From: Longimicrobium sp.
GTDB lineage: Bacteria; Gemmatimonadota; Gemmatimonadetes; Longimicrobiales; Longimicrobiaceae
Reading direction: 5' to 3'
Assembly (NCBI RefSeq): GCF_035474595.1
Contig: NZ_DATIND010000005.1
Location: forward strand, 1 to 64,000
DNA length: 64,000 nt
Position 1 is the stretch's first letter; every line of letters starts with the position of its first letter. Under the pieces are notes generated by a model, which did no database searches, was not told the DNA's origin, and saw only the letters and a program-made list of their open reading frames with translations. Made by a program: the position numbers and the translations under genes. Positions 1 through 64,000 of the stretch are shown in pieces.

Positions 1-479
1 CCGACTCCCACCGCGAGCACCTCCACCCTCTGATTTCGACGCGACGACTCGGGCTCGTCACCCACTCCCGGCTGTCAGATTTTCGGCCGCCAGAAGTGTC
101 AGACTTTCACCCGGCGTTGACAGGGAGATTCGGGAAGGAACGGGAGGCGACGCGGAAACGAATCGAGAGGAGAGGCTTCGGAGTCGGTGGGATGCGCCCT
201 GCCCGCCTTGCTGGCCCCCTCCCGCGGCCCCTCCGCCCGCTCCGCGGGAGAGGGGAGAACTCAACGCGTGAAGCTTCGGAACGCGCCACGATGCTGGGTC
301 CGGGCCACGCATCGCACGTGAGCCGACGAGTGCGCAATCACCTGTGCGCCACATTCGAAGTTACCCCCTCCCGTTATCGGGAGGGGGTACGCGGCCTCAG
401 CCGCGGGGGGGAGGGCTCGCGGGGCACGCACCAGCACAGAGCCCCTCAAAATCTCCGTATCTCCCTCTCCGCCAGCAGC
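1..479. other. Non-coding stretch with palindromes
   Basis: I see no credible gene here; the open frames are products of high GC. The stretch holds two REP-like palindromes, one around 217-256 (CCCTCCCGCGG facing CCGCGGGAGAGGG) and one at 362-404, listed separately. The left edge is cut by the window. Confidence 0.5.
362..404. repeat. REP-like double palindrome
   Basis: Positions 362-373 (TACCCCCTCCCG) pair perfectly with 378-389 across a 4-nt TTAT loop, followed by a second small hairpin GCGGC-CTCA-GCCGC at 391-404. Similar CTCCCG/CGGGAG palindromes occur near 6721 and 6822-6844, so this is a dispersed class rather than one gene's terminator. Confidence 0.6.
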
Positions 480-514
480 ATCGGGGCTCCCGAGCCATGC
501 CCGGGAGCCCCGAT
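480..514 (-). terminator. Terminator of the lipoprotein gene
   Basis: A 13-bp perfect stem (480-492 with 502-514) closes a 9-nt loop. It lies 23 nt beyond the stop codon of the minus-strand gene ending at 537. There is no clear T-run. Confidence 0.6.
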
Positions 515-536
515 CGCCTCACCTCATCCACATCGC

Positions 537-1691
537 CTACTGATACTGGATGTACAGCGGCTGCGGCCAGAGGTTCAGCACGTCGCGCGGCGTCATCAGC
601 GGGTCGCCCTTCTTCGTATCGTTGTGATAGAAGAGCTTGAACCCGGTGAACTCCACGGGGTGGCGCACGATGTAGTCCTGGTAGCTGTCGTGCTTCAGCC
701 ACGGGGCGCCCCACCCGTCCATGTCCATCACCAGCTCGACCTCGGGGCGGAGCTGGATCTTCTCCGCGTCGGGAACCATGTTGCGCGTGAAGCGGTGGAT
801 CACCAGCACCTTGGGCGGCAGGTTGTTCTCGCGCACGATGCGGGCGAGCTGGTCCGTCACCCAGTTGATGTCGGCGGCGTACATCGTCCCGATCTTGCGC
901 CCCGGCACGATCCCGCCGCGCATGTAGAACTCCGGGTCCACCGCGAAGTGGACGTCGGGGCGCTTCAGGAACTCCTCGAAGCGCGGCATGATGTTGCGCA
1001 CGTCGTCGGTGCCGACCTGCACGTCGATCAGCATGATCGCGTTGATCGACCGGGCCATCTGGTAGATGGAATCCACCGCCTGGTCGCGCATCTGCGCCCG
1101 GTAGTGCCCCGAGGGGCCGGGGGCGCCCTGCGCCACCACCGCGATCAGGTGCAGCGCGGGAATCACCGGCGTGCTCGGGTCGGCCTCGGACCAGCGCCGT
1201 ACCTCACCCTGCAGGCGCCGCAGCATCTCGTCGCGCGGGAACTCGCCCAGCGCGCCCATCCGCGTGGAGCTCGGGTTGCCGTAGTACGCGACGATGCGGC
1301 TGCACGGCAGCAGGTCGCCGTCGCGGAACTCGCCCTTCTTGGGATACCACCCCTGCTCCTTCGCGAACACGGGGTTGCGACCGGCCCCGGGGTTCTTGGC
1401 CGCGGAGTCAGCCTTCAGCGCGGCGGCGGCGGAGTCGAGCCGCGCCTGCAGCCGGTTGAAGCACTGCTGCGACTCGGCCGCCGTCTTCCCCCACGATGTC
1501 TTCGCCGGCGCGGCCCGGGGCTGCGCGGGCTGCTGCGCCTGCGCGCCCTTCTGCCCCGCGGGATCGGCCGCCTTGGCGTCCTTTCCGTCCTTCGCGTCGC
1601 CGCCGTTGCCGTCGCCGCCGCACGCGGCCAGCAGCGCCACCAGCGCGGCCGCCGCGAGCGGGCGCGCGCGGCCCATGAACGCACGAGTCAA
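537..1691 (-). CDS. Predicted lipoprotein with TIM-barrel-like domain
   Basis: Unrecognised secreted protein. The N-terminus is a lipoprotein signal: basic GRARP, a hydrophobic Ala/Leu stretch, then lipobox LLAAC. A Gly/Asp/Lys/Gln-rich linker follows. The C-terminal 290 residues alternate beta/alpha segments with acidic strand ends (MLIDVQVG, FAVDPEF, VMDMDGWG), resembling a glycosidase-type barrel; this fold is inference. Start choice: a TTG at 1691-1689 has GGAGG eight bases upstream, whereas the next in-frame ATG (1676) has its nearest SD too far away. If 1676 is used, the signal peptide begins MGRARPL. No neighbour explains its function; hisF follows on the same strand about 100 nt upstream of its start. 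Confidence 0.7.
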   Translation of the reverse strand: MTRAFMGRARPLAAAALVALLAACGGDGNGGDAKDGKDAKAADPAGQKGAQAQQPAQPRAAPAKTSWGKTAAESQQCFNRLQARLDSAAAALKADSAAKNPGAGRNPVFAKEQGWYPKKGEFRDGDLLPCSRIVAYYGNPSSTRMGALGEFPRDEMLRRLQGEVRRWSEADPSTPVIPALHLIAVVAQGAPGPSGHYRAQMRDQAVDSIYQMARSINAIMLIDVQVGTDDVRNIMPRFEEFLKRPDVHFAVDPEFYMRGGIVPGRKIGTMYAADINWVTDQLARIVRENNLPPKVLVIHRFTRNMVPDAEKIQLRPEVELVMDMDGWGAPWLKHDSYQDYIVRHPVEFTGFKLFYHNDTKKGDPLMTPRDVLNLWPQPLYIQYQ

Positions 1692-1796
1692 CCGGATCTC
1701 CTCCGTCTGAATCATTCGGAATGCCTTTCTGCGGGAACGACCTGAAGCCGCCCGGCTCTCTGCAACGACCGGGCCGGGCGGGGTTGTCACTTCATG

Positions 1797-2576
1797 TCAC
1801 ACGCGGACGGGGTGTCCGCGGCCGGCCAGGTAGCGGCGCGCCTCGGCCAGGGTGTACTCGCCGAAGTGGAAGATGGACGCGGCGAGCACGGCGTGCGCCC
1901 CGGCGGCCAGCGCCTGGTCCAGGTGCTCCAGCGCCCCCGCGCCCCCCGAGGCGATCACGGGGATGCGCACCGCGGCGGAGACGGCGCCGGTCAATTCCAG
2001 GTCGTAGCCGTCGCGCGTGCCGTCGCGGTCAATCGAGGTCAGCAGGATCTCGCCCGCGCCCAGCGACTCCACCCGCCGCGCCCACTCGACCGCGTCCATC
2101 CCCGTCCCCCGCCGCCCGCCGTGGGTGAACACCTCGAAGCCGCCCGGCATGCGGTCCAGCATCTCCGGCGCCGCCCGCCGCGCGTCGATGGCCACGACCA
2201 CGCATTGCGAGCCGAAGTGGTCCGCCGCGCGGGCGACGAGGTCGGGATCGGAGACGGCGGCGGTGTTGACGGAGACCTTGTCGGCGCCGGCGCCCAGCAT
2301 GGCGATGAAGTCGTCCACCGAGCGCACGCCGCCGCCCACGGTGAAGGGGATGAAAACGCTGTCGGCGACGCGGCGGATCATCTCCAGCGTGGACTGGCGC
2401 CCCTCGTGGCTGGCGGTGATGTCGAGAAAGCAGAGCTCGTCGGCGCGCTCGGCGTCGTAGCGCATGGCCTGCTCCACCGGGTCGCCCGCGTCGCGCAGCC
2501 CCTCGAACTGGATCCCCTTCACCACCCGCCCGTCCTTCACGTCCAGGCAGGGGATGATGCGCTTGGCCAGGCTCAC
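1797..2576 (-). CDS. hisF: Imidazole glycerol phosphate synthase cyclase subunit HisF
   Basis: Converts PRFAR plus HisH-derived ammonia to IGP and AICAR in histidine biosynthesis, as a heterodimer with HisH. The 259-residue (beta/alpha)8 protein has the usual family length. It shows the N-terminal [16 protein letters not shown] with the catalytic Asp, the phosphate-binding [11 protein letters not shown], and the second catalytic Asp in [10 protein letters not shown], then [10 protein letters not shown]. The GTG start overlaps the stop of the dapF-like gene by 4 nt (GTGA), so the two are translationally coupled. Its partner hisH lies about 1.7 kb upstream, beyond a toxin-antitoxin pair; hisA is not in the window. 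Confidence 0.95.
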
Positions 2577-3469
2577 GACGCGAACCCCAGCGCCCGCAGC
2601 CGCGTCACCATCCCCGGCGTCATCTCGCCGCGGTAGACGTCCTCCACCGGGCCGCGCAGCACCAGGCTCCAGTCGTCGTGCACCTCCACGCGCAGCGTGC
2701 CGCCGGGCATGCGGACGGCCACCTGCCGCTCGCTCACCATCCCCCGGCGCACGGCGGCGGCGGCGACCGCGCAGGCGCTGGAGCCGGAGGCGCGCGTCTC
2801 GCCGGCGCCGCGCTCCCACACCCAGGCGTCCACCGCGTCCGGCTCGCCGCCGGCGACGGCGAACTGCACGTTGGTGCCGCGCGCGAAGTCCGGGTGCGTG
2901 CTGATCTGCGGGGCGATGCGGCGCAGCGTCTCCACGTCCAGCTCGTCCTGGAAGACCACGCAGTGCGGGTTGCCGATGGAGACGGTGTTCATGGCCACCC
3001 GGTCGCCGCCGGACAGCTCCAGCAGCTCGTTCTCCGTCTCGCGGTCGGGGCCGGCGAGGCCGACGTCAGCGCTGCGGAACGAGGCGGTGCCCATCTCCAC
3101 CTCCACGTCCAGCACGCCGTCGTCGCTCTCGTCCACGATGCGCACGCGCACGATGCCGCCCGGCGTCTCCACGGTGAAGTGCGGGCCGATGCGCACGCGG
3201 CCGCGGTCCAGCAGGTACGCGGCGAAGATGCGCAGCCCATTGCCGCTCTTCTCCGCCTCGCTGCCGTCGGGGTTGAAGATACGCACGCCGAAGTCGGCCG
3301 CATCGCTCGCCACCGCGCCCAGGATGCCGTCGCTGCCGATGCCGCTGTTGCGGTCGCAGAGCAGGCGCACGGCGGGCGGCGTCAGGCCGAACGGGAGCCT
3401 GTCCAGCTCCAGCGCGATGTAGTCGTTCCCGAGCCCATGGCCCTTGTAGAAGGAAGCGCGTTCCGGCAT
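2573..3469 (-). CDS. Diaminopimelate epimerase-like protein lacking both catalytic cysteines
   Basis: DapF interconverts LL- and meso-diaminopimelate by a two-cysteine proton relay. This 298-residue protein has the normal DapF length and frame: KGHGLGNDY near the N-terminus, a substrate loop [13 protein letters not shown] (residues 67-78), NPHCV (167-171) and [10 protein letters not shown] (221-230). The two catalytic positions, normally in MCGNG and ACGTG, are Ser75 and Ser228 here. The codons AGC and TCC are unambiguous. It sits between vapC (7 nt gap) and hisF (4-nt overlap), where hisA often lies. It may be a redirected member of the DapF/proline racemase superfamily, a slow or inactive epimerase, or a lineage-specific DapF. 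dapA, dapB and a DapL-type gene are elsewhere in the window, so an active DapF is expected somewhere. Confidence 0.85.
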
Positions 3470-3476
3470 CAGAGAC

Positions 3477-3899
3477 TCAGGATGACCACGGGTTGAGGAG
3501 GGGCGCGCCACGGTTGGCGCAGTCGCGCTCGTTGCGCGTGACAAGCGTCATCCCGTGCACGATGGCCGTGGCGATCAGCAGACCATCCACCGGAGGGAGC
3601 GCGCGGCCGGTCTTCTGTCCCTCGCCGGCGAGGCGTCCCCACTCCAGTGCGACTGGTTCGTCTATGGGCAGGATGCGCCCTCGAAATTGTGCGGGCAGCA
3701 GCGTACTCAACCAGTGCTCGATCCCCGCGCGCCGAGTATCCTGAAAGCGAAGTTCCACGCCTTTGCGGATCTCGCCGAACGAAAGCACGCTGACAAAAAG
3801 ATCAAGCGAGGACTGCCCGGACTCCCAAGCGATCACTCGGGGATCGGGACGCGGACGAAGCCCTTCGGAGATGATGTTCGTATCGAGGAGATATCTCAT
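3477..3899 (-). CDS. vapC: PIN-domain toxin, VapC family
   Basis: A 140-residue PIN-domain ribonuclease. The family cleaves tRNA or rRNA with Mg2+ held by clustered acidic residues. Visible acidic positions are Asp6 in LLDTNIISE, Glu48 in SFGEIRKG, Asp104 in PPVDGLLIATA, and a late Asp in TRNERDCA. The layout matches the FitB/VapC subgroup. It starts 2 nt after the stop of the Phd-type antitoxin gene, the usual antitoxin-first order, and is only 7 nt ahead of the dapF-like gene, so read-through into dapF-hisF is likely. Confidence 0.9.
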   Translation of the reverse strand: MRYLLDTNIISEGLRPRPDPRVIAWESGQSSLDLFVSVLSFGEIRKGVELRFQDTRRAGIEHWLSTLLPAQFRGRILPIDEPVALEWGRLAGEGQKTGRALPPVDGLLIATAIVHGMTLVTRNERDCANRGAPLLNPWSS

Positions 3900-3901
3900 C
3901 G

Positions 3902-4171
3902 TCAGTCGAAATCGATATCGCGCGGCACATCCTGATCGCGCTCAATTTCGAAGTCGATTCCATCCTCTGCTATCGCTTTCGCCAGCGGTGACGACTGCAG
4001 GAACTCGAATAGGTTCTGCGGCGGTGCGGAAAGGCGGTCGTACTCGGCCGCGCTGATCACCACCACCGCATCGCGGCCGTTGCGCGTGACCCGCTGCGGC
4101 TGATCCGAGAGCGCGAGGCGGACCACTTCGCTGAAGCGGTTCTTGGCGTCTTCGAGCTTCCAGTTGTTCAT
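3902..4171 (-). CDS. Antitoxin, Phd/YefM family
   Basis: An 89-residue antitoxin for the VapC toxin just downstream. The first 50 residues match the Phd/YefM DNA-binding fold: MNNWKLEDAKNRFSEVVRLA, then QRVTRNGRDAVVVISAAEYDRL. The acidic C-terminal tail (FEIERDQDVPRDIDFD) is the expected toxin-neutralising segment. A strong Shine-Dalgarno (GGGAGG) precedes the ATG. A promoter and a 9-bp direct repeat lie immediately upstream, consistent with autoregulation. Confidence 0.88.
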   Translation of the reverse strand: MNNWKLEDAKNRFSEVVRLALSDQPQRVTRNGRDAVVVISAAEYDRLSAPPQNLFEFLQSSPLAKAIAEDGIDFEIERDQDVPRDIDFD

Positions 4172-4191
4172 GGCGCCTCCCGTGACGACGG

Positions 4192-4245
4192 TCTGGCTAG
4201 TCTGGCTAGATGATGAACCATACCCGAGCGGGAATGCAATTGCAA
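4192..4245 (-). promoter_or_regulatory. Promoter and putative operator of phd-vapC
   Basis: On the minus strand TTGCAA (4245-4240) and TATGGT (4222-4217) are separated by exactly 17 nt, a good sigma-70-type match. Just downstream is a perfect 9-bp direct repeat, TCTGGCTAG at 4192-4200 and 4201-4209 on the plus strand. It is well placed to bind the Phd-type antitoxin. The operator role is inference. Confidence 0.65.
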
Positions 4246-4264
4246 CCCCGTGGGCGGTTCCGCG

Positions 4265-4891
4265 CTACATCCCCGCAAAATTCCGCAGGATGCGCAGCCC
4301 GTCCTCCTGGCTCTTCTCGGGGTGGAACTGGATGCCCCACACGTTGTCGCGGCCCACGATGCTGGCGAAGGTGTCGTCGTAGGTGCAGCGGCCGAGCACG
4401 TGCGGGCCGTCGGCCTCCAGCACGCCGTAGCTGTGCACGTGGTAGAAGAAGCGCGGCTCCGGCCCCGCGACGCCCTCCAGCAGCGGGTCGCTCTCGGCGG
4501 TGCGGATGAACTCCACCGCGTTCCACCCCACGTGCGGCAGCGGCAGCTCCGTTCTGAGCCGCTGGACAGGGCCCGGCAGCAGCCCCAGCCCGCGCACCGA
4601 CGGCGCTTCCTCGCTCTCGTCGAACAGCAGCTGCATCCCCACGCAGATTCCCAGGAACGGGCGGCCGGCGCCGGCGTGCTCGCGCACCGCATCTCCCAAT
4701 CCCGCTTCCTCCAGCCGCGTCATGCACTGCCCGAAGTGCCCCTGCCCGGGCAGCACCAGCCGGTCCGCGCACGCCGCCTCCGCCGGGTCGGCCGTCAGCA
4801 CCGCGTCCGCGCCCTCGTGCTCGAACGCCTTCGCGACGGAGCGCAGGTTCCCGGCGCCGTAGTCCAGGATGGTGACCCGCGGCCGGCTCAC
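4265..4891 (-). CDS. hisH: Imidazole glycerol phosphate synthase glutaminase subunit HisH
   Basis: Class I glutamine amidotransferase that supplies ammonia to HisF. The 208-residue protein carries the nucleophile Cys83 in GICVGMQLL, and His190 and Glu192 in QFHPEKS, completing the triad; the N-terminal [13 protein letters not shown] is typical of the family. The GTG start at 4891 overlaps the hisB stop (GTGA), indicating coupling. The frame stays open upstream into hisB, but that part is not homologous to HisH. A 93-nt gap follows before the phd promoter. Confidence 0.95.
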
Positions 4892-5484
4892 AGCGCGCCC
4901 TTCGTTGACGGCACCACGTCCGCGCGGCGCGGGTCGATGCGCACGGCGGCGGCCAGCGCGCGGGCAGCCGCCTTGAACGTGGCCTCGACGATGTGGTGCG
5001 CGTTGTCGCCGCGGATGCCGTCGAGGTGCAGGGTGATCCGCGCCTCGGTGGCGAAGGCGCGCCAGAACTCGGCGCTGAGCGACGCGTCGAACTCGCCGAT
5101 GCGCGGCTGGTCGGGCGGGAGGGGGAGGTCGAAGTGCAGGAACGGGCGCCCGGAGACGTCCACCACCGCGCGCACCAGAGCCTCGTCCAGTGGCACGGTA
5201 GCGTCGGCGAAGCGGGTGATGCCGCGCTTGTCGCCCAGCGCGTCCAGCACGCACCCGCCGATCACGATCCCCACATCTTCCACCGTGTGGTGCGCGTCGA
5301 TGTGCAGGTCGCCGCGGCAGTCGACTTCCAGGTCGATGCCACCGTGGCGGGCCAGCGCGTCCAGCATGTGGTCGAAGAAGCCGATCCCCGTGGCCACCCT
5401 GCTTTCGCCGGTGCCGTCGAGGTCCAGGGTGACGCGGATCTCCGTCTCCTTCGTCTTCCGCTCGCGCGTTGCCGTGCGGCTCAT
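4888..5484 (-). CDS. hisB: Imidazoleglycerol-phosphate dehydratase
   Basis: Dehydrates IGP to imidazole acetol phosphate in histidine biosynthesis. The 198-residue monofunctional form shows [27 protein letters not shown] (manganese-binding histidines) and the repeat-related [13 protein letters not shown]. There is no fused phosphatase domain as in enterobacterial HisB. It overlaps the hisC stop by 4 nt (ATGA) upstream and hisH by 4 nt downstream. Confidence 0.96.
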
Positions 5485-6635
5485 GCGGCCTCGCTCATGA
5501 TGGTGCGCAGCGCGTCCAGGAAGGCGCCCGTCTCTTCCGGCGTACCGGCGTTCACGCGCAGGCAGCCGTCCAGCATCGCGTACTTGCTCACGTCACGCAC
5601 CAGGATCCCGTGCTCGTCCAGCAGCCGCTCGAACAGCCGCGTGTGGGTGATGCGGGGCGACCGGACGCGGAAGAGCACGAAGTTGGCCGCGCTGTCGTAC
5701 ACGCGGATGCCGGGCACCTCGCGCATCTCGCGCAGCAGGCGATCCCGCTCGGCGCGGACCTTCTCCACGCTGTCGGCCAGCAGCGCGCGGCCGCGCAGCA
5801 CCTCGGCGGCGGCCACCTCGGTGAAGAAGTTGATGTTGTACGGCAGCTTGGCCTTGTGCACCTCGGCGGCGAGCGCGGGGTGCGCCAGCATGTATCCCGC
5901 ACGCAACCCCGCCAGCGACATCGCCTTGCTGAAGGTGCGCAGGACGACCAGCCGCGGGCGGCCCTCGAGGAGCGGGGTCGCGTCGAATCCCCCGAACTCC
6001 ACGTACGCCTGATCCAGCAGGATCAGCGCGCCGGTGTCGTCGTGGATGCGCAGGATCTCGTCCTCCGCCAGCCACCCGCCGGTCGGGTTGTTGGGCGTGC
6101 AGAGGACGACCACCGCCGCGTCGCGCTCCCGCGCGGCGCGGACGATCGCGTCCACGTTGAAGCGCAGGTCCTCGGTGAGCGCGACGGAGGCGACGGTCCC
6201 CGCGTGCACCTCCGTCATCAGCCGGTAGAGCGTGAACGTGGGCTCGGGGATGACGACGGTCGCGCCCGCGCCGACGGTGACCGCGAGGACCGCCTGGATC
6301 AGCTCGTTGCTGCCGTTGGCGACCAGGATGCCGTCTTCCGGCCATCCCGTGGCCTCGCTCACGGCGGAGATGAAGTTGCTGGCGATGAACGGCGGGTAGC
6401 GGTTCCACGGCCGGTCCGCCAGGCGCTCGGCGATGCGGCGCTTCAGCTCGTCGGGGACGTCGTACGGGCTCTCGTTCTGGTTCAGCTTGATGCGCGGCTC
6501 GTACGGCCGCAGCGTGTACGCCCCCAGCGACCGCACCGACGGCTTCACCCACCGCAGCGCGCTCTCGATCTCCGCCTGGTTCGATGCTGTATTCCGCACG
6601 TCCGTCATCTGCTTCTGCTTCGTCTCGATCTTCAC
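5481..6635 (-). CDS. hisC: Histidinol-phosphate aminotransferase
   Basis: PLP-dependent class I/II aminotransferase that converts imidazole acetol phosphate to histidinol phosphate. Landmarks are [30 protein letters not shown], and the PLP lysine in [15 protein letters not shown], with the phosphate-binding arginine in the C-terminal VNAGTPEE region. It is 384 residues from the GTG at 6635; an ATG nine codons in (6608) is an equally plausible start, and neither has a strong SD. It is the first gene of the hisC-hisB-hisH run. Confidence 0.93.
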
Positions 6636-7033
6636 GACTGCCTTGAACTGCAGGAGAGGGATTCAGATTGGCGCGTGTCCGCGGCATCCGCGCCCTCTCC
6701 CCGCGCCTTAGAGCGCTCGCCCTCTCCCGTTCCGGGCGAGGGGGGCTCTCCAGCATGCGCGCTCCCTGCGACCTTTGGGCGCACCCTCGGGTTTCGACGT
6801 GCCGGAATGCCCGCCCCAGCTACCTCTCCCGGTACGGGAGAGGTGGACGGCCTCGGCCGGCCGGAGAGGGCGCGGTGCCGGAGGAGCGCACCGGAGCCCG
6901 CATCACCCCATCCACTCTCCCTCAACCAATCCCCCAAACGCAGCGGCGGGCGCAAGATATTGCGCCCGCGCCGTTTCCGCATCTTCCAGTCCGCCGCCGT
7001 CCGTCCCGCATCCGGCGCCGGCGCGAGACGCGG
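6636..7033. repeat. Intergenic region with REP-like palindromes
   Basis: This 398-nt gap between purA and hisC has no gene. A perfect 10-bp palindrome ACCTCTCCCG-GTA-CGGGAGAGGT lies at 6822-6844. An imperfect relative (CCCTCTCCCGTTCCGGG) is near 6721-6738. They belong to the same class as 362-404. Any hisC promoter must lie here; I do not see a convincing one. Confidence 0.5.
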
Positions 7034-8323
7034 CTACCGCTTCACGTGGATGATCTGGTCGCGGCGCGTGCCCACGGACACGTACCAGATCGGCACGCCG
7101 GTCAGCTCCTCCAGCCGGCGGAGGTAGCGGTGCGCGGCCTCGGGGAGGTCCTCCCACCGGCGCGCCTCCGACGTCTTCTCGCTCCAGCCGGGGAGCGACT
7201 CGTACTCCGGCTTCGCATCCTCCAGCAGCGCCAGGTCGCCGGGGAAGTCGTCCAGCGTGCCGCCGCCCGCCTGGTAGCGCGTGGCGATCTTCAGCTCCTC
7301 CAGCCCGTCGAGCACGTCGAGCTTGGTCACCGCCAGCCCGGTCAGGCCGTTCACCAGCGCGGCGTAGCGCACCACCACCGCGTCGAACCAGCCGCAGCGC
7401 CGCGGCCGCCCCGTCGTGGCGCCGAACTCGCCGCCCTTCTCGCGGATCTCCTCCTGCAGCGGGCTGGGAAACTCGGTGGGGAGCGGGCCCTCGCCCACGC
7501 GCGTGGTGTACGCCTTCACCACGCCCACCACGTCGTCGATCATCGTGGGCCCGATCCCCACGCCCAGCCCCGCGCCGCCCGCCGTGGTGTTCGACGAGGT
7601 GACGTAGGGATACGTCCCATGATCCACGTCCAGCAGCGCGCCCTGGGCGCCTTCGAGCAGCACCCGCTTGCCGGCGTTCAGCGCGTCCTGGATCACGCGG
7701 CCGGTATCCACCGTCAGCTTCAGCAGCCGCTCGCGCACGCCCATCACGTCGCGCACCAGCAGGTCGGCGTCCACCTTCTCGGCGCTGTCGAGCGACTCCA
7801 GCTTGCGGTTGATGCGCTCGGCGGCGCGGCGCAGCAGCTGCTCGGCGCGCTCGGCGTCGCGCAGGTCGGCCACGCGGATCCCCTGGCGCGCCACCTTGTC
7901 CTCGTACGCGGGACCGATGCCGCGCCCCGTGGTGCCGATCTTTCCCGCCCCGCGGCTGGCCTCGGCGGCGCGGTCCAGCAGCTTGTGGTAGTACAGCAGC
8001 AGGTGCGCGCGGCCGCTGACGCCCACGCGCTGCTCGGCGTCGGGCACTTTGGCGCGGATCTCGTCCAGCTCCTCGAAGAACTGGAAGGGGTCGAACACCA
8101 CGCCGTTGCCCAGCAGGCAGGTGCGGTCGGGGTGCAGAATGCCGCTGGGGATCTGGTGCAGGATGAACTCGTCGTCGCCCACGTGCACCGTGTGCCCCGC
8201 GTTGGCGCCCCCCTGGTACCGCGCCACGATGTCGATCTCCTCCGCGAGGACGTCGACGATCTTCCCCTTCCCCTCGTCGCCCCACTGCGAGCCGACGATC
8301 ACCACGCAGCTGCCGTTGCTCAT
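7034..8323 (-). CDS. purA: Adenylosuccinate synthetase
   Basis: Joins IMP and aspartate using GTP, the first committed step from IMP to AMP. The 429-residue protein has the N-terminal GSQWGDEGKGKIVD loop, the catalytic His in GGANAGHTV, GTTGRGIGPAYEDK, LLEGAQGALLDVDHGTYPYVTSSN, and GRPRRCGWFD. The ATG at 8323 has GGGAAGAAG directly upstream; the frame stays open further back but without homology. Confidence 0.96.
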   Translation of the reverse strand: MSNGSCVVIVGSQWGDEGKGKIVDVLAEEIDIVARYQGGANAGHTVHVGDDEFILHQIPSGILHPDRTCLLGNGVVFDPFQFFEELDEIRAKVPDAEQRVGVSGRAHLLLYYHKLLDRAAEASRGAGKIGTTGRGIGPAYEDKVARQGIRVADLRDAERAEQLLRRAAERINRKLESLDSAEKVDADLLVRDVMGVRERLLKLTVDTGRVIQDALNAGKRVLLEGAQGALLDVDHGTYPYVTSSNTTAGGAGLGVGIGPTMIDDVVGVVKAYTTRVGEGPLPTEFPSPLQEEIREKGGEFGATTGRPRRCGWFDAVVVRYAALVNGLTGLAVTKLDVLDGLEELKIATRYQAGGGTLDDFPGDLALLEDAKPEYESLPGWSEKTSEARRWEDLPEAAHRYLRRLEELTGVPIWYVSVGTRRDQIIHVKR

Positions 8324-8430
8324 CTTCTTCCCGAAGCCGTTCCGAGCGAGTCTGTTTCGCGCCACCGGCCGCCCCAGCGCCGAACCCCGCCAGCGGGCTG
8401 CAGGGATCGCGCCGGGCGCACCAACGCAAG

Positions 8431-8463
8431 AGGCGCGGCCCCACACGAGTTGGGACCGCGCCT
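8431..8463 (-). terminator. Terminator-like hairpin
   Basis: AGGCGCGG (8431-8438) pairs with CCGCGCCT (8456-8463), and an inner CCCA/TGGG extends the stem. It lies downstream of the TM2 gene (stop 8535) and upstream of purA on the minus strand. Confidence 0.5.
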
Positions 8464-8534
8464 GCCGTATCCTGTGCTGAACCTACGCCGCGGCGGCGGA
8501 CGGTGTCAACCGCGCCTCGGCCGCCCACCGCCCG

Positions 8535-8942
8535 TCAGTAGCTCAGCCCGTTGGCCAGCCGGTTGTTGTGCTCGCGGATCCAGTCGGGAATGAGGAACGC
8601 GTCGATCAGCACCCACACGGCCACGCCGAACAGGGTGAAGAGGCCGATGAAGACGAAGAGCAGGATCCACGACGTGACCGTGATCACCAGCTGCGCCGCC
8701 GCGCTTCCGCTGCGGTTCATGTAGAAGCGGTGCGCGCCGAACATCCCCAGGAAGAACCAGAGCGCGTACGCCACGCCCGCCGACTTCTTGTTGGCGTCGT
8801 ACAGCATCATCCGCTGCGCGTCGTACCCGTGCGGCTGCGCGTACGGAGCCGGCGCGTACGGATTGTATTGCGGATACGGCTGCTGGTAGGGAGCCTGCTG
8901 ATACGGACCCTGATTGTACGGACCGGGCTGATTGGGGTACAT
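8535..8942 (-). CDS. TM2 domain membrane protein
   Basis: A 135-residue protein with a Pro/Gln/Tyr-rich N-terminal half (repeated PYQQ, QGPY-like units). It is followed by a TM2 domain: KKSAGVAYALWFFLGMFGAHRFY, a short polar turn, then a second membrane segment from TSWILLFVFIGLFTLF to the DAFLIPDWIREHN tail. TM2 proteins are small two-helix membrane proteins without a settled role. Its own palindrome-rich upstream region separates it from the zinc-ribbon gene. Confidence 0.85.
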   Translation of the reverse strand: MYPNQPGPYNQGPYQQAPYQQPYPQYNPYAPAPYAQPHGYDAQRMMLYDANKKSAGVAYALWFFLGMFGAHRFYMNRSGSAAAQLVITVTSWILLFVFIGLFTLFGVAVWVLIDAFLIPDWIREHNNRLANGLSY

Positions 8943-9065
8943 GCTGCGCCTCCGGGGGTGCCGCGATCGAAGATGGGACGGGAGCGGAAATCCAAGCGGG
9001 GGAGTCGAAGCTAGCGGCGGGCGGCGCGGTTCCGCAACGGCCCGTAAATACCGCAGGAGGGCACC

Positions 9066-9095
9066 GGCGCGGTCCAGCCGTGACTGGACCGCGCC
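9066..9095 (-). terminator. Perfect hairpin, terminator-like
   Basis: A 12-bp perfect stem GGCGCGGTCCAG / CTGGACCGCGCC has a 6-nt loop. It lies 43 nt past the stop of the small zinc-ribbon gene on the minus strand. No T-run. Confidence 0.55.
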
Positions 9096-9137
9096 TTCAT
9101 CTGCTACAGCGCGCTGCGACTCAGCGCCCGCACGTCC

Positions 9138-9272
9138 TCACGGGTTGAACTCGGTGCCGTTGCACTTGGAGCACGGCGGCAGCACGTCGCTGGCGTCGTT
9201 CAGCACCTTGGGCGACCCGCACTTCCTGCAGTAGTACGTGCCCTTCCCCGGCTTCTCGCCTGTCGTGGACAT
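9138..9272 (-). CDS. Small zinc-ribbon protein
   Basis: A 44-residue protein that is easy to miss. Reading from the ATG at 9272 it begins MSTTGEKPGKGTYY and contains two CxxC knuckles, CRKC (residues 15-18) and CSKC (34-37), spaced as in rubredoxin-type zinc ribbons. It ends NGTEFNP. A GGGAGAG SD lies six bases before the ATG. It is probably a zinc-binding scaffold; no specific function can be assigned. Confidence 0.75.
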   Translation of the reverse strand: MSTTGEKPGKGTYYCRKCGSPKVLNDASDVLPPCSKCNGTEFNP

Positions 9273-9348
9273 CGGTCGCTCTCCCGTCGAAGGGTGAATG
9301 TGAGGACCAGCCCACGTTGGACGGACCGCCGTCCGCGGTTTCCCGCGG

Positions 9349-10089
9349 CTATTCTCCCCGGAGCTGCCTGCCTTGGCGCCGGCGGTACATGCTCACGAAC
9401 AGCGACAGCAGGAGGAAGATGCCGAGCAGCACGATGCTGGGAACCACGGTGCCGAGGTTCAGCCCATCCTCCTTCGTCAGCAGGTCGCCCATCGTCGCGC
9501 CGATGGGGTGCGTGACCACGATGCCCAGCCAGAACAGCAACACGCGCGAGACCCGGGTGAAGAACGCCGCCAGCACGAGCAGCAGGAGCAGGACGGCCAG
9601 GACGCTCGTGGCGCCTGCGAAGCCGAGCCCCGCGTCGTTCGACAGCCAGTCGCCGAACGCGGTGCCGAGGGTGCTGGAGGTGAGAATCGCGGTCCAGTAG
9701 AGGAAGGTGACGCCCGGCGTCTCCAGCCGCTCCACCGAGAGCGAGCGCGTGCGCATCCGCCAGATGCCGAAGATCGCCGCGAGCAGCGCGGCCAGCGCCA
9801 GCGTCCCCAGCGTGTAGCCCAGCTTCAGCGAGCGCGTGATCAGGTCGGAGAGCGTGGTTCCCGTGGTGCTGGTGAGGATGATGAGCGTCCAGAACAGCGC
9901 CGGGTGCTCGGTCCGCGTCATCAGCTCGGCCACCAGCGCGGTCGCCAGCAGCGCGGCCAGGACCAGCGTGCCCACGCCGTAGCCCACGTGCAGCGTCATG
10001 GAGATCAGGTCGCCGGCCGTCTCGCCGAGCACGGTGGCGCTCAGCAGCATCAGCCAGAACCAGGCGTCCTGCGGGGGCGTCTTCTTCAT
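9349..10089 (-). CDS. Repeat-containing membrane protein, COG4705-like
   Basis: A 246-residue integral membrane protein from the ATG at 10089 (MKKTPPQDAWFW). It has four related repeats, each with a glycine-rich turn and an acidic residue: LGETAGDLIS, TGTTLSDLIT, LGTAFGDWLS, IGATMGDLLT. About eight hydrophobic helices fit. The repeated (G/T)xxxxD(L/W) motif is what characterises the uncharacterised COG4705 membrane family; the family name is from memory. The conserved in-membrane aspartates hint at ion or small-solute handling. Confidence 0.7.
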   Translation of the reverse strand: MKKTPPQDAWFWLMLLSATVLGETAGDLISMTLHVGYGVGTLVLAALLATALVAELMTRTEHPALFWTLIILTSTTGTTLSDLITRSLKLGYTLGTLALAALLAAIFGIWRMRTRSLSVERLETPGVTFLYWTAILTSSTLGTAFGDWLSNDAGLGFAGATSVLAVLLLLLVLAAFFTRVSRVLLFWLGIVVTHPIGATMGDLLTKEDGLNLGTVVPSIVLLGIFLLLSLFVSMYRRRQGRQLRGE

Positions 10090-10335
10090 CGGGACGGGTC
10101 GGTTCGAGTCGTCGTCCCCCGCGCCAGCGCGCGAGGGAGCCCGAGCCATGCGTCCGAAGGTGGGTTCATCCGCGAGGCAGAGTGTGGCGGCACCCTTCGC
10201 ACACATCGGACCGCGACTCCAGGGCGGCCGGCGGATTGGCGACGCAAACATCCCCGCCGCGCGTCATCGAGAAGACGAGCCCGGCGGTTTCCCGCGACGA
10301 TCGTCCAGAGGGAGGTGGCGAAGCGCCACGCCGGC

Positions 10336-10710
10336 TCAATACCGGAACACGCCTTCCGTCAGCTCCACCGACTCCGCCACGATCACGGAGAGGTGCTCGA
10401 ACGCATTCGCCGTGGCGGATTCGATGGCGATGGCGGTGGTCCCCGGCACCAGCGCGTCCATCGCGCCGGAAACCCGCGCCTCGTGGCCGGTGGCGAGGCG
10501 GAAGACCGCGTGCTTCATCTGCACGGGGCAGGAGACGTAGGCCACGTTGCGGAACCGCGCCTGGGCGAAGTGGCTGTACGTCATGTCCTGGCCCCCCGCG
10601 AGCGTCAGGTTCAGCCCGTCGAAGGAATGGAGGTGCCACTCCCACATCCCGAGCGCCGTCATCTTCTCCAGCACGACGGCGATCTCGCCCTCCCGGTCCG
10701 CGGCGCTCAT
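10336..10710 (-). CDS. Hypothetical protein coupled to a DUF456 gene
   Basis: A 124-residue soluble protein I do not recognise. It starts MSAADREGEIAVVLEKM, has an aromatic segment GMWEWHLHSF, and an alternating hydrophobic C-terminal half consistent with a small alpha/beta fold. Its ATG overlaps the stop of the upstream DUF456-like gene by 4 nt, so both are probably made together. The 246 nt on its other side, towards the COG4705-like gene, hold nothing I recognise. Confidence 0.6.
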   Translation of the reverse strand: MSAADREGEIAVVLEKMTALGMWEWHLHSFDGLNLTLAGGQDMTYSHFAQARFRNVAYVSCPVQMKHAVFRLATGHEARVSGAMDALVPGTTAIAIESATANAFEHLSVIVAESVELTEGVFRY

Positions 10711-11216
10711 CCCGCCATCGCCCCCATGGCCAGCGCGGCGAACACGGCGATGACGCCGATGACGATGCTCACCGCGGACTTCATCGCCACGGCGGCCAGG
10801 CGGCCGAGGAAGGCGCCCCAGCCCACGCGCATGGCGCCGCGCATCTCGGGGTTCTTGGTCATCTCCAGCACCGCCGCGCCCACGAACGCGCCGATGAACG
10901 CCCCGATCACGCTGCCGATGACGGGGATGGGGATGCCGACGAACGCGCCGATGAGCCCGCCCAGGATGGCGCCCCACCCGGCGCGCCGGCTTCCGCCGTA
11001 CTTGCGCGCGAAGCGGCCGCCGAGGACGAACTCGATCACCTCCGCCACGATGGCCAGCAGGAGGGCGACGCCGAACACCGTCCACCCGCTGGCGCCCCAG
11101 CGCGTGACGTAGGCGAACACGCCGATGGCCGCCACCTGCAGCCAGGTGCCCGGCAGCCCGAGCGGCACCAGCAGCAGCCCCACGACCTGCGCCAGCGCGA
11201 GAAGAGCGAATGCCAT
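10707..11216 (-). CDS. DUF456 family membrane protein
   Basis: A 169-residue Gly/Ala-rich membrane protein starting MAFALLALAQVVGLLLVP. It has the DUF456 pattern: an N-terminal hairpin of helices, a central GGRFARKYGGSRRAGWGAILGGLIGAFVG glycine-zipper-like region, then a second GxxxG-rich helix pair. The function is unknown. The next gene overlaps its stop by 4 nt. Confidence 0.75.
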   Translation of the reverse strand: MAFALLALAQVVGLLLVPLGLPGTWLQVAAIGVFAYVTRWGASGWTVFGVALLLAIVAEVIEFVLGGRFARKYGGSRRAGWGAILGGLIGAFVGIPIPVIGSVIGAFIGAFVGAAVLEMTKNPEMRGAMRVGWGAFLGRLAAVAMKSAVSIVIGVIAVFAALAMGAMAG

Positions 11217-11260
11217 GTTTTTGATGACCGGCTGAGGTTCGCGTCGGAGCGTCGCAAGCA

Positions 11261-11303
11261 CGGGGCCCGCGGCTCGCCGTTTCACGACGCGCCGCGGGCC
11301 CCG
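11261..11303 (-). terminator. Terminator-like inverted repeat
   Basis: CGGGGCCCGCGGC (11261-11273) is complementary to 11291-11303 across a 17-nt loop. It lies just beyond the stop of the small peptide gene ending at 11335. Confidence 0.5.
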
Positions 11304-11334
11304 GGTGTTTCAGCGATGGTTCAGCGGAGGCGGA

Positions 11335-11523
11335 TCAGCACTCCGGCGACGTGAACTGCCGCGGGCAGAGGCAGTTATTCCACCCGCTGATGCTGTTGGG
11401 ATCGAAGGTCGATTCGAGCAGCGCGGCCTCGTGCGCGCGCACGGTGCCCTCCCCGCCGGCCGCTCCGCTGGTCGGGAACGCCTCCACCACCAGATTTTCC
11501 GGATCCAGCCGCATCTTCCGCAT
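11335..11523 (-). CDS. Orphan RiPP-like precursor peptide
   Basis: A 62-residue peptide from an ATG with GGAGG seven bases upstream. Its first half matches the peptide at 54415: (M/L)RLDPENLVVEAF here against LRIEDLAVESF there, then a shared GTVRA followed by HE or RE. The second half is small and polar and ends with three cysteines (C51, C53, C62; NNCLCPRQFTSPEC). A conserved leader before a variable Cys-bearing tail is the signature of a ribosomally made, modified peptide precursor. Such leaders occur in families annotated as pinensin-like lanthipeptides; that name is from memory and uncertain. No maturation enzyme is adjacent. Confidence 0.7.
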   Translation of the reverse strand: MRKMRLDPENLVVEAFPTSGAAGGEGTVRAHEAALLESTFDPNSISGWNNCLCPRQFTSPEC

Positions 11524-11739
11524 GGTCAGCCTCCAGAGGGGGAAATGCCGGCGCGGGGAGACTCCTCCGCCGCCGCGCACCCAAGCGGCCCTCAGCCGCA
11601 AGGATGCAAACACCTGAGGCACGAAGGTTGTGAGCTCATCCGCGAGAATGCAAGAAAAACGTAAGGTCCCGAACGATCGGCGCCGCCTGCAGCCGCGCGG
11701 CGGCTGCAGGCGGCGCCCGCGATCCCTGTCCCCTGTCCC

Positions 11740-12891
11740 CTAGAAGTACGACTGGCTCATTCCCGTGCCGCCGCGCGTGGAGAGCATGTTCATCTTCAGC
11801 TCGAAGTCGCCCGGGTTGGTGGCGGCGGCCTTGGCCACCTCGTACTCCACCTCCTCCTTCTGCACCAGCTCCATCAGGCACTGGTCGAAGGTCTGCATCC
11901 CGTACGTCACCCGCCCCTCGGCGATGTGCTCGCGGATCTCCTCCAGCCGCGACGGGTCCACGATGCAGTCGCGGATCGTGCCCGTCACCACCATCACCTC
12001 GGCGGCCAGCACGCGCCCCTTGCCGTCCTTGCGCGGCAGCAGGCGCTGGCTGACCACCGCCTGCAGCTGCTCGGCCAGGCGCAGCCGCACGATCCCCTGC
12101 TCCTCGGGCGGGAACACGGCCACCAGGCGGGAGATGGTGGACGCCGCGTCGCGCGTGTGCACCGTGGAGATCACCAGGTGCCCCGTCTCGGCCGACTTCA
12201 GCGCGATGTCGATGCTCTCGGTGTCGCGCATCTCGCCGATCAGGATGACGTCGGGGTCCTGGCGCAGCGCCGCCCGCAGCCCGTGGCGGAAGTCGTCGGT
12301 GTCGACGCCGATCTCGCGCTGGGTGATGGAGCAGTTGATGTCGCGGTGCAGGAACTCGATGGGGTTCTCGAGCGTGACCACGTGGCGGCGCATGTTCTGG
12401 TTCATGTAGCCGATCATGGCCGCCTGCGTGCTGCTCTTCCCGCTTCCCGTGACGCCCGTCACCAGCACCAGCCCGCGCTCCAGCGCCGCCACGTCGGCCA
12501 GCACCGGCGGCAGCCCCAGCATCTCGAAGGTGGGGATCTCGATGGGGATCACGCGCATCACGATCATGAACGACCCGCGCTGCCGCAGGATGTTCACGCG
12601 GAAGCGGCCCACGCCCGCGAGCCCCCACGAGCAGTCGTAGTCGGTCAGGTCGTCCAGCCGCCCCCGGTCGCGCTCGTGCGGGATCAGGAAGCTGGCGATG
12701 GCGCGCGTCTGGTCGGGCGTGAGCCGCTGCTTGGTGAACGGGATCAGCGCGCCGTTGATGCGGGCGCGGAACACGTCGCCGCTCTTGATGTGCAGATCGC
12801 TGGCGCCGCGCGCGACCGCCGCCTTGATGATGTTCTCTACGGCATCGCGCAGGTCGCCGCCGCGCTCGCCGGCCACTTCGGTGGTGCTCAA
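11740..12891 (-). CDS. pilT: Type IV pilus retraction ATPase, PilT/PilU family
   Basis: Cytoplasmic hexameric ATPase that drives pilus retraction and twitching. About 383 residues. N-terminal PAS-like region with GASDLHIKSGDVFRARING, then Walker A GVTGSGKSST, the Asp box LENPIEFLHRDINCSI, Walker B DPDVILIGEMRD, and the His box STVHTRDAASTISR. There is no obvious ATG; a TTG at 12891 next to the preceding gene's stop gives the proper N-terminus, with a GTG at 12876 as alternative. The frame stays open far upstream through the dehydrogenase, but as a shadow. No other pilus genes are in the window. Confidence 0.88.
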   Translation of the reverse strand: MSTTEVAGERGGDLRDAVENIIKAAVARGASDLHIKSGDVFRARINGALIPFTKQRLTPDQTRAIASFLIPHERDRGRLDDLTDYDCSWGLAGVGRFRVNILRQRGSFMIVMRVIPIEIPTFEMLGLPPVLADVAALERGLVLVTGVTGSGKSSTQAAMIGYMNQNMRRHVVTLENPIEFLHRDINCSITQREIGVDTDDFRHGLRAALRQDPDVILIGEMRDTESIDIALKSAETGHLVISTVHTRDAASTISRLVAVFPPEEQGIVRLRLAEQLQAVVSQRLLPRKDGKGRVLAAEVMVVTGTIRDCIVDPSRLEEIREHIAEGRVTYGMQTFDQCLMELVQKEEVEYEVAKAAATNPGDFELKMNMLSTRGGTGMSQSYF

Positions 12892-12893
12892 GG

Positions 12894-13928
12894 TCAGTAC
12901 CCAGCCTGCTTGTCGACGGTATTCAGGAGGGGCTCGCCCGAAAGGTAGCGGCGCAGGTTGGCCACGATCAGGTCGGTCTCGCGCCGCCAGAAGCGAAGGG
13001 ATGTGCCGGAAACATGGGGGAGCAGCAGGGCGTTGGGAAGAGTCCACAGCGGCGACGCGGCCGGCAGCGGCTCGGTGGCGAACACGTCCAGCCCCGCGCC
13101 GCGCAGCCCGCCGCTCCGCAGCGCCTCCACCAGCGCCGCCTCGTCCACCACGTCGCCCCGCGAGACGTTGATCAGCACGGCGTTGCGGGGAAGATGCGAG
13201 AGCTCGCGCGCGCCGATCATCCCCTCCGTGTCCGCCGTGCGGGGGACGGTGACGACAAAGTAGTCGGAGACGGCCAGCATCCGCTCCAGCGCGCCCTCGC
13301 CCGTCATCACCTCCACCCCCGGCGGCCCCTCCGCGGACGACCGTCGCGTCGCCACCACGCGCATCCCCAGCGCGGATGCACGGCGCCCGACGGCCCGCCC
13401 GATCCCGCCCAGCCCCAGCAGGCCGACGGTCGCGTCCGCCAGCTCCCGGACCGGCGTGTCCGCCGCGTCGAAGGGCGACTTGTCCCACCGCCGCTCCGCC
13501 TGCGCGCGCACCGCGAAGTCGATCCCCCGCGCGAAGTGCAGCATCATCGCCAGCACCGTCTCGGCGATCGGCTCCGCGTGCGTCCCCGCGGAGTTGGTGA
13601 GGATCACGTCCGATTCCCGCATCTCCGCGTACAGCACGCCGCCCACCCCCGCGGACGCCGAGTGCGCCCAGCGCAGCGCATCTCCCGCGGCCAGGAAGAT
13701 CTCCCGCGGCACGCCCCAGCCCAGGTAGATCTCCGCCCCGCGCGCCGCCTCCAGCGCCTCGCCGCCCGCGCCCCGCCCGTCGCCCGTGCCGTCCGCGTAC
13801 GCGTCCACGACCACGCACTCCCACCCCTCCGGGAGGGCGGCGCGGATCTCGTCCACGCACGCCGGCGGAATCGCCCACACGGGGCGCTGGTCGCGCAGGT
13901 TGACGACGAGGCGGCGGCGTTCGGGCAT
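12894..13928 (-). CDS. D-isomer-specific 2-hydroxyacid dehydrogenase
   Basis: NAD(P)-dependent dehydrogenase of 344 residues. The nucleotide-binding GLLGLGGIGRAVGRR lies mid-protein. The catalytic arginine is in NVSRGDVVDE, the glutamate in GLDVFATEPLP, and the histidine in LLPHVSGTS. The substrate cannot be read from sequence; phosphoglycerate dehydrogenase (SerA-like) and glyoxylate reductase are both possible, but there is no C-terminal ACT domain. Its stop abuts the pilT start, so the two may be co-transcribed without a functional link. Confidence 0.85.
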   Translation of the reverse strand: MPERRRLVVNLRDQRPVWAIPPACVDEIRAALPEGWECVVVDAYADGTGDGRGAGGEALEAARGAEIYLGWGVPREIFLAAGDALRWAHSASAGVGGVLYAEMRESDVILTNSAGTHAEPIAETVLAMMLHFARGIDFAVRAQAERRWDKSPFDAADTPVRELADATVGLLGLGGIGRAVGRRASALGMRVVATRRSSAEGPPGVEVMTGEGALERMLAVSDYFVVTVPRTADTEGMIGARELSHLPRNAVLINVSRGDVVDEAALVEALRSGGLRGAGLDVFATEPLPAASPLWTLPNALLLPHVSGTSLRFWRRETDLIVANLRRYLSGEPLLNTVDKQAGY

Positions 13929-13980
13929 GCGTCTGCGTGCGTTCGAGGGGGATGGGAAGATCGGGGAAGATGGCGAAGAA

Positions 13981-14002
13981 GCCCGCCTCTCGCGAGACGG
14001 GC
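13981..14002 (-). terminator. Short hairpin, possible terminator
   Basis: GCCCG...CGGGC stem with one mismatch around a TCGC loop, 33 nt beyond the stop of the secreted-protein gene at 14036. Confidence 0.4.
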
Positions 14003-14035
14003 CTCTGCTTCGATCCATCGGGCCGGGATGCCGGG

Positions 14036-14629
14036 CTACGGCTTCACGCGCGCGGGCTCCACGGGCTTGGCCGGCGCGCTCTCCACGGGCTCCGCCGCGG
14101 CGCTGTCCACCGGCTGGCCGGCCACGCGCGGCGGCTGGCTCAGGCAGCGCAGGCGCGAGAACGCGGCCGTGGCGCCGGTCATGGGGAACACCAGCGTGCT
14201 CTCGCGGCCTGTCTTCGTGGTGATGCGCATGGCCAGCCGGCTCGCGCGCTTCGCGGCGGCGGTGAACGGGTCCACCTCGTCCCCGGGCACCCACACGTAG
14301 TGGCCCTGCGTGATCTGCCAGGCCTCGGTGTCCGGCTCGCCCTGGTCGAAGCGCCACTGCACGGTGACCAGGTCGTCCATGGAAAAGAGCGACCCGTCGA
14401 TCACGATGCTGTAGCCGCCCTCGCGCTCGCAGCGCCAGACCAGCGTGGAGCGCATGTACGAGTCGCTGGCTTCCGGCACCACCACCGAGCTCACGTCGTC
14501 GTCGGTGACCGGATCGGTGTCGCGGAAGTAGGTGAACGAGCCGATGCGCACGCCCTGCGCGTTCTGCGCGGCGGCGGGCACGGCGGAGAGCAGCGCCAGC
14601 GCGGCCGCCGCGAGGTGGATTCGCTTCAT
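14036..14629 (-). CDS. Secreted hypothetical protein
   Basis: A 197-residue exported protein. A Sec signal peptide (MKRIHLAAAALALLSAVPAAAQ) predicts cleavage after AAA or AQ. The mature part is beta-rich, with a Cys pair (WRCEREGG and RLRCLSQ) that could form a disulfide. It ends in a Pro/Ala/Glu repeat tail of EPVESAPAKPVEPA type, which suggests a periplasmic or surface location. No family recognised. The 230 nt upstream, towards the mgtC-like gene, hold no feature I can name. Confidence 0.65.
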   Translation of the reverse strand: MKRIHLAAAALALLSAVPAAAQNAQGVRIGSFTYFRDTDPVTDDDVSSVVVPEASDSYMRSTLVWRCEREGGYSIVIDGSLFSMDDLVTVQWRFDQGEPDTEAWQITQGHYVWVPGDEVDPFTAAAKRASRLAMRITTKTGRESTLVFPMTGATAAFSRLRCLSQPPRVAGQPVDSAAAEPVESAPAKPVEPARVKP

Positions 14630-14860
14630 CGTGTGTTCTGTGGTGTGCGGGAACGTCGGGGGATGGGGATCGGGATGCGGATCTCGCCCGCGCGCCGCGC
14701 CACGCGCATGCGTCGGCGGTGGGTCCGCCGCGCGCGAGTCGGGGCGATGCGGGGATGGTGGGGATCGGGATCCGTCGCGCGGAAAACTGCTGTCAGATGT
14801 TTCTCCCCGCAAGCGCGGATGGGGAGATCGGTCCGGCGGAGTCTGCAGATGCGGCGGCGG

Positions 14861-15571
14861 TCAGCTGCGCTTGAAGCGGCGGACGCCTTTTTCGCGGATC
14901 ATCGCCTTCACCAGCTTGTCGTGCTCGTGCTGCGGGCCGATGAGGCGGAAGGTGACCTCCAGGTCCTCACCCACCTTCTCCATCGTGTCCACCCGCAGCT
15001 GCAGCGTGCCGCCGTGCAGCGACTCGATCAGCCGCTCGAAGGTGTCGCTCTCCGCGTCCACGGCCGCGGTGTACTTGCGGTTGGCCATGCGCAGGCGCAC
15101 CAGCCGCTCCAGGCGCCCCAGCAGGAGCAGCGTGCCGAGCACCATGACGGTGGTGCCGATCGCCTCCACGTACGCCCCCGCGCCCACCGCGATGCCGATG
15201 GCCGTCACCACCCAGAGCGTGGCCGCGGTGGTCAGCCCCGTCACCCGCCCGCGGGCGTGCAGAATGGCCCCCGCGCCGATGAAGCCGATGCCGGGAACGA
15301 TCTGCGCCGCCAGCCGCGCGGGGTCGGCGCGGAGCGCGTCGCCGCCGCCGCCCGCCAGCATGGCGATCTCCAGCGACAGCTTGGTGAACAGCGCCGCGCC
15401 CACGCAGATCAGCAGCGTGGTGCGCAGCCCGGCGGGCTTGGCCTTCAGCTCGCGCTCCAGCCCGATCAGGCCGCCCAGGACCCCCGCCAGCACCAGCCGC
15501 CCGAGCGTGCCCAGCTTCAGCGCCGCCACCACCGACGCCGGAATCCCCACGCTGACGAGAAAGTGTTCCAC
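14861..15571 (-). CDS. MgtC/SapB family membrane protein
   Basis: A 236-residue protein with the MgtC N-terminal membrane domain: GRLVLAGVLGGLIGLERELKAKPAGLRT, then QIVPGIGFIGAGAIL and GLTTAATLWVVTAIGIAVG. A soluble C-terminal regulatory domain of ACT-like type follows (residues about 165-236). MgtC proteins modulate Mg2+ homeostasis, F-ATPase or virulence in different hosts; the role here is open. The start at 15571 is followed by MEHFLVSVG. Confidence 0.88.
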   Translation of the reverse strand: MEHFLVSVGIPASVVAALKLGTLGRLVLAGVLGGLIGLERELKAKPAGLRTTLLICVGAALFTKLSLEIAMLAGGGGDALRADPARLAAQIVPGIGFIGAGAILHARGRVTGLTTAATLWVVTAIGIAVGAGAYVEAIGTTVMVLGTLLLLGRLERLVRLRMANRKYTAAVDAESDTFERLIESLHGGTLQLRVDTMEKVGEDLEVTFRLIGPQHEHDKLVKAMIREKGVRRFKRS

Positions 15572-15711
15572 CGGACGGGCGCTTCAGGGAGACGGAGCGG
15601 AAGTGCGACGGGTCGTCAGGAATGTGTGGCGGTGGGGGATGGGGAGCAAGCGGGAGCCGTGCGGCAGGTGCCGTTCTGGCGTCGATCCTTGAAGGCGCCT
15701 ACGATAGATGG

Positions 15712-15954
15712 ATGCCTACCATTCGCGGAGTCTCCGGACCCTACCGGCTGTACTTTTACAGCTTTGATTGCAACGAGCCCATGCACATCCATGCGGAGCG
15801 CGACCGCATGAAGTGCAAGTTCTGGATGGGTCCCATCATGCTCGCGAGCAACGACGGCTTCTCGCCGCGCGAACTAAACCGCGTCCGAGGCGTAATTCAG
15901 GCGTACACCGATTCGATAAGGAGAGCTTGGGATGAGCACTGTCCTGAAGGTTGA
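15712..15954 (+). CDS. DUF4160 protein
   Basis: An 80-residue protein with the DUF4160 hallmarks MPTIRGVSGPYRLYFYSFD, then EPMHIHAERD, and a C-terminal helix. The His-x-His motif is diagnostic. DUF4160 genes usually precede a DUF2442 gene, as here; the pair is often proposed to be toxin-antitoxin-like, without a settled mechanism. It overlaps the next gene by 23 nt. Confidence 0.88.
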   Translation: MPTIRGVSGPYRLYFYSFDCNEPMHIHAERDRMKCKFWMGPIMLASNDGFSPRELNRVRGVIQAYTDSIRRAWDEHCPEG

Positions 15955-16201
15955 CGCACGTGTGGCAGCCGTTCACGTCACCGAAGACTCGATCATCGCC
16001 GAGTTGGCCGACGGACGGTCGATCAGCGTCCCGCTGGCGTGGTCGTGGCGGCTGTCGGATGCCACGCCGGAGCAGCGGGCGAACTGGCGCCTGATCGGCT
16101 CGGGCGAAGGCGTTCACTGGCCGGACGTGGACGAGGACATCAGCGTCCGCGGCATGCTGGACGGCGTCCCTGCCGTGCGTCCGCGTCCGCGGCTCGCCTG
16201 A
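15932..16201 (+). CDS. DUF2442 protein
   Basis: An 89-residue partner of the DUF4160 protein. It shows the typical VTEDSIIAELADGRSISVPLAWSWRL, then WRLIGSGEGVHWPDVDEDISVRGML. In other genomes the two are adjacent and DUF2442 is taken as the likely antitoxin or accessory member. The ATG at 15932 has GGAGAG about eight bases upstream, inside the preceding gene. Confidence 0.88.
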   Translation: MSTVLKVDARVAAVHVTEDSIIAELADGRSISVPLAWSWRLSDATPEQRANWRLIGSGEGVHWPDVDEDISVRGMLDGVPAVRPRPRLA

Positions 16202-16203
16202 CG

Positions 16204-16575
16204 CTACTCCACGTCCTCCGCGACGGATTCGGCGGCGCCCTCCGGCCGGGCCATGTGCTCGTAGACGCCGATCGCGTGCTTCAGCGCGGCGAGGACCTCC
16301 GGCGGCACCTCGTCGCGGCTCAGGATGCCGGCGTGGATCGCGTACGCCACCGACGAGGTGGGATGGCCGTAGCTGTACGTCTTCCAGATCTCGCGCGCGG
16401 CGCCGTCGTGGAACTCGTGGATCCGCTGGCTCAGGTCGAAGCTGTCGATCTCGCCGCGGCGCCACGCGTCGAACTCGCCGGCGAGCTTCCCCAGCTCGGC
16501 GCGGAGCTCCGCCTCGTGCGCCTTCCCGGCAAGCTCGCGCAGGCTGCGCTTGACGGACTTCGGGAGATCAGACAT
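16204..16575 (-). CDS. Hypothetical protein
   Basis: A 123-residue charged, mainly helical soluble protein, MSDLPKSVKRSLREL at the start and an acidic tail. The centre reads FHDGAAREIWKTYSYG. It converges on the DUF2442 gene with only 2 nt between the stops. I do not recognise a family. An upstream in-frame ATG (16650) would add a very basic extension that looks non-coding. Confidence 0.6.
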   Translation of the reverse strand: MSDLPKSVKRSLRELAGKAHEAELRAELGKLAGEFDAWRRGEIDSFDLSQRIHEFHDGAAREIWKTYSYGHPTSSVAYAIHAGILSRDEVPPEVLAALKHAIGVYEHMARPEGAAESVAEDVE

Positions 16576-16681
16576 CGCTCGCCTCCTGCGTTTGCTCTCC
16601 TTCTCCCCGCGTCTCGAATCTCCCTGCCACTCGCCATCGTCAGAAGACAAAGAGCGAAAGGGAGATGGAAAGAACCGTGCG

Positions 16682-17473
16682 TCAGAGCCCCAGCACGTCC
16701 TTCATCGTGTAGCTGCCGGCGGGCTTGCCGGCGATCCACCTGGCGGCGCGGAGGGCGCCCTCGGCGAACAGCGCGCGGTCCTGCGCCAGGTGCGCCAGCT
16801 CGATGCGCTCGCGCTCGCCGATCAGCATCAACCGGTGCTCGCCCACGATGTCGCCGCCGCGGAGAGCGTGGAAGGCGACCTGGCCGCGCGGGCGCTCGCC
16901 GGGGCGGCCGCTGCGCCCGTCGATGCGCACGTCCTCCAGCGCCACGCCGCGCCCGCGCGCGACCGCCTCGCCCAGCGCCAGCGCGGTGCCGCTGGGCGCG
17001 TCCACCTTGCGGCGGTGGTGGGCCTCCACGATCTCCACGTCGTAGTCGTCGCCCAGCACCTGCGCGGCGCGCTCGGCCAAGGCCACCAGCAGGTTCACGC
17101 CCACGCTGAAGTTGGCGGCCTGCAGGACGGCGGTGCGGCGCGCGGCCGTCTCCATCATCCCCCGCTCCCCATCCCCCAGCCCCGTGGTGCCCACCACCAG
17201 CGCCTTCCCGGCCAGGGTGTCGCCGTGCATCTCCAGGATGCGGCGGAGGAGCTCGGGGGCGGAGAAGTCGATCACCACGTCGGCGGCGCGGATCCACTCG
17301 CCGGCGGTCTCGGGCGTCTCCACCACGGGGCAGCCGACCTCGCAGGCGGGCTCGGGCATCTTCCCGATCCCGGCGACGAGCTGCAGCGCCGCGTCCTCGT
17401 GGATCAGGCGCGCCAGCGTCTGCCCCATGCGCCCCGTGGCGCCGCTCAGGACGATGCGGACCGGATCGGGCAT
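16682..17473 (-). CDS. dapB: 4-hydroxy-tetrahydrodipicolinate reductase
   Basis: Reduces the DapA product with NAD(P)H in lysine and diaminopimelate synthesis. The 263-residue protein carries the Rossmann motif VLSGATGRMGQTLARL, DVVIDFSAPE, the active-site segment VEAHHRRKVDAPSGTAL (catalytic histidines and the GTA phosphate loop), and FHALRGGDIVGEH. dapA lies 170 nt upstream on the same strand, separated by a family A repeat. Confidence 0.95.
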   Translation of the reverse strand: MPDPVRIVLSGATGRMGQTLARLIHEDAALQLVAGIGKMPEPACEVGCPVVETPETAGEWIRAADVVIDFSAPELLRRILEMHGDTLAGKALVVGTTGLGDGERGMMETAARRTAVLQAANFSVGVNLLVALAERAAQVLGDDYDVEIVEAHHRRKVDAPSGTALALGEAVARGRGVALEDVRIDGRSGRPGERPRGQVAFHALRGGDIVGEHRLMLIGERERIELAHLAQDRALFAEGALRAARWIAGKPAGSYTMKDVLGL

Positions 17474-17534
17474 CAGCGGTCGTGTGGTGCGGGTGGATGC
17501 GAGTTGGACACGAAGACGATCCGCGGGGAAAAAT

Positions 17535-17582
17535 GCGACTGAAGTCGCGGCTACAACGGCACGCAGTCCGCCTCCGCGGACT
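17535..17582. repeat. Family A double-hairpin repeat, copy 1
   Basis: Stem 1 GCGACT-GA-AGTCGC (17535-17548), conserved linker GGCTACAACGGCACGC, stem 2 AGTCCGC-CTCC-GCGGACT (17565-17582), all perfect. It sits between dapA and dapB. See also 20294, 30672, 36154 and 38982. Confidence 0.75.
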
Positions 17583-17643
17583 TCACGGCGGCGCGTCCCG
17601 AGCCACCGGCGCGCGGTTTCGTACTTCCGTACTCTCGTACTTC

Positions 17644-18573
17644 CTAAGAGTCCTTCACGTCCAGCCCCACGCCGTGCATCGCCTCGCGCAGCTCCTTCAT
17701 CACCGCGTCGCTGGGGTCGACCAGCGGGAGGCGGAGCGGGCCGACGTCGTAGCCCAGCATCCCCACCGCCGCCTTCACGGGGATGGGGTTCGGCTCGCGG
17801 AAGAGCGCGGCGATGAGCGGGAGATAGCGCAGCTGCAGCCGCCGCGACTCGGCGACGTCGCCCGCGAGGAACGACTTCGCCATGCGCGACACGTCCGCGG
17901 GGGCGATGTTGGCCAGGACGGAGATGACGCCCACGCCGCCCAGCGCCATCAGCGGCACCACCTGGTCGTCGTTGCCGGAGTAGACGCCCACGCGGTCGCC
18001 CACGCGGCGGCAGATCTCGGCCACCTGGCTGATGTCGCCGCTGGCCTCCTTCACGCCCACCACGCGCGGGGCCTCGGCCAGCGCCTCCACCGTCTCGGGA
18101 AGGATGTTGCAGGCGGTGCGGCCGGGAACGTTGTAGACCACGCACGGCAGGTCCGCCGCGTCGATCACCGCGCGGTAGTGGGCGATGATCCCGCGCTGCG
18201 GCGGCTTGTTGTACGGCGGCGGCGAGACGAGGATGGCGTCCGCCCCCGCCGCGCGCGCGTTCGCCGCCAGCCGCGAGACCGCCGCCGTGTCGCTTCCGCC
18301 GCAGCCGACGATGACGGGGATCTTCCGCCCGCCCTCGCCGCCCCGCCGCGCCTCGTCCGCCACGACCTCTGCCGCGCGGCGCTGCTCGTCGGGCGACATG
18401 GTGGTCGCCTCGCCAGTGCTGCCGTTGACCACCAGCGCGTCGGTGCCCTCGCGCAGGTGGAAGCGCACCAGCTCGCGCATCACCCCCTCGTTCACCCCGC
18501 CGGAATCGAACGGGGTGACGAGCGCGACGCCCGAGCCGGTGAAGAGAAGGTTGGGCCGTCCGCCGTCCGCCAT
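17644..18573 (-). CDS. dapA: 4-hydroxy-tetrahydrodipicolinate synthase
   Basis: Condenses pyruvate with aspartate semialdehyde. The 309-residue (beta/alpha)8 lyase has GSGVALVTPFD, VNGSTGEATTMS, the tyrosine in VVYNVPGRTACN, and the Schiff-base lysine in VVGVKEASGDI. The start ATG at 18573 lies 8 nt after the zinc-ribbon gene, so these two form an operon. Upstream extension of the frame is a shadow of the zinc-ribbon gene. Confidence 0.95.
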   Translation of the reverse strand: MADGGRPNLLFTGSGVALVTPFDSGGVNEGVMRELVRFHLREGTDALVVNGSTGEATTMSPDEQRRAAEVVADEARRGGEGGRKIPVIVGCGGSDTAAVSRLAANARAAGADAILVSPPPYNKPPQRGIIAHYRAVIDAADLPCVVYNVPGRTACNILPETVEALAEAPRVVGVKEASGDISQVAEICRRVGDRVGVYSGNDDQVVPLMALGGVGVISVLANIAPADVSRMAKSFLAGDVAESRRLQLRYLPLIAALFREPNPIPVKAAVGMLGYDVGPLRLPLVDPSDAVMKELREAMHGVGLDVKDS

Positions 18574-18581
18574 CGCCGCCC

Positions 18582-18929
18582 TCAGAGCCGGTTGAGGTCC
18601 ATGATGTCGCCCGGCATCACGTCGCCCTCGGCATCGTCGGGGTCCAGGTCGCGCTCGGTGCTGTCGCGGAAGTCGTCGGCCGCCTCGTCGCCCACCGAGT
18701 CGTAGAACGAGCGGAACACGGTGCCACCGCACTTCTCGCACTTCATCTCCGGCGGCGGCGGCTCGTCTTCGAAGAAGTAGTCCTTGCCGCACTTCTCGCA
18801 GACCAGCGTGAGCATGGTGCTGGGGCCGCCGTCCTGCGCGTCGCCTGCGGGGTTCTCGCGCGGCTGCTCGGTGGCCTGCTTCCCCGCGGCGATCGTGGTA
18901 TCGTCGGAATCGTAGCGTTCTTCCACCAT
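18582..18929 (-). CDS. Zinc-ribbon protein
   Basis: A 115-residue acidic protein. Two CxxC knuckles, CEKCGKDYFF and CEKCGGTVF, form a zinc ribbon in the middle, flanked by a disordered N-terminus and a long Asp/Glu-rich C-terminus (DFRDSTERDLDPDDAEGD). Two adjacent ATGs (18932 and 18929) follow GAGGAGAGG; the second has the better spacing. It precedes dapA by 8 nt. Function unknown. Confidence 0.75.
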   Translation of the reverse strand: MVEERYDSDDTTIAAGKQATEQPRENPAGDAQDGGPSTMLTLVCEKCGKDYFFEDEPPPPEMKCEKCGGTVFRSFYDSVGDEAADDFRDSTERDLDPDDAEGDVMPGDIMDLNRL

Positions 18930-18971
18930 CATCCTCTCCTCAGCGTTCAGGTCACCGTGGCGAACGCACGG

Positions 18972-19136
18972 ACCGTACCGGAAGTGCGGGAGTGCGGAAG
19001 TGCGTGAGTGCGTTGGTTTCGTGCCGCCCGCACCCGTTTCGCGATCGCCGCCACCCTCCCGGCCGCATCCTGCGAAACCTCGCGTGCCCGCGCCGAAACA
19101 GCGCACTCACGCACTCACGCACTTCCGCACTTCCTG
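18972..19136. repeat. Octamer-type short tandem repeats in opposite orientations
   Basis: At 18972-19013 a run of GGAAGTGCGGGAGTGCGG-type units (8-bp period) occurs, and at 19100-19136 the reverse-complement type (CACTCACGCACTTCCG). The two flank a 90-nt spacer between trpS and the zinc-ribbon gene, forming a large imperfect inverted repeat. No gene here. Confidence 0.55.
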
Positions 19137-20105
19137 TCAGTCGATCCCCACCGCCGCGCGCACCCTCGCCATCGTGCGCTCGCCCACTTCCCGGGCGCGC
19201 GCGGCGCCGTCGCGGAGGACGTCGTTCACGTAGTCCGGGCGCGCGAGGAGCTCCTCGCGGCGCGCGCGCATGGGGGCGAAGAACTCCCACATCGCCTCGA
19301 ACAGGCGCTGCTTGAAGGTGCCGTAGCCCACGCCGCCGGCGCGGTGCTCGTCCTCCATCCGTGCGACGTCCTCCTTCGACGCGAACAGCTTGTACAGCGC
19401 CACGACGGTGGAGCCGGACGGGTCCTTGGGCGCCTCCAGCGGAGTGGAGTCGGTGACGATGGACATCACCCGCTTGCGCGTGGTCTTCTCGTCGCCGAAG
19501 AGCACGACGGTGTTGCCGTAGCTCTTGCTCATCTTCTGGCCGTCCAGCCCGGGAACCACGGCCACCTCCTCGCTGACCTGCGCCTCGGGGAGCTTCAGCG
19601 TGCCCTCGCCGTACGTCTCGTTGATCTTGATGGCGATGTCGCGCGTCATCTCCAGGTGCTGCATCTGGTCCTTCCCCACCGGCACCAGGTCGGCGTCGTA
19701 GAGCAGGATGTCGGCGGCCTGGAGGATGGGATAGGTGAAGAGGCCCACGTCGGCCGGCAGCCCCTTCTGCACCTTGTCCTTGTAGGCCACCGCGCGCTCC
19801 ATCAGCGCCTTGGGCGTCACGGTGCTCAGGATCCACATCAGCTCCGCGTGCAGCGCGACGTCGCTCTGGCGCCAGAACACGGTGCGCGCCGGGTCCAGGC
19901 CGCACGCCAGCAGGTCGATGGCCGCCTCGCGGGTGTACTGCCGCAGCTCGGCGGCGTCGCGGGTACTGGTGAGCGCGTGCAGGTCGGCCAGGAAGAGGAA
20001 GACCTCGCCCTGCCCCTGCAGGTCGACCATGGGCCGGATGGCGCCGAAGTAGTTGCCCACGTGCAGCGTTCCCGACGGCTGCAGCCCGGTGAGGATGCGC
20101 TTCAT
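19137..20105 (-). CDS. trpS: Tryptophan-tRNA ligase
   Basis: Class I aminoacyl-tRNA synthetase of 322 residues, the compact bacterial length. The HIGH-type motif is in GLQPSGTLHVGNYFGAI, and the KMSKS loop is exact in GQKMSKSYGNTV. AADILLYDADLVPVGKDQ is the Trp/ATP-binding segment. The ATG at 20105 is preceded by GAGAGCGTGGA. The C-terminal helix (MRARREELLARPDYVNDVL) ends the protein normally. Confidence 0.96.
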   Translation of the reverse strand: MKRILTGLQPSGTLHVGNYFGAIRPMVDLQGQGEVFLFLADLHALTSTRDAAELRQYTREAAIDLLACGLDPARTVFWRQSDVALHAELMWILSTVTPKALMERAVAYKDKVQKGLPADVGLFTYPILQAADILLYDADLVPVGKDQMQHLEMTRDIAIKINETYGEGTLKLPEAQVSEEVAVVPGLDGQKMSKSYGNTVVLFGDEKTTRKRVMSIVTDSTPLEAPKDPSGSTVVALYKLFASKEDVARMEDEHRAGGVGYGTFKQRLFEAMWEFFAPMRARREELLARPDYVNDVLRDGAARAREVGERTMARVRAAVGID

Positions 20106-20187
20106 TCCACGCTCTCGCAGATGACTCTGCCTCCCGCGCGGGGAGGCAGATGGGATGATGGTCGGTCGATTGGTACTCGTGCGTTCC

Positions 20188-20218
20188 TCCCTCCCCCCAG
20201 AACAGCTGGGGGGAGGGA
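20188..20218. repeat. Perfect G-rich palindrome
   Basis: TCCCTCCCCCCAG (20188-20200) pairs with CTGGGGGGAGGGA (20206-20218). It lies in the 347-nt space between the divergent trpS and arginase-family genes, which otherwise holds the family A copy at 20294 and no gene. Confidence 0.6.
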
Positions 20219-20293
20219 AAGTCGTCGCGGCCTGCACGGATCAGCTCACTCGACTGGCGACAGTGTGCCGGAGGCGCACGAAAGCCGGGGTGC

Positions 20294-20343
20294 AGTCCCG
20301 CAGGGACTTGGTGCCGTTGTTGCCCCCGAATTCCATTCGGGGG
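20294..20343 (-). repeat. Family A double-hairpin repeat, copy 5 (inverted)
   Basis: Read on the minus strand: stem CCCCCGAA/TTCGGGGG (20336-20343 with 20323-20330), linker GGCAACAACGGCACC, then stem AGTCCC-GCA-GGGACT at 20294-20308. The linker matches the other copies while both stems are different but fully paired. Confidence 0.65.
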
Positions 20344-20452
20344 AAGACAGCCGCGCCTCCCGCCGGCTTTTGTGGATTCGCCACGCACGGCCTAAGTTAG
20401 CGCGCGCCGGAAAGCCCCGGCAATACGCCGCATCCCCAGCCCGCGCCTTGCC

Positions 20453-21403
20453 GTGAGCGACGCCACGCCCGACCCGCTGGCCGCCTTCCGCGCCGTCCCC
20501 GCCCCGCCGGACCCGCGCGCGTCCACGCTCCTGCGCCCGCCCCACCCGCCCGAGGAGGGGGAAACGGTGGTGCTCGGGCTTCCGTACGACGGCGGCATCC
20601 CCACGCGGCCCGGCGCGCGCTTCGGGCCGAAGGCGATCCGCGAGGCGCTGGCCGCGTTCGGCACGTACGACGGCGACCGCGAGGTGGCGAACGCGAGCGA
20701 CTGGGGCGACCTGCCGCTCCCGACGATGAACGGCGCCGAGGCGCACGCCCGCATCGAGGCCGCCGCCCACGAGGTGTTCGCCGCCGGCGCGCGCGCCATC
20801 TTCCTCGGCGGCGACCACGGGTGCACGGGGTCGGTGATCCGCGGATTGGCGGCGGCGCGACCGGGGCTGAGGCTGGGGGTGATCAGCATCGACGCGCACC
20901 TGGACGTGCGCGAGTACGCGGACGATGCGTCGCTCTCCAGCGGCACCCCCTTCCGCCGCGCGCTCGAGTCGGGGATCGTGGAGGGCGGGCGCGTGGCGAT
21001 GATCGGCATCCGCCGCTTCGCCAACTCGCGCTATTACCTGGACTGGGCGCGCGAGCGGGAGATCACCCTCATCACCCTGGACGAGCTGGCGGTGAAGGGC
21101 GCCGTGAACGCCGCGAAGGCCGCCCTCTACGCCGCCACGCGGGATGCCGACGCACTGTATCTGTCGATCGACATGGACGCCGCCGACGCCGCCTTCGCCC
21201 CCGGCGTGAGCGCCACGGGGATCGGCGGCCTGACCGCGCGGGAGATGATCGACATCGTCACCACCATCGCCAGCCACCCCAAGCTGATCGGCGCGGACGT
21301 GATGGAGCTGTCGCCGCCGTACGACCACGACGCGCGCACGGCGAAGCTGGCCGCGCGGCTGGTGCTGGAGCTGCTGGCGGGGCGGACTGCGACGGCGCCG
21401 TAA
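20453..21403 (+). CDS. Arginase/agmatinase/formimidoylglutamase family hydrolase
   Basis: A 316-residue ureohydrolase, binuclear Mn enzyme. All metal ligands are visible: GGDHG, DAHLD, and SIDMDAADAAFAPG. The last motif departs from the usual SxDxDxxDP by Ala for Asp-Pro, but the two ligand aspartates remain. The substrate (arginine, agmatine, formimidoylglutamate or another guanidino compound) cannot be decided. The start is GTG. It is divergent from trpS and followed by a trans-sulfuration gene. Confidence 0.85.
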   Translation: MSDATPDPLAAFRAVPAPPDPRASTLLRPPHPPEEGETVVLGLPYDGGIPTRPGARFGPKAIREALAAFGTYDGDREVANASDWGDLPLPTMNGAEAHARIEAAAHEVFAAGARAIFLGGDHGCTGSVIRGLAAARPGLRLGVISIDAHLDVREYADDASLSSGTPFRRALESGIVEGGRVAMIGIRRFANSRYYLDWAREREITLITLDELAVKGAVNAAKAALYAATRDADALYLSIDMDAADAAFAPGVSATGIGGLTAREMIDIVTTIASHPKLIGADVMELSPPYDHDARTAKLAARLVLELLAGRTATAP

Positions 21404-21419
21404 CCCCGGAGCCCTCCCC

Positions 21420-21466
21420 CGCACTCTCGCGCTTCCGTACTTCCGTACTTCCGTACTTTCGTACCC
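21420..21466. repeat. Short octamer tandem repeat
   Basis: TTCCGTAC-type units repeat with an 8-bp period at about 21427-21464, between two plus-strand genes. They are related to the arrays at 17615, 18972 and 30506. Confidence 0.5.
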
Positions 21467-21526
21467 CGCCGAAGGCGGGCTATCTTCCGCCCACTCGAAA
21501 TCACCCGAAACGGAAGACCGCCCGAC

Positions 21527-22699
21527 ATGCTGCCCGACCACCGCAACGACACGCAGAACCTGGGCTTCGGCACGCGCGCTATCCACGCGGGACAGCGGCC
21601 GGACCCCACCACCGGCGCCATCATGACGCCGGTGTACCAGACCAGCACCTACGTGCAGCCCGAGCTGGGCCGCCACCTGGGATACGAGTACGCGCGCACC
21701 CACAACCCCACGCGCGAGGCGCTGGAAGGCAACCTGGCCTCGCTGGAGGGGGGGAAGCACGGGCTGTCGTTCGCGTCGGGGCTGGCGGCCACCGACACGC
21801 TGATGAAGCTGTTCTCGGCGGGCGACCACATCGTCTGCGGCGAGAACGTGTACGGCGGCACCTACCGGCTGTTCAACCAGGTGATCAGCCGCATGGGGAT
21901 CGAGTTCAGCTTCGTGGACTCGTCGTCCGTCGACGCCATCCGCGCGGCGCTGCGGCCGAACACGAAGCTGGTGCACGTGGAGACGCCCACCAACCCCATG
22001 ATGGGCATCACCGACATCCCCGCGGCGGCCGAGGTCGTGCACGCGGCGGGCGCGCTCCTCTCCGTCGACAACACCTTCGCCTCGCCCTACAACCAGCAGC
22101 CGCTGGCGCTGGGCGCGGACGTGGTGATGCACTCCGTGACCAAGTACCTGAACGGGCACTCGGACATGGTGGGCGGGGTGCTGGTGGTGAACGACGACGA
22201 GATCCACGAGCGGCTGCGCTTTCTGCAGAACGCGGCCGGCGGCGTTCCCGGGCCGTGGGACTGCTGGCTGGTGCTGCGCAGCACCAAGACGCTGCACGTG
22301 CGCATGGCCGCGCACAACGCCAACGGCCTGCGCATCGCGCAGTGGCTGACGGAGCAGCCGAAGATCGAGAAAGTGTACTACCCGGGCCTTCCCTCGCACC
22401 CGCAGCACGAGCTGGCCGCGCGGCAGATGCGGGGCTTCACGGGAATGATCACGGTGGAGACGGGGTCGCTGGAGGCGGCGCGGAAGTTCGTGAACGGCGT
22501 CCGGATCTTCTCGCTCGCCGAGTCGCTGGGCGGCGTGGAGAGCCTGATCGGCCACCCGGCCAGCCAGACGCACGCCTCCATCCCCGCCGAGCGCCGCAAC
22601 GCGATGGGGCTCACCGACGGCATCGTCCGCCTCTCCTGCGGCATCGAGGACGTAGACGACCTGATCGCCGACCTGGAGCAGGCGCTGGCGGCGGTCTGA
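21527..22699 (+). CDS. Trans-sulfuration PLP enzyme (cystathionine gamma-synthase/lyase family)
   Basis: A 390-residue Cys/Met metabolism enzyme. Landmarks are the N-terminal TRAIHAGQRPDPTTGAIMTPVYQTSTY, the PLP-stacking YGGTYRLF segment, ETPTNPMM, the Schiff-base lysine in SVTKYLNGHSDMVGG, and the C-terminal SLGGVESLIGHPASQTH. Sequence alone does not separate gamma-synthase (MetB) from gamma-lyase or O-acetylhomoserine sulfhydrylase. A lipoprotein gene begins 2 nt after its stop. Confidence 0.88.
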   Translation: MLPDHRNDTQNLGFGTRAIHAGQRPDPTTGAIMTPVYQTSTYVQPELGRHLGYEYARTHNPTREALEGNLASLEGGKHGLSFASGLAATDTLMKLFSAGDHIVCGENVYGGTYRLFNQVISRMGIEFSFVDSSSVDAIRAALRPNTKLVHVETPTNPMMGITDIPAAAEVVHAAGALLSVDNTFASPYNQQPLALGADVVMHSVTKYLNGHSDMVGGVLVVNDDEIHERLRFLQNAAGGVPGPWDCWLVLRSTKTLHVRMAAHNANGLRIAQWLTEQPKIEKVYYPGLPSHPQHELAARQMRGFTGMITVETGSLEAARKFVNGVRIFSLAESLGGVESLIGHPASQTHASIPAERRNAMGLTDGIVRLSCGIEDVDDLIADLEQALAAV

Positions 22700-22701
22700 C
22701 G

Positions 22702-23232
22702 ATGGGGCGGGCGCGGGGCGGGATGCGGATGCTGGCCGCACTCGCGCTCCTCGCGCCCGCGCTGGCGTCGTGCTCGCGCGCGGGCGGCGGAAGCGAGGCC
22801 CGGGCGAATCCCCCGGCGGACAGCGCGCGGCTGGACGAGCGGTGCCCGCGGGGAGATGCCGGGCCGCCCCGCTGCTCCGTCTACCCCGCGTCGCTCGTGG
22901 AGCTGATCGCCCGGCCGGAGCGCTTCGACGGAAAGCGCGTGCAGGTGACCGGCTTCGTGCGCATCGAGTTCGAGGGGAACGCGATCTACCTCTCGCGCGA
23001 GGACTGGGAACACGGCCTCTACCGGAATGGCCTCTGGATAAACCCGCCGGACTCGCTGCGGATTCGCGGGGCTCCGGCCGGGTACATGATCGTGGAGGGC
23101 ACCTTCCGCGCGGCCAACCGCGGCCACATGGGATTGTGGAGCGGCGCCATCGTCCAGGTCATGCGCATCGATCCGTGGAACGCCACCTCCGCGCCACCGA
23201 AGATCGAGAACGCCCGCGCGAACGGCGGCTGA
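22702..23232 (+). CDS. Predicted lipoprotein
   Basis: A 176-residue lipoprotein. Basic start MGRARGGMRM, hydrophobic core, and lipobox LASC. The mature domain reads LVELIARPERFDGKRVQVTGFVRIEFEGNAIYLS, a strand-rich pattern resembling OB-fold/BOF-type nucleic-acid-or-metal-sensing lipoproteins; the resemblance is tentative. A second ATG (22723) is a possible start. It is nearly contiguous with the trans-sulfuration gene, so they are likely co-transcribed. Confidence 0.65.
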   Translation: MGRARGGMRMLAALALLAPALASCSRAGGGSEARANPPADSARLDERCPRGDAGPPRCSVYPASLVELIARPERFDGKRVQVTGFVRIEFEGNAIYLSREDWEHGLYRNGLWINPPDSLRIRGAPAGYMIVEGTFRAANRGHMGLWSGAIVQVMRIDPWNATSAPPKIENARANGG

Positions 23233-23502
23233 CGGATCCCATCCGGCGACGGGACCGGCGGGCGAGTGACGGAGGGCTCGGCATGCGATGAGTATCGCGG
23301 ATTTTTTCTCCAGGCCCCACTCCGCGGCTCGCGCGCGGATGCCCGTCTCCGCTTCTCCCTGATCGAGCAGTTTGGGGACGATGGCCCGCGCGCGATTCCA
23401 TCGAAGCGAGCGGAAATCTGGACCGCGCCGCCGCGCATCGTTACCTCTTCCCCATCCCCCTCCTCTTCCCGCCCACCCGCGACGATCCCGGAGAACCCCA
23501 CG

Positions 23503-24012
23503 ATGAAGCTTTCCCGCTCGGAGCGCTGGATCCTGGCCAACCAGTACCGCATCCTGGCCGCGCTGGAGCCGGACCAGGCTGCCACGCACCGCGGCAATGC
23601 CGAGGCGCTGGAGCGCGGCTACGCCAACGCCATCGACCGCCTGTCCGCGCACATCGTGCGCGACGACACGAACCGCAAGGAGAGCGACGAGGTCGACGAG
23701 ATCCTGTCGATGTTCGACGCCGTGCAGCGCGCGTACCGGACGCTGGAGGACAACTTCGGAATCGACGCGTGGCGGGTGAGCTTCCCCGGCTTCGACCGCG
23801 CGACGGAAGAGGACTACCTGGGGTACGCGCACTTCTCCCTTTCGCACGAGGGGCGCTACCCGAACATGGTGACCGAGGCCAGTCTGGACGCCGGCCGCCC
23901 GATGCTGCGCGACTACCGCCGCATGGTGGACGAGTGGAAGAAGCGCGGCGGCAGCGCCGAGCTGGAGCGCCAGGACGTCATCGCCATCCTGAACGCCCGC
24001 AAGGAGAAGTAG
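23503..24012 (+). CDS. YfbU family protein
   Basis: A 169-residue homologue of E. coli YfbU (164 residues). It matches from MKLSRSERWILANQYRILAAL through FPGFDRATEEDYLGYAHF to the helical C-terminus EWKKRGGSAELERQDVIAIL. YfbU is a cytoplasmic protein of unknown function with weak links to cell death phenotypes. GGAGAA lies eight bases before the ATG. The 270 nt upstream hold no feature I recognise. Confidence 0.9.
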   Translation: MKLSRSERWILANQYRILAALEPDQAATHRGNAEALERGYANAIDRLSAHIVRDDTNRKESDEVDEILSMFDAVQRAYRTLEDNFGIDAWRVSFPGFDRATEEDYLGYAHFSLSHEGRYPNMVTEASLDAGRPMLRDYRRMVDEWKKRGGSAELERQDVIAILNARKEK

Positions 24013-24089
24013 CCGCTGGGGCGATTGTTCCGCCCGCGGCGGCGCGCTATCATCCCCGCCCCAGCGAAGCACCAACCGGGTGAGGCGGA

Positions 24090-25382
24090 TTGAAGATCCT
24101 GATCGTAGGCAACGGCGGGCGCGAGCACGCGCTGCTGTGGAAGCTGCGCCGAGACGCGCCGGACGCGGAGTTCTTCGTCACCCGGGCGAACGGGGGGATG
24201 ACGGGCGCCACCTCGCTCCCCCTGGCGCCGGGCGAGCTCCAGGCGCTGGCCGCGTGGGTGGAGACCAACGGCGTCGACTTCACCGTCGTGGGCCCCGAGG
24301 CGCCGCTGGCCGAGGGGATCGCCGACCACTTCCAGGCGCACGGGCTGGCCGTGTTCGGCCCCTGCAAGGCCGCTGCGGAGATCGAGAGCAGCAAGGCGTT
24401 CGCGAAGGGGCTGATGCAGCGCCACGGCATCCCCACCGCCGCGTTCGCCTGCTTCGACGACCTGGCCACGGCGGAGGCGTACGTCCGCGCGGCGGAAACG
24501 AAGCTGGTGGTGAAGGCGTCGGGACTGGCCGCCGGCAAGGGCGTGGTCGTAGCCGAGGACGCGCACGAGGCGCTGGAGGCGGTGCGCGAGATGCTGGCGG
24601 GGAGCGCGTTCGGCGTCGCCGGCCGCGAGGTGGTGATCGAGGAGCGGATGACGGGCGAGGAGCTGTCCGTCTTCGCGCTGACGGACGGGACGCACGTCAC
24701 GGCCATGATCCCCGCCCAGGACCACAAGCGCGTGGGCGAGGGGGAGACGGGGCCCAACACCGGGGGAATGGGCGCGTACGCCCCCGTCTCCATCGCCACG
24801 CCGGAGCTGATGGCGCGGGTGCAGACGGAGATCCTGGAGCCCACCGTGGCCGCGATGGCGGAAGAAGGGCGCAGCTTCTCCGGGCTCCTCTACGCGGGAT
24901 TGATGCTGACGGAGACGGGCCCGCGCGTGGTGGAGTTCAACTGCCGCTTCGGCGACCCGGAAACGCAGGCGGTCCTCCCCCTTCTCCGCTCTTCCCTCCT
25001 GGACCCGATGCGGGAGATCGCCCGCGGCGGGAGCATCGAGGGGCTCACGCTCGACTGGTCGGACGGCGCCGCGGCCACCACCGTGCTCGCCAGCGCGGGG
25101 TACCCGGGCGACTACCGGAGCGGCGCGGAGATCGGCATCCCCCCCGGCCTCGAGTCTTCCGGCGACGTGATCGTCTTCCACGCGGGGACGAAACGCGAGG
25201 CGGACGGGCGGCTCGTCACCGCCGGCGGACGCGTCCTCGCCGTCACCGCGCTGGCGCCGAGCGTAGCCGAGGCGGCGGAGCGGAGCCGCGCGGCCGCCGA
25301 GCGCATCCGCTTCGACGGGCGCCAGTTCCGCCGCGACATCGGGTGGCGGGAGATCGGCAGAGCGGAGGGCACCCATGCCTGA
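24090..25382 (+). CDS. purD: Phosphoribosylamine-glycine ligase
   Basis: ATP-grasp enzyme for the second step of purine synthesis. 430 residues from a TTG start (KILIVGNGGREHALLWKL follows). Landmarks are GPEAPLAEGIADHF, KASGLAAGKGVVVAE, PAQDHKRVGEGETGPNTGGMGAYAP, and FNCRFGDPETQAV with the metal-binding Glu and Asn. mutM overlaps its 3' end by 8 nt, so the two are coupled. Confidence 0.95.
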   Translation: MKILIVGNGGREHALLWKLRRDAPDAEFFVTRANGGMTGATSLPLAPGELQALAAWVETNGVDFTVVGPEAPLAEGIADHFQAHGLAVFGPCKAAAEIESSKAFAKGLMQRHGIPTAAFACFDDLATAEAYVRAAETKLVVKASGLAAGKGVVVAEDAHEALEAVREMLAGSAFGVAGREVVIEERMTGEELSVFALTDGTHVTAMIPAQDHKRVGEGETGPNTGGMGAYAPVSIATPELMARVQTEILEPTVAAMAEEGRSFSGLLYAGLMLTETGPRVVEFNCRFGDPETQAVLPLLRSSLLDPMREIARGGSIEGLTLDWSDGAAATTVLASAGYPGDYRSGAEIGIPPGLESSGDVIVFHAGTKREADGRLVTAGGRVLAVTALAPSVAEAAERSRAAAERIRFDGRQFRRDIGWREIGRAEGTHA

Positions 25383-26190
25383 GCTTCCCGAAGTCGAGAC
25401 CATCGTCCGCGGGCTGGCGGCGAGCCTCCCCGGCGCGGAGATCCGCTCGGCCGAGGTGCTGAAGCCGGACCTGATCGAGGGCGAATCCGCCGCGTCGTTC
25501 GCGGACGCGCTGGCCGGGCGCCGCATCGCCGGCGTGGCGCGGCGGGCCAAGAACATCGTCATCGACACCGGCGGCGAGTACCTGCTGGTGAACCTGGGGA
25601 TGACCGGCCGCCTCTTCATCGCCCGCCCCGAGGACCCGGCGCCCACGCACACCGGCGTCCGCTTCCACCTGAAGGACGGGCGCGAGCTGAGGTACCACGA
25701 CGTGCGCCGCTTCGGCCGGCTCTGGCGCATGCAGCCCGACGAGTGGGCGGCGTGGGAGGCCGCGCTCGGCATCGAGCCGCTGTCCGACGAGTTCACCGCG
25801 AAGTGGCTGTACGAGGCCACGCGGCGCTCGCGCGTGGCCATCAAGGTGTGGCTGATGGACCAGAAGCGCGTGGTGGGCGTGGGGAACATCTACGCCAGCG
25901 AGGCGCTCTTCCGCGCGAGGGTGGACCCCCGCCGGTCCGCCGACGAGCTCACGCGCCCGCAGGCGAAGCGCATCCGCGAGGGCGTGCGCGACGTGCTGGC
26001 CGAGTCGATCGAGTTCCGCGGCACCACGCTGCTGGACTACCGCGACGCCGAGGGCGAGCCGGGCGAGTTCGTGCGGCGGCTGCGCGTGTACGACCGCGAG
26101 GGCGAGCCGTGCGTGGTGTGCGGCCGGCCCATCCGCCGCATCGTGCAGGGGGGCCGCAGCACCTTCTTCTGCGCCCACGACCAGCGCTGA
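25375..26190 (+). CDS. mutM: Formamidopyrimidine-DNA glycosylase
   Basis: Removes 8-oxoguanine and FaPy lesions with a bifunctional glycosylase/AP lyase. The 271-residue protein has the mature N-terminal Pro-Glu-Leu-Pro-Glu catalytic segment, the lysine of the LGMTGRLF loop, GVGNIYASEALF, and a C-terminal zinc finger. The finger begins CVVC normally, but its second half is FFCAHDQR where CPxCQ is usual: the fourth Cys is Asp, with a His one residue before. Zinc binding may use that His or be weakened. Confidence 0.93.
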   Translation: MPELPEVETIVRGLAASLPGAEIRSAEVLKPDLIEGESAASFADALAGRRIAGVARRAKNIVIDTGGEYLLVNLGMTGRLFIARPEDPAPTHTGVRFHLKDGRELRYHDVRRFGRLWRMQPDEWAAWEAALGIEPLSDEFTAKWLYEATRRSRVAIKVWLMDQKRVVGVGNIYASEALFRARVDPRRSADELTRPQAKRIREGVRDVLAESIEFRGTTLLDYRDAEGEPGEFVRRLRVYDREGEPCVVCGRPIRRIVQGGRSTFFCAHDQR

Positions 26191-26309
26191 CCGGAGCCCG
26201 GAACCCGCCCCAAGTCTGGCGTTTCTGGCGTGTTGCATTATCTTTGCACCCAGTGGCATCCGCACGAGCACGTTTCCTCCCTCTCCTGACGCTCCCAACA
26301 AGCCCAACC

Positions 26310-27590
26310 ATGAGACAACGCAAGTTCAAGGCGCCACCGAGAAAGACCACTCGCCGCTGGCGCGTGCCCCCCGCGCTCACCCACGGCGACACGGACGCGT
26401 TCGAGGGATTGAGCGTTCTCGACGAGATTACCGGCGATCTGGGGCTGGTGCTGTGGCAGTCGCTGCGTGACTCCATGCTGTGGGGCCGGGCCGGGAAGGC
26501 GGAGCGTGAAGCTCTTTTCACGCCGGGAGCGGACCGGTCGCGCGTGGCCGAGATCATGACCGCGGGCGCGCCGGAGGAGCTGGAGGAGCCGCTGAAGACG
26601 ATGGCGGCCATGCTGGGCGCTCCCGCCACGGCCCGCGAGGAGACGGTTTCGCTGGCGTGCCGGCAGGTGGCGCGCTGGGCGGAGGACCGCGGGCAGCTGG
26701 CGGCGGCGCTGGCCTACGCGCAGGCCGCGGCGGTGGTGAACCCGGCCGATCCGGCCACGGCGTACGCGGTGGGCCGCCTGGCGCGGCGCCGCGCCGAGCA
26801 CGCCCGCGCGGAAACCTGGTTCCGCCGCACCATCGCGCTGGCGCGGCAGGCGGGCGACTGGCCGACCTACGCGCTGGCCTTCAACGGGCTGGGGAACCTG
26901 TACGTGCTGCGCGGCAACTTCCCCGCGGCGCGCCGCTTCTTCATCCGCGCGCTTCGCGCCGCCGGGCGCAACTCTCTGCACGACATCGAGGGCGCGGCGC
27001 TGCACGACCTGTTCGGCATCGCCATCGAGACGGGGAACACGAAGGAGGCGCACGAGCTGGCCCGCGCCGCCTTCCTGGCCTACGGCCCGCACAACCCCAA
27101 GCTGGCCCGCCTGGCCCACGACGTGGCGTACTTCTGGACCACGCAGGGGTACTTCGACCGCGCGCTGGCCGTGTTCAAGTCGCTGCTCGAGCACTTCTCC
27201 GACACGGCGATGCAGGTGATGCTGTTCGGCGACATGGGCCGGGCGGCGGGCGGTGCCGGTGACCGGGAGACCTTCCAGTGGGCGTGGGACGAGATGGCGG
27301 AGATGGTGCGCCAGAACCCCGGGAACGACACCACCGCCCGCGCGTACCTGGACCTGGCCCACGGCGCGCTGAGCCTGGGCGCCTGGGAGCGCGCCGACGA
27401 CGCGGCGCAGCGCGCGCTGGACGGCGCCACCCGCCGCGGCGACGGCAAGACCCGGCTGACGGCCGAGACGGTGATCGACGCCGCGCGCCGCCACCAGCGC
27501 GCCGAGGTGCGTACCGCGGCCGAGCGCGACGAGTGGAGGGAGGCGGCCGAGGCCCTGGCCACGGACTTCGTGCACTCGCTCACCAGCTGA
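26310..27590 (+). CDS. TPR-repeat protein
   Basis: A 426-residue soluble protein of helical TPR repeats from about residue 110 onward, e.g. AAALAYAQAAAVVNPADPATAYAVGRLARRRAEHARAETWF-type units and ALAFNGLGNLYVLRGNFPAARRFF. The basic N-terminus MRQRKFKAPPRKTTRRWRVPP could bind nucleic acid or membrane. Proteins of this build are common in the likely host group and are usually scaffolds of unknown partners. It ends at a strong bidirectional terminator. Confidence 0.75.
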   Translation: MRQRKFKAPPRKTTRRWRVPPALTHGDTDAFEGLSVLDEITGDLGLVLWQSLRDSMLWGRAGKAEREALFTPGADRSRVAEIMTAGAPEELEEPLKTMAAMLGAPATAREETVSLACRQVARWAEDRGQLAAALAYAQAAAVVNPADPATAYAVGRLARRRAEHARAETWFRRTIALARQAGDWPTYALAFNGLGNLYVLRGNFPAARRFFIRALRAAGRNSLHDIEGAALHDLFGIAIETGNTKEAHELARAAFLAYGPHNPKLARLAHDVAYFWTTQGYFDRALAVFKSLLEHFSDTAMQVMLFGDMGRAAGGAGDRETFQWAWDEMAEMVRQNPGNDTTARAYLDLAHGALSLGAWERADDAAQRALDGATRRGDGKTRLTAETVIDAARRHQRAEVRTAAERDEWREAAEALATDFVHSLTS

Positions 27591-27620
27591 GCCGGGGCGG
27601 CAGAACCCGAGGTCGTATCC

Positions 27621-27663
27621 CGAGCGCCGGGCGCGGACGAGATCCGCGCCCGGCGCTCGTTTT
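27621..27663. terminator. Strong bidirectional terminator
   Basis: A 17-bp perfect stem (27621-27637 with 27643-27659), CGAGA loop and TTTT on the plus strand, lying between two convergent genes. Confidence 0.85.
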
Positions 27664-27884
27664 CAATTCCCCGATCCCGCCACCTGCGTTTTCCCGGTGG
27701 TGTCCGGAGGGGCGGGAGAGGGTGGAGTGGAAGTGGTGGTCGTGGTCGGCGTGGAGGTGGCCGCGTCATTCGTGCGCGCGGGTGCCGCGCGTGGCGCATC
27801 GGGCGCGGTCACGCGCGGCGCGTCGCACGCGGCCACGGCCGCCGCGAGCGCCGCGGCCGCGAGGGCGAGACGGATCAGCTTCAT
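27663..27884 (-). CDS. Small lipoprotein
   Basis: A 73-residue lipoprotein. MKLIRLALAAAALAAAVAAC gives a clear signal with lipobox AVAAC, followed by a disordered Pro/Thr/Ala tail with a Thr run. No domain. The stop overlaps the terminator hairpin shared with the convergent TPR gene. Confidence 0.65.
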   Translation of the reverse strand: MKLIRLALAAAALAAAVAACDAPRVTAPDAPRAAPARTNDAATSTPTTTTTSTPPSPAPPDTTGKTQVAGSGN

Positions 27885-28258
27885 GGGGGCCATCCTTGGT
27901 GCGGTGGGTATCGGGGGGCGAGCTGCTCTTGCCCCGAAGTCTAGCAGCGGAAGCGGCAGAATGCGACGCTTGGTCCGTCTGAATTCGTTCCTAATGCGAC
28001 GTTGTAAATGGCACATCTGGCTATATCAGCGCAGATCCACCTCGGTTCACTCTGTCCTGTAATCTCCATTATTTGTTGAGCTTTCGCCATCTTTGCGAGT
28101 GTAACCAGCGTACATCAGTTCTACACATTAACCGACTATACTTTCGTATACGAACCGGAGACCCCCACCCTCCCTGTGAAGCTCCTTTCGGCCGACGGGC
28201 GAAGACGCTAGGTTGGCGAGGTTCGGTTTTTCTTCTTCGCAGTCCGCTTGTCCGCAAC
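27885..28258 (+). promoter_or_regulatory. AT-rich intergenic region upstream of the UvrC-like gene
   Basis: A 374-nt region far richer in A/T than its surroundings between about 27970 and 28150. It contains a perfect small palindrome TATAC-TTTC-GTATA at 28137-28150. It is likely the promoter region for the UvrC-like gene and the small lipoprotein. I cannot fix -35/-10 boxes with confidence. No gene. Confidence 0.4.
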
Positions 28259-29341
28259 GTGGCACGTAAGTCCCGCTCCCATCCCCTCCGCGACGCCGTG
28301 GGCGACGCGCGCAACCGCCCCGGCATCTACCGCATGCTGGACGGGAACGGCGCCGTGCTGTACGTGGGGAAGTCGAAGTCGCTGCGGACGCGGCTGCTCT
28401 CGTACTTCCGCGCCAGGCGGGGGGAGAAGGGACACCGCATCCTGAGCGAGGCGGCGGGGCTGGAGTGGGAGTACCAGCCCAGCGAGTTCGCGGCGCTGCT
28501 GCGCGAGCTGGAGCTGATCAAGCGCCACCGGCCGCTGCTGAACGTGCAGCACAAGCGCGACGGCCGCTGGTCGTTCCTGAAGCTGGCTCCCGGCCCCGCG
28601 CCGCGGCTGTACGTGGTGCAGACGGTGAGCGACGACGCGGCCAGCTACTACGGCCCCTTCCGCGGCGGCAAGCGCGTGGTGGAGGCGGTGCGCGAGCTGA
28701 ACGACGCGCTGGGGCTGCGCGACTGCCCCACCGGGACGCCCATCCGCTTCGCCGACCAGCCGGACTTCTTCTCGTTCGAGCACACGCCGCGCTGCCACCG
28801 CCACGAGCTGCGCCTGTGCCTGGGGCCGTGCGCCGGCGGGTGCAGCCAGGAGCAGTACCGCGCCCAGGTGGACACCGCGCGCGCGTTCCTGGGCGGCACC
28901 GCCGACGAGCCGCTGCGGCGGCTGAACGAGCGGATGCAGGCGGCGGCCGACCGCTGGCAGTACGAGGTGGCGGCCTCGCTGCGCAACCGGCTGCAGCGGC
29001 TGGAGCGGCTGCGCGACGAGTTCCAGGAGCTGCGCGAGGCGCTGGATTCACTCACCTTTCTCTACCACGTGCCCGGCGCGGACGGCGACGACCGCGTGTA
29101 CCTGGTGCGCCGGGGAACGGTGCGGGCGGTGGTGCCCATGCCCAGGGGCGGCGCGGAGCGGCGGCGCCTGCAGCGGCTGTGCGACGAGCACTTCGGCCGC
29201 CCGGAGCCGCAGAGCGCGCTGGTCGCGCGGCACCAGGTGGACGAGATCCTGCTGGTGGCGCGCTGGTTCCGCCTGAACCCGGCGGAGATGGAGCGCACCC
29301 GCCCCCCGGCGCGCGTGGACGCGCTCCCGCTCAGCGCGTAG
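28259..29341 (+). CDS. UvrC-like GIY-YIG nuclease lacking the C-terminal endonuclease half
   Basis: About 360 residues from a GTG start. The GIY-YIG domain is intact: RPGIYRMLDGNGAVLYVGKSKSLRTRLLSYF. It is followed by the UvrC Cys cluster (CHRHELRLCLGPCAGGC) and a UVR coiled-coil (LNERMQAAADRWQYEVAASLRNRL). The protein then ends; full UvrC continues with an RNase H-like nuclease and HhH motifs for the 5' cut. The build resembles E. coli Cho, which makes only the 3' incision. The start is uncertain; no SD is evident. Confidence 0.85.
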   Translation: MARKSRSHPLRDAVGDARNRPGIYRMLDGNGAVLYVGKSKSLRTRLLSYFRARRGEKGHRILSEAAGLEWEYQPSEFAALLRELELIKRHRPLLNVQHKRDGRWSFLKLAPGPAPRLYVVQTVSDDAASYYGPFRGGKRVVEAVRELNDALGLRDCPTGTPIRFADQPDFFSFEHTPRCHRHELRLCLGPCAGGCSQEQYRAQVDTARAFLGGTADEPLRRLNERMQAAADRWQYEVAASLRNRLQRLERLRDEFQELREALDSLTFLYHVPGADGDDRVYLVRRGTVRAVVPMPRGGAERRRLQRLCDEHFGRPEPQSALVARHQVDEILLVARWFRLNPAEMERTRPPARVDALPLSA

Positions 29342-29447
29342 CTTTCCCCCTTCACGGCGCGTGGCACTGCGATTGCGCGCTGGCGGTCCGCCGCCGGCGC
29401 GCGGCTTTGCTTTTTCAACGACCCGGACGGGAACGGCCTTGACGAGG

Positions 29448-30503
29448 ATGCCTGGGACCCGGCGCCCGCTCGCGGCGGCCGCGCTGCTGGCGCTCGCGCT
29501 GGCGGCGTGCAACCGCGGCGGCAGACAGATCGACCTGACGAACGCGCAGGAGGACTCGGCGGCGGAGAACCCCGCGCAGGTGTACGGCGTGGCCGCCGCG
29601 CGCAACGTGGTGGTCACGCCGGTGGAGATCGAGGTGCCCGAGCTGCCGCCCGGGTGGAGCGGGCTGAAGATCGCCGCGATCAGCGACTTCCAGCTGGGGC
29701 TGTGGCCCGACAACGAGCGGGTGGCGCTGGCCGCCGCGCAGGCCGCCGCGGGCACCGGCGCCGAGCTGATCGTGCTGCTGGGCGACTACGTGGCCCGCGG
29801 CGACGACTACGCGGCCATCGACCGCGTGCTGGCGCCGCTGAAGGGGCGCACGGTGATGGCGGTGCTGGGGACCGCCGACGAGACCGAGGACACGCAGGGG
29901 AACCCCGACAGCGCGCGCATCAAGACGGTGGCGGCGCTGGAGCGCAGCGGCGTGAAGGTGCTGCGCGACGCCTTCACGCGCTTCTCGCGCGGCGGCGACA
30001 CGGCGTTCGTGGTGGGACTGGAGCCCTACCTCGCCCGCCGTGCGGACTGGAAGAAGGCCGAGATCTTCAACGCGCTGCCGGACGGGCCGCACGCCATGCT
30101 GGCGCTGGCGCACATGCCGGTGACGGCGGCCACGGTGCCCGAGGAGAAGTTCCCGGTGATCCTGTCCGGCCACACCTTCTGCGGGCCGGTGGAGGTGCCG
30201 GGAACGCCGCGGCTGGCGTGGTTCAACACCACCGTCCTGCCGGGGACGCGCGACCCGGCGAAGACCCGGATCTGGCGGCTGCGCGGAAGCACGCTCTTCG
30301 CCACCTGCGGCATCGGGTACAGCTACGTGCCGGTGCGCTTCGGGCACCCGCCGGAGGTGGCGCTGATCACGCTGCGCGCGGTGGGACCCGCCCCCGCGAA
30401 GGCCGACAGCGCGAAGGCGCAGCAGGCCAACGTGGACTCGCTGATCCAGGTCTTCCAGCAGCGCGACACGACCAAAGGCGACAGCGCGGGGGCGACGCCG
30501 TAG
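29448..30503 (+). CDS. Lipoprotein with degenerate metallophosphoesterase domain
   Basis: A 351-residue lipoprotein (lipobox LAAC at residue 21) with a calcineurin-like fold. The usual metal motifs are altered. DxH is D80-F-Q82 in AISDFQLG. GDxx is kept in VLLGDYVA. GNHD is replaced by G141-T-A-D. A His remains in LALAHMP, and GHTHGG is GHTFCGP. Losing the Asn, two His and Gly-Gly argues against normal phosphoesterase activity. The C-terminal tail is Ala/Lys/Asp-rich. The closest functional family is the YkuE-like esterases. Confidence 0.8.
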   Translation: MPGTRRPLAAAALLALALAACNRGGRQIDLTNAQEDSAAENPAQVYGVAAARNVVVTPVEIEVPELPPGWSGLKIAAISDFQLGLWPDNERVALAAAQAAAGTGAELIVLLGDYVARGDDYAAIDRVLAPLKGRTVMAVLGTADETEDTQGNPDSARIKTVAALERSGVKVLRDAFTRFSRGGDTAFVVGLEPYLARRADWKKAEIFNALPDGPHAMLALAHMPVTAATVPEEKFPVILSGHTFCGPVEVPGTPRLAWFNTTVLPGTRDPAKTRIWRLRGSTLFATCGIGYSYVPVRFGHPPEVALITLRAVGPAPAKADSAKAQQANVDSLIQVFQQRDTTKGDSAGATP

Positions 30504-30505
30504 GG

Positions 30506-30569
30506 AAGTGCGGGAGTGCGGGAGTGCGGGAGTGCGGAAGTGCGGGAGTGCGGGAGTGCGGGAGTGCGA
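30506..30569. repeat. Eight-unit octamer tandem array
   Basis: Eight consecutive 8-bp units of GAGTGCGG (two units AAGTGCGG, the last GAGTGCGA), starting 3 nt after a stop codon. It is the longest member of the octamer family seen in this window. The rest of the 532-nt gap to 31036 holds the family A copy at 30672 and a promoter at 30982. Confidence 0.8.
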
Positions 30570-30671
30570 AAACGAGGGGGGATGAAGGACAGGACGGGCG
30601 GCGAGATTCGGATCTCGCTGCCCGGTTTTCGTGGAGATGACGAGGCCGCGCGGATCAGCCGGGCCGCAAAG

Positions 30672-30719
30672 GCGAATGAATTCGCGGCAACAACGGCCCG
30701 AAGTCCACCTTCGCGGACT
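30672..30719 (+). repeat. Family A double-hairpin repeat, copy 3
   Basis: Stem GCGAAT-GA-ATTCGC (30672-30685), linker GGCAACAACGGCCCGA, second stem AGTCCAC-CTTC-GCGGACT with one mismatch (30702-30719). Confidence 0.75.
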
Positions 30720-30981
30720 CGCTCGGGGAGATCCGCGCGACTGGGGAGGATCCGCGCACGCGGCACTGCCAGGTTCTTCGCGCGACGAGGCTTGCGTGAG
30801 GGATGCGCGCCCGGAGGGCCGGGACGGCGCCGCGCGTGGGAGGATGCCGGCAAAACGCGCCGGATGCACGGCGCGGCGGTGGCCCGGCGCGGTTGGCAAC
30901 GGTCGTATCGTTGCCTACCGCGCGCGCAGCCCGGTTTGGCGCCTCGGCGCCAAACACGCCCGAACCCCGCCGTTCCAGTCC

Positions 30982-31010
30982 TTGACACGCCCGAATCCCC
31001 GCCAGATGTT
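30982..31010 (+). promoter_or_regulatory. Putative promoter of the DtxR-family gene
   Basis: TTGACA at 30982-30987 and GATGTT at 31005-31010 with a 17-nt spacer, ending 25 nt before the ATG at 31036. The -35 is perfect, the -10 weak. Confidence 0.55.
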
Positions 31011-31035
31011 CGGTCCACACCTGAACCGAACCCCG

Positions 31036-31701
31036 ATGTATACGCCGGTCGTCGAGGACTACCTCAAAGCCGTCTGGATGCTGCAGCAGCAGGAGTCGCC
31101 CGTGTCGACCTCGCGGATCGCGGAGCGGCTGGGGCTGACGGCGGCGGCCGTGACGGCGATGGTGAAGCGCCTGGACGAGCAGGGGCTGCTGCGCCACGAG
31201 CCGTACTACGGCGTGCGCCTGACCGCGCCGGGGGAGCTGGCGGCCCTGCGCATCATCCGGCGGCACCGGGTGCTGGAGCTGTTCCTGGCCGAGAAGCTGG
31301 GCTACGAGTGGGACCGCGTGCACGACGAGGCCGAGCGCCTGGAGCACGCCGCCAGCGACGAGCTGATCGAGCGCCTGGCCCGCCTGCTGGGCGAGCCCGA
31401 GCGCGATCCGCACGGCAACGCGATCCCCAGCGCGAGCGGGGAGATGGACACCGGCCGCTACCCGTCGCTGGGCGAGCTGGAGCCGGGCGAGCGCCGCCGC
31501 GTGCTGGAGGTGGAGGTGGAGGAGCCCGAGCAGCTGCGCTACCTGGGCTCGCTGGACCTGTACCCGGGCGCCGAGGTGCGGGTCACCGGCCGCTCGCCCT
31601 TCGAGGGGCCGGTGCAGCTGGAGGTGAACGGAAGCCCGCAGGTGATCTCGCACGCGCTGGCGCAGCGCATCCGCGTGCGGCCGGAGCCGGGCGGCGGCTG
31701 A
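31036..31701 (+). CDS. DtxR/MntR-family metalloregulator
   Basis: A 221-residue metal-dependent repressor. Winged helix at residues 1-65 (TSRIAERLGLTAAAVTAMVKRLDEQGLL), dimerisation domain with metal ligands (RRHRVLELFL, then HDEAERLEH), and a C-terminal FeoA/SH3-like domain (about 150-215). In the EAERLEH motif the position that is Cys102 in IdeR is Glu, as in Mn-sensing MntR. Asp8 of MntR is also matched, but Glu11 is Lys. So it combines the IdeR domain layout with a mostly MntR-like metal site. Whether Mn or Fe is sensed is open. Confidence 0.88.
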   Translation: MYTPVVEDYLKAVWMLQQQESPVSTSRIAERLGLTAAAVTAMVKRLDEQGLLRHEPYYGVRLTAPGELAALRIIRRHRVLELFLAEKLGYEWDRVHDEAERLEHAASDELIERLARLLGEPERDPHGNAIPSASGEMDTGRYPSLGELEPGERRRVLEVEVEEPEQLRYLGSLDLYPGAEVRVTGRSPFEGPVQLEVNGSPQVISHALAQRIRVRPEPGGG

Positions 31702-31769
31702 GGCGTGGCCGGGGATTTGCGCCTGTCCGGGGGAAAACCAGGTCCGCCAAAACGGGAGGGGATAGGGCG

Positions 31770-32114
31770 ATGAACACCACGTTCAAGGTGCTGCTGGGCG
31801 CGGCCGCCGGGGCGGCGATCGTGCTGGCGTTCCGCGACTTCGAGAATGGCGGGTGGCTGCAGCCGGCGGTTCCCGGCGGGCGCTGGCCCGAGGGCGGCGA
31901 CCTGCTGCTGGAGGACGAGGACGACGAGGCCGACCTGCTGGAGGAGCCGATCCTGGGCTACGACGGGATGGACCGCGACAGCCTGGTGGACTGGCTGGAC
32001 GACGCCGACCTGGACGAGCGCTCGCTGCTGCGCATCCGGCGCTACGAGGTGGCCAGCGAGAACCGCGAGCCCGTGCTCGACAAGATCGACGACCTCCTCG
32101 CCGCGTTCGGGTAA
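31770..32114 (+). CDS. Small membrane-anchored acidic protein
   Basis: A 114-residue protein with an N-terminal hydrophobic segment (FKVLLGAAAGAAIVLAF) and a strongly acidic soluble part: LLLEDEDDEADLLEEP, then DSLVDWLDDADLDERSLLRIRRYE. A GGGAGGGG SD precedes the ATG. Unrecognised; it may be co-transcribed with the regulator 68 nt upstream. Confidence 0.6.
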   Translation: MNTTFKVLLGAAAGAAIVLAFRDFENGGWLQPAVPGGRWPEGGDLLLEDEDDEADLLEEPILGYDGMDRDSLVDWLDDADLDERSLLRIRRYEVASENREPVLDKIDDLLAAFG

Positions 32115-32143
32115 CGCGGACCACACTGAGGGCGTAAAACGAA

Positions 32144-32177
32144 GCAGGCCGCTACCGGAGAGATGGTGGCGGCCTGC
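32144..32177. terminator. Bidirectional terminator between convergent genes
   Basis: GCAGGCCGC (32144-32152) pairs with GCGGCCTGC (32169-32177), extended by ACC/GGT inside. It lies between a plus-strand stop at 32114 and a minus-strand stop at 32201. Confidence 0.7.
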
Positions 32178-32200
32178 GGACTTTCAGCAGCGAATCGAGT

Positions 32201-32425
32201 TTACTCGGCGAGCGTCAGGTCCTCGAGCGGAACCTCCCATTCGTCCATGCTGTCTTCGATGCCGTCGAAGATGGGACGAATGCGCATGATCCGGCGCGCG
32301 TTGAAGCCCCCGCGCATGCCGCGATCTTCCACGACCACGGCGTCGATCGGGCCCCACGGCTGGTGGTAGACCACGCGGCTCCCCGCCCGGATATCCGTCG
32401 AACTGCGAGCCTTCGCTCTGCTCAT
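32201..32425 (-). CDS. Small protein paired with the HEPN-like gene
   Basis: A 74-residue protein starting MSRAKARSSTDIRAGSRVVY, with a compact beta-rich pattern (VVYHQPWGPIDAVVVEDRG) and an acidic C-terminus (DSMDEWEVPLEDLTLAE). It begins 11 nt after the stop of the HEPN-like gene and is ideally placed to be its partner or antidote. That role is inference from position, size and the acidic tail. Family not recognised. Confidence 0.6.
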   Translation of the reverse strand: MSRAKARSSTDIRAGSRVVYHQPWGPIDAVVVEDRGMRGGFNARRIMRIRPIFDGIEDSMDEWEVPLEDLTLAE

Positions 32426-32436
32426 GATGATTTCTC

Positions 32437-33015
32437 CTACCACGGAGCGATGCCGGTGATGCTCTCCAAGTATAGCCGAAGGACAGCGTCGAAGTCCACC
32501 GCCAGACAGTCGCATGCCGTGCGCCACGCGCGAACGTCCCTGATCCGAATGGTTTCGCGCCCACGGAGCTGAGGGTTGCGGAAATCCTGGTGAGCGAACG
32601 CGTTTCTCCAGCGGTTCAACGCTTCCAGCTTCTCCCGGCGTGCGGCCGTCCTCGGATCTTTCTGGATGGCCGACTTCCAGAGATCAAAGCCGAACCGTCC
32701 GAAATCGGCGGCGATGTTCGTCGGGTTCGCGTTCCCCGAATTCAGCCGGATTGCCGCGGGAAGTGCCGCATTGAATACGGGTGCGAGCGCCGCGAACGGC
32801 GGGTGCGTCGCCAGCGCGTCAATCGAATCCGAAAACAGGTCGCGGCAGAAGCGCTGGAACTGGGATGCGAGGAGCACCACGTATGCCTGGTTGACCTGCT
32901 GGCGCGCGAAGGTGCGGGCGCGGCGCGCGCCGCCGACCACCGCGTGCGCGGCTTCGAGCTCGTCCAGCACCTTGCGGCTGCGCGTCTGCCACGCGCGAAG
33001 CGCTCGCGACGACAT
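32437..33015 (-). CDS. HEPN-domain protein with RNase motif
   Basis: A 192-residue all-helical protein. R137-N-A-F-A-H142 is an exact Rx(4)H/RNxxxH motif, the catalytic signature of HEPN ribonucleases, in a helix after LEALNRW. N-terminal helices (ARQQVNQAYVVLLASQFQRFCRDLF) resemble the RiboL-PSP-HEPN type. HEPN proteins act as toxins, abortive-infection effectors or Cas-linked RNases. Here it precedes a small acidic protein by 11 nt. RNase activity is inferred from the motif. Confidence 0.75.
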   Translation of the reverse strand: MSSRALRAWQTRSRKVLDELEAAHAVVGGARRARTFARQQVNQAYVVLLASQFQRFCRDLFSDSIDALATHPPFAALAPVFNAALPAAIRLNSGNANPTNIAADFGRFGFDLWKSAIQKDPRTAARREKLEALNRWRNAFAHQDFRNPQLRGRETIRIRDVRAWRTACDCLAVDFDAVLRLYLESITGIAPW

Positions 33016-33100
33016 TCATGCCCGGGGCGAATGGGACGGGAAGGCTCAATGCAGTCTTTGAAGTGCGCGGAATGTAAGTAGTCTCTCGTCGAAAGTAAAC

Positions 33101-33138
33101 AGCGCCCGCGGACGCATCGAAGGCCGTCCGCGGGCGCT
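33101..33138 (-). terminator. Terminator of yqeY-like gene
   Basis: A 14-bp perfect stem AGCGCCCGCGGACG with a 10-nt loop, followed on the minus strand by GTTTACTTTC. It lies 23 nt past the stop at 33161. Confidence 0.75.
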
Positions 33139-33160
33139 GCTGTTCTGGCGATCGTGCTCG

Positions 33161-33601
33161 CTACGCGGCCAGCTCTTCGCGGGCGATGCGGTTCAGCTCC
33201 TTGCCGTCGAACTGGCCCTTCGTCTTCGGGGAGACGGCCTTCATGACACCGCCGATGTCCTTTGCCCCGGCGCCGATCGCCTCGCGGACCATGGCGCGGA
33301 CGGCGTCTTCCGTGAGCTGCGGGGGGAGATACGCCTGCAGGATCACGGCTTCCTGCTCCTCCTTGGCCGCGAGCTCCTCGCGGCCGCCGGCGCGCATCTG
33401 CTCGGCGGCCTCGCGGCGGCGCTTGATGGCGGTGGTGGCCACGCCCTGCACGTCGGCGTCACCCAGCTCGTGGCCAAGGTCGATCTCCTTGTTGCGGATC
33501 TCGGAGAGGAAAGTGGTCAGCACCGTGGTGCGCAGCTTGTCGCGCTCGCGCCGCGCGGCGTTCAGGTCGTCGCGGATGGTGTCCTTCAGCGTGCCCGCCA
33601 T
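33161..33601 (-). CDS. YqeY/GatB-tail-like protein
   Basis: A 146-residue protein of the YqeY family (GatB/YqeY domain), related to the tRNA-recruiting tail of amidotransferase subunit GatB. Landmarks are MAGTLKDTIRDDLNAARRERDKLRTTVL at the start, LGDADVQGVATTAIKRRREA, and the tail-domain KDIGGVMKAVSPKTKGQFDGKELNRI. It may bind tRNA; its role as a free-standing protein is unsettled. Confidence 0.9.
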   Translation of the reverse strand: MAGTLKDTIRDDLNAARRERDKLRTTVLTTFLSEIRNKEIDLGHELGDADVQGVATTAIKRRREAAEQMRAGGREELAAKEEQEAVILQAYLPPQLTEDAVRAMVREAIGAGAKDIGGVMKAVSPKTKGQFDGKELNRIAREELAA

Positions 33602-33767
33602 TGGTCGCCTCGTCATCAGTAGGTTCGGGCGGCGGAATCTACTCCGGACGCGCGGCGATGCAATCCTGAACGGCAGGCAACTCACGGAGGACACGGAAGG
33701 CACGGAGGCGATGGAGATCAACGGATCATCCATCTCCGTATCCTCCGTGACTGACCACCCGTACGAC

Positions 33768-33804
33768 AGCGGCCCCTCGCCCGGATGCCGGGCGAGGGGC
33801 CGCT
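33768..33804 (-). terminator. Strong terminator-like hairpin
   Basis: A 17-bp perfect stem closing a 3-nt loop (ATG), 28 nt beyond the stop of the BON-domain gene. The 230 nt up to yqeY also hold an ACGGAGG/CCTCCGT imperfect inverted repeat (33680-33755). Confidence 0.7.
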
Positions 33805-33832
33805 GTTCATCTGCCCGATCGAACCCGCCGGA

Positions 33833-34738
33833 TCAGCTTTCGTCGGCGTCACGGGGGCGGGCGCCCTGCCACTCGGCCGAGTGCGGCTTCGAGGGCACGT
33901 CGGCGGCCTCCATCTCCAGCTCCAGCCCCGGCGACAGCCCCTCGCCCACGCGCGACCGCGAGTTCAGCGCCTGCGGCTGCTCGGGCGCGGGAACGGCGTG
34001 CTTGCCGTAGGGGTCCTGGTTGTCGAGCTCGTCCTCGCTGTAGTTCGTGGGGTTGGGGTCGCCGGTGCCGGGGCGCGAGCCCACGCGCGGCTGCGAGTGC
34101 GCCAGCTCCTCGTCCTCGAACTGCGCGCGGTCGCTCTGCTCCAGCGCCACCTCGCGGAGGTGCTGCGAATCGTCGCCGGCGGGATCGGTCTCGTCGCCCT
34201 GCCGCCTCCGCCCCATCCCGATGTTGCGCCCGGTCCACTCTCCCGACATGTGCCCCTCCCATGCGGTGGACTCGCCGGCGCGCCCGGTGCGGCGCGCGTC
34301 CTCGTCCACGTCCATCCGGTTCACCACCGTGTCCACCCCCTCCACCCCGCGCGCCGCCCGCACCGCGCGCTCCGCCTCGTCGGCCGAGTACACCGTGCCC
34401 GAGAGCTCGATGATCCCGCGGCTGATGCACCCCACGTCGATGCCGCGCTCGGCCAGCACGGGATCGTGCAGGAAGGCCTCGATGACGGCGTCCTCGAGCC
34501 CGCTCAGCTGCAGCGTCTCTTCCTCGCCGCGGCGCAGGTTGGCGGGGCCCCAGCGCCCGGCCATGTCGCGGGCGCGGTCGCGCAGGCGCGCGCCGGCCTG
34601 CCGCACGGGCTCGGGCGCCGCCGGCATTCCCCCCCGGCTCAGGAACACGCCGAGCGCCAGCCCGCCGGCCGCGCCAAGGGCGAACAGCAGCGCCTCGCCC
34701 AGGTCGGTTTCGTTTCGATCACGTGAGTTGTGTGCCAT
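33833..34738 (-). CDS. BON-domain membrane-anchored protein
   Basis: A 301-residue protein. An N-terminal hydrophobic helix (GEALLFALGAAGGLALGVFLSRGG) anchors it. Residues about 78-145 form a BON domain (DAVIEAFLHDPVLAERGIDVGCISRGIIELSGTV, then VDTVVNRMDV), which in other proteins binds phospholipid at the envelope. The remaining 150 residues are acidic and disordered, rich in Asp/Glu/Gln. It probably acts in envelope stress or attachment; nothing narrower is supported. Confidence 0.8.
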   Translation of the reverse strand: MAHNSRDRNETDLGEALLFALGAAGGLALGVFLSRGGMPAAPEPVRQAGARLRDRARDMAGRWGPANLRRGEEETLQLSGLEDAVIEAFLHDPVLAERGIDVGCISRGIIELSGTVYSADEAERAVRAARGVEGVDTVVNRMDVDEDARRTGRAGESTAWEGHMSGEWTGRNIGMGRRRQGDETDPAGDDSQHLREVALEQSDRAQFEDEELAHSQPRVGSRPGTGDPNPTNYSEDELDNQDPYGKHAVPAPEQPQALNSRSRVGEGLSPGLELEMEAADVPSKPHSAEWQGARPRDADES

Positions 34739-34825
34739 GCTCCCCCTTTCCCGATCCGTTTCGCGACGCTCGTCAAAAAGGTCGCTCGCAGGCGGGCCGG
34801 GGGTGCAAGTCGCGTTCCGGCGGGG

Positions 34826-35872
34826 TCAGCGGTTGCTGCCCGAGGGCTGGGAAGAGGAAGGCGGGGAGGATGACGAGCCGTCGCCGGACTGCTGGCGCCT
34901 GCGGCGCTCCTCGTCCTGGCGCTGGCGGGTGGCGCGGGTGCGCTCGCGGAAGTTGCGGTCGCGGTCGGTGTCCTCGGCCTGGCGGTCGATCTCCGTCCGC
35001 TGGCGGGACTGGGCGCGCTCGGACTCTTCCTTGTCGCGGTCCACGTGGATGGGCGGGGCGATGCGGGTGGGAAGCTTCTGCCCGGCGATGATGGGCACGC
35101 CGCCCTGGCCCAGCCCCCACTCGCGGCCGTTTTTGTCGCGGAAGGTCCAGTTGTGGATGCGGCGCTGGCGCTCGGCCTCGGCGGCCACCGAGTCGTTCCA
35201 GGTGCCCAAGACCGAGCCCAGGTGGTCCATGTAGCGCTCGTGCTCGGTCTTCTGCCGCTCCGGAACAGCCTCGGGGCGCACGATCAGCCGCCGGTCGCCA
35301 TACCCGGCGCCCAGGGGCCCGCCCGCCACGTCGCCGCCGATGGCGTTGCCGCCGGCGCCGGGAGCGCCGCCCGGCTGCGCGCCCGCCGGCCCGCGCGCAC
35401 CGCCGCCACGCGGCGCGGCCGGGATTCCGTTGGGAACGCTGGTCGGGAAGCGCTGCAGCCCCGGCAGCCGCGCGACGGCCGAGTCCATCGCGGCGGCGCT
35501 GACCCCCTGCGCGCGGGCCGCGGCCGCGGGTGCGGCGGAGAGGGGCGCGCCGGTGGAGGGCACCTTCGTGGGCCACTCGCCCACGTCCAGGTAGCTGACC
35601 TTCTCGGCCTGGTTCTGCCCCGCCTGCCGGGATTCGCGGCCGCGCGTGGCCTGGTCGATCCCCATCACCAGCAGCACCGCCAGCACCACGTGCACGCCCA
35701 CCGAGAACAGCACGCCCCCGCGCGTAACGCGCAGCCCGCCGCGGCGGCTCTCATGGCCACGCAGCGGCGGGCGGCTGGGAAGCACGGGCGCCGCCGGTCC
35801 GGTTCCGGCCACGGGGGGCGGAGCCAGCTCGGCGGGAAGCACGGGCGGAGGGGAGAGCGTGGCGGGGCTCAT
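34826..35872 (-). CDS. TonB-like anchored protein without a TonB C-terminal domain
   Basis: A 348-residue protein with a Pro-rich cytoplasmic start, a single membrane helix (GVLFSVGVHVVLAVLLVMGID), a Gly/Ala/Pro linker, then a charged helical C-terminus (RDKEESERAQSRQRTEIDRQAED) likely to be coiled coil. The SVGVHVVLA helix is like that of TonB and related energy-transducing anchors, but the TonB C-terminal beta domain is absent. It ends in a Ser/Gln-rich tail. Function unknown. Confidence 0.6.
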   Translation of the reverse strand: MSPATLSPPPVLPAELAPPPVAGTGPAAPVLPSRPPLRGHESRRGGLRVTRGGVLFSVGVHVVLAVLLVMGIDQATRGRESRQAGQNQAEKVSYLDVGEWPTKVPSTGAPLSAAPAAAARAQGVSAAAMDSAVARLPGLQRFPTSVPNGIPAAPRGGGARGPAGAQPGGAPGAGGNAIGGDVAGGPLGAGYGDRRLIVRPEAVPERQKTEHERYMDHLGSVLGTWNDSVAAEAERQRRIHNWTFRDKNGREWGLGQGGVPIIAGQKLPTRIAPPIHVDRDKEESERAQSRQRTEIDRQAEDTDRDRNFRERTRATRQRQDEERRRRQQSGDGSSSSPPSSSQPSGSNR

Positions 35873-36005
35873 GTGAAGCTTCTACTCCCCCCTGGAACTT
35901 CGGTTCCGGCGCGGCACCAGCCTTAACCAACCGCTTACGAGGCGCGGCGAGCGGCATATCTCAGACGACACGAGCAGGCTGCGGGCTGTCAATCGCGTCA
36001 TCAGG

Positions 36006-36071
36006 CAGAGCGATCACCGTCACCGAGCAGAGCGATTACCGTCACCGAGCAGAGCGATCACCGTCATCAGG
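36006..36071. repeat. Three 22-bp tandem repeats
   Basis: Units CAGAGCGATCACCGTCACCGAG at 36006, 36028 and 36050 differ at one to four positions. They lie in the 621-nt gap before the aminotransferase gene, which also carries repeats at 36154 and 36292 and a terminator, and no gene. Confidence 0.75.
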
Positions 36072-36153
36072 CACGGCAGAATAGCGCGCGCCGCGGAACA
36101 AGGAAGTGCGGTGAAACGCGGCGGGGAGTGGGGCGAAGATTGGGGTGGAAAAT

Positions 36154-36201
36154 GCGAGTGAACTCGCGGCTACAACGGCACGCAGTCCGCCTTCGCGGAC
36201 T
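36154..36201 (+). repeat. Family A double-hairpin repeat, copy 2
   Basis: Stem GCGAGT-GA-ACTCGC (36154-36167), linker GGCTACAACGGCACGC, second stem AGTCCGC-CTTC-GCGGACT (36184-36201), all perfect. Confidence 0.75.
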
Positions 36202-36291
36202 TCATTTCGGTGCGGGGAATAACTCTGGGGCGTCATGTCCGGCATCCCGAGAAACGCCGGTGCGATTCGTCTGCTGACGTGCTCAGCCGGC

Positions 36292-36360
36292 GATAGATCC
36301 TTCGGCCTGCAAAGTCTTGCGTGATGCAAGTTGCGCCGTGGCCGGCCTCAGGATGACGTC
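36292..36360 (+). repeat. Family B repeat, copy 1
   Basis: About 69 bp running from GATCCTTCGGCCTGCAA to GCCGGCCTCAGGATGACGTC, with a variable middle that can fold (CTTGC-GTGAT-GCAAG). Other copies are at 53966 (inverted), 54116 and 58255 (inverted). Confidence 0.75.
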
Positions 36361-36427
36361 AACGGGGAGTGCGCGGGAACAACGCTTTTGCGGTTCTCCC
36401 TCCCCGCCCGTCATCCAATCCTATCCC

Positions 36428-36469
36428 AAAAAACACCAGCGTCCCTCCACCAGAAGCAGGAAGGGACGC
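36428..36469 (-). terminator. Intrinsic terminator of the aminotransferase gene
   Basis: On the minus strand GCGTCCCT...AGGGACGC is followed within 5 nt by TTTTTT (plus-strand A-run at 36428-36433). It lies 25 nt past the stop at 36494. One of the few T-tailed terminators here. Confidence 0.85.
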
Positions 36470-36493
36470 CGGAGATCGCCATCTGCCCAGCCG

Positions 36494-37654
36494 TCACACC
36501 ATCTTCGCGATGCGCTCGGCGCCTTCGCGGAGGCGGTCTTCGCTGGTGGTGAGGGCGACGCGGAAGAAGCCCTCGCCGCCGGGGCCCAGCGACTTGCCGG
36601 GGAGCACGGACACGCCCTGCTCCAGCAGCAGCCGCTTCGCCCACGGCTCGCTCTCCACGCCAGCGGGGAGCGGCACCCAGAGGTACATGCTGGCGGCGGG
36701 TTTCGGCAGGTCGAAGCCGGCGGCGCGGAAGGCGTCCCACGCGGCGTCGCGGCGCGCCTGGAAGGTGGCCACGTTGCGCGGCACCCACTCGCCGTGCGAG
36801 CGCAGCGCCGCCACGCCCGCGTGCTGGATGCTGAACGGCACGCCCGTGTCCGCGAACGTCTTCACCCGCGTCACCGCGGCGATCAGGTCGGGATTCCCCA
36901 CCGCCCAGCCGATCCGCCACCCCGTCATGTTGTACGTCTTGGACAGCGAGTGGAACTCGATCGCCACCTCCTTCGCGCCCGGGATCTCGAGGATCGACGG
37001 CGGGAGATAGCCATCGTACGCGATCTCGCTGTAGGCGTTGTCGTACGCCAGGATCACGTCGTGCTCGCGGCACCACGCGACCGCCTTCGCCAGGTACTCG
37101 CGCGGGGCGATGGCCGCGGTGGGGTTGTTCGGGTAATTGAGGTAGAGAATGCGCGTCCGCCGCACCACCTCTTCCGGAATCTCCCAGAACGGCACCAGGA
37201 AGTCGTGCTCCGGCCGCAGGGGAACGAGGTGCGGCTCCCCGCCGGCGAGCACGGTGCCGCCCAGGTACGCCTGGTAGCCGGGGTCGGGAATGATGGTCAC
37301 GTCGCCCGGCTCCAGGAAGGCGAAGGGGAGATGGTAGATCCCCTCCTTGCTCCCGATCAGCAGCGCGATGTCGGCCATCGCGTCCACCTCCAGCCCGAAG
37401 CGGCCGCCCATCCACCGCGCGATCTCCTCGCGGAAGGGGACGAGGCCCAGCTGGAAGGGATAGCGCGAGTTGGCGGGGTCGCACACCGCCTGCTGCATGG
37501 CCTGCACGGCGGCCGGGGGCGGCGCCAGGTCGGCGTCGCCGGTGCCCAGGTCGATGACGTCGACGCCGCGGGCGCGCAGCTCGCGCTTGATGCCGGGGAC
37601 CTCGGTGAGCGGGTACGGCGGAAGGCTGCGGAAGCGGCGCGCGAGCTCGGGCAT
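36494..37654 (-). CDS. dapL: LL-diaminopimelate aminotransferase-like enzyme
   Basis: A 386-residue PLP class I aminotransferase: IDLGTGDADLAPPPAAVQAM, YPFQLGLVPFREEIARW, LNYPNNPTAA, and the PLP lysine in FHSLSKTYNMTGWRIGW. The N-terminal FRSLPPYPLTEVPGIKRELRARG pattern and overall length match the DapL subgroup, which makes LL-diaminopimelate directly from tetrahydrodipicolinate. With dapA and dapB in the window this completes the route up to LL-DAP. Other aspartate-type aminotransferase roles are possible. Confidence 0.8.
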   Translation of the reverse strand: MPELARRFRSLPPYPLTEVPGIKRELRARGVDVIDLGTGDADLAPPPAAVQAMQQAVCDPANSRYPFQLGLVPFREEIARWMGGRFGLEVDAMADIALLIGSKEGIYHLPFAFLEPGDVTIIPDPGYQAYLGGTVLAGGEPHLVPLRPEHDFLVPFWEIPEEVVRRTRILYLNYPNNPTAAIAPREYLAKAVAWCREHDVILAYDNAYSEIAYDGYLPPSILEIPGAKEVAIEFHSLSKTYNMTGWRIGWAVGNPDLIAAVTRVKTFADTGVPFSIQHAGVAALRSHGEWVPRNVATFQARRDAAWDAFRAAGFDLPKPAASMYLWVPLPAGVESEPWAKRLLLEQGVSVLPGKSLGPGGEGFFRVALTTSEDRLREGAERIAKMV

Positions 37655-37713
37655 GGGGATCCGGACCGGTTTGACGGACGTGCGAGTGAGATAACCGAAG
37701 TCCTAAGTGCTAA

Positions 37714-37798
37714 GTCCTGAGTCCCAAGTCTGCCAGATCACGCCTCAGCGCTCGCGCCAACCTGTTCCACTCAGGACCCGGGACTTGGGACTCAGGAC
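37714..37798. repeat. 17-bp inverted repeat with 51-nt spacer
   Basis: GTCCTGAGTCCCAAGTC at 37714-37730 is the exact reverse complement of 37782-37798. It lies between two same-strand genes. The units (CTAAGT, CTGAGT) resemble the heptamer array at 58127. Confidence 0.65.
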
Positions 37799-37805
37799 CT
37801 TCCTT

Positions 37806-38303
37806 TCAACCTTCCGCCGGCGCCGCGGGGCCGTGCGGCGGCTCCGCGGCGAAGATCATCCGCACGGCCAGCATCACCGCGCCGATGGTGATGGCCATGT
37901 CGGCCACGTTGAAGATGAACGGGAACCAGCGCACCTGGATGAAGTCGGTCACCCACCCGTTCATCACCCGGTCGCCCAGGTTCCCCAGCGCCCCGGCCAT
38001 GATCAGCACCGCGGCCAGCCGCACCAGCGAGTCGCGCGTCTGCTGCGCGATCCGCGCCGCCACCGCGATGCCGATGGACGCCGCGGCGACCAGGAGCGGA
38101 AGGCGGAGGTACTCCGGCAGCCCCTGCGCGAACGAGAAGGCGATCCCCGGGTTGCGGGCGTGCGCCAGCCACAGCCACCCGTCGATCACCGGGCGCTGCC
38201 CGTACAGGTGGATGTGGTTCTGCACCAGGAACTTGGTGAACCAGTCGGCGGCCACCACGGCGAACAGCGCCAGGGCCAGCCAGCGGCGTCGGTACAGCTT
38301 CAT
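37806..38303 (-). CDS. lspA: Lipoprotein signal peptidase
   Basis: Signal peptidase II, 165 residues, four membrane helices. It cleaves prolipoproteins after lipidation. Conserved motifs are VAADWFTKFLVQ, NPGIAFSFA, GALGNLGDRV (first catalytic Asp) and FIFNVADMAITIG (second catalytic Asp). Its ATG overlaps the stop of the FAH-family gene by 4 nt. It fits the several lipoprotein genes in this window. Confidence 0.95.
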   Translation of the reverse strand: MKLYRRRWLALALFAVVAADWFTKFLVQNHIHLYGQRPVIDGWLWLAHARNPGIAFSFAQGLPEYLRLPLLVAAASIGIAVAARIAQQTRDSLVRLAAVLIMAGALGNLGDRVMNGWVTDFIQVRWFPFIFNVADMAITIGAVMLAVRMIFAAEPPHGPAAPAEG

Positions 38304-38920
38304 GCGTGCTTCACGGGGTTGCGGACCACTCCCACGCCGGGAATCTCGACCTCCACCAGGTCGCCGTCGTGCAGCGGGCTGACGCCCGCGGGGGTGCCGG
38401 TGGCGATCACGTCGCCGGGCTCCAGCGTCATCACGCCGGAGATGTAGGCGATGAGCTGGGGGATGGAGAACGCCATCTCGCCCACGCGGCCGTGCTGGCG
38501 GACCTCGCCGTTCACGCGGCAGACCACCTCCAGCGCGTCGCGATCGACGCTGTCCAGCGGCACCATCTTCCCGATGGGGCAGAAGGTGTCGAAGCCCTTG
38601 GCCCGCGTCCACTGGCCGTCGGTCTTCTGCAGGTCGCGCGCGGTCACGTCGTTCAGCGGCGCGATCCCGGCCACGAAGTCCCACGCTTCGGGCGCGGGCA
38701 CGTGGCGCGCGCGCCGGCCGATGACCACCGCGATCTCGCCCTCGTGCTCCACCCGCTCGCTCTCCGGCGGAAGGACGACGGCGTCTCCATCGCCCACCAG
38801 CGACGACGGCGGCTTCAGGAAGATGAGCGGTCGCTCGGGAAGCTCGTTCCCCAGCTCGCGCGCGTGCTCCAGGTAGTTCCTGCCGACGCAGACGATCTTG
38901 GAGGGACGGGGGAGATCCAA
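38300..38920 (-). CDS. Fumarylacetoacetate hydrolase family protein
   Basis: About 206 residues, the compact form of this metal-dependent family. KIVCVGRNYLEHARELG opens the fold, then LIFLKPPSSLVGDGD, the metal-site segment EHEGEIAVVIGR, and GFDTFCPIGKMV. Members act as acylpyruvate hydrolases, oxaloacetate decarboxylases or aromatic-degradation hydrolases; the substrate is not readable. There is no ATG near the N-terminus; a TTG at 38920 is the best start. A family A repeat lies 62 nt upstream of it. Confidence 0.85.
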   Translation of the reverse strand: MDLPRPSKIVCVGRNYLEHARELGNELPERPLIFLKPPSSLVGDGDAVVLPPESERVEHEGEIAVVIGRRARHVPAPEAWDFVAGIAPLNDVTARDLQKTDGQWTRAKGFDTFCPIGKMVPLDSVDRDALEVVCRVNGEVRQHGRVGEMAFSIPQLIAYISGVMTLEPGDVIATGTPAGVSPLHDGDLVEVEIPGVGVVRNPVKHA

Positions 38921-38981
38921 GGCCGGTTGGCGCAGTTGAGGTTCGTCGATCGGCCGCCGTCTCCGCGTCGCCCCGTCAAGG

Positions 38982-39029
38982 GCGAATGAATTCGCGGCAA
39001 CAACGGCCCGAAGTCGGCCTTCGCGGACT
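38982..39029 (+). repeat. Family A double-hairpin repeat, copy 4
   Basis: Stem GCGAAT-GA-ATTCGC (38982-38995), linker GGCAACAACGGCCCGA, then AGTCGGC-CTTC-GCGGACT with one mismatch (39012-39029). Very close to copy 3. Confidence 0.75.
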
Positions 39030-39111
39030 CGCGCCCCGGCATCCGGGCGCATCACCGGCTGGTTCGCGGGGACGCGGAAAAGAAACCCCAGGCGCGGTTT
39101 TGTTCCCTCGC

Positions 39112-41670
39112 TCACCCCGCGGCGCGGCGCTCCTGGCGCTCGCCGTAGAAGTTCAGCATCGCCTGCTTCACCGTGGCCCACGGGCCCTTCACCAGCGGCG
39201 CGTCGGGGAGCGAGTCCAGGAAGTAGCGGCCGTAGCTCTTCCGTACGATGCGCCCGTCCAGCACCAGCACCACCCCGTGGTCGTCCGCCGAGCGGATCAG
39301 CCGCCCGAAGCCCTGCTTCAGGCGGATGGCGGCGTGCGGGAGCATGTAGTTCCAGAACGAGTTGCCGCCCGACTGCTCGATGGCCTCGATGCGCGCGGCG
39401 GTCACCGGCTCGCTGGGCACCTTGAACGGGAGCTTGGGGATGACCAGCCCGCGCAGCGGCTGGCCGGGAACGTCGACCCCCTCCCAGAAGCTCGTGGTCC
39501 CCAGCAGGATCCCCCGCCCCGACGCGGCGAAGCGCTCCACCAGCTGCGCGCGCGGCGCCTCGCCGTGCACGAACAGCGGCCACTCGTTGTCGATCCTCCG
39601 CGCGCGCAGCTCGTTGGCCACGTGGCGGAGCGCGCGGTAGCTGGTGAAGAGGACGAACAGTCCGCCGTCGCTGATCTTGGCGTGCTCGATGGTCGCGCGC
39701 ACCGTGGCCTCGTCGTGGCGGGGATCGCGGTCCCCCGCGGGGAGCGGCAGGTCCATCGGCACGGCGAGCAGCGACTGGCGCCCGAAGTCGAAGGGCGAGG
39801 GGAAGATGGCTTCGTCCACCCGGTGCTCGTCGGCGAAGGGGAAGCCCAGTCCCAGGCGCTGGCGGACGAAGCGGAAGTTCCCCTGCGTCGCCAGCGTGGC
39901 GGAGGTGAGGATCACCGTCGGCACCTGCTCGAAGACGGACTCGCGGAGGACGTCGGCCAGGTCCAGCGGCGCCGCGTTAAGGGTGAGGTTCCCTTCCCGC
40001 CCCTCGCGCTCGGGCTGGCGCTCGATCCAGCGCACCATCCTGATGTTGTCATCCCCCGGGCGGAGCGCCTGGCGGAGGGCGTCGCCGGCGCCGTCCACGC
40101 GGTTCATCGCCCCGCGCAGCTCCACCAGCTGAGCCTCCATCTGGCGCTGCATGTCCTCGTCCACCGTCACCCGCTCGCGCAGCAGCTCCATCGCCTCGCG
40201 CAGCGACTTCAGGTTGTCGAGCACGCCGGTGAGCGCGTCGTCCAGCCCCAGCGTCCACACCGGGTGGCTGGCGAATGAATCCTCCAGCCGGATCGTCTCC
40301 TCGCCCCCGCCGGTGAACAGGTCGCCCAGGAAGGAGAAGACGCTGGCCGCGCGGTCCCGCGCCCCGTCGAGCGCGGGGAAGATGCGGTGCTCGATGACGT
40401 CCAGCGCGCTGCGGGCGATCAGGTCGTTGCGCACCGCCTTCAGCGCCGTGGCGAAGGCGGGGATCAGCCCCTTGCCGCGGTTCTCCAGCCGCCGGAGGAT
40501 GCGGAACAGCCCGCGCCGGGTGATGCGCGCGCCCAGGTGGCTGGTGGCCGCCTCTTCCAGGTTGTGCGCCTCGTCCAGCACCAGCCGCTTGTAGGTGGGG
40601 AGCACGGCCGGCGCGGTGTAGTTTCCCAGCGCGCGGCGCACGGCCAGGTCGGAGAAGAGGAGGTGATGGTTGACGACCAGCACGTCGGCGGCCGAGGCCT
40701 CGCGGCGCGCGCGCTGGTAGAAGCAGTCCTCGAAGTGCGGGCACTTCACGCGCAGGCAGACGTCGGTCTCGCTGGCCACCTCGTCCCACACCTCGGCCGA
40801 GGGGCGGAACGACAGGTCCGAGAGCGAGCCGTCCTTGGTGGTCTGCAGCCAGTCGACGATTCCCGTGAGCTCCGCCTGCTTCTGCGCGTCGAAGAGCTGC
40901 GTGGAGCTCACCTTGGCCAGCAGCGCGCGGCGGATGGAGACGTAGTTGGCGCGCCCCTTCACCAGCGCGTACTTGAAGGGCTCGCCCAGGGCGCGGCGCA
41001 GCAGCGGCAGGTCCTTTTCGACCAGCTGCTCCTGCAGGTTGATGGTGTTGGTGGAGACGACGGTTCGCTCGCGGTTCTCCAGCGCCCAGCGGATGGCGGG
41101 AAGGAGGTAGGCCACCGACTTCCCGGTCCCCGTTCCCGCCTCGGCGATGCCCACGCCGCCCTCGTTGTACAGCTCGGCGATCATGCGCGTGAGCGCGCGC
41201 TGCTGCGGCCGGTCCTCGTAGCGCGGATGGCCGATGGAGAGCGGCCCGCCGGGCCCCAGCTCGTCGGCCACCGCGTCGGCGTCGATCGGCTGGTTGTCGC
41301 CCGGCTCGGGCGGCTCCAGGACGACGTAGAGCTCCGACGCGTCGTTGTCGATGATCGCGAACCCCAGCCCCTGCTCGAAGAGCCGCGCGGCCACGGAAAG
41401 GTCCGCCTCCGACGGCTGCAGCACGCCCGAGGGGTGGTTGTGGACCAGCAGCCCCGGCTGGGGGATCTCCTTCTCGCGGATCAGCGCCAGCACGGCCCCC
41501 GCGTGCCCGCGGGCGATGGTGCGCGGCTCCTCGACCGAGCCGCCCTCGCCCACCCTGCACACGAAGCACACCTCGTTGCCGCGCGCCCGCGCGATCTCGC
41601 TGCGGATGCGGGCGGCGGCGGCGGGCGACAGGAACAGGTCGACGGCGGAGCGCGGGGAGGCGGGCTTCAT
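39112..41670 (-). CDS. JAB (RadC-like) domain fused to a DinG-type helicase
   Basis: An 852-residue two-part protein. Residues 1-120 form a RadC-like JAB/MPN domain with the metal motif H77-N-H79-PSG...D90. Residues about 150-852 form an XPD/DinG superfamily 2 helicase: EAGTGTGKSVAYL (Walker A, 179-185), DEAH (366-369), and the late motifs TTSFWEGVDVPGQ and QGFGRLIRS. The Fe-S cluster positions are three-quarters conserved: C305-x4-C310-x5-C316, while the first, normally in KGRxxYxC, is Ser245 in KGRANYVS. It probably unwinds damaged or R-loop DNA; the JAB part is unexplained. The 250 nt upstream hold only the terminators of the next operon. Confidence 0.88.
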   Translation of the reverse strand: MKPASPRSAVDLFLSPAAAARIRSEIARARGNEVCFVCRVGEGGSVEEPRTIARGHAGAVLALIREKEIPQPGLLVHNHPSGVLQPSEADLSVAARLFEQGLGFAIIDNDASELYVVLEPPEPGDNQPIDADAVADELGPGGPLSIGHPRYEDRPQQRALTRMIAELYNEGGVGIAEAGTGTGKSVAYLLPAIRWALENRERTVVSTNTINLQEQLVEKDLPLLRRALGEPFKYALVKGRANYVSIRRALLAKVSSTQLFDAQKQAELTGIVDWLQTTKDGSLSDLSFRPSAEVWDEVASETDVCLRVKCPHFEDCFYQRARREASAADVLVVNHHLLFSDLAVRRALGNYTAPAVLPTYKRLVLDEAHNLEEAATSHLGARITRRGLFRILRRLENRGKGLIPAFATALKAVRNDLIARSALDVIEHRIFPALDGARDRAASVFSFLGDLFTGGGEETIRLEDSFASHPVWTLGLDDALTGVLDNLKSLREAMELLRERVTVDEDMQRQMEAQLVELRGAMNRVDGAGDALRQALRPGDDNIRMVRWIERQPEREGREGNLTLNAAPLDLADVLRESVFEQVPTVILTSATLATQGNFRFVRQRLGLGFPFADEHRVDEAIFPSPFDFGRQSLLAVPMDLPLPAGDRDPRHDEATVRATIEHAKISDGGLFVLFTSYRALRHVANELRARRIDNEWPLFVHGEAPRAQLVERFAASGRGILLGTTSFWEGVDVPGQPLRGLVIPKLPFKVPSEPVTAARIEAIEQSGGNSFWNYMLPHAAIRLKQGFGRLIRSADDHGVVLVLDGRIVRKSYGRYFLDSLPDAPLVKGPWATVKQAMLNFYGERQERRAAG

Positions 41671-41762
41671 GGGGTGGAAAGATAACGAAGATCGGCCCCC
41701 GGCGCCGCCCTCGCCGCGCGTCCCCGGCTCGGTCGTTTCAGCCGTCTCCCCAAACTGCATGA

Positions 41763-41896
41763 ATCACACGGAGGAACCGGAGGGAACGGAGGAGCTCTCC
41801 GCTTCCTCCGTTCCCTCCGTGTGATCTCCATCTTTTGCGGAGACGGGGATGGAGATGAAGACGCGGAGACGCGGGGATCGTCCCCCACGTCTCCGC
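41763..41896 (-). terminator. Double terminator of rSAM cassette copy 1
   Basis: Two hairpins follow the rSAM stop (41921). The first is GCGGAGACG (41863-41871) paired with 41888-41896, plus an inner GGGG/CCCC. The second is a long imperfect repeat, 41763-41825, with arms built of GGAACGGAGGA and TCCTCCGTTCC. The same pair occurs after cassette copy 2 at 46003-46138. Confidence 0.7.
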
Positions 41897-41920
41897 TTCG
41901 AATCTCCCGTACGATGGGCC

Positions 41921-43390
41921 TCAGCCGACGGCGGCGGGCTGCGTGGCGGCGACCGGCTTCCCCGCGGCGGCCTGCGCGCGGGCGCGGGCCAGCGTGTCGA
42001 GGGTGAAGCGCATCTCCCGCTTCAGGTTGGGCTTCACGCTGCAGCAGGTGCGCTTGTTGTCGGTGATGCGGGTGATGGGGCAGGTGGCGCCCTGGCAGCC
42101 GGGGAGCACGTAGCAGCTCCTGCACAGCTCGTCGGTCTCGAAGTGCGGGGCCACCCACTGCATGAAGTTGATGTCGTTCAGCTCCATCTGCCCCTCGGGG
42201 GTGATCCGCCCTACCACGTTCTCGGGCATCTCGTCGAGCGCCACCGTGCACTTCATCAGCTTGCCCGTGGCGCCCACGATGAAGCTGTACGGCCGCGCCG
42301 CGTAGCACACCTGCGACCCCGGCATGCGCAGGTCGTAGATCCCCCCCTCGGGGTTCAGCCCCAGCTCCACCGCCCGGGTGCGCAGCCCCTCGCGCGCCTC
42401 CTTCTTCTGCTCGATCCCGCACACGGCCAGCCGGTCGTCGTTGTCGCCGCCCCAGGCGCCGATCGCGCGGAAGCGCAGCGCGAAGCGCCGGTCGTGGGCG
42501 AAGTCCTCGCTCAGCGCCTCAAGGAACGGCCCCAGCCGCTCGAAGTTCACCTGGTCGAAGTTCACGCGGATGGTGATGTTGAAGTCGGCCCGCCGCGCGC
42601 GCATGGAGCGGAGGTTGTCCAGGATCGTGGCGTAGGTGGGGCTCCCGTCGCGGCCCACGCGCTTGCAGTCGTGGTCCTGCGGCAGCCCGTCGATGGTGAT
42701 CTGGTACTTGGTGCACCCCCACTCCAGCAGCCTGGTCGCCTTCTCCTCGGTCAGCAGGTAGGCGTTGGTGGTCATGGCGTGCGAGCAGTTCAGCCCGTAG
42801 CGCTTCACCTGGTCGTTGAAGAAGGGCGCCAGGTCCTCGATGGCCTCCCAGCCGTACAGCGGCTCGCCGCCGAACCAGCTGATGGTGAGCCCCCGCAGCC
42901 GCGAGGCCAGCGGCTCCACGAAGGCGCGCACCCCCTGCCGCACCTCGGGAAGCATGGTGCCGTTGCGAAACTTCTCGTAGCAGTACACGCAGCGGAAGTT
43001 GCAGTCCTCGCTGGCCAGCAGGATCAGGTGCAGCATGTCGCTGCGCCACTGCTGCCGGCCGTACTGCGTGCGGAAGCGGGCCACCTCGTCCAGCCCCTCG
43101 GGCACCAGGAAGCCGCGCCCCGACAGGTGCGTGGCGTAGGTGTCCAGCGGCTCGGGAAGGGGCCCGGCGGTGAGCGCCGCCAGGGCGCCGTCGCGGTGCT
43201 CGGGCATGAACTCCATCACCGCGCCGGTGAAGGTGTTCCACAGCAGCATCCGCCCGTCTGCGTGCTGGGTGCGCGCGTTGAAGCGCGACGGCACCCAGCG
43301 CGGCTGCGGCCGGTAATGGAGCTGGGCCAGCGGCCCCACCGGCGCCCCGGGCGCGCGGTCCAGGGGCGAAACGCTCATCACCTCGCTCAT
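41921..43390 (-). CDS. Radical SAM/SPASM peptide-modifying enzyme, copy 1
   Basis: A 489-residue rSAM enzyme. Residues 25-115 form a front domain (PRWVPSRFNARTQHADGRML). The SAM-binding cluster is C130-NFR-C134-VY-C137, then SWFGGEPLYG. A SPASM-type region holds C324, C362, C381, C423, C426, C432, C437, C449 and C450, enough for two auxiliary Fe-S clusters. Such enzymes install thioether or carbon-carbon crosslinks in ribosomal peptides. It is last in the operon after the peptide and TPR genes, with a GGAGA SD eight bases before the ATG. It is closely similar throughout to the copy at 46163, with blocks identical around the cluster. Its substrate is presumably the peptide at 45390. Confidence 0.88.
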   Translation of the reverse strand: MSEVMSVSPLDRAPGAPVGPLAQLHYRPQPRWVPSRFNARTQHADGRMLLWNTFTGAVMEFMPEHRDGALAALTAGPLPEPLDTYATHLSGRGFLVPEGLDEVARFRTQYGRQQWRSDMLHLILLASEDCNFRCVYCYEKFRNGTMLPEVRQGVRAFVEPLASRLRGLTISWFGGEPLYGWEAIEDLAPFFNDQVKRYGLNCSHAMTTNAYLLTEEKATRLLEWGCTKYQITIDGLPQDHDCKRVGRDGSPTYATILDNLRSMRARRADFNITIRVNFDQVNFERLGPFLEALSEDFAHDRRFALRFRAIGAWGGDNDDRLAVCGIEQKKEAREGLRTRAVELGLNPEGGIYDLRMPGSQVCYAARPYSFIVGATGKLMKCTVALDEMPENVVGRITPEGQMELNDINFMQWVAPHFETDELCRSCYVLPGCQGATCPITRITDNKRTCCSVKPNLKREMRFTLDTLARARAQAAAGKPVAATQPAAVG

Positions 43391-43416
43391 CGGGCGGTCT
43401 CCAGCGGTTGCGGGGG

Positions 43417-45309
43417 TCACGCGGGCTGCAGCGCCGCTCCGGCGCGGCGGGCCACGGCTTCCTGCGCCAGGGCGCGGTTGCGGCGGAGCGCGGCGTTGTC
43501 GGGCGCCAGCTCCACGGCGCGGTCCAGGTCCTCCATGGCCTCGTGCAGGCGCCCGGCCTCGAAGCGCACCGCGGCGCGGTTGGCCCGCAGCAGCGCGTTG
43601 GCCGGGTCGGCGGCCACGGCGGCGTCGTACGCCCGCAGCGCCTCGTCGCGCTCTCCGCGCGCGTGGCGGGCGCGGGCCAGCCCGGCCCAGGGCTCGGGGC
43701 GGGCGGGGTCCAGGTCCACGGCACGCTCCCAGGCGGCCTCGGCCTCGGCGCCGCGCCCCTGCCGCGCCAGCGCCTGCCCCAGGTTGAACCACACCTCGGG
43801 GTAGGGCGGCGACAGCTCGATGGCGCGGCGGAAATCCTGCTCGGCCTCGGCGGCGCGCCCCTGCTTCAGGTACAGGTTGCCGCGGTCGTTGTAGTACTCG
43901 CTGTAGTCGGGGTCCATCTCCATGGCCATCTCGTAGTGGCGGATGGCCTCGTCGACGGCGCCCGCCTGCGCGTACACCTGGCCGGCGTTGTACAGCAGCA
44001 CCGAGCGGTGCAGGCGGTGCCGACCGGGGGGAAGGCTGCGGTCCAGCCGCTCGGAGTTGCCGTGCGACAGCTCGATGGCCTCGCCGGCGTTCCCCTGGCG
44101 GAAGCGCAGGTACGCCAGCCCGTTCAGCAGGAACGCGGTCAGAAAGGCGCGCTCCTCCGGCTTCATCTCCGCGCGCTCCAGCTCGCGCATGGCCTCGTCC
44201 AGGTAGCGCTCGGCGGCCGCCGGGTCGCGTTTGGGGAGATGGCGGCCGTGCAGCATGGCCATCTGGTACAGCACGCGGACGCGGTCGGCCGGGTCGGTGA
44301 GCCGGTCCAGCCCCTCGGTCTGCAGGATCTCGCGCGACACCTCGGGCTGGCCGGCGGTCAGGTGGATCACCTGGAGCTTGTCGACCAGGGCGGTGCGGGT
44401 GAAGAAGAAGCCGGGGCGGTCGAAGAGGGCCAGGTTGGCGCGGACCACGGCCGCGTGCCGCAGGGCGTCGGCGTAGAAGCCCATCTGCGTGAGCAGCCCC
44501 ATCACCACGGCGTGCCAGTCGGCGGCGCGGTCGGGGCGCCCCGCGGCGTTCCACAGCCGGATCACCTCGTGCCCGTGGGCGCGGATGTACACCGTGTCCT
44601 CGCGCACCCAGGCGTCCATCTCCTCGGCCAGGCGCGCGGCCTCGGCGGGGTCCGGCTGCGCCTCGGGCGACGGCTCCAGCTCTATCCGCACCCGGGTTAC
44701 GCGGGCGTGCGGCGCGAGCTCGGCCTCCACCGCGTCGCCGTGGCCGGGGTCGACGGCGGCGACCAGGACCAGCCCCAGCGCGTGGCCGCGCCGGCGGAGC
44801 AGGTGCTGGAAGAAGTGGCCGGCGATGGCGCCGCGGCGGTCGAACGCCTCGCACGCCAGCGCCCAGCGCCCGGCGCCCGACTCGGCGTGCCACCCGGCCA
44901 GCAGGTCGATCACCCCGTGGCCGATGCGGTACGCGCGGTCGGCGGCGTAGTTGCGCACGGCCTCCTCGGCCACCGAGCTCTCGGTCAGCGGTACGTAACG
45001 GGGGCGGATGCGGCGCAGCAGCAGGGGAAGGACCTGCGTGATCTCCTGGTCGTGCCGCCGGAACAGCGCGGGAGCCTCGGGCTCGAGCCGCGGGAGGAGC
45101 GCCTGGAGCCAGGTGTCCACCCCCGCCCACAGGCCGCCCCGGCTGGTGTCGCAGGGAAGGAGCCAGGCGTTCCAGCCCTCCTGTCCGGCGCAGGCGCGCA
45201 CCCACGCCTCCAGGCGCTCGCGGCGCTCCGTGCCGGCCTCGGCCTCGAGCACCACCACGTGCGCGCCCGGGGCGAAGGGGGGAAGGGGAAGTGCGTGGCT
45301 CGGCCGCAT
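43417..45309 (-). CDS. STAND-like/TPR partner protein, copy 1
   Basis: A 630-residue protein. The first 250 residues have the strand-helix rhythm of a STAND/LuxR-type NTPase: HVVVLEAEAGTERRERLEAWV where Walker A should be, and WALACEAFDRRGAIAGHFFQHLL like the Walker B/sensor helix. The P-loop Gly-Lys-Ser/Thr is missing, so nucleotide binding is doubtful. TPR repeats follow from about residue 260, strongest at 445-610 (RSVLLYNAGQVYAQAGAVDEAIRHYEMAM, then PEVWFNLGQALARQGRGAEAEAAW). It lies between the peptide and rSAM genes, 26 nt from the rSAM start. It probably presents the peptide to the enzyme, as TPR proteins do in FxSxx-COOH systems; that is inference. Confidence 0.82.
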   Translation of the reverse strand: MRPSHALPLPPFAPGAHVVVLEAEAGTERRERLEAWVRACAGQEGWNAWLLPCDTSRGGLWAGVDTWLQALLPRLEPEAPALFRRHDQEITQVLPLLLRRIRPRYVPLTESSVAEEAVRNYAADRAYRIGHGVIDLLAGWHAESGAGRWALACEAFDRRGAIAGHFFQHLLRRRGHALGLVLVAAVDPGHGDAVEAELAPHARVTRVRIELEPSPEAQPDPAEAARLAEEMDAWVREDTVYIRAHGHEVIRLWNAAGRPDRAADWHAVVMGLLTQMGFYADALRHAAVVRANLALFDRPGFFFTRTALVDKLQVIHLTAGQPEVSREILQTEGLDRLTDPADRVRVLYQMAMLHGRHLPKRDPAAAERYLDEAMRELERAEMKPEERAFLTAFLLNGLAYLRFRQGNAGEAIELSHGNSERLDRSLPPGRHRLHRSVLLYNAGQVYAQAGAVDEAIRHYEMAMEMDPDYSEYYNDRGNLYLKQGRAAEAEQDFRRAIELSPPYPEVWFNLGQALARQGRGAEAEAAWERAVDLDPARPEPWAGLARARHARGERDEALRAYDAAVAADPANALLRANRAAVRFEAGRLHEAMEDLDRAVELAPDNAALRRNRALAQEAVARRAGAALQPA

Positions 45310-45389
45310 GGGTTCTCCGGGGATGGGGGAACGGCGTCGCTGTCCGGGGGTGCGGCAGGGCCTTTGGGGCCCTGCCGCAGCTCGCTGCG

Positions 45390-45554
45390 TCAGGAGGCGC
45401 AGAAGCAGTTCTGGTTCGACGTCCCCGGATCGCATCCCGGGATGTAGAACGAAGCGCTGGTCGCCACACCGCCGGGGCCGTACGGATCGAAGGTCTCGAG
45501 ACCCTCGAAGCCGGTGGGCTGGGGCGAGGCGAACGGGTTGTGGGGATCGAGCAT
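45390..45554 (-). CDS. Candidate RiPP precursor peptide, copy 1
   Basis: A 54-residue peptide. The leader-like half MLDPHNPFASPQPTGF then GLETFDPYG is shared with the copy at 49647. The C-terminal part contains FYIPGCDPG and NQNCFCAS, with Cys41, Cys50 and Cys52. The pattern DPxG, TxNxNCxC and three cysteines is kept between copies while other tail residues differ, as expected for a recognised leader and a modified core. An AAAGGA SD sits inside a leader hairpin. It is the first gene of the operon, about 80 nt before the TPR gene. The nature of the modification is unknown. Confidence 0.78.
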   Translation of the reverse strand: MLDPHNPFASPQPTGFEGLETFDPYGPGGVATSASFYIPGCDPGTSNQNCFCAS

Positions 45555-45564
45555 GGTGCACCGT

Positions 45565-45633
45565 CCTTTCCTGACGAAAGGTGAGGGGTTTACCTGCACG
45601 CGAATGTCTACACGGGACGGGTCATTACGTCAA
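45565..45633 (-). promoter_or_regulatory. Promoter and 5' leader hairpin of cassette copy 1
   Basis: On the minus strand TTGACG (45633-45628), 17 nt, TAGACA (45610-45605). The leader then contains CCTTTC-GTCAG-GAAAGG (45581-45565), whose 3' arm overlaps the only plausible SD (AAAGGA) of the peptide gene. Both elements are identical in copy 2 at 49816-49884. Confidence 0.7.
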
Positions 45634-45867
45634 GCATTTCTTATGTGACAAGGCTTGAAAAGAACTCCATCAAAGAAAGGTCCGGTGATATAACCTCACA
45701 GGAGAGCTAGTTTTACACTCCGTGTTCTGCTGACTGCAGTTCATCTGATGTCTTGAAAAGAAAACAGCCCCAACAGAGAGAAGCGGAGGTACATCCTGCC
45801 ACCATCCGCTACAGGCCTTTTCTTACTACGGAGATCTTGGTTTCCGGGTGCGGAACGTGCGGCGTCT

Positions 45868-45950
45868 CAGCTGATTTTTCTCCGCGGATCGCTCATCTCT
45901 CAAACCGCCTCCAGCAGCAGCTCGTGGTCCTCTCGGGCGATGGCGTCGAT
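45868..45950 (-). pseudogene. Remnant of the 3' end of the gene at 50128
   Basis: Minus-strand translation gives IDAIAREDHELLLEAV and then a stop. This matches the C-terminal IDAIAHDDHELLLEAL of the intact gene at 50128-50364, after which the remnant is frame-broken. Flanking sequence on its left also aligns with the region left of 50128. It marks the right end of the duplicated 4.2-kb unit. The rest of 45634-46002 is AT-rich, partly alignable with 49885-50110, and holds no gene. Confidence 0.75.
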
Positions 45951-46002
45951 CCCTCTTGTTCGTCCCCTCCGCCGCGCATCCTATCCTCCCGAACTGCTTG
46001 AT

Positions 46003-46138
46003 CATACGGAGGGAAACGGAGGGAACGGAGGAGCTCTCCGCTTCCTCCGTTCCCTCCGTGCGATCTCCGTCTTCAGCGGAGATGGGGGATGGAGATGAAG
46101 AAGCGGAGACGCAGGGGGATCCATCCCCGCATCTCCGC
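46003..46138 (-). terminator. Double terminator of rSAM cassette copy 2
   Basis: GCGGAGA (46103-46109) pairs with TCTCCGC (46132-46138), with an inner GGGGAT/ATCCCC. A long GGAGG/CCTCC inverted repeat follows at 46003-46072. The arrangement is the same as 41763-41896. Confidence 0.7.
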
Positions 46139-46162
46139 TTCCGAATCTCCCGCCCGATCGCG

Positions 46163-47629
46163 TCAGCCGACGGCGGTGGGCTCCGGGCGGAGCGCCGCGA
46201 TCCCCGACGCGCGCGCGCGGGCCGCCGCGTCGAGGGTGAAGCGCATCTCGCTCTTCAGGTTGGGCTTCACCCCGCAGCAGGTGCGCTTGCCCTCGGTGAT
46301 GCGGGTGATGGGGCACGCCGCGCCCTGGCACCCGGGGAGCACGTAGCAGTGCTTGCACAGCTCGTCGTTCTCGAAGTGCGGTGCCGTCCACTGCGTCATG
46401 TTCAGGTCGTTCAGCTCCATCACCCCTTCGGGCGTGATGCGGCCGACCACGTTCTCGGGCATCTCGTCGAGGGCCACCGTGCACTTCATCAGCTTGCCCG
46501 TGGCGCCCACGATGAAGCTGTAGGGCCGGGCCGCGTAGCACACCTGCGCCCCCGGCGTGCGCACCTCGTCGATCCCGCCCTCGGTGCCCAGCCCCAGCCC
46601 CAGGGCCTTGTCGCGCAGCTCGTCGCGCACGTGCCGGCGCTCGTCCATCCCGCACACCGCCAGCCGGTCGTCGTTGTCGCCCCCCCACTGCCCGATGGCG
46701 CGGTAGCGCACCCGGAAGCGGCGGTCGTGGGCGAAGTCCTCGCTCAGCGCCTCCAGGAAGGGCCCCAGGCGCACGAAGTTCTCCTGGTCGTAGTTCACCC
46801 GCACCGTCACCTCGAACTCGGTGCGGCGCTCGCGCAGCGCGCGCAGGTTGTCGAGAATGGTGGCGTAGGTCGGAGACCCGTCGCGCCCCACGCGCTTGCA
46901 GTCGTGGTCCTGCGGCAGCCCGTCCAGCGTGATCTGGAAGCGGTTGCACCCCCAGTCCAGGAGCTTCGTGGCCTTCTCCTCGTTCAGCAGGTAGCCGTTG
47001 GTGGTCATCCCGTGCTGGAAGCGCAGCCCGTGGTCCCGCACCGCCCGGTCGAACACGGGCGCCAGCTCCTCGATGGCCTCCCACCCGTACAGCGGCTCGC
47101 CGCCGAACCAGCTGATGGTGAGGTAGCCCAGCTTGGGCGCGCGCTGCTCCACCAGCGTGCGCACCCCCTGCCGCACCTCGGGAAGCATGGTGCCGTTCCT
47201 GAACTTCTCGTAGCAGTACACGCAGCGGAAGTTGCAGTCCTCGCTGGCCAGCAGGATCAGGTGCAGCGTGTCGGTGCGCCACTGCTGCCGCCCGAACTGG
47301 GTGCGGAAGCGCGCCAGCTCGTCTACTCCCTCGGGCACCAGGAAGCCGCGCCCGGCCAGGTGCGTGCCGAAGGGGTCGAAGGGCTCGCTCACCGGGCCGG
47401 CGGTGAGCACCGCCAGCGCCGCGTCGCGATGCTCGGGAAGGAACTCCATCATCGCGCCGGTGAAGGTGTTCCACAGCAGCATCCGCCCGTCGGCACCCAC
47501 GGTGCGCGCGTTGAAGCGCGACGGCACCCAGCGCCGCGCCGGCGTGTAGCGCAGCTGCGTGAGCGGCCCCTGCGGCGCCGCGGGGGCGCGGTCCAGCGGC
47601 GAAATCGCCATCACCTCGCTCGTGCTCAT
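46163..47629 (-). CDS. Radical SAM/SPASM peptide-modifying enzyme, copy 2
   Basis: A 488-residue homologue of the enzyme at 41921. The rSAM cluster is C132-NFR-C136-VY-C139. The SPASM cysteines are in the same places (VCYAARPYSFIVGATGKLMKC, CKHCYVLPGCQGAACPI, RTCC). Divergence is concentrated at the N-terminal 30 residues, in the partial TIM-barrel region around residues 150-230 (for example QRAPKLGYL for LASRLRGL), around residues 330-360 (the RRHVRDELRDKALGLGLG stretch), and in the C-terminal tail. The ATG at 47629 follows GGAAGGAA. It lies downstream of peptide copy 2 and TPR copy 2. Confidence 0.88.
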   Translation of the reverse strand: MSTSEVMAISPLDRAPAAPQGPLTQLRYTPARRWVPSRFNARTVGADGRMLLWNTFTGAMMEFLPEHRDAALAVLTAGPVSEPFDPFGTHLAGRGFLVPEGVDELARFRTQFGRQQWRTDTLHLILLASEDCNFRCVYCYEKFRNGTMLPEVRQGVRTLVEQRAPKLGYLTISWFGGEPLYGWEAIEELAPVFDRAVRDHGLRFQHGMTTNGYLLNEEKATKLLDWGCNRFQITLDGLPQDHDCKRVGRDGSPTYATILDNLRALRERRTEFEVTVRVNYDQENFVRLGPFLEALSEDFAHDRRFRVRYRAIGQWGGDNDDRLAVCGMDERRHVRDELRDKALGLGLGTEGGIDEVRTPGAQVCYAARPYSFIVGATGKLMKCTVALDEMPENVVGRITPEGVMELNDLNMTQWTAPHFENDELCKHCYVLPGCQGAACPITRITEGKRTCCGVKPNLKSEMRFTLDAAARARASGIAALRPEPTAVG

Positions 47630-47658
47630 GACACGTTCCTTCCGGCGGGTTGCGGGGG

Positions 47659-49551
47659 TCACGCGGGCTGCAGCGCCGCTCCGGCGCGGCGGGCCAGGGT
47701 CTCCTGCACGAGCACGTGGTTGCGCCGGAGCGCGTCGTTGCCGGGGTCCAGCTCCACGGCGCGCTCCAGGTCGGCGGCGGCCTCGTCCAGGCGCCCCAGC
47801 TCGAAGCGCACGGCGGCGCGGTTGGCCAGCATCAGCGCGTTCCCGGGGTCGGCGGCCACGGCGGCGTCGTACGCCCGCAGCGCCTCGTCGCGCTGGCCGC
47901 GGGCGTGGCGCGCGCGCCCCAGCTTCACCCACGCCTCGGCGCGCTCGGGGTCCAGGTCCACGGTGCGCTCCCAGGCGGCCTCGGCCTCGGCGGGGCGCCC
48001 CAGCCGCGCCAGCGCCTGCCCCAGGTTGAACCACACCTCGGGGTACGGGGGCGAAAGCTCGATGGCGCGCCGGTAGTCGGGCTCGGCCTCGGCCGGGCGG
48101 CCCAGCTGGAGGAGAAGGTTGCCGCGGTCGTTGTAGTACTCGCTGTAGTCGGGGTCCATCTCCATGGCCTCGCTGTAGTAGCGGATGGCCTCCTCGGGCT
48201 GGCCGGCGCGGGCGTACACCTGGCCGGCGTTGTACAGCAGCACCGAGCGGTGCAGCCGGTGGCGCCCCTCGGGAACGTTCTCTTCCAGGCGGTGGAAGTT
48301 GTCGTGCGTAAGGCCGATGGCCTCGACCGCCTCGCCCTGGCGGAAGCGCACGTACGCCAGCCCGTTCAGCAGGAAGCCGGTGAGGAAGGCGCGGTCGGCG
48401 GGGTCCATGTCGGCCCGCTCCAGCTCGGCCATGGCCTGGTCCAGGTAGGCTTCCGCGGCGGCGTTGTCGCGCCGGGGGAGGTGGCGCGCGTGCAGCATGG
48501 CGGCCTGGTACAGCGCCCGCGCGCGCGACGCGGGCTCGGTCAGCCGGCCCAGCCCCTCGGTCTGCAGGATCTCCAGCGCCGCCTCGGGCTGCCCCATGGT
48601 CACGTGGATCACCAGGAGCTTGTTCACCAGCGCCGAGCGGGGATAGAAGAAGCCCTCGCGGTCGAACAGGTGCAGGTTGGGCAGCACCACGCGCGCGTGC
48701 CGCAGCGCGTCGGCGTAGAAGCCCATCTGCGTGAGCAGCCCCATCAGCAGCGCGTGCCAGTCGCCGGCGCGGTCGGGGCGGCCGGCGGCGTTCCACAGGC
48801 GGATCACCTCGTGGCCGTGCGCCCGGATGTCGAGCGTGTCCCGCGAGACCCATCCCTCCATCTCCGCGGCCCGGCGCGCGGCCTCGCCCGGGTCGATGCC
48901 GTCGTCCGGCCCCGGCTCCAGCTCCAGGCGCACGCGGGTGACGCGGGCGAAGGGCGCGAGCTCGGCGGCCACGGCGTCGCCCTGGCCGGGCTCCACGGCG
49001 GCCAGCAGCACCAGCCCCAGCGCGTCGCCGCGGCGGCGCACCAGGTTGCGGAAGAAGTCGCCCACCATGGCCCCGCGGCGGTCGAACGCGTCGCAGGCCA
49101 GCGCCCAGCGCCCGCCGCCCGACCGGCCGTGCCACGCCTCCAGCAGGTCGATCATCCCGTGGCCGATGCGGTAGGCGCGGTCGGCCGCGTAGTTCCGCAC
49201 CGCCTCGTCGCGGGTGGAGGTGTCGGTGAGCGTCACGTAGCGGGGGCACAGCCGCCGGCGCAGGTCGGGCACGATCTGCGTGAGCTCGTTGTCGTGCCGC
49301 CGCACCAGCTCCGGGGCATCGGCCTCCAGCGCGGGAAGGAGCGCCTCGGTCCAGGTGCCGAGCCCCGCCCACAGCCCGCCCCGGTCCACGTCGCAGGGGA
49401 GAAGCCACGCCGACCACCCGTCCCGCGCCACCACGGCGCGCACCCAGGCGTCCAGCCGTTCGCGGCGGGCGGCGCCGCCGGCACCCTCCAGCACCACGAC
49501 CTGCGCGCCGGGGGCGAAGGGAGGAAGGGGAAGAGATCCGCTGGGCTGCAT
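47659..49551 (-). CDS. STAND-like/TPR partner protein, copy 2
   Basis: Exactly 630 residues like copy 1, with the same architecture: a degenerate NTPase-like front (QVVVLEGAGGAARRERLDAWV in place of a P-loop; WALACDAFDRRGAMVGDFFRNL), then TPR repeats, ending in the same ARRAGAALQPA. The most variable parts are the N-terminal 40 residues and scattered helix surfaces; the block MEMDPDYSEYYNDRGNL is identical. It is 95 nt from the peptide gene and 29 nt from rSAM copy 2. Confidence 0.82.
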   Translation of the reverse strand: MQPSGSLPLPPFAPGAQVVVLEGAGGAARRERLDAWVRAVVARDGWSAWLLPCDVDRGGLWAGLGTWTEALLPALEADAPELVRRHDNELTQIVPDLRRRLCPRYVTLTDTSTRDEAVRNYAADRAYRIGHGMIDLLEAWHGRSGGGRWALACDAFDRRGAMVGDFFRNLVRRRGDALGLVLLAAVEPGQGDAVAAELAPFARVTRVRLELEPGPDDGIDPGEAARRAAEMEGWVSRDTLDIRAHGHEVIRLWNAAGRPDRAGDWHALLMGLLTQMGFYADALRHARVVLPNLHLFDREGFFYPRSALVNKLLVIHVTMGQPEAALEILQTEGLGRLTEPASRARALYQAAMLHARHLPRRDNAAAEAYLDQAMAELERADMDPADRAFLTGFLLNGLAYVRFRQGEAVEAIGLTHDNFHRLEENVPEGRHRLHRSVLLYNAGQVYARAGQPEEAIRYYSEAMEMDPDYSEYYNDRGNLLLQLGRPAEAEPDYRRAIELSPPYPEVWFNLGQALARLGRPAEAEAAWERTVDLDPERAEAWVKLGRARHARGQRDEALRAYDAAVAADPGNALMLANRAAVRFELGRLDEAAADLERAVELDPGNDALRRNHVLVQETLARRAGAALQPA

Positions 49552-49646
49552 GGGAGCTTCCGGGTGAAGGGTGGCCCGCCGCACGATCCTCTTGCGCCGC
49601 GGCAGGGCGAGGTACGCCCTGCCGCGGTTCCTGCCTCGGCCGTGGC

Positions 49647-49805
49647 TCAGTAGGGGATGCAGCCGCAGTTGAGGTTCGTGGTCGGGCCGCACGGATCGCC
49701 GCCGTAGAAGGCGTTGTCCGTCGAGATCGTCCCGTCGTACGGGTCGAAGGTCTCGAGGCCGCCGAAGCTGGTCGGCGAGGCGAACGGGTTGCGCGGATCG
49801 AGCAT
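49647..49805 (-). CDS. Candidate RiPP precursor peptide, copy 2
   Basis: A 52-residue peptide, MLDPRNPFASPTSF then GLETFDPYDG, followed by a core region with NAFYGGDPCG and TNLNCGCIPY. Its three cysteines (39, 47, 49) are one residue closer together than in copy 1. The shared elements with copy 1 are the leader, FYxG, DP, TxNxNCxC. The first gene of its operon, under a promoter and hairpin identical in layout to copy 1. Confidence 0.78.
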   Translation of the reverse strand: MLDPRNPFASPTSFGGLETFDPYDGTISTDNAFYGGDPCGPTTNLNCGCIPY

Positions 49806-49815
49806 GGTGCACCGT

Positions 49816-49884
49816 CCTTTCCTGACGAAAGGTGAAGGGTTTACCTGCACGCGAATGTCTACACACGGCGAGACATCACGTCAA
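49816..49884 (-). promoter_or_regulatory. Promoter and 5' leader hairpin of cassette copy 2
   Basis: TTGACG (49884-49879), 17 nt, TAGACA (49861-49856) on the minus strand; leader hairpin CCTTTC-GTCAG-GAAAGG at 49832-49816, overlapping the SD. Conservation with copy 1 continues through the start codon. The 240 nt to the right are AT-rich and hold no gene beyond the terminator at 50043. Confidence 0.7.
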
Positions 49885-50042
49885 GCAACTCTTATGTGCC
49901 AAGGCTTAAAAGGATCGTGAACAGGTTCGACCGTGATCAGGTAAGCTGTTGTCCGCCATCATTTGAAAGATTCTATCGCAAATGAGTATTTGAACAAATG
50001 CGTTTTTCTGTCGCCAAAAGGAAACATACTCGACATAAAGAG

Positions 50043-50070
50043 GCGGATGATACATTCTGCCACCATCCGC
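50043..50070 (-). terminator. Terminator of the gene at 50128
   Basis: GCGGATG / CATCCGC stem (50043-50049 with 50064-50070) with a 14-nt loop, followed on the minus strand by CTCTTTATG. The matching sequence in the duplicate (45783-45809) carries one stem mismatch. Confidence 0.6.
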
Positions 50071-50127
50071 AATGGGCCTATTTATTGTTGCGAAAAACCG
50101 ATTCTCGGGCGCGGAAGATGCGGCGTC

Positions 50128-50364
50128 TCAGCCGATTTCCTCCGCGGGGTCGCTCATCCCCAGCGCCTCCAGCAGCAGCTCGTGGTCGTCGTGGGCGATG
50201 GCGTCGATCTCGATGAAGCCCAGGCGCACCGGCTCGGCCTCGTCCTCGGGGCAGCGGAAGCGCGCGGCGTAGATGCCGCGCTCGGTGGGCGCGGGGTGGC
50301 CGTACAGCACCTCCACCAGCCAGCTGCGGCCGCGCGCGTCCGGGAAGATCGCCCTGTCCTTCAT
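50128..50364 (-). CDS. Small hypothetical protein
   Basis: A 78-residue protein beginning MKDRAIFPDARGRSWLVEVLYG, then ERGIYAARFRCPEDEAEPVRLGF. Compact and probably alpha/beta. An ATG eight codons earlier (50388) is an alternative start that would overlap the upstream lipoprotein gene. Its 3' end was copied into the duplication junction at 45868. Family not recognised. Confidence 0.65.
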   Translation of the reverse strand: MKDRAIFPDARGRSWLVEVLYGHPAPTERGIYAARFRCPEDEAEPVRLGFIEIDAIAHDDHELLLEALGMSDPAEEIG

Positions 50365-50371
50365 CTCCCCG

Positions 50372-51247
50372 TCATTCTGGATCCCCATCGAGCTGCCGCA
50401 TGGCGATCCGGCCCGAGTGCCGGGCATCTCGCGCGGTGCCCGTGAGGATTCCCGCCGCGGGCTGCACCTGGAAGGTGTCGAAGTTCCAGTTCACCTTTCC
50501 GCCGCCGGTCTTCACCACGTCGATGCCGGTAAGGACAAAACTGCCGCCCGGCATCATCTCCACCCGCAACGTCTCCACGTAATCCTCCTCGAAGTAGCGC
50601 GCGACCAGGGCGCCATCCTCACGCGTGACCACCAGTCGCGTACCTCGGCGACCCATCACGGTACCGCGCCATTCGCCCACCAGCGCGTCCTCCAGCGCGG
50701 TGCGCGCGGCCTGCTGCTGAAGCTCGGCCTGTGCCTGCGCCTCGAGCTGCGCCCGGGCGGCGGCGAGCTGCTGCTGGTACTGGAAATCGCGGTCTTGCAC
50801 CGAGCCGACGACGATCACCCGCGCGGCGGTGAAGAAGTCCCTCGGCTGGCCGAGGGCGCGCGTGGGATCGTTCTCCATCTGGAACCTGGTGCTCCAGTCG
50901 CCGCCGGTAAACGTGGCGTCGGCGCGGCCGTACACCGTCTTGAAGTCGCCCCGGTTCCCCGCCTGGCGGATGAAGAGGGTATCGCCCACGCGGTGGTCCT
51001 CCACGTAGGTCGGCGCGGTGAGCGCGATGGTGGCGCGGAAGCGGCCCAGGAAGTGGTCGCGCGCGGCCCCGCGCAGCTGCGACGCCTCGAGGTGGAAGGC
51101 CGAGGCGTGCCAGTACGCGGGGATCTCCACCCCGAAGCGCTCGCGCAGCTGCCCCGCGTCGGGCGGCAGGCGCTCCCTGCAGGCGGCCACGGCCAGCGGC
51201 GCGACGAGGCACAGGAAGGATGCGGGATGGATGCGGATCTTCATCAT
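50372..51247 (-). CDS. Predicted lipoprotein
   Basis: A 291-residue lipoprotein: MMKIRIHPASFLCLVAPLAVAAC with lipobox AVAAC. The mature region has a helical part (FQYQQQLAAARAQLEAQAQAELQQQAARTALED) and a C-terminal beta-rich domain (EWRGTVMGRRGTRLVVTRE, GSFVLTGIDVV). No family recognised. The small gene at 50128 starts 7 nt after its stop (or overlaps it), so they are likely co-transcribed. Confidence 0.65.
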   Translation of the reverse strand: MMKIRIHPASFLCLVAPLAVAACRERLPPDAGQLRERFGVEIPAYWHASAFHLEASQLRGAARDHFLGRFRATIALTAPTYVEDHRVGDTLFIRQAGNRGDFKTVYGRADATFTGGDWSTRFQMENDPTRALGQPRDFFTAARVIVVGSVQDRDFQYQQQLAAARAQLEAQAQAELQQQAARTALEDALVGEWRGTVMGRRGTRLVVTREDGALVARYFEEDYVETLRVEMMPGGSFVLTGIDVVKTGGGKVNWNFDTFQVQPAAGILTGTARDARHSGRIAMRQLDGDPE

Positions 51248-51392
51248 CGGAACGCCTGCGGAGGGGCCGGATCGGAGGCCCGAAAAGTGTCGCCCGGGCG
51301 CGCCGGGGGCAAGGTGCGGCGGGGCTGACCGGGTCGAAAGGACGCTCTTCATCACGGCGGGGAATTCCCCGGCTTGTGACAAGGGGCGTTCG

Positions 51393-51632
51393 ATGTTCAC
51401 TTTGGACGCGAGACGGTCGACCATCCATCCTGAACGCATGGAGATTGTCGTGGACGCAGAGGGAGCCGAGACCGATGACGCCGCCGAGCGGGAGCGGATG
51501 ATCCGCAGACGTGGTGCGGAGTCGGCGATCACGAAGATCCGCCAGCGGGCGCGGAAGCACGGGCTGGACCGGCTGACCATGGAAGAGATCGACGCCGAAA
51601 TCGCCGCCGCGCGCGCAGCACGCAGGAAGTGA
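51393..51632 (+). CDS. Orphan antitoxin-like protein
   Basis: A 79-residue basic protein; the first ATG (51393) has AAGGGG six bases upstream, and a second ATG at 51438 would give 64 residues. The C-terminal KHGLDRLTMEEIDAEIAAARAARR is the pattern found in many type II antitoxins that end with a (L/M)TxEEIxAEIxAxR toxin-binding helix. No toxin gene is adjacent. It is divergent from the lipoprotein gene. Confidence 0.55.
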   Translation: MFTLDARRSTIHPERMEIVVDAEGAETDDAAERERMIRRRGAESAITKIRQRARKHGLDRLTMEEIDAEIAAARAARRK

Positions 51633-51720
51633 TCATCCTTCCCCTCGCTGACCGAAACCCCGGCCGGGGCACATGCCTTGCCCGAGTGCCATCGGTTACG
51701 CACATCGGACGGAGGACGGG

Positions 51721-52239
51721 ATGGAGACGCTGCCGCGCGAGATGGTGATGAAGGCGGTGGGATCGGTGCTGGCGGAGGGGTACGAGGGGCCGCAGGACCC
51801 GCGCGGCACCTGGTTCGTGAACAACGCGCCCGACGCGGGCTTCCTCGCCACGCTCGATGCGCTGCCGGCGGAGGACGCGTCGCGCGCACCGGGGGCGGGA
51901 CGCGGCACGGTGGCCGGGCACGCGGGGCACCTGCGCTTCTCGCTGGAGGTGTCGCGGCGCTGGGTGCAGGGCGACCGTGGGCCGTTCGAATGGGACCGCA
52001 GCTGGGCCGTGCGCGAGGTGGACGACGCCAGCTGGGCCGAGCTGCGCGCCGGCGTCCGCGAGGCGTACGAAGCCTTCCGCCGCGCGCTGGACGAGGCCGC
52101 GGAGCTGGACTTCCTGCGCCTCGCCGGCGCCATCGGTGCGGTGGCGCACGCGGCGTATCACCTGGGCGCGGTGCGGCAGATGGTGCTGGAGCTGCGCGGC
52201 GCTTCGACTCCCGCGGGGGCGGCGGCGGAGCGCGGATGA
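51721..52239 (+). CDS. DinB-like four-helix protein
   Basis: A 172-residue protein of the DinB/YfiT-type metal-binding helical bundle. Candidate metal histidines are in VAGHAGHLRFSLEV and in VAHAAYHLGAVRQMV near the C-terminus, the classic pair of positions. Members are thiol transferases or uncharacterised hydrolases. Its stop overlaps the start of the kinase gene by 4 nt (ATGA), so the two are produced together. Confidence 0.75.
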   Translation: METLPREMVMKAVGSVLAEGYEGPQDPRGTWFVNNAPDAGFLATLDALPAEDASRAPGAGRGTVAGHAGHLRFSLEVSRRWVQGDRGPFEWDRSWAVREVDDASWAELRAGVREAYEAFRRALDEAAELDFLRLAGAIGAVAHAAYHLGAVRQMVLELRGASTPAGAAAERG

Positions 52240-53936
52240 GGCAGCCGTTCGAGCGGGCGCTGGTGGGCCGCACGCTGGCGGGGCGCTACGAGCTGGGCGA
52301 CGCCATCGGCTCGGGGGGGATGAGCGTGGTGTACGCCGGCACCGACCGCGTGCTGGGGCGCGCCGTGGCCGTGAAGGTCGTCGCCCTCCCCTCGGACTCG
52401 GAGGAGGTGCGCGCCAACCTGCGCGAGCGCTTCCGGCGCGAGGCGGGCTCGGCGGCGCGCATCGCCCATCACCCCAACATCGTGCAGGTCTACGACTACG
52501 GGACCGACCCCGAGCTGGACCTGGACTTCATCGTGATGGAGCTGCTGCGCGGGCGCGACCTGAAGCAGGCGCTGGCGCAGGGCAGCGTTCCCCGCGGCGA
52601 GGCGGTGCGCATCCTCCGCGAGGCGGCGCGCGGGCTGGCGGCCGGCCATCGCGAGGGGATCGTGCACCGCGACGTGAAGCCCGCCAACGTCTTCCTGGTG
52701 GGCCAGGACGGGCGCGTGGAGTACGTGCGCGTGCTGGACTTCGGCATCGCCAAGCCGCTGGAGCCGGACACCGACGACGCGCTGACGCTGACCACCGCGG
52801 GGCAGCTCCCGCACTCGCCCGCGTACGCGTCGCCCGAGGCGCTGGACCCGGATCTGCCCGTCACCCCCGCGAGCGACGTCTACCAGCTGGGGCTGATCGG
52901 CTACGAGCTGCTGACGGGCGACCGGCCGTACTCCGAGAGCGAGCGGAAGCGCATCCGCGAGGGCGAGGAAGTGCCGCTGGTGGCCACCCCGCGCTGGTCC
53001 GCCGTTCCCGCCCCGCTGCGCGAGGTGATCGAGCGCGCGCTGCGGCTCGATCCCGCCCGGCGCTACCCCGACGCCGCCGCCTTCGCCGACGCGCTGGCGG
53101 ACGCGGAGGACGCGACGCTCCTCCATCCCGGCGACGACCACACCGCGTTCATCGCCGCGCCGCCGCTGCCACGCGTCGTCGCGGCGGACCCCGCGCCGGT
53201 GGACGCGGCCGCTCCGGCCATCGACGCGGGCTCGCCCGAGCCGGTGTCGGACGAGCCGCTGTCCATCCCCTCGCCCATCCGGCCGGGGCGGCGGTGGGCG
53301 CCCGCGGTGTGGGGGATCCCCGTCCTCCTGCTCCTGCTGATCGCGGCGATCTGGGCGTCGCGGCGGCAGCGGGGCGCGCAGGACGCCGCCGTCCGCGCGG
53401 ACACCGGCGCGGTGGCGGCGCTGCACGACCGCTTCCTGCGCCTGGAGGGACAGGCCGCCGCCGAGCTCGCGGGCGCCTTCGCCGACACGGCCGACACCGC
53501 GCAGGCGCCGCCGCCCGACAGCGCGAAGACCGACACCCTGTCGCAGGCGATGGACGCCGCGGCCGTGCAGCGCGTGGTGATCGACGTGCACGCGGCGTGG
53601 TCGGCCGGCGACCTGGACCGGATGATGAGCCACTACGCCAGCCGCGCCGACTACTACAACGTGGCGCGCGCGACGCGGCCGTTCATCCGGCGGAAGGTGG
53701 CGGAGACGGTGCGCGGCTATCCCACGCGCAAGATCACGCTGAACCGGCAGGCGGTGATGATGGTGCAGCCGAACCTGGCGCGCGTGCTGGTGGACAAGGA
53801 GTGGGACTTCTCCGGCCGCGGCAAGCGCTGGTTCGGCTCCATGCGCCAGGAGCTGATGCTCCGCTCGGAGGACGGCACGTGGAAGATCATCTCCGAGAAG
53901 GCGGTCGAGATCTACAACGACAAGCACACGGGGTAG
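52236..53936 (+). CDS. Membrane Ser/Thr protein kinase with extracytoplasmic NTF2-like domain
   Basis: A 566-residue Hanks-type kinase. Gly loop GSGGMS (25-30), ATP lysine in AVKVV (47), catalytic loop IVHRDVKPANV, DFGIAKP, and the activation segment ending YASPEAL. After a Pro/Ala linker comes one membrane helix (AVWGIPVLLLLLIAAIWA, about 350-370). The C-terminal 120 residues (VIDVHAAWSAGDLDRMMSHYASRADYY ... WKIISEKAVEIYND) look like an NTF2/SnoaL fold outside the membrane. That replaces the PASTA sensors of many bacterial kinases. Coupled to the DinB-like gene. Confidence 0.9.
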   Translation: MRQPFERALVGRTLAGRYELGDAIGSGGMSVVYAGTDRVLGRAVAVKVVALPSDSEEVRANLRERFRREAGSAARIAHHPNIVQVYDYGTDPELDLDFIVMELLRGRDLKQALAQGSVPRGEAVRILREAARGLAAGHREGIVHRDVKPANVFLVGQDGRVEYVRVLDFGIAKPLEPDTDDALTLTTAGQLPHSPAYASPEALDPDLPVTPASDVYQLGLIGYELLTGDRPYSESERKRIREGEEVPLVATPRWSAVPAPLREVIERALRLDPARRYPDAAAFADALADAEDATLLHPGDDHTAFIAAPPLPRVVAADPAPVDAAAPAIDAGSPEPVSDEPLSIPSPIRPGRRWAPAVWGIPVLLLLLIAAIWASRRQRGAQDAAVRADTGAVAALHDRFLRLEGQAAAELAGAFADTADTAQAPPPDSAKTDTLSQAMDAAAVQRVVIDVHAAWSAGDLDRMMSHYASRADYYNVARATRPFIRRKVAETVRGYPTRKITLNRQAVMMVQPNLARVLVDKEWDFSGRGKRWFGSMRQELMLRSEDGTWKIISEKAVEIYNDKHTG

Positions 53937-53965
53937 AGCTCGAACGATTGGCTTCCCTCCCGGGA

Positions 53966-54184
53966 GACGTCATCCTGAGGCCCGCCACACTGTAAACTCC
54001 CCCGCCCGATTCTCTGCAGGCCGAAGGATCTATCGCCAGTCCAGCACGTCCGCGGCGGACGCGCACCGCAGGTTTGGCAGCGGCGCGTCTCCCCGGGCTC
54101 ACGTGCAGGGCGGGTATGGATCCTTCGGCCTGCAAGCGCTTGCGTGTGTTCAAGTTGCGGCGTGGCCGGCCTCAGGATGACGTC
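53966..54184. repeat. Family B repeats, copies 2 and 3, facing each other
   Basis: Copy 2 (53966-54035) is inverted relative to copy 3 (54116-54184): GACGTCATCCTGAGG...GCAGGCCGAAGGATC, then GATCCTTCGGCCTGCAA...GGCCTCAGGATGACGTC. Together they make a roughly 219-bp inverted repeat with an 80-nt centre. The 478-nt gap between the kinase and the peptide gene holds nothing else recognisable. Confidence 0.75.
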
Positions 54185-54414
54185 TTGGGGAGGTCTGGCG
54201 CATTGCCGATCACATCATCGTCCGGCTGTAGATCTTCCCCCATTCGCAGCCCCCGCGGCATTTCATCCTCCCCTCATCTCGCGGCGTCAACCAAACCTCG
54301 CAGGGCGGCATCACACGAACAGGGCTGGGACAAACGTCGTGTTTGCACGCAACTCGAAAAGATCTTCCCGCGCGGGGGCGCGACTCCATAGCCTTTCCCA
54401 CCGAGGAGTTCCAC

Positions 54415-54693
54415 ATGAAGAAGCTCAGGATCGAGGACCTGGCGGTCGAATCGTTCGAGACCGCGAACGTGGCGGGGGGTCGCGGGACCGTGCGCGCTCG
54501 CGAGGTCAGCTACCCCGACGACAGCTGCGACAGCTACTGCGCGAGCGACTACCCGCGCTACTCGTGCGGCGCGTGCGAGAGCGTGCCCATCATGGAGTGC
54601 AACCAGACGAACTATCCGTACGGCTGCACCGGCAGCCTGGACTACACCTTCTGCGAGCCCGGCTGCGACACGCAGTACGACATGGGCTGCTGA
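54415..54693 (+). CDS. Cysteine-rich RiPP-like precursor peptide
   Basis: A 92-residue peptide with GAGGAG seven bases before the ATG. The leader KKLRIEDLAVESFET then GGRGTVRARE matches the peptide at 11335. The core of about 57 residues has nine cysteines with many Tyr/Asp/Ser (DSCDSYCASDY, SCGACESVPIMEC, FCEPGCDTQYDMGC). An odd cysteine count and many spaced Ser/Thr allow lanthionine, disulfide or rSAM thioether chemistry. No modifying gene is next to it; enzymes may act in trans. Type is inference. Confidence 0.72.
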   Translation: MKKLRIEDLAVESFETANVAGGRGTVRAREVSYPDDSCDSYCASDYPRYSCGACESVPIMECNQTNYPYGCTGSLDYTFCEPGCDTQYDMGC

Positions 54694-54724
54694 CGCGGCC
54701 GGCCGGGCAGTCGCCAGGGTGAGC

Positions 54725-54817
54725 GTGCCGCGGGACCGCGCCCCCGCCCCGTCCCGCGGCACGGTGCACGAGACAGAGAACCAATCGACGCGCGGCTCCA
54801 GACCGGGGCCGCGCGTC
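54725..54817. terminator. Two back-to-back terminator hairpins
   Basis: GTGCCGCGGGAC/GTCCCGCGGCAC (54725-54762) and GACGCGCGGC/GCCGCGCGTC (54787-54817, followed by TTCGTTTCC) separate the convergent peptide and hydrolase genes. Probably one serves each strand. Confidence 0.7.
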
Positions 54818-54843
54818 TTCGTTTCCATCATCCGCCAGCCCGC

Positions 54844-56208
54844 CTACTGCCGCTCGGCGCTGGTATCGATCACCTCGGTGGCGGGGATGGGGGCGTTGCC
54901 GGTGACCAGGTTGAAGAGGTCGCGGCGCACCTTGCGGATGTGGTTGGGCGCCCTGGGCAGATAGGTGCGGTTGGAGAGCAGCACCACCCAGATGCCGCGC
55001 TCCGGCTCGATCCACAGCGACGTGCCCGTGTAGCCGGTGTGACCGATGGCGTACGGCGGCGTCCTGCACGGCTTCTGGTCCGGCTGCGTGCCCTCGCGGC
55101 AGAACGCCTCGAAGCCCAGCGCGCGCAGCCCCGCCCGCGGCTGCGGCGTCATGAACTCGCGCACCGTGGCCTCCTTCACGATCCGCACCCCGTCCAGCTC
55201 GCCGCCGTTGGCCAGCATGGCCGCCAGCCGCCCCACGTCGCGGCCGGTGGAGAAGAGGCCGGCATTCCCCGTGATCCCCCCCAGCTTGCGCGAGAACGGG
55301 TCGTTGGTCTCCCCCGAGAACGGCGTTCCGTCTTCCAGCGTGAGCGTGGGCGCGCAGGCGTCGCACGGGCGGCCGGGCTCGAACTGCGTGTGCGTCATCC
55401 CCAGCGGCCCCCACACGCGCCGGCGCAGGAACATCCCCAGCGGCTGGTGCGCGGCGTTGCTGGCGGCGAGGCCCAGGAGAACGAAGCCCACGTCGGAGTA
55501 CAGCACGTCGTCGCCGGGCTCGGAGATGAGCTTCACGGTGGAGACCAGGCGGAAGAGCCGGTCTCCCGCGGCGCCGTCTTCCGGGACGGGAACGGCGGCG
55601 GGGAGGCCGGCGGTGTGGGTCATGAGCTGGCGGATGGTGACTTTCTCGCGCCCGCCGCCGGTGAAGTGCGGGAGATAGCGGGCCACGGGGTCGTCCAGCC
55701 GCATCTTCCCCTCGTCCACCAGCACCATCACCGCCACGGTGGTGCCCACGATCTTGGTCAGCGAGGCCAGGTCGTACATCGTCTCGTCCGCGTCCACCGG
55801 CGAGGCGAGGCGGCCCCACTCCAGGCGCCCGATCCCCGTCAGCAGCACCGTCTGCCCGCGCACGCCGACCGCCAGCGCGGCGCCGGGAAAGCCGCCGCGC
55901 CGTACCTCCTTCTGCACGATCTGCTCGGCGCCGGCCAGCGCGGCGGGGGGGATGACGGTCTGCGGCGCGCGCGACACCTCGCCCGCGCGGATGCGGGGGA
56001 CGGCGCTGAAGAAGTAGCGCACGCGCGGGAAGAAGACGAACGGGTACGCCAGCGCCACCGCGAAGCACGCCAGCATCGCCCACGCGACCACGCGGCGGCG
56101 CGTGGAGAAGCGCCGCGGCTCCGGCTCGTCCGCGTCCCCGCGGCCGATCCCCAGCCAGTCTTCGTCCGGCCGATCTTCTTCCCCTGCTTCGACTTCCCAG
56201 TCCTCCAA
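54844..56208 (-). CDS. Class C beta-lactamase-fold serine hydrolase, membrane-anchored
   Basis: A 454-residue penicillin-binding-protein/esterase-like protein. An acidic cytoplasmic N-terminus (residues 1-33), one membrane helix (40-60), then the hydrolase domain with S149-LT-K152, Y237-S-D239 and a C-terminal G-H-T-G triad box (AIGHTGYTG). It lies outside the membrane. The family includes D-alanyl esterases, cephalosporinases and lipases; the YSD variant of YxN is common in the esterase branch. It is 67 nt from the glycosyltransferase gene on the same strand. Confidence 0.85.
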   Translation of the reverse strand: MEDWEVEAGEEDRPDEDWLGIGRGDADEPEPRRFSTRRRVVAWAMLACFAVALAYPFVFFPRVRYFFSAVPRIRAGEVSRAPQTVIPPAALAGAEQIVQKEVRRGGFPGAALAVGVRGQTVLLTGIGRLEWGRLASPVDADETMYDLASLTKIVGTTVAVMVLVDEGKMRLDDPVARYLPHFTGGGREKVTIRQLMTHTAGLPAAVPVPEDGAAGDRLFRLVSTVKLISEPGDDVLYSDVGFVLLGLAASNAAHQPLGMFLRRRVWGPLGMTHTQFEPGRPCDACAPTLTLEDGTPFSGETNDPFSRKLGGITGNAGLFSTGRDVGRLAAMLANGGELDGVRIVKEATVREFMTPQPRAGLRALGFEAFCREGTQPDQKPCRTPPYAIGHTGYTGTSLWIEPERGIWVVLLSNRTYLPRAPNHIRKVRRDLFNLVTGNAPIPATEVIDTSAERQ

Positions 56209-56275
56209 ACCGTTCCTCGCCGCTGCGTGTCTCGCATCTCCCCACGCGTTTGCCTACGCAGACGGCGCGCCGCGG

Positions 56276-58042
56276 CTACGGAGCGGGCGCGGCGGGCGGC
56301 GGCGCTGCGGGCGCGGGAGCCGGCGACGGGGGCTGCGGCGGGGCGTCGCACACGCGGAAGGCGTTCTCCGCCACGCCGGTGCGCGTGGGCGCGCTGGGCT
56401 CCAGCCGCAGCACGGCGGCGTTCTCCAGCGTCAGCCCCTTCACCACGCAGAACTTGTCGCGCGCGGCGAGCAGCACGGGATGGAGGTAGAGCGGCGCCAG
56501 GTCGGGGATGCGGTCGAACACCACGTAGCGCGCGCCGGCGTCGCGCGCGGCGGCGAAGAAGGTGTCGGCCCGCGCGCTCATCGGGTACGTGCGCCCGGGA
56601 TAGCCGGTGAGCGCGTAGAAGAGCGTCGCCTTGCGCGAGAGCACGACCGAGCCGGCGGGGAGCTGGCCGCGCGTCATGTCCGCCACCGTCATGAAGTCGT
56701 GGTACTCCTGCGTCATGCAGCGGTAGCGGTCGCCGTGCAGGTACTCGCGCGTGCACATCGAGCCGATCTCGCCGATGCGCACCACGCCCGGCGCGGCCAG
56801 CATCAGCAGCACCGCCGCGCCCACCGCGGGCGAGAGCAGCGCCGCCCGCGGCTTCCCCAGCGCCTCCAGGCCGCCGCGCACCGCCTCGGCCGCGTAGCAC
56901 AGCAGGAGCGGGTAGAGGGGAAGGATGAAGCGCTCGCCGGACCACGTGGCCGGCCAGATCAGGAGGAGGACCAGGTAGACGGGCACCCAGAACTCCGCCA
57001 GCCCCGGGCGCCCCAGCCGCCGCCCCCATCCGGCCGCCGCCAGCACCATCACCATGCCGCCCAGGATCCAGCGGTTCTCGCCGTTCCAGGTGAGCAGGAT
57101 AGGCAGGTGCATCCCCTGGTAGCGCAGCAGGTTGGACGCCATCCGCCGGAGCATGTCGAGCGGGCCGATGTTCCCCAGCGCCGGGCGGTACGGGTCGATC
57201 GCCCACAGGTGGCTGAGGTACCCCGGCGCGCCGTAGAGCCGCCCGCGCAGCCACCACGCGAAGGCCAGCGGGAGGAAGACGGCCAGCAGCAGCGCCAGGT
57301 CTCGCCACTTGCGCCGCCACCCCAGCCACGCCGCGGCGGCCACGACCAGCGGGAGCCCGGCGGCGCGCGTGAAGTTGCCGAGGACGACGGAGACGATCAG
57401 CAGCGCCAGCCAGCGCCCGTGGTGCCGCTCGCGCCCCGGCTCGCCCTCCGCCTCCGGGGCGCCCGCGAGGTGGGTGGACGCCCAGAGCGCCAGCAGGGTG
57501 AACGCCCACGCGGGAACGTCGGAGAGCTCCCAGTGCGCCTGCTCCAGCACGCCGGGGCTGATGGCCAGCACCAGCCCGGCGGCCAGCGCGATCCCCGGCG
57601 TGGAGGTGCGCCGCAGCCACAGGTACGCCAAGCCGATGCAGACGAACGAGAACGCCATCACCGTGGCCTTCAGCACGAACCAGCCGTGCAGCCCCAGCAG
57701 CGACAGGAAGGCGATGATCGCCGGCCACACCGGCGGATACTGCGTGTGCGGCCGCGCGGCCGGGTCCCACAGCTCCAGGTAGGCGTGGCGCTCCACCAGC
57801 GACCGCGCGAGCGCCACGTACGCAGCGTTGTCGCCGCCGATGTGCGGCGTGGGGTTGAAGGCGGGGATGGCGAACGCGAGGTGCACCAGCGCCAGCGCGA
57901 GCGCCACCTTCCACGGCGACGCCGTCAGGACGCGCTCGAGCGCGGAAAACAGCGACGGCGCCGGAGTCTTCGTGGCGGGCTGCGCGGGCTGGCCGCGGTC
58001 CGGGCGGCGGCCCTTGCTGCGGCTGCGGGTGGTGTTGGGCAC
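56276..58042 (-). CDS. Membrane glycosyltransferase, GT39/ArnT-like
   Basis: A 588-residue polytopic protein with about eleven membrane helices. The first extracytoplasmic loop holds the acidic site GGDNAAYVALARSLVE, followed by TQYPPVWPAIIAFL, the build of lipid-linked-sugar transferases (ArnT, PMT, GT39/83). A soluble C-terminal part (ARDAGARYVVFDRIPDLAPLYL) follows the helices, then a Pro/Ala-rich tail. The donor and acceptor are unknown. The N-terminus is Lys/Arg/Pro-rich. Confidence 0.8.
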   Translation of the reverse strand: MPNTTRSRSKGRRPDRGQPAQPATKTPAPSLFSALERVLTASPWKVALALALVHLAFAIPAFNPTPHIGGDNAAYVALARSLVERHAYLELWDPAARPHTQYPPVWPAIIAFLSLLGLHGWFVLKATVMAFSFVCIGLAYLWLRRTSTPGIALAAGLVLAISPGVLEQAHWELSDVPAWAFTLLALWASTHLAGAPEAEGEPGRERHHGRWLALLIVSVVLGNFTRAAGLPLVVAAAAWLGWRRKWRDLALLLAVFLPLAFAWWLRGRLYGAPGYLSHLWAIDPYRPALGNIGPLDMLRRMASNLLRYQGMHLPILLTWNGENRWILGGMVMVLAAAGWGRRLGRPGLAEFWVPVYLVLLLIWPATWSGERFILPLYPLLLCYAAEAVRGGLEALGKPRAALLSPAVGAAVLLMLAAPGVVRIGEIGSMCTREYLHGDRYRCMTQEYHDFMTVADMTRGQLPAGSVVLSRKATLFYALTGYPGRTYPMSARADTFFAAARDAGARYVVFDRIPDLAPLYLHPVLLAARDKFCVVKGLTLENAAVLRLEPSAPTRTGVAENAFRVCDAPPQPPSPAPAPAAPPPAAPAP

Positions 58043-58126
58043 TGCCGGGCGGAGATGGATGGGAACGGGCGGTGGGTTACGGCTGAAACGTAACGATCGG
58101 GCGGGGATGGGGCGAGAGTGGGGAGA

Positions 58127-58231
58127 AGTGCTGAGTCCTAAGTGCTAAGTCCTAAGTGCTAAGTGCTAAGTGCTGAGTGCTGAGTGCTGAGTGCTGAGTG
58201 CTGAGTGCTGAGTGCTGAGTGCTGAGTGCCA
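58127..58231. repeat. Fifteen-unit heptamer tandem array
   Basis: Fifteen consecutive 7-bp units, AGTGCTG or AGTGCTA with two AGTCCTA variants; eight identical AGTGCTG in a row near the right end. The 354-nt gap 58043-58396 contains this array and a family B copy, and no gene. Confidence 0.85.
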
Positions 58232-58254
58232 AGTTGCCTGGTACCGCACGGAGA

Positions 58255-58322
58255 GACGTCATCCTGAGGCCGGCCACACTGTCGTTGCACCCGCACGGGC
58301 GGTTGCAGGCCGAAGGATCCAT
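58255..58322 (-). repeat. Family B repeat, copy 4 (inverted)
   Basis: GACGTCATCCTGAGGCCGGCC...TTGCAGGCCGAAGGATCC. The middle can fold as TTGCACCCG/CGGGCGGTTGCA, different from the other copies. Confidence 0.75.
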
Positions 58323-58396
58323 AAGCAAGGCCGCACGTGCGCCTTCGGATCTGCACGATCGGACGCCGAAATGGATATATGGGTGATGGGGAGGAT

Positions 58397-59248
58397 CTAC
58401 CCGCGTCCGTGGCCGTTCCCCTTTCCCTGGTCTTTCGCGTGGCCGCGAGCGCGGCCGTTGCCGCGGCCCTGGATGGCGTTGATGACCTCCTGCACCTCGT
58501 TCGGCACGCGGACGTGCACCTCGACCTCGCCGGGCTGGGAGGAGCGCGGCGGCGGGCGCTGGGCCACGGGGGCGGGCTCGGCGGCGGGCGGCGCGGCGGC
58601 GGCCCGGCGGCGGGGGACGATCAGCTTCGTCGCGACCACGAAGCCGTGGTCGGAGCGGCCCTGCACGCGGATGGAGTCGCCCGCGGCGATGCGCCCGGGC
58701 TCGACCGGATCGCCGTCCGGCGTCACCGCCTGCGCGGCGAAGCCGACCACCACGCGCAGGTCGGGGAGCGCGGAGTCGTCCGGCCGCAGGATCAGCGCGT
58801 CGTGCTCGGGGGCGATGGAGAGCACCCGCCCATGCGCGTCCACCTCGGCGGGAATGCGCGCGTCGACGGCCATGCGCACGCCGTTCAGCGTCACCAGATC
58901 GGGCCCGGTGAGGCTGACCGTCTGCGGAAACGCGAGGTGCGTCGCGTCGTCCACGCGCAGCCGCCGCAGCTCCAGCGTGGTGCCGCCGGGAAGGCTGTTC
59001 AGCGCCAGCACGCCTACGGTGTCGGTGCCGCTCACCAGCCGCAGCGTCACCGGCCCGGCGGACAGGCCGCGCAGCACGAACGCGCCGCGCTTCACCTCCG
59101 CCTCGCGCTCCGCCTCCACCGCGAACACGGTCGCCGGCACGCGCGCCGAGTCCGCGAAGTCGCCGCGGATGGTCACGCCCCCCGCGTCGCCGCTCCCGCA
59201 CGCCGCGAGTGGAATGATGGAGATGAGAATCGGTCCGAAACGTCGCAT
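58397..59248 (-). CDS. Lipoprotein with DUF5666-like domains
   Basis: A 283-residue lipoprotein (MRRFGPILISIIPLAAC). Beta-rich segments such as VDAHGRVLSIAPEHDALILRPDD and GDSIRVQGRSDHGFVVATKLIV resemble the small DUF5666 barrel; the family call is tentative. A Pro/Ala linker leads to a short VHVRVPNEVQEVINAI segment, and the protein ends with a Gly/Asn/Arg/Lys/His-rich tail (GRGNGRARGHAKDQGKGNGH) that could bind nucleic acid or polyanions. Confidence 0.65.
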   Translation of the reverse strand: MRRFGPILISIIPLAACGSGDAGGVTIRGDFADSARVPATVFAVEAEREAEVKRGAFVLRGLSAGPVTLRLVSGTDTVGVLALNSLPGGTTLELRRLRVDDATHLAFPQTVSLTGPDLVTLNGVRMAVDARIPAEVDAHGRVLSIAPEHDALILRPDDSALPDLRVVVGFAAQAVTPDGDPVEPGRIAAGDSIRVQGRSDHGFVVATKLIVPRRRAAAAPPAAEPAPVAQRPPPRSSQPGEVEVHVRVPNEVQEVINAIQGRGNGRARGHAKDQGKGNGHGRG

Positions 59249-59358
59249 GCGCCGGGAAGGGGCAGCATCCGTGCCGGGATGATGTTGGGATGATGGAGAT
59301 CGGGAGATGCACCGAGGCACGGCGATGCCATCCCGGATGACTTCGGTGGCTGGGCCAA

Positions 59359-60029
59359 TCATCGAGCCACGCCGGCGGATGGGCCCAGGTGGTGCGAGAA
59401 CCACGCGGCGGCGAGCGCGGCGACGCTCTCCAGCGTGCCGGGTTCCTCGAACAGGTGCGAGGCGCCGGGGACGATCTGCATCTCCTTCGCGCAGCGCAGC
59501 GCCGCGAACGCCGCGCGGTTCATCCCGATCACCGGCACGTCGCCGCCGCCCACGACGAGGAGCGTGGGCGCGCGGACGAGCGGGAGCGCGTCGCCCGCCA
59601 GGTCCGGCCGCCCGCCGCGCGACACCACCGCGCCGACGCGCTCCGGCCGGTCCGCGGCCGCCACCAGCGCCGCCCCGCCGCCCGTGCTCGCGCCGAAGAG
59701 CCCGACGGGGAGCCCGCGTGTCGCGGGGTGATCGCCCAGCCAGTCCGTCGCGCCCGCCAGCCGGTCCGCGAGCAGGCGGATGTCGAAGCGCAGGTGGCGC
59801 GTGCGCTCGTCCACCGCCTCCTCGTCCGCCGTCAGCAGGTCCATCAGCAGCGTGCCCAGCCCGGCGCGGCGCAGCTCGGCGGCCACTTGGCGGTTGCGCG
59901 GGCTGTGGCGGCTGCTCCCGCTGCCGTGCGCGAACAGCACCACGCCGCGCGCGCCCTCCGGCACGGCGAGGCTCCCCTCCAGCGCCACCCCGCCCGCCGC
60001 GACGCGGACGAGGGTTTCCGCCGCATCCG

Positions 60030-60033
<4 letters not shown>
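59359..60033 (-). CDS. Alpha/beta hydrolase, dienelactone hydrolase-like
   Basis: A 224-residue hydrolase. GVVLFAHGSGSSRHSPRNR, the nucleophile elbow GLFGASTGGGAALVAA, the acid in LLVVGGGDVPV, and the His in VPGASHLFEEPG give a full catalytic triad. The family is often annotated as DeoR-like or phosphoribosyltransferase-linked hydrolase. Its ATG overlaps the stop of the phosphoribosyltransferase gene by 4 nt. This pairing recurs in bacteria and in fused forms, but the joint substrate is unknown. Confidence 0.85.
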
Positions 60034-60713
<680 letters not shown>

Positions 60714-60781
60714 CGCCCACCTCCCCGCCTGGAAGAGCGCGGGATCGCTGCAAGTTCGGCTCCCGCAAGGCACAACACGCA

Positions 60782-60812
60782 AACGGCCGGTCCCGCTCTG
60801 GAACCGGCCGTT
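60782..60812 (-). terminator. Terminator of the HEAT-repeat gene
   Basis: AACGGCCGGT / ACCGGCCGTT, a 10-bp perfect stem with an 11-nt loop, 19 nt beyond the stop at 60832. Confidence 0.65.
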
Positions 60813-60831
60813 GATTGGGAGTGTGCTCGTC

Positions 60832-61263
60832 CTACCGCCGAAGGCGGGGAATCGTCGCGCGGGAATCGGGAACGGCAGAGCCATGGGCGGGCAGAACGGC
60901 CAGCGCACGATGAGCGAACTTTCGCACACTCGGGTCCGCGTCGTCCAGCAACGGCGCGACGATCTCGAACGCCGCATCGAGATCGTCCGCACATTCCGGG
61001 TGCGTCGCCCAATCCCGGAGCGCACCGGCCGCGTTCGCCCTGACTAGTGGATGTTCCCGCCGTGCGGCGCGTGCGATCACCTCGAGCGACTCGTGTGCGG
61101 GGATCTGGCCAGCGACGTAAACCGCTGCAGCAGCCCGGTGCGGCTCTTCGTCGATCATCTCGGCGATCGTGGGAAGAGCCGCCGTTCCCAGAGCCACGGC
61201 GCGATCGTAATCCGGCTCGTCCGCCGCGAAGATCGAAAGGAGCGTTTCACGCATCGACGGCAT
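60832..61263 (-). CDS. HEAT-repeat protein
   Basis: A 143-residue helical-repeat protein: VALGTAALPTIAEMIDEEPHRAAAAVYVAGQIPAHESLEVIARA and HPLVRANAAGALRDWAT are HEAT/PBS-lyase-type units, then DADPSVRKFAHRALAVL. It starts 2 nt after the stop of the metzincin-like protease gene. It may bind the protease or its substrate; inference from spacing only. Confidence 0.75.
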   Translation of the reverse strand: MPSMRETLLSIFAADEPDYDRAVALGTAALPTIAEMIDEEPHRAAAAVYVAGQIPAHESLEVIARAARREHPLVRANAAGALRDWATHPECADDLDAAFEIVAPLLDDADPSVRKFAHRALAVLPAHGSAVPDSRATIPRLRR

Positions 61264-61265
61264 CT

Positions 61266-61811
61266 TCAAACCTCGCTTTCGCGCAGGAGAGGGCTGGAGC
61301 GCAATTCCGAGATCTCCGCCTCCACCAGGTCGGGAGGGTCCTTCGAGATCCATTCCGTCCCTGCCCCGATCATTAACCGCGTGCGGCCGGCGACGTGGCC
61401 CAGGCCGAGCACGTGTCCGAGCTCGTGGGCCATCGTCCAGCGCGTCGCTGTCTCGGCAACGACCGCGCCGGGCCGGCCCGGCGGATGCGCGGCGCACCCG
61501 TTGCTCTCGGGATAGGTAGCGAGCACGAAGTAAACCACGATCTCGCCTTCCGGTACACCGTCGCGCTCGCGGAAGAGCCGTTCCTGGTCCTCGGTGACCG
61601 CTCCGCGTACGCAGCGGCCGATCTCCACCATGAGCAGGCTGGGGCGGTCGAGGTGCTGCACCGACGCAAGCTCCACCCGGATGCCCGCAGTCGCGAACAC
61701 GCGCCGCGCCGCGCCGACCATCTCCTCGATCGTGTAGTGTAGCGGCTCGCTGAGAATTCGTACATGGAATCGAAGGGTCAGTTCCGGGGAGGGCACGCCG
61801 ATGGAAGCCAT
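61266..61811 (-). CDS. Metzincin-type zinc metalloprotease-like protein
   Basis: About 181 residues. H129-E-x2-H133-x5-H139 in AHELGHVLGLGHV is the extended HExxHxxGxxH zinc motif, followed by RTRLMIGAGTEW, a candidate Met-turn. The N-terminal part (IEEMVGAARRVFATAGIRVEL) matches small archaemetzincin-like or matrixin-like domains. No signal peptide, so it is probably cytoplasmic. The next ATG upstream is absent; a GTG at 61826 is an alternative start. Followed by the HEAT gene after 2 nt. Confidence 0.82.
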   Translation of the reverse strand: MASIGVPSPELTLRFHVRILSEPLHYTIEEMVGAARRVFATAGIRVELASVQHLDRPSLLMVEIGRCVRGAVTEDQERLFRERDGVPEGEIVVYFVLATYPESNGCAAHPPGRPGAVVAETATRWTMAHELGHVLGLGHVAGRTRLMIGAGTEWISKDPPDLVEAEISELRSSPLLRESEV

Positions 61812-61841
61812 GCGAGACCGGTGCACAAGTAAACGGAATCA

Positions 61842-61874
61842 GGAAGCGGGCGGCAAGGATGCCGCCCCGCTTCC
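61842..61874 (-). terminator. Terminator of plsC-like gene
   Basis: GGAAGCGGGCGGC pairs with GCCGCCCCGCTTCC (one bulged C) across AAGGAT, 33 nt beyond the stop at 61907. On the minus strand a moderately T-rich stretch follows. Confidence 0.7.
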
Positions 61875-61906
61875 ATTCCGTCAAGATCGTTGAATCTGGA
61901 GCCGTA

Positions 61907-62641
61907 CTAAGACGCCACCGGCGCGCCTTCGCCCACGACGGTGGCGATTCGGGAGCGCACGAGGTCCATCAGCGGCTCGGTGCCGGAAGCGGCGAGCTTC
62001 GTCACCTCGGCGGGCTCGATGGGGGGGAGGAAGTGGATGTGGATGGTGTTCGGGGTGATGCGCGCCGAGCCCTTGCGCATGATCTCGTAGCTCCCCGTGA
62101 TCGCGGTGGGGACGATGGCCACCCGCGCCTCCGCGGCCAGCACGAACGCGCCCTTCTTGAACGGCATCAGCCGTCCGGTGCGCGAGCGGGTGCCTTCGGG
62201 GAAGATGACCACGGCGCCGGGGCTGCGGCGGATCTTCTCGCCCGCGGCGCGCAGGCTCTCGATCGCCCGGTCGCGGTTGGAGCGGTCGATGGTGATGTGC
62301 CCCGCGGCCTCCATCGCCCGGCCGAAGAAGGGGATCTTCATCAGCTCCTTCTTGGCCACGAAGTGATACTGCGCCTCGATCACCGAGGCCAGCGCGAACA
62401 CGTCGAACCAGGAGATGTGGTTCGACGCCACCACCTGCGGGATCCCGGCGCGCACGTTCTCGGCGCCGTGGACAACGACCGGGCAGCCGCTGGCCCAGAT
62501 GATGGAGCGGGCCCAGCGCCGGGTGATCATGCTGTACCACTCGCCGGAGCGCACCCCGCGCACCGACTCGACCAGCACCGCCGTCCCCCACCAGAGCAGC
62601 GCCGACAGCCCCACCACCGTCGTCCAGATGATGCGGGTCAC
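61907..62641 (-). CDS. plsC: 1-acyl-sn-glycerol-3-phosphate acyltransferase
   Basis: Converts lysophosphatidate to phosphatidate at the inner membrane. 244 residues from a GTG with GGAGGAACG directly upstream. N-terminal membrane helix (IIWTTVVGLSALLWWGTAVL), acyltransferase motifs NHISWFD (His-Asp dyad), FGRAMEAAGHITIDR, FPEGTRSRTG and AIVPTAITGS. Its start overlaps the thiL stop by 4 nt. Confidence 0.92.
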   Translation of the reverse strand: MTRIIWTTVVGLSALLWWGTAVLVESVRGVRSGEWYSMITRRWARSIIWASGCPVVVHGAENVRAGIPQVVASNHISWFDVFALASVIEAQYHFVAKKELMKIPFFGRAMEAAGHITIDRSNRDRAIESLRAAGEKIRRSPGAVVIFPEGTRSRTGRLMPFKKGAFVLAAEARVAIVPTAITGSYEIMRKGSARITPNTIHIHFLPPIEPAEVTKLAASGTEPLMDLVRSRIATVVGEGAPVAS

Positions 62642-63657
62642 CGTTCCTCCCGGAAGTGCTGGTAGCCCTGCAGCCCCAGCGGCGTGCGGTTCCCCTCCGC
62701 GTCGGTCCACCACACGCCGTCGCCGCCGCCGGCGCGCCCCACGCAGGTGAGCCGGATGCCGAACTCGCGCTGGAACTCGTGCGCGAACGGCTCCAGCGCG
62801 CCCAGCGCCGCGGTGAAGCAGAGCTCGTAGTCCTCGCCCCCGGCCAGCGCGAGGCGCAGCGCGTCTTCGGCCGACGCGGCGTGGCGCAGCACGGCGGGGT
62901 GGATGGGGATGAGCTCCGGCGCCAGCAGCACCGCCACGCCGCTGGCCGCCGAGAGGTGCGCCGCGTCGCCCGCCAAGCCGTCGGAGAGGTCGATCATCGC
63001 CGTGGGAAAGCCGCGCTCGGCCAGCCAGCGCGCCTCGCGGAGGCGCGGCTCGGGCCCGGCGTAGCGCTTCCGCGCGGCGGCGTCGGGCTCGGCGCCCGCG
63101 AGCATCTGCTCCACGAACAACCCGGCGGCGCCCAGTTCGCCCGTCACCCACACCTCGTCGCCCATGGCCGCGCCGGAGCGGAGCACGGGGTGCGGCGCCT
63201 CGCCCACGGCGGTGACGTCGATCGCCAGGTGCGCGGGAGCACGGGTGACGTCGCCGCCCAGCAGCACGCCGCCCGCGCTCTCGGCGGCGCGGCGGGCGCC
63301 CTCCATCACCTGCACCGCGTGCATGCCCGCGTCCGCCTCGGGGAGCGCGAGGGAGACCAGGATGCCCACCGGGCGCGCCGCCACGGCCGCCAGGTCGCTG
63401 AGCGCGGCGGCGGTGGCGCGGCAGCCGATCTCCTTCAGCGAAAGCCAGTCGCGGCGGAAGTGCACCCCCTCGACCGACATGTCGCAGGAGAGCGCGATCC
63501 CGTCGCCCGCGACCACGGCGCAGTCGTCGCCCGCACCCACGCGCACGTCCGGCCGCGCGTGCGCGTGGCGCGGGAGGAAGCGGCGGATCAGGTCGAACTC
63601 CGCCCCGGGCGCCAGGTGCGGGCCGTCGGCGGGGTTCGGGGGCGTGCGGCTGCGCAT
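62638..63657 (-). CDS. thiL: Thiamine-monophosphate kinase
   Basis: Phosphorylates TMP to TPP. About 339 residues; EFDLIRRFLP opens the fold, then VRVGAGDDCAVV, LSCDMSVEGVHFRRDWLS, the metal-binding LLGGDVTRAP, and MIDLSDGLAGDAAHL. The N-terminal 12 residues are uncertain: the ATG at 63657 gives a typical length, while the frame continues upstream without homology. plsC follows with a 4-nt overlap. Confidence 0.93.
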   Translation of the reverse strand: MRSRTPPNPADGPHLAPGAEFDLIRRFLPRHAHARPDVRVGAGDDCAVVAGDGIALSCDMSVEGVHFRRDWLSLKEIGCRATAAALSDLAAVAARPVGILVSLALPEADAGMHAVQVMEGARRAAESAGGVLLGGDVTRAPAHLAIDVTAVGEAPHPVLRSGAAMGDEVWVTGELGAAGLFVEQMLAGAEPDAAARKRYAGPEPRLREARWLAERGFPTAMIDLSDGLAGDAAHLSAASGVAVLLAPELIPIHPAVLRHAASAEDALRLALAGGEDYELCFTAALGALEPFAHEFQREFGIRLTCVGRAGGGDGVWWTDAEGNRTPLGLQGYQHFREER

Positions 63658-63850
63658 GGGGCGTGGCGGCGCGGGTGCGGGAGATGGCGGCATTCGCGTG
63701 GAGGATACGGCGGAAGCCGGCCCGCGGCAACGCGCCGCGGCGGAAACGGATGGAGATGGAGGCGCGGATCGCGCGCTCCGCCATCCCCTCGGCCGGTCCA
63801 GCCATCTCCCGGAATGGAGATGGATGGATTCGCCGCCCGGCCTCGTGCCG

Positions 63851-64000
63851 TCACTCCGATGCGGCGGGCGCGGACGCGGGGGGCTGCGCCGCCTCGATGC
63901 CGGCCAGCTCACGGCGCTTGCGCTCCAGGTAGGCGCGCATCGGCGCGGCGCGCTCGTCCAGGTCGGGCATGCGGCCCACCATGCGCTCCAGCTGCGTCAT
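63851..64000 (-). CDS. C-terminal end of a truncated gene at the window edge
   Basis: The last 49 codons of a minus-strand gene, ending in an Ala/Pro-rich tail (EAAQPPASAPAASE). The visible part (ERMVGRMPDLDERAAPMRAYLERKRRELAGIE) is charged and helical. An ATG falls exactly at 64000, so the gene may begin there or continue beyond the window. The 193 nt between it and thiL hold nothing recognisable. Confidence 0.55.
   Translation of the reverse strand: MTQLERMVGRMPDLDERAAPMRAYLERKRRELAGIEAAQPPASAPAASE

Follow-up and report, generated by a model that had tools for sequence, protein, structure and literature searches.

The window, that is, the whole 64,000 nucleotide stretch of Longimicrobium sp. 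DNA that was analysed, contains a three-gene cassette in two direct copies, with the same gene order and on the same strand (-): a peptide gene, a gene for a TPR protein, and a gene for a radical SAM (rSAM)/SPASM enzyme. Both copies had been recognized in the initial annotation. In copy 2, the genes encode a 52 aa peptide (MLDPRNPFASPTSFGG-LETFDPYDGTISTDNAFY-GGDPCGPTTNLNCGCIPY; 49647..49805), a 630 aa TPR protein (47659..49551) and a 488 aa TIGR04463-like rSAM/SPASM enzyme (46163..47629). The counterparts in copy 1 have 54 aa (MLDPHNPFASPQPTGFEG-LETFDPYGPGGVATSASFY-IPGCDPGTSNQNCFCAS; 45390..45554), 630 aa (43417..45309) and 489 aa (41921..43390). A promoter-like sequence, TTGACG-17-TAGACA, is located on the minus strand 5' of each peptide gene, at 49856..49884 (peptide 2) and 45605..45633 (peptide 1). 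Each repeat unit spans about 4.24 kb, with long blocks that are 85-92% identical between the copies. At the protein level, identity is 77% for the rSAM enzyme, 74% for the TPR protein and 65% for the peptide. All six genes are intact. There are no frameshifts or stops in either copy, and dN/dS between the copies (NG86) is about 0.55, 0.50 and 0.53, respectively. Therefore, the cassettes are not decaying.

The cassettes are inserted between an 86 aa gene (50128..50388, minus strand; 78 aa from an inner ATG) and a dinG-like helicase gene (39112..41670, minus strand), which adjoin directly in cassette-free sister genomes. Repeat comparison and junction alignment identified two further elements between the copies, namely a 3'-terminal remnant of the upstream 86 aa gene (minus strand, approximate limits 45870..45951) and a second copy of the spacer 5' of the dinG-like gene (46012..46087, without strand assignment; original at 41773-41848). 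Judged from these alignments, the remnant is a leftover of the tandem duplication, and the second spacer copy marks its other end.

The peptides begin with a variable extension, which is followed by a conserved segment (G[LM]ETF[DN]PYxDxTxxTxAA[LF]Y) and a tail. The tails in the window contain cysteine, and the tail ends are GCIPY and CFCAS. A peptide ORF (26-56 aa) is present directly 5' of the TPR gene in all nine TPR loci that were located in the bacterial family. These peptides share the 18-19 aa segment ETFDPYxDxTxxTxAALY and have divergent tails. Mean identity is 0.45 in the conserved segment (0.31 when shuffled) and 0.39 in the tails (0.35 when shuffled), a weak measure for such very short strings. 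When about 768,000 six-frame residues were scanned with a degenerate motif, which was built from the same peptides and missed peptide 2, eight of the peptides from the nine loci and no other match were returned. The peptides are short, and neither Pfam nor NCBIfam has a family that they match, as would be expected if the small ORFs 5' of the TPR genes were chance occurrences with no peptide product. This is hardly credible in view of the conservation of the motif across four genera, the ribosome-binding sites at the ORFs, the TTGAC promoter-like box at similar distance 5' of eight of the nine homologous peptides, and the dN/dS of about 0.5 between the copies.

In the TPR protein, a STAND/AAA-like domain (approximately residues 17-208), which matches no Pfam or NCBIfam family, is followed by helical repeats that Pfam confirms as TPRs. 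Since the fold search with the full-length protein was dominated by TPR matches, the N-domain was modelled alone, as a five-stranded alpha/beta domain. Its best Foldseek matches were RdrA and ORC AAA+/STAND-type ATPases, with MalT also listed, at modest E-values (best 1.3e-4); a profile of the N-domain gave no meaningful match among PDB sequences. An alpha/beta ATPase fold followed by a helical-repeat arm is shared with STAND NTPases that have TPR-like arms (MalT and others). In contrast to these, none of the nine homologues has the Walker A GK[ST] motif or its lysine, and in the TPR protein Pfam detects only TPR-type repeats and no DNA-binding, HTH or other output domain. Fold class, matches and motif loss thus agree with the broken NTPase front that had been proposed. 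As the P-loop has been lost from a STAND-type front, the protein probably acts without ATP, as a receptor or scaffold for peptides.

The N-domain was not found in a plasmid search. The whole TPR protein, searched against genome contigs as the only query that reached outside the phylum, returned generic TPR matches only. Distant N-domain matches (G307, G299, G302, G305, G224:C121 and G303) were taken as wrong-frame artefacts, because in the loci that were retrieved a cobQ-like gene covers each matched position or lies next to it.

Both copies of the rSAM enzyme contain the motifs CNFRCVYC (CxxxCxxC), CX13GX4C and CX2CX5CX4C, the last spacing of which is X4 instead of the canonical X3 of SPASM domains. 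The nine further cysteines noted previously were found (residues 326, 364, 383, 425, 428, 434, 439, 451 and 452 of copy 2), together with two more in the barrel (228 and 244). The enzyme thus combines CxxxCxxC with auxiliary-cluster cysteines, as SPASM proteins do. The best NCBIfam models are all RiPP maturases (TIGR04463, CefB, Clo7bot, geopeptide and PapB). TIGR04463 (rSAM_vs_C_rich) scores best, and the alignment spans nearly the whole profile, but 175.3 and 182.5 bits are far under the curated cut-off of 525, and the enzyme is therefore not a member of the family as curated. No peptide-recognition domain (RRE) was found in it by HMM. Among PDB entries, 5wgg, the ranthipeptide synthase CteB, is closest in sequence, and only the radical SAM core (query residues 124-297) is similar. 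The precursor in the cassette is of a different type from that of CteB, which is not known to have a TPR partner. The TPR-linked rSAMs form one clade (100/99), nested among rSAMs that are paired with precursors whose leader is mostly of the ordinary ELSVEEL..AGG kind, and the rSAM-linked TPR proteins also form a clade (95/94). The enzyme belongs to a group of ordinary RiPP enzymes that depend on a leader.

As expected for an rSAM-modified RiPP, a short precursor lies beside an rSAM/SPASM enzyme, and the pairing is conserved elsewhere: it occurs twice in the Longimicrobium genome, in G224 C39, and in G243, where it is split over two contigs (C101/C122). An N-x-x-C motif is present in all four peptides of the rSAM-type TPR loci, the only ones known, and in none of the five other TPR peptides. 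Asparagine precedes cysteine by three residues at 6 of 12 cysteines in these four peptides (1.0 expected from tail shuffling), at 21 of 34 in locus L039 (4.3 expected) and at 11 of 17 in L038 (1.7 expected); one related locus, L041, lacks the motif. Enrichment is found in both kinds of precursor, TPR-linked and with ELSVEEL..AGG leader. The tail motif was initially written as TxNxNCxC; the cysteine tail itself was found, but its common form is better described as N-x-x-C...C. In Streptococcus orisratti, NxxcB joins Cys23 to the beta-carbon of Asn20, at exactly this spacing (PMC8326336).

The cassette resembles this ranthipeptide system (NxxcA/NxxcB) in having an rSAM gene beside a short precursor with asparagine three residues before cysteine, the acceptor-donor motif of NxxC RaS-RiPPs (PMC8326336, PMC13361665). 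It differs in its leader, in the pseudo-STAND/TPR gene between precursor and rSAM, and in lacking an Rgg regulator. The likeness is one of motif and gene layout rather than of directly compared rSAM sequences, and the chemistry in the cassette is predicted. The common N-x-x-C target motif points to an already known kind of chemistry, and the enzyme probably staples asparagine to cysteine in the peptide tail, with a thioether as the predicted linkage. An alpha-thioether, an epimerization or a C-C cross-link instead of the NxxC beta-thioether is unlikely: the nearest-scoring rSAM families install varied bonds, and bond type cannot be read from sequence alone, but the exact Asn-Cys spacing recurs among the precursors of several related enzymes.

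We give about an even chance to the explanation that the locus is a RiPP cassette in two tandem copies, in which the peptide acquires an Asn-Cys thioether and has a pseudo-STAND/TPR protein as its partner. The constant pairing of peptide and TPR gene, the two clades, the N-x-x-C enrichment, the closeness to 5wgg and the RiPP maturases among the best models of the enzyme speak for it; the low NCBIfam scores, the undetected RRE, the lack of N-x-x-C in L041, the existence of rSAM-less pairs, the small number of rSAM-type peptides (four) and the absence of an exporter or leader peptidase next to the cassette speak against it. The conserved peptide segment would be recognized by the co-encoded TPR protein; it is from their linkage that we infer this partnership. 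The rSAM/SPASM enzyme would abstract a hydrogen from the asparagine of N-x-x-C in the tail, and the asparagine would be joined to cysteine as a ranthipeptide-type thioether, as in NxxcB. The product would presumably be exported and biologically active. The enzyme itself would have been recruited once, from the leader-dependent family, by a two-gene peptide/TPR module that already existed.

At least three of the nine TPR loci lack an rSAM gene and still have the peptide. It follows that peptide and TPR protein are the conserved unit, to which the rSAM is an addition, and that the TPR protein is more than a mere accessory of the enzyme. No case was seen of a homologous TPR-rSAM pair without the peptide, which would have spoken against the initial proposal: the homologous TPR-rSAM loci of two other genera carry the peptide, as do all other TPR loci. 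Together, peptide and TPR protein have the look of a bacterial peptide system that has not been described before. The basic unit may be a two-gene module in which the dead STAND protein recognizes the fixed segment, the variable tail serves as product or signal, and stapling by the rSAM is later and optional, a reading that we put forward tentatively. The occurrence of the pair without an rSAM gene had escaped the initial annotation, as had the place of the enzyme among leader-dependent relatives and the kind of chemistry to which N-x-x-C points.

TPR proteins are classical peptide receptors. The peptide, modified or not, or its tail could be a signal, with the pseudo-STAND/TPR protein as a loosely RRNPP- or MalT-like intracellular receptor and the rSAM tailoring the signal in some lineages. 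The invariable pairing, with or without rSAM, the sensor MalT among the fold matches of the N-domain, the influence of clostridial ranthipeptides on quorum-sensing gene expression (PMC8102284), and recurrent tandem copies with divergent tails, which suit specificity diversification, all agree with this. However, RRNPP receptors have an output domain in addition to a cognate peptide gene, and only the genetic pairing is seen here. Moreover, the peptide has no secretion signal, no exporter or importer is encoded near the cassette, and the conserved part is N-terminal, so that the most variable part is the tail and not the TPR-paired segment. A signalling role is rather unlikely.

A bacteriocin- or toxin-like peptide, with the TPR protein as immunity or antitoxin partner and an rSAM that raises potency in some lineages, is quite improbable. 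Divergent tails that are aromatic or contain cysteine (e.g. PFDICWWWLVGV) and recurrent tandem duplication would fit, but no exporter is near, a pseudo-ATPase of 630 aa would be unusual as an immunity protein, and PADLOC yields only generic TPR and rSAM matches. For the latter reason, the TPR protein was also rejected as a defence gene. Neither an exporter nor a leader peptidase adjoins the cassette. The statement that the window has no protease does not hold literally, as it encodes signal peptidase II at 37806-38303 and, at 61266-61811, a weak M10-like protein, neither of which looks cassette-linked.

The cassette had also been compared with the FxSxx-COOH systems of Actinobacteria, in which a small peptide, an rSAM/SPASM enzyme and a TPR-bearing NTPase-type protein are similarly close together (PMC7159879). 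The analogy is only a loose one, and membership was rejected on gene content: beside the cassette there is no zincin metallopeptidase, FxSxx tail, TIR or intact AP-ATPase, and no VMAP-ternary genes were seen. Our literature search found no paper on TIGR04463, and none linking Longimicrobi, RiPP and radical SAM. The suggestion of a RiPP class with a different precursor and partner is borne out in part: neither peptide nor TPR front has a Pfam or NCBIfam family, which supports their being different from described ones. The rSAM has ordinary leader-dependent relatives, and the chemistry that N-x-x-C suggests is of a known type.

If the RiPP explanation is correct, the cassette would extend rSAM peptide biosynthesis by a new type of precursor and by a STAND/TPR protein without P-loop as a new type of partner, with a specific predicted bond, from asparagine C-beta to cysteine sulfur at N-x-x-C. 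The family also offers a natural experiment, in which the same partner and peptide segment occur with and without the modifying enzyme. Alternatively, if the TPR partner is a receptor, it would represent a new kind of peptide sensing.

The duplicated three-gene cassette described in the initial annotation is indeed present, as two copies with the same gene order on the minus strand. In minus-strand order, the peptide 2 gene (49647-49805) is followed by TPR 2 (47659-49551), the radical SAM (rSAM) enzyme 2 (46163-47629), peptide 1 (45390-45554), TPR 1 (43417-45309) and rSAM 1 (41921-43390). The copies, offset by about 4.24 kb, share 85-92% DNA identity across long blocks, and protein identities of 77% (rSAM), 74% (TPR) and 65% (peptide). 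The cassette was duplicated in place, since in the inter-copy spacer a 3'-terminal piece of the upstream 86-aa gene, reaching to 45951, is joined to a second copy of the spacer preceding the dinG-like gene (46012-46087). In the same-genus genomes G286, G251, G273 and G032, only 57-115 bases separate a homologue of the 86-aa gene from dinG; this is the empty site of the cassette. The dN/dS values between the copies (NG86: rSAM 0.156/0.283, TPR 0.177/0.353, peptide 0.259/0.489) indicate that both were under constraint during divergence. They diverged under looser constraint than the rSAM orthologues from two other genera (0.115/0.534).

The front 438 residues of the TPR protein were used to search 298 Gemmatimonadota genomes and 21 genomes of the Longimicrobiaceae; 3 of the 298 were positive, all from this family. 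Matches of an N-domain profile in 298 phylum genomes were likewise confined to the family. As a weak test of distribution beyond the phylum, a scan with the whole TPR protein gave only generic TPR matches. Nine TPR loci are known: two in the window's genome, G224 contigs C39 and C187 (C187a, C187b), G243 C101 and C316, G306 C120, and G300 C632. The proposed pairing with the peptide holds throughout, with a short ORF, preceded by a ribosome-binding site, directly upstream in 9/9 loci. Outside the window, the peptides are MHALGSTAQAQTHSFTGMETFNPYDDPTIATSAALYGGAWWCPIDPDGNNLCICAD; MLPHELPGTGLETFDPYQDPTMAAAAALYGGAPHCPFDGQGNYLCICAEI; METFDVFSGETEESAAALYPWWVYEPYDPFGLGL; MTSFELYQDSTVKTEAALYPFDICWWWLVGV; MISFEFYGKDTEQTVAAFYVEGCEGFPPPEWPPVDQFPQPILA; MFTLDPYGSDTLNTSAATYDCWECPEAPWCQGQSTLPPPTA; MQIFSIFTGGEASTPAEYPWYLCVAD. 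A profile built from seven of the peptides, searched in 395 phylum genomes, matched its inputs, the G306 peptide, which revealed a previously unrecognised TPR locus, and, weakly, part of a 912-codon frame. In eight of nine cases a TTGAC box lies about 70 bases ahead of the start codon, so that each unit appears to begin with the peptide gene.

The rSAM is optional beside the peptide-TPR pair. It is present in the two window cassettes, G224 C39 and G243, and is absent beside G224 C187a, G243 C316 and G306 C120. The G224 C187b and G300 C632 loci are cut off by their contig ends, but neither assembly yielded an rSAM of this family that was still unassigned (G300 being only 61% complete). G224 C187 is also a tandem (peptide-TPR-peptide-TPR). 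The G243 cassette is split between C101 (peptide and TPR front) and C122 (rear part of one more TPR copy, outside the nine, and rSAM). Where C101 ends and C122 begins (L024, L045), the same TPR residues are covered by differing sequences, and the outer flanks of the two contigs match the two sides of the G224 C39 cassette, which suggests a second, independent tandem array, split by assembly.

The rSAM carries the expected CxxxCxxC motif, together with CX13GX4C and CX2CX5CX4C. Its nearest NCBIfam model is TIGR04463, with a score far under the cut-off, and the closest PDB sequence is 5wgg. Homologues without a TPR neighbour number seven more in the family and one in another family of the class. 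In a midpoint-rooted tree, the four TPR-linked enzymes form one clade (100/99) nested among these homologues, so that the peptide-TPR module probably acquired its rSAM by recruitment. Alternatively, the enzyme may have been lost from the other TPR loci, a reading for which the weakly supported deep branches of the TPR tree leave room.

Where visible, the precursors of the TPR-less relatives have classical ELSVEELDxxAGG leaders (L038, L039, L040) or other leaders (L041, L042, L044, L074). Among precursors with the classical leader, 21 of 34 cysteines in L039 and 11/17 in L038 have an Asn three positions ahead of them, far above chance, and L040 has five such N..C pairs (1.1 expected). The four rSAM-type peptides, a small sample, contain six such motifs versus 1.0 expected; the peptides of the other TPR loci have none, and L041 is an exception among the related rSAM loci. 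The enzyme NxxcB from S. orisratti links Cys23 with the beta-carbon of Asn20 (PMC8326336; also PMC13361665). As the motif is enriched and its spacing equals that of the NxxcB bond, we predict an Asn-Cys thioether in the rSAM-type peptides.

Several related loci were observed alongside. At L039:6885-13716 (contig C91 of the window's genome), 11 precursors (DELSVEELDxxAGG...DNTNCxxxCTSNxxC) cluster around one same-family rSAM, with a 390-aa partner of no assigned family that has weak TPR matches and homologues at L038, L041 and L074. At L042:4077-8748, L044:8806-13301 and L074:4658-10003, a related rSAM clade lies by a daptide-like HExxH metalloprotease (111 bits in L042, 90 in L074; cut-off 300), L042 additionally encoding a lipid A acyltransferase-like protein; the precursors start ...EFSILELEDRLEFA. 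MRKLKLD..L.V(E/D)SF peptides with Cys-rich tails occur at L064:13681-14061 and, in tandem, at L041:7439-8639.

No gene suitable for export or leader removal adjoins the cassette; the signal peptidase II in the window, like a protein there with a weak M10 resemblance, has no obvious link to it. Separately, a pinensin-type leader peptide is found at 54415-54693 (+) (NF038180, 24.9 bits, cut-off 24). Two similar peptides, at 11335-11523 (-) and L026:7117-7251 (-), have an LD/LDV..L.VE(A/S)F leader. None of the three has an obvious lanthipeptide enzyme alongside.

In the AlphaFold2 model of the TPR protein (pLDDT 84.5), residues 17-208 form an alpha/beta domain of five strands; helical hairpins and TPRs make up the rest, as far as the C-terminus. 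Modelled alone (pLDDT 77), the N-domain matches RdrA and ORC/Cdc6 AAA+ domains, with MalT lower (best E 1.3e-4). The NTPase front is broken, as originally noted: GK[ST] after strand 1 is present in 0/9 sequences, with an acidic stretch (CDDFDR-like) retained at the Walker B position. The constant linkage of a dead STAND domain, a TPR arm and a peptide suggests that the protein may bind a segment common to all peptides. It could do so as a scaffold for peptide modification, or as a peptide receptor for sensing. Since peptide-TPR pairs occur without the rSAM, a pure rSAM-accessory role appears unlikely.
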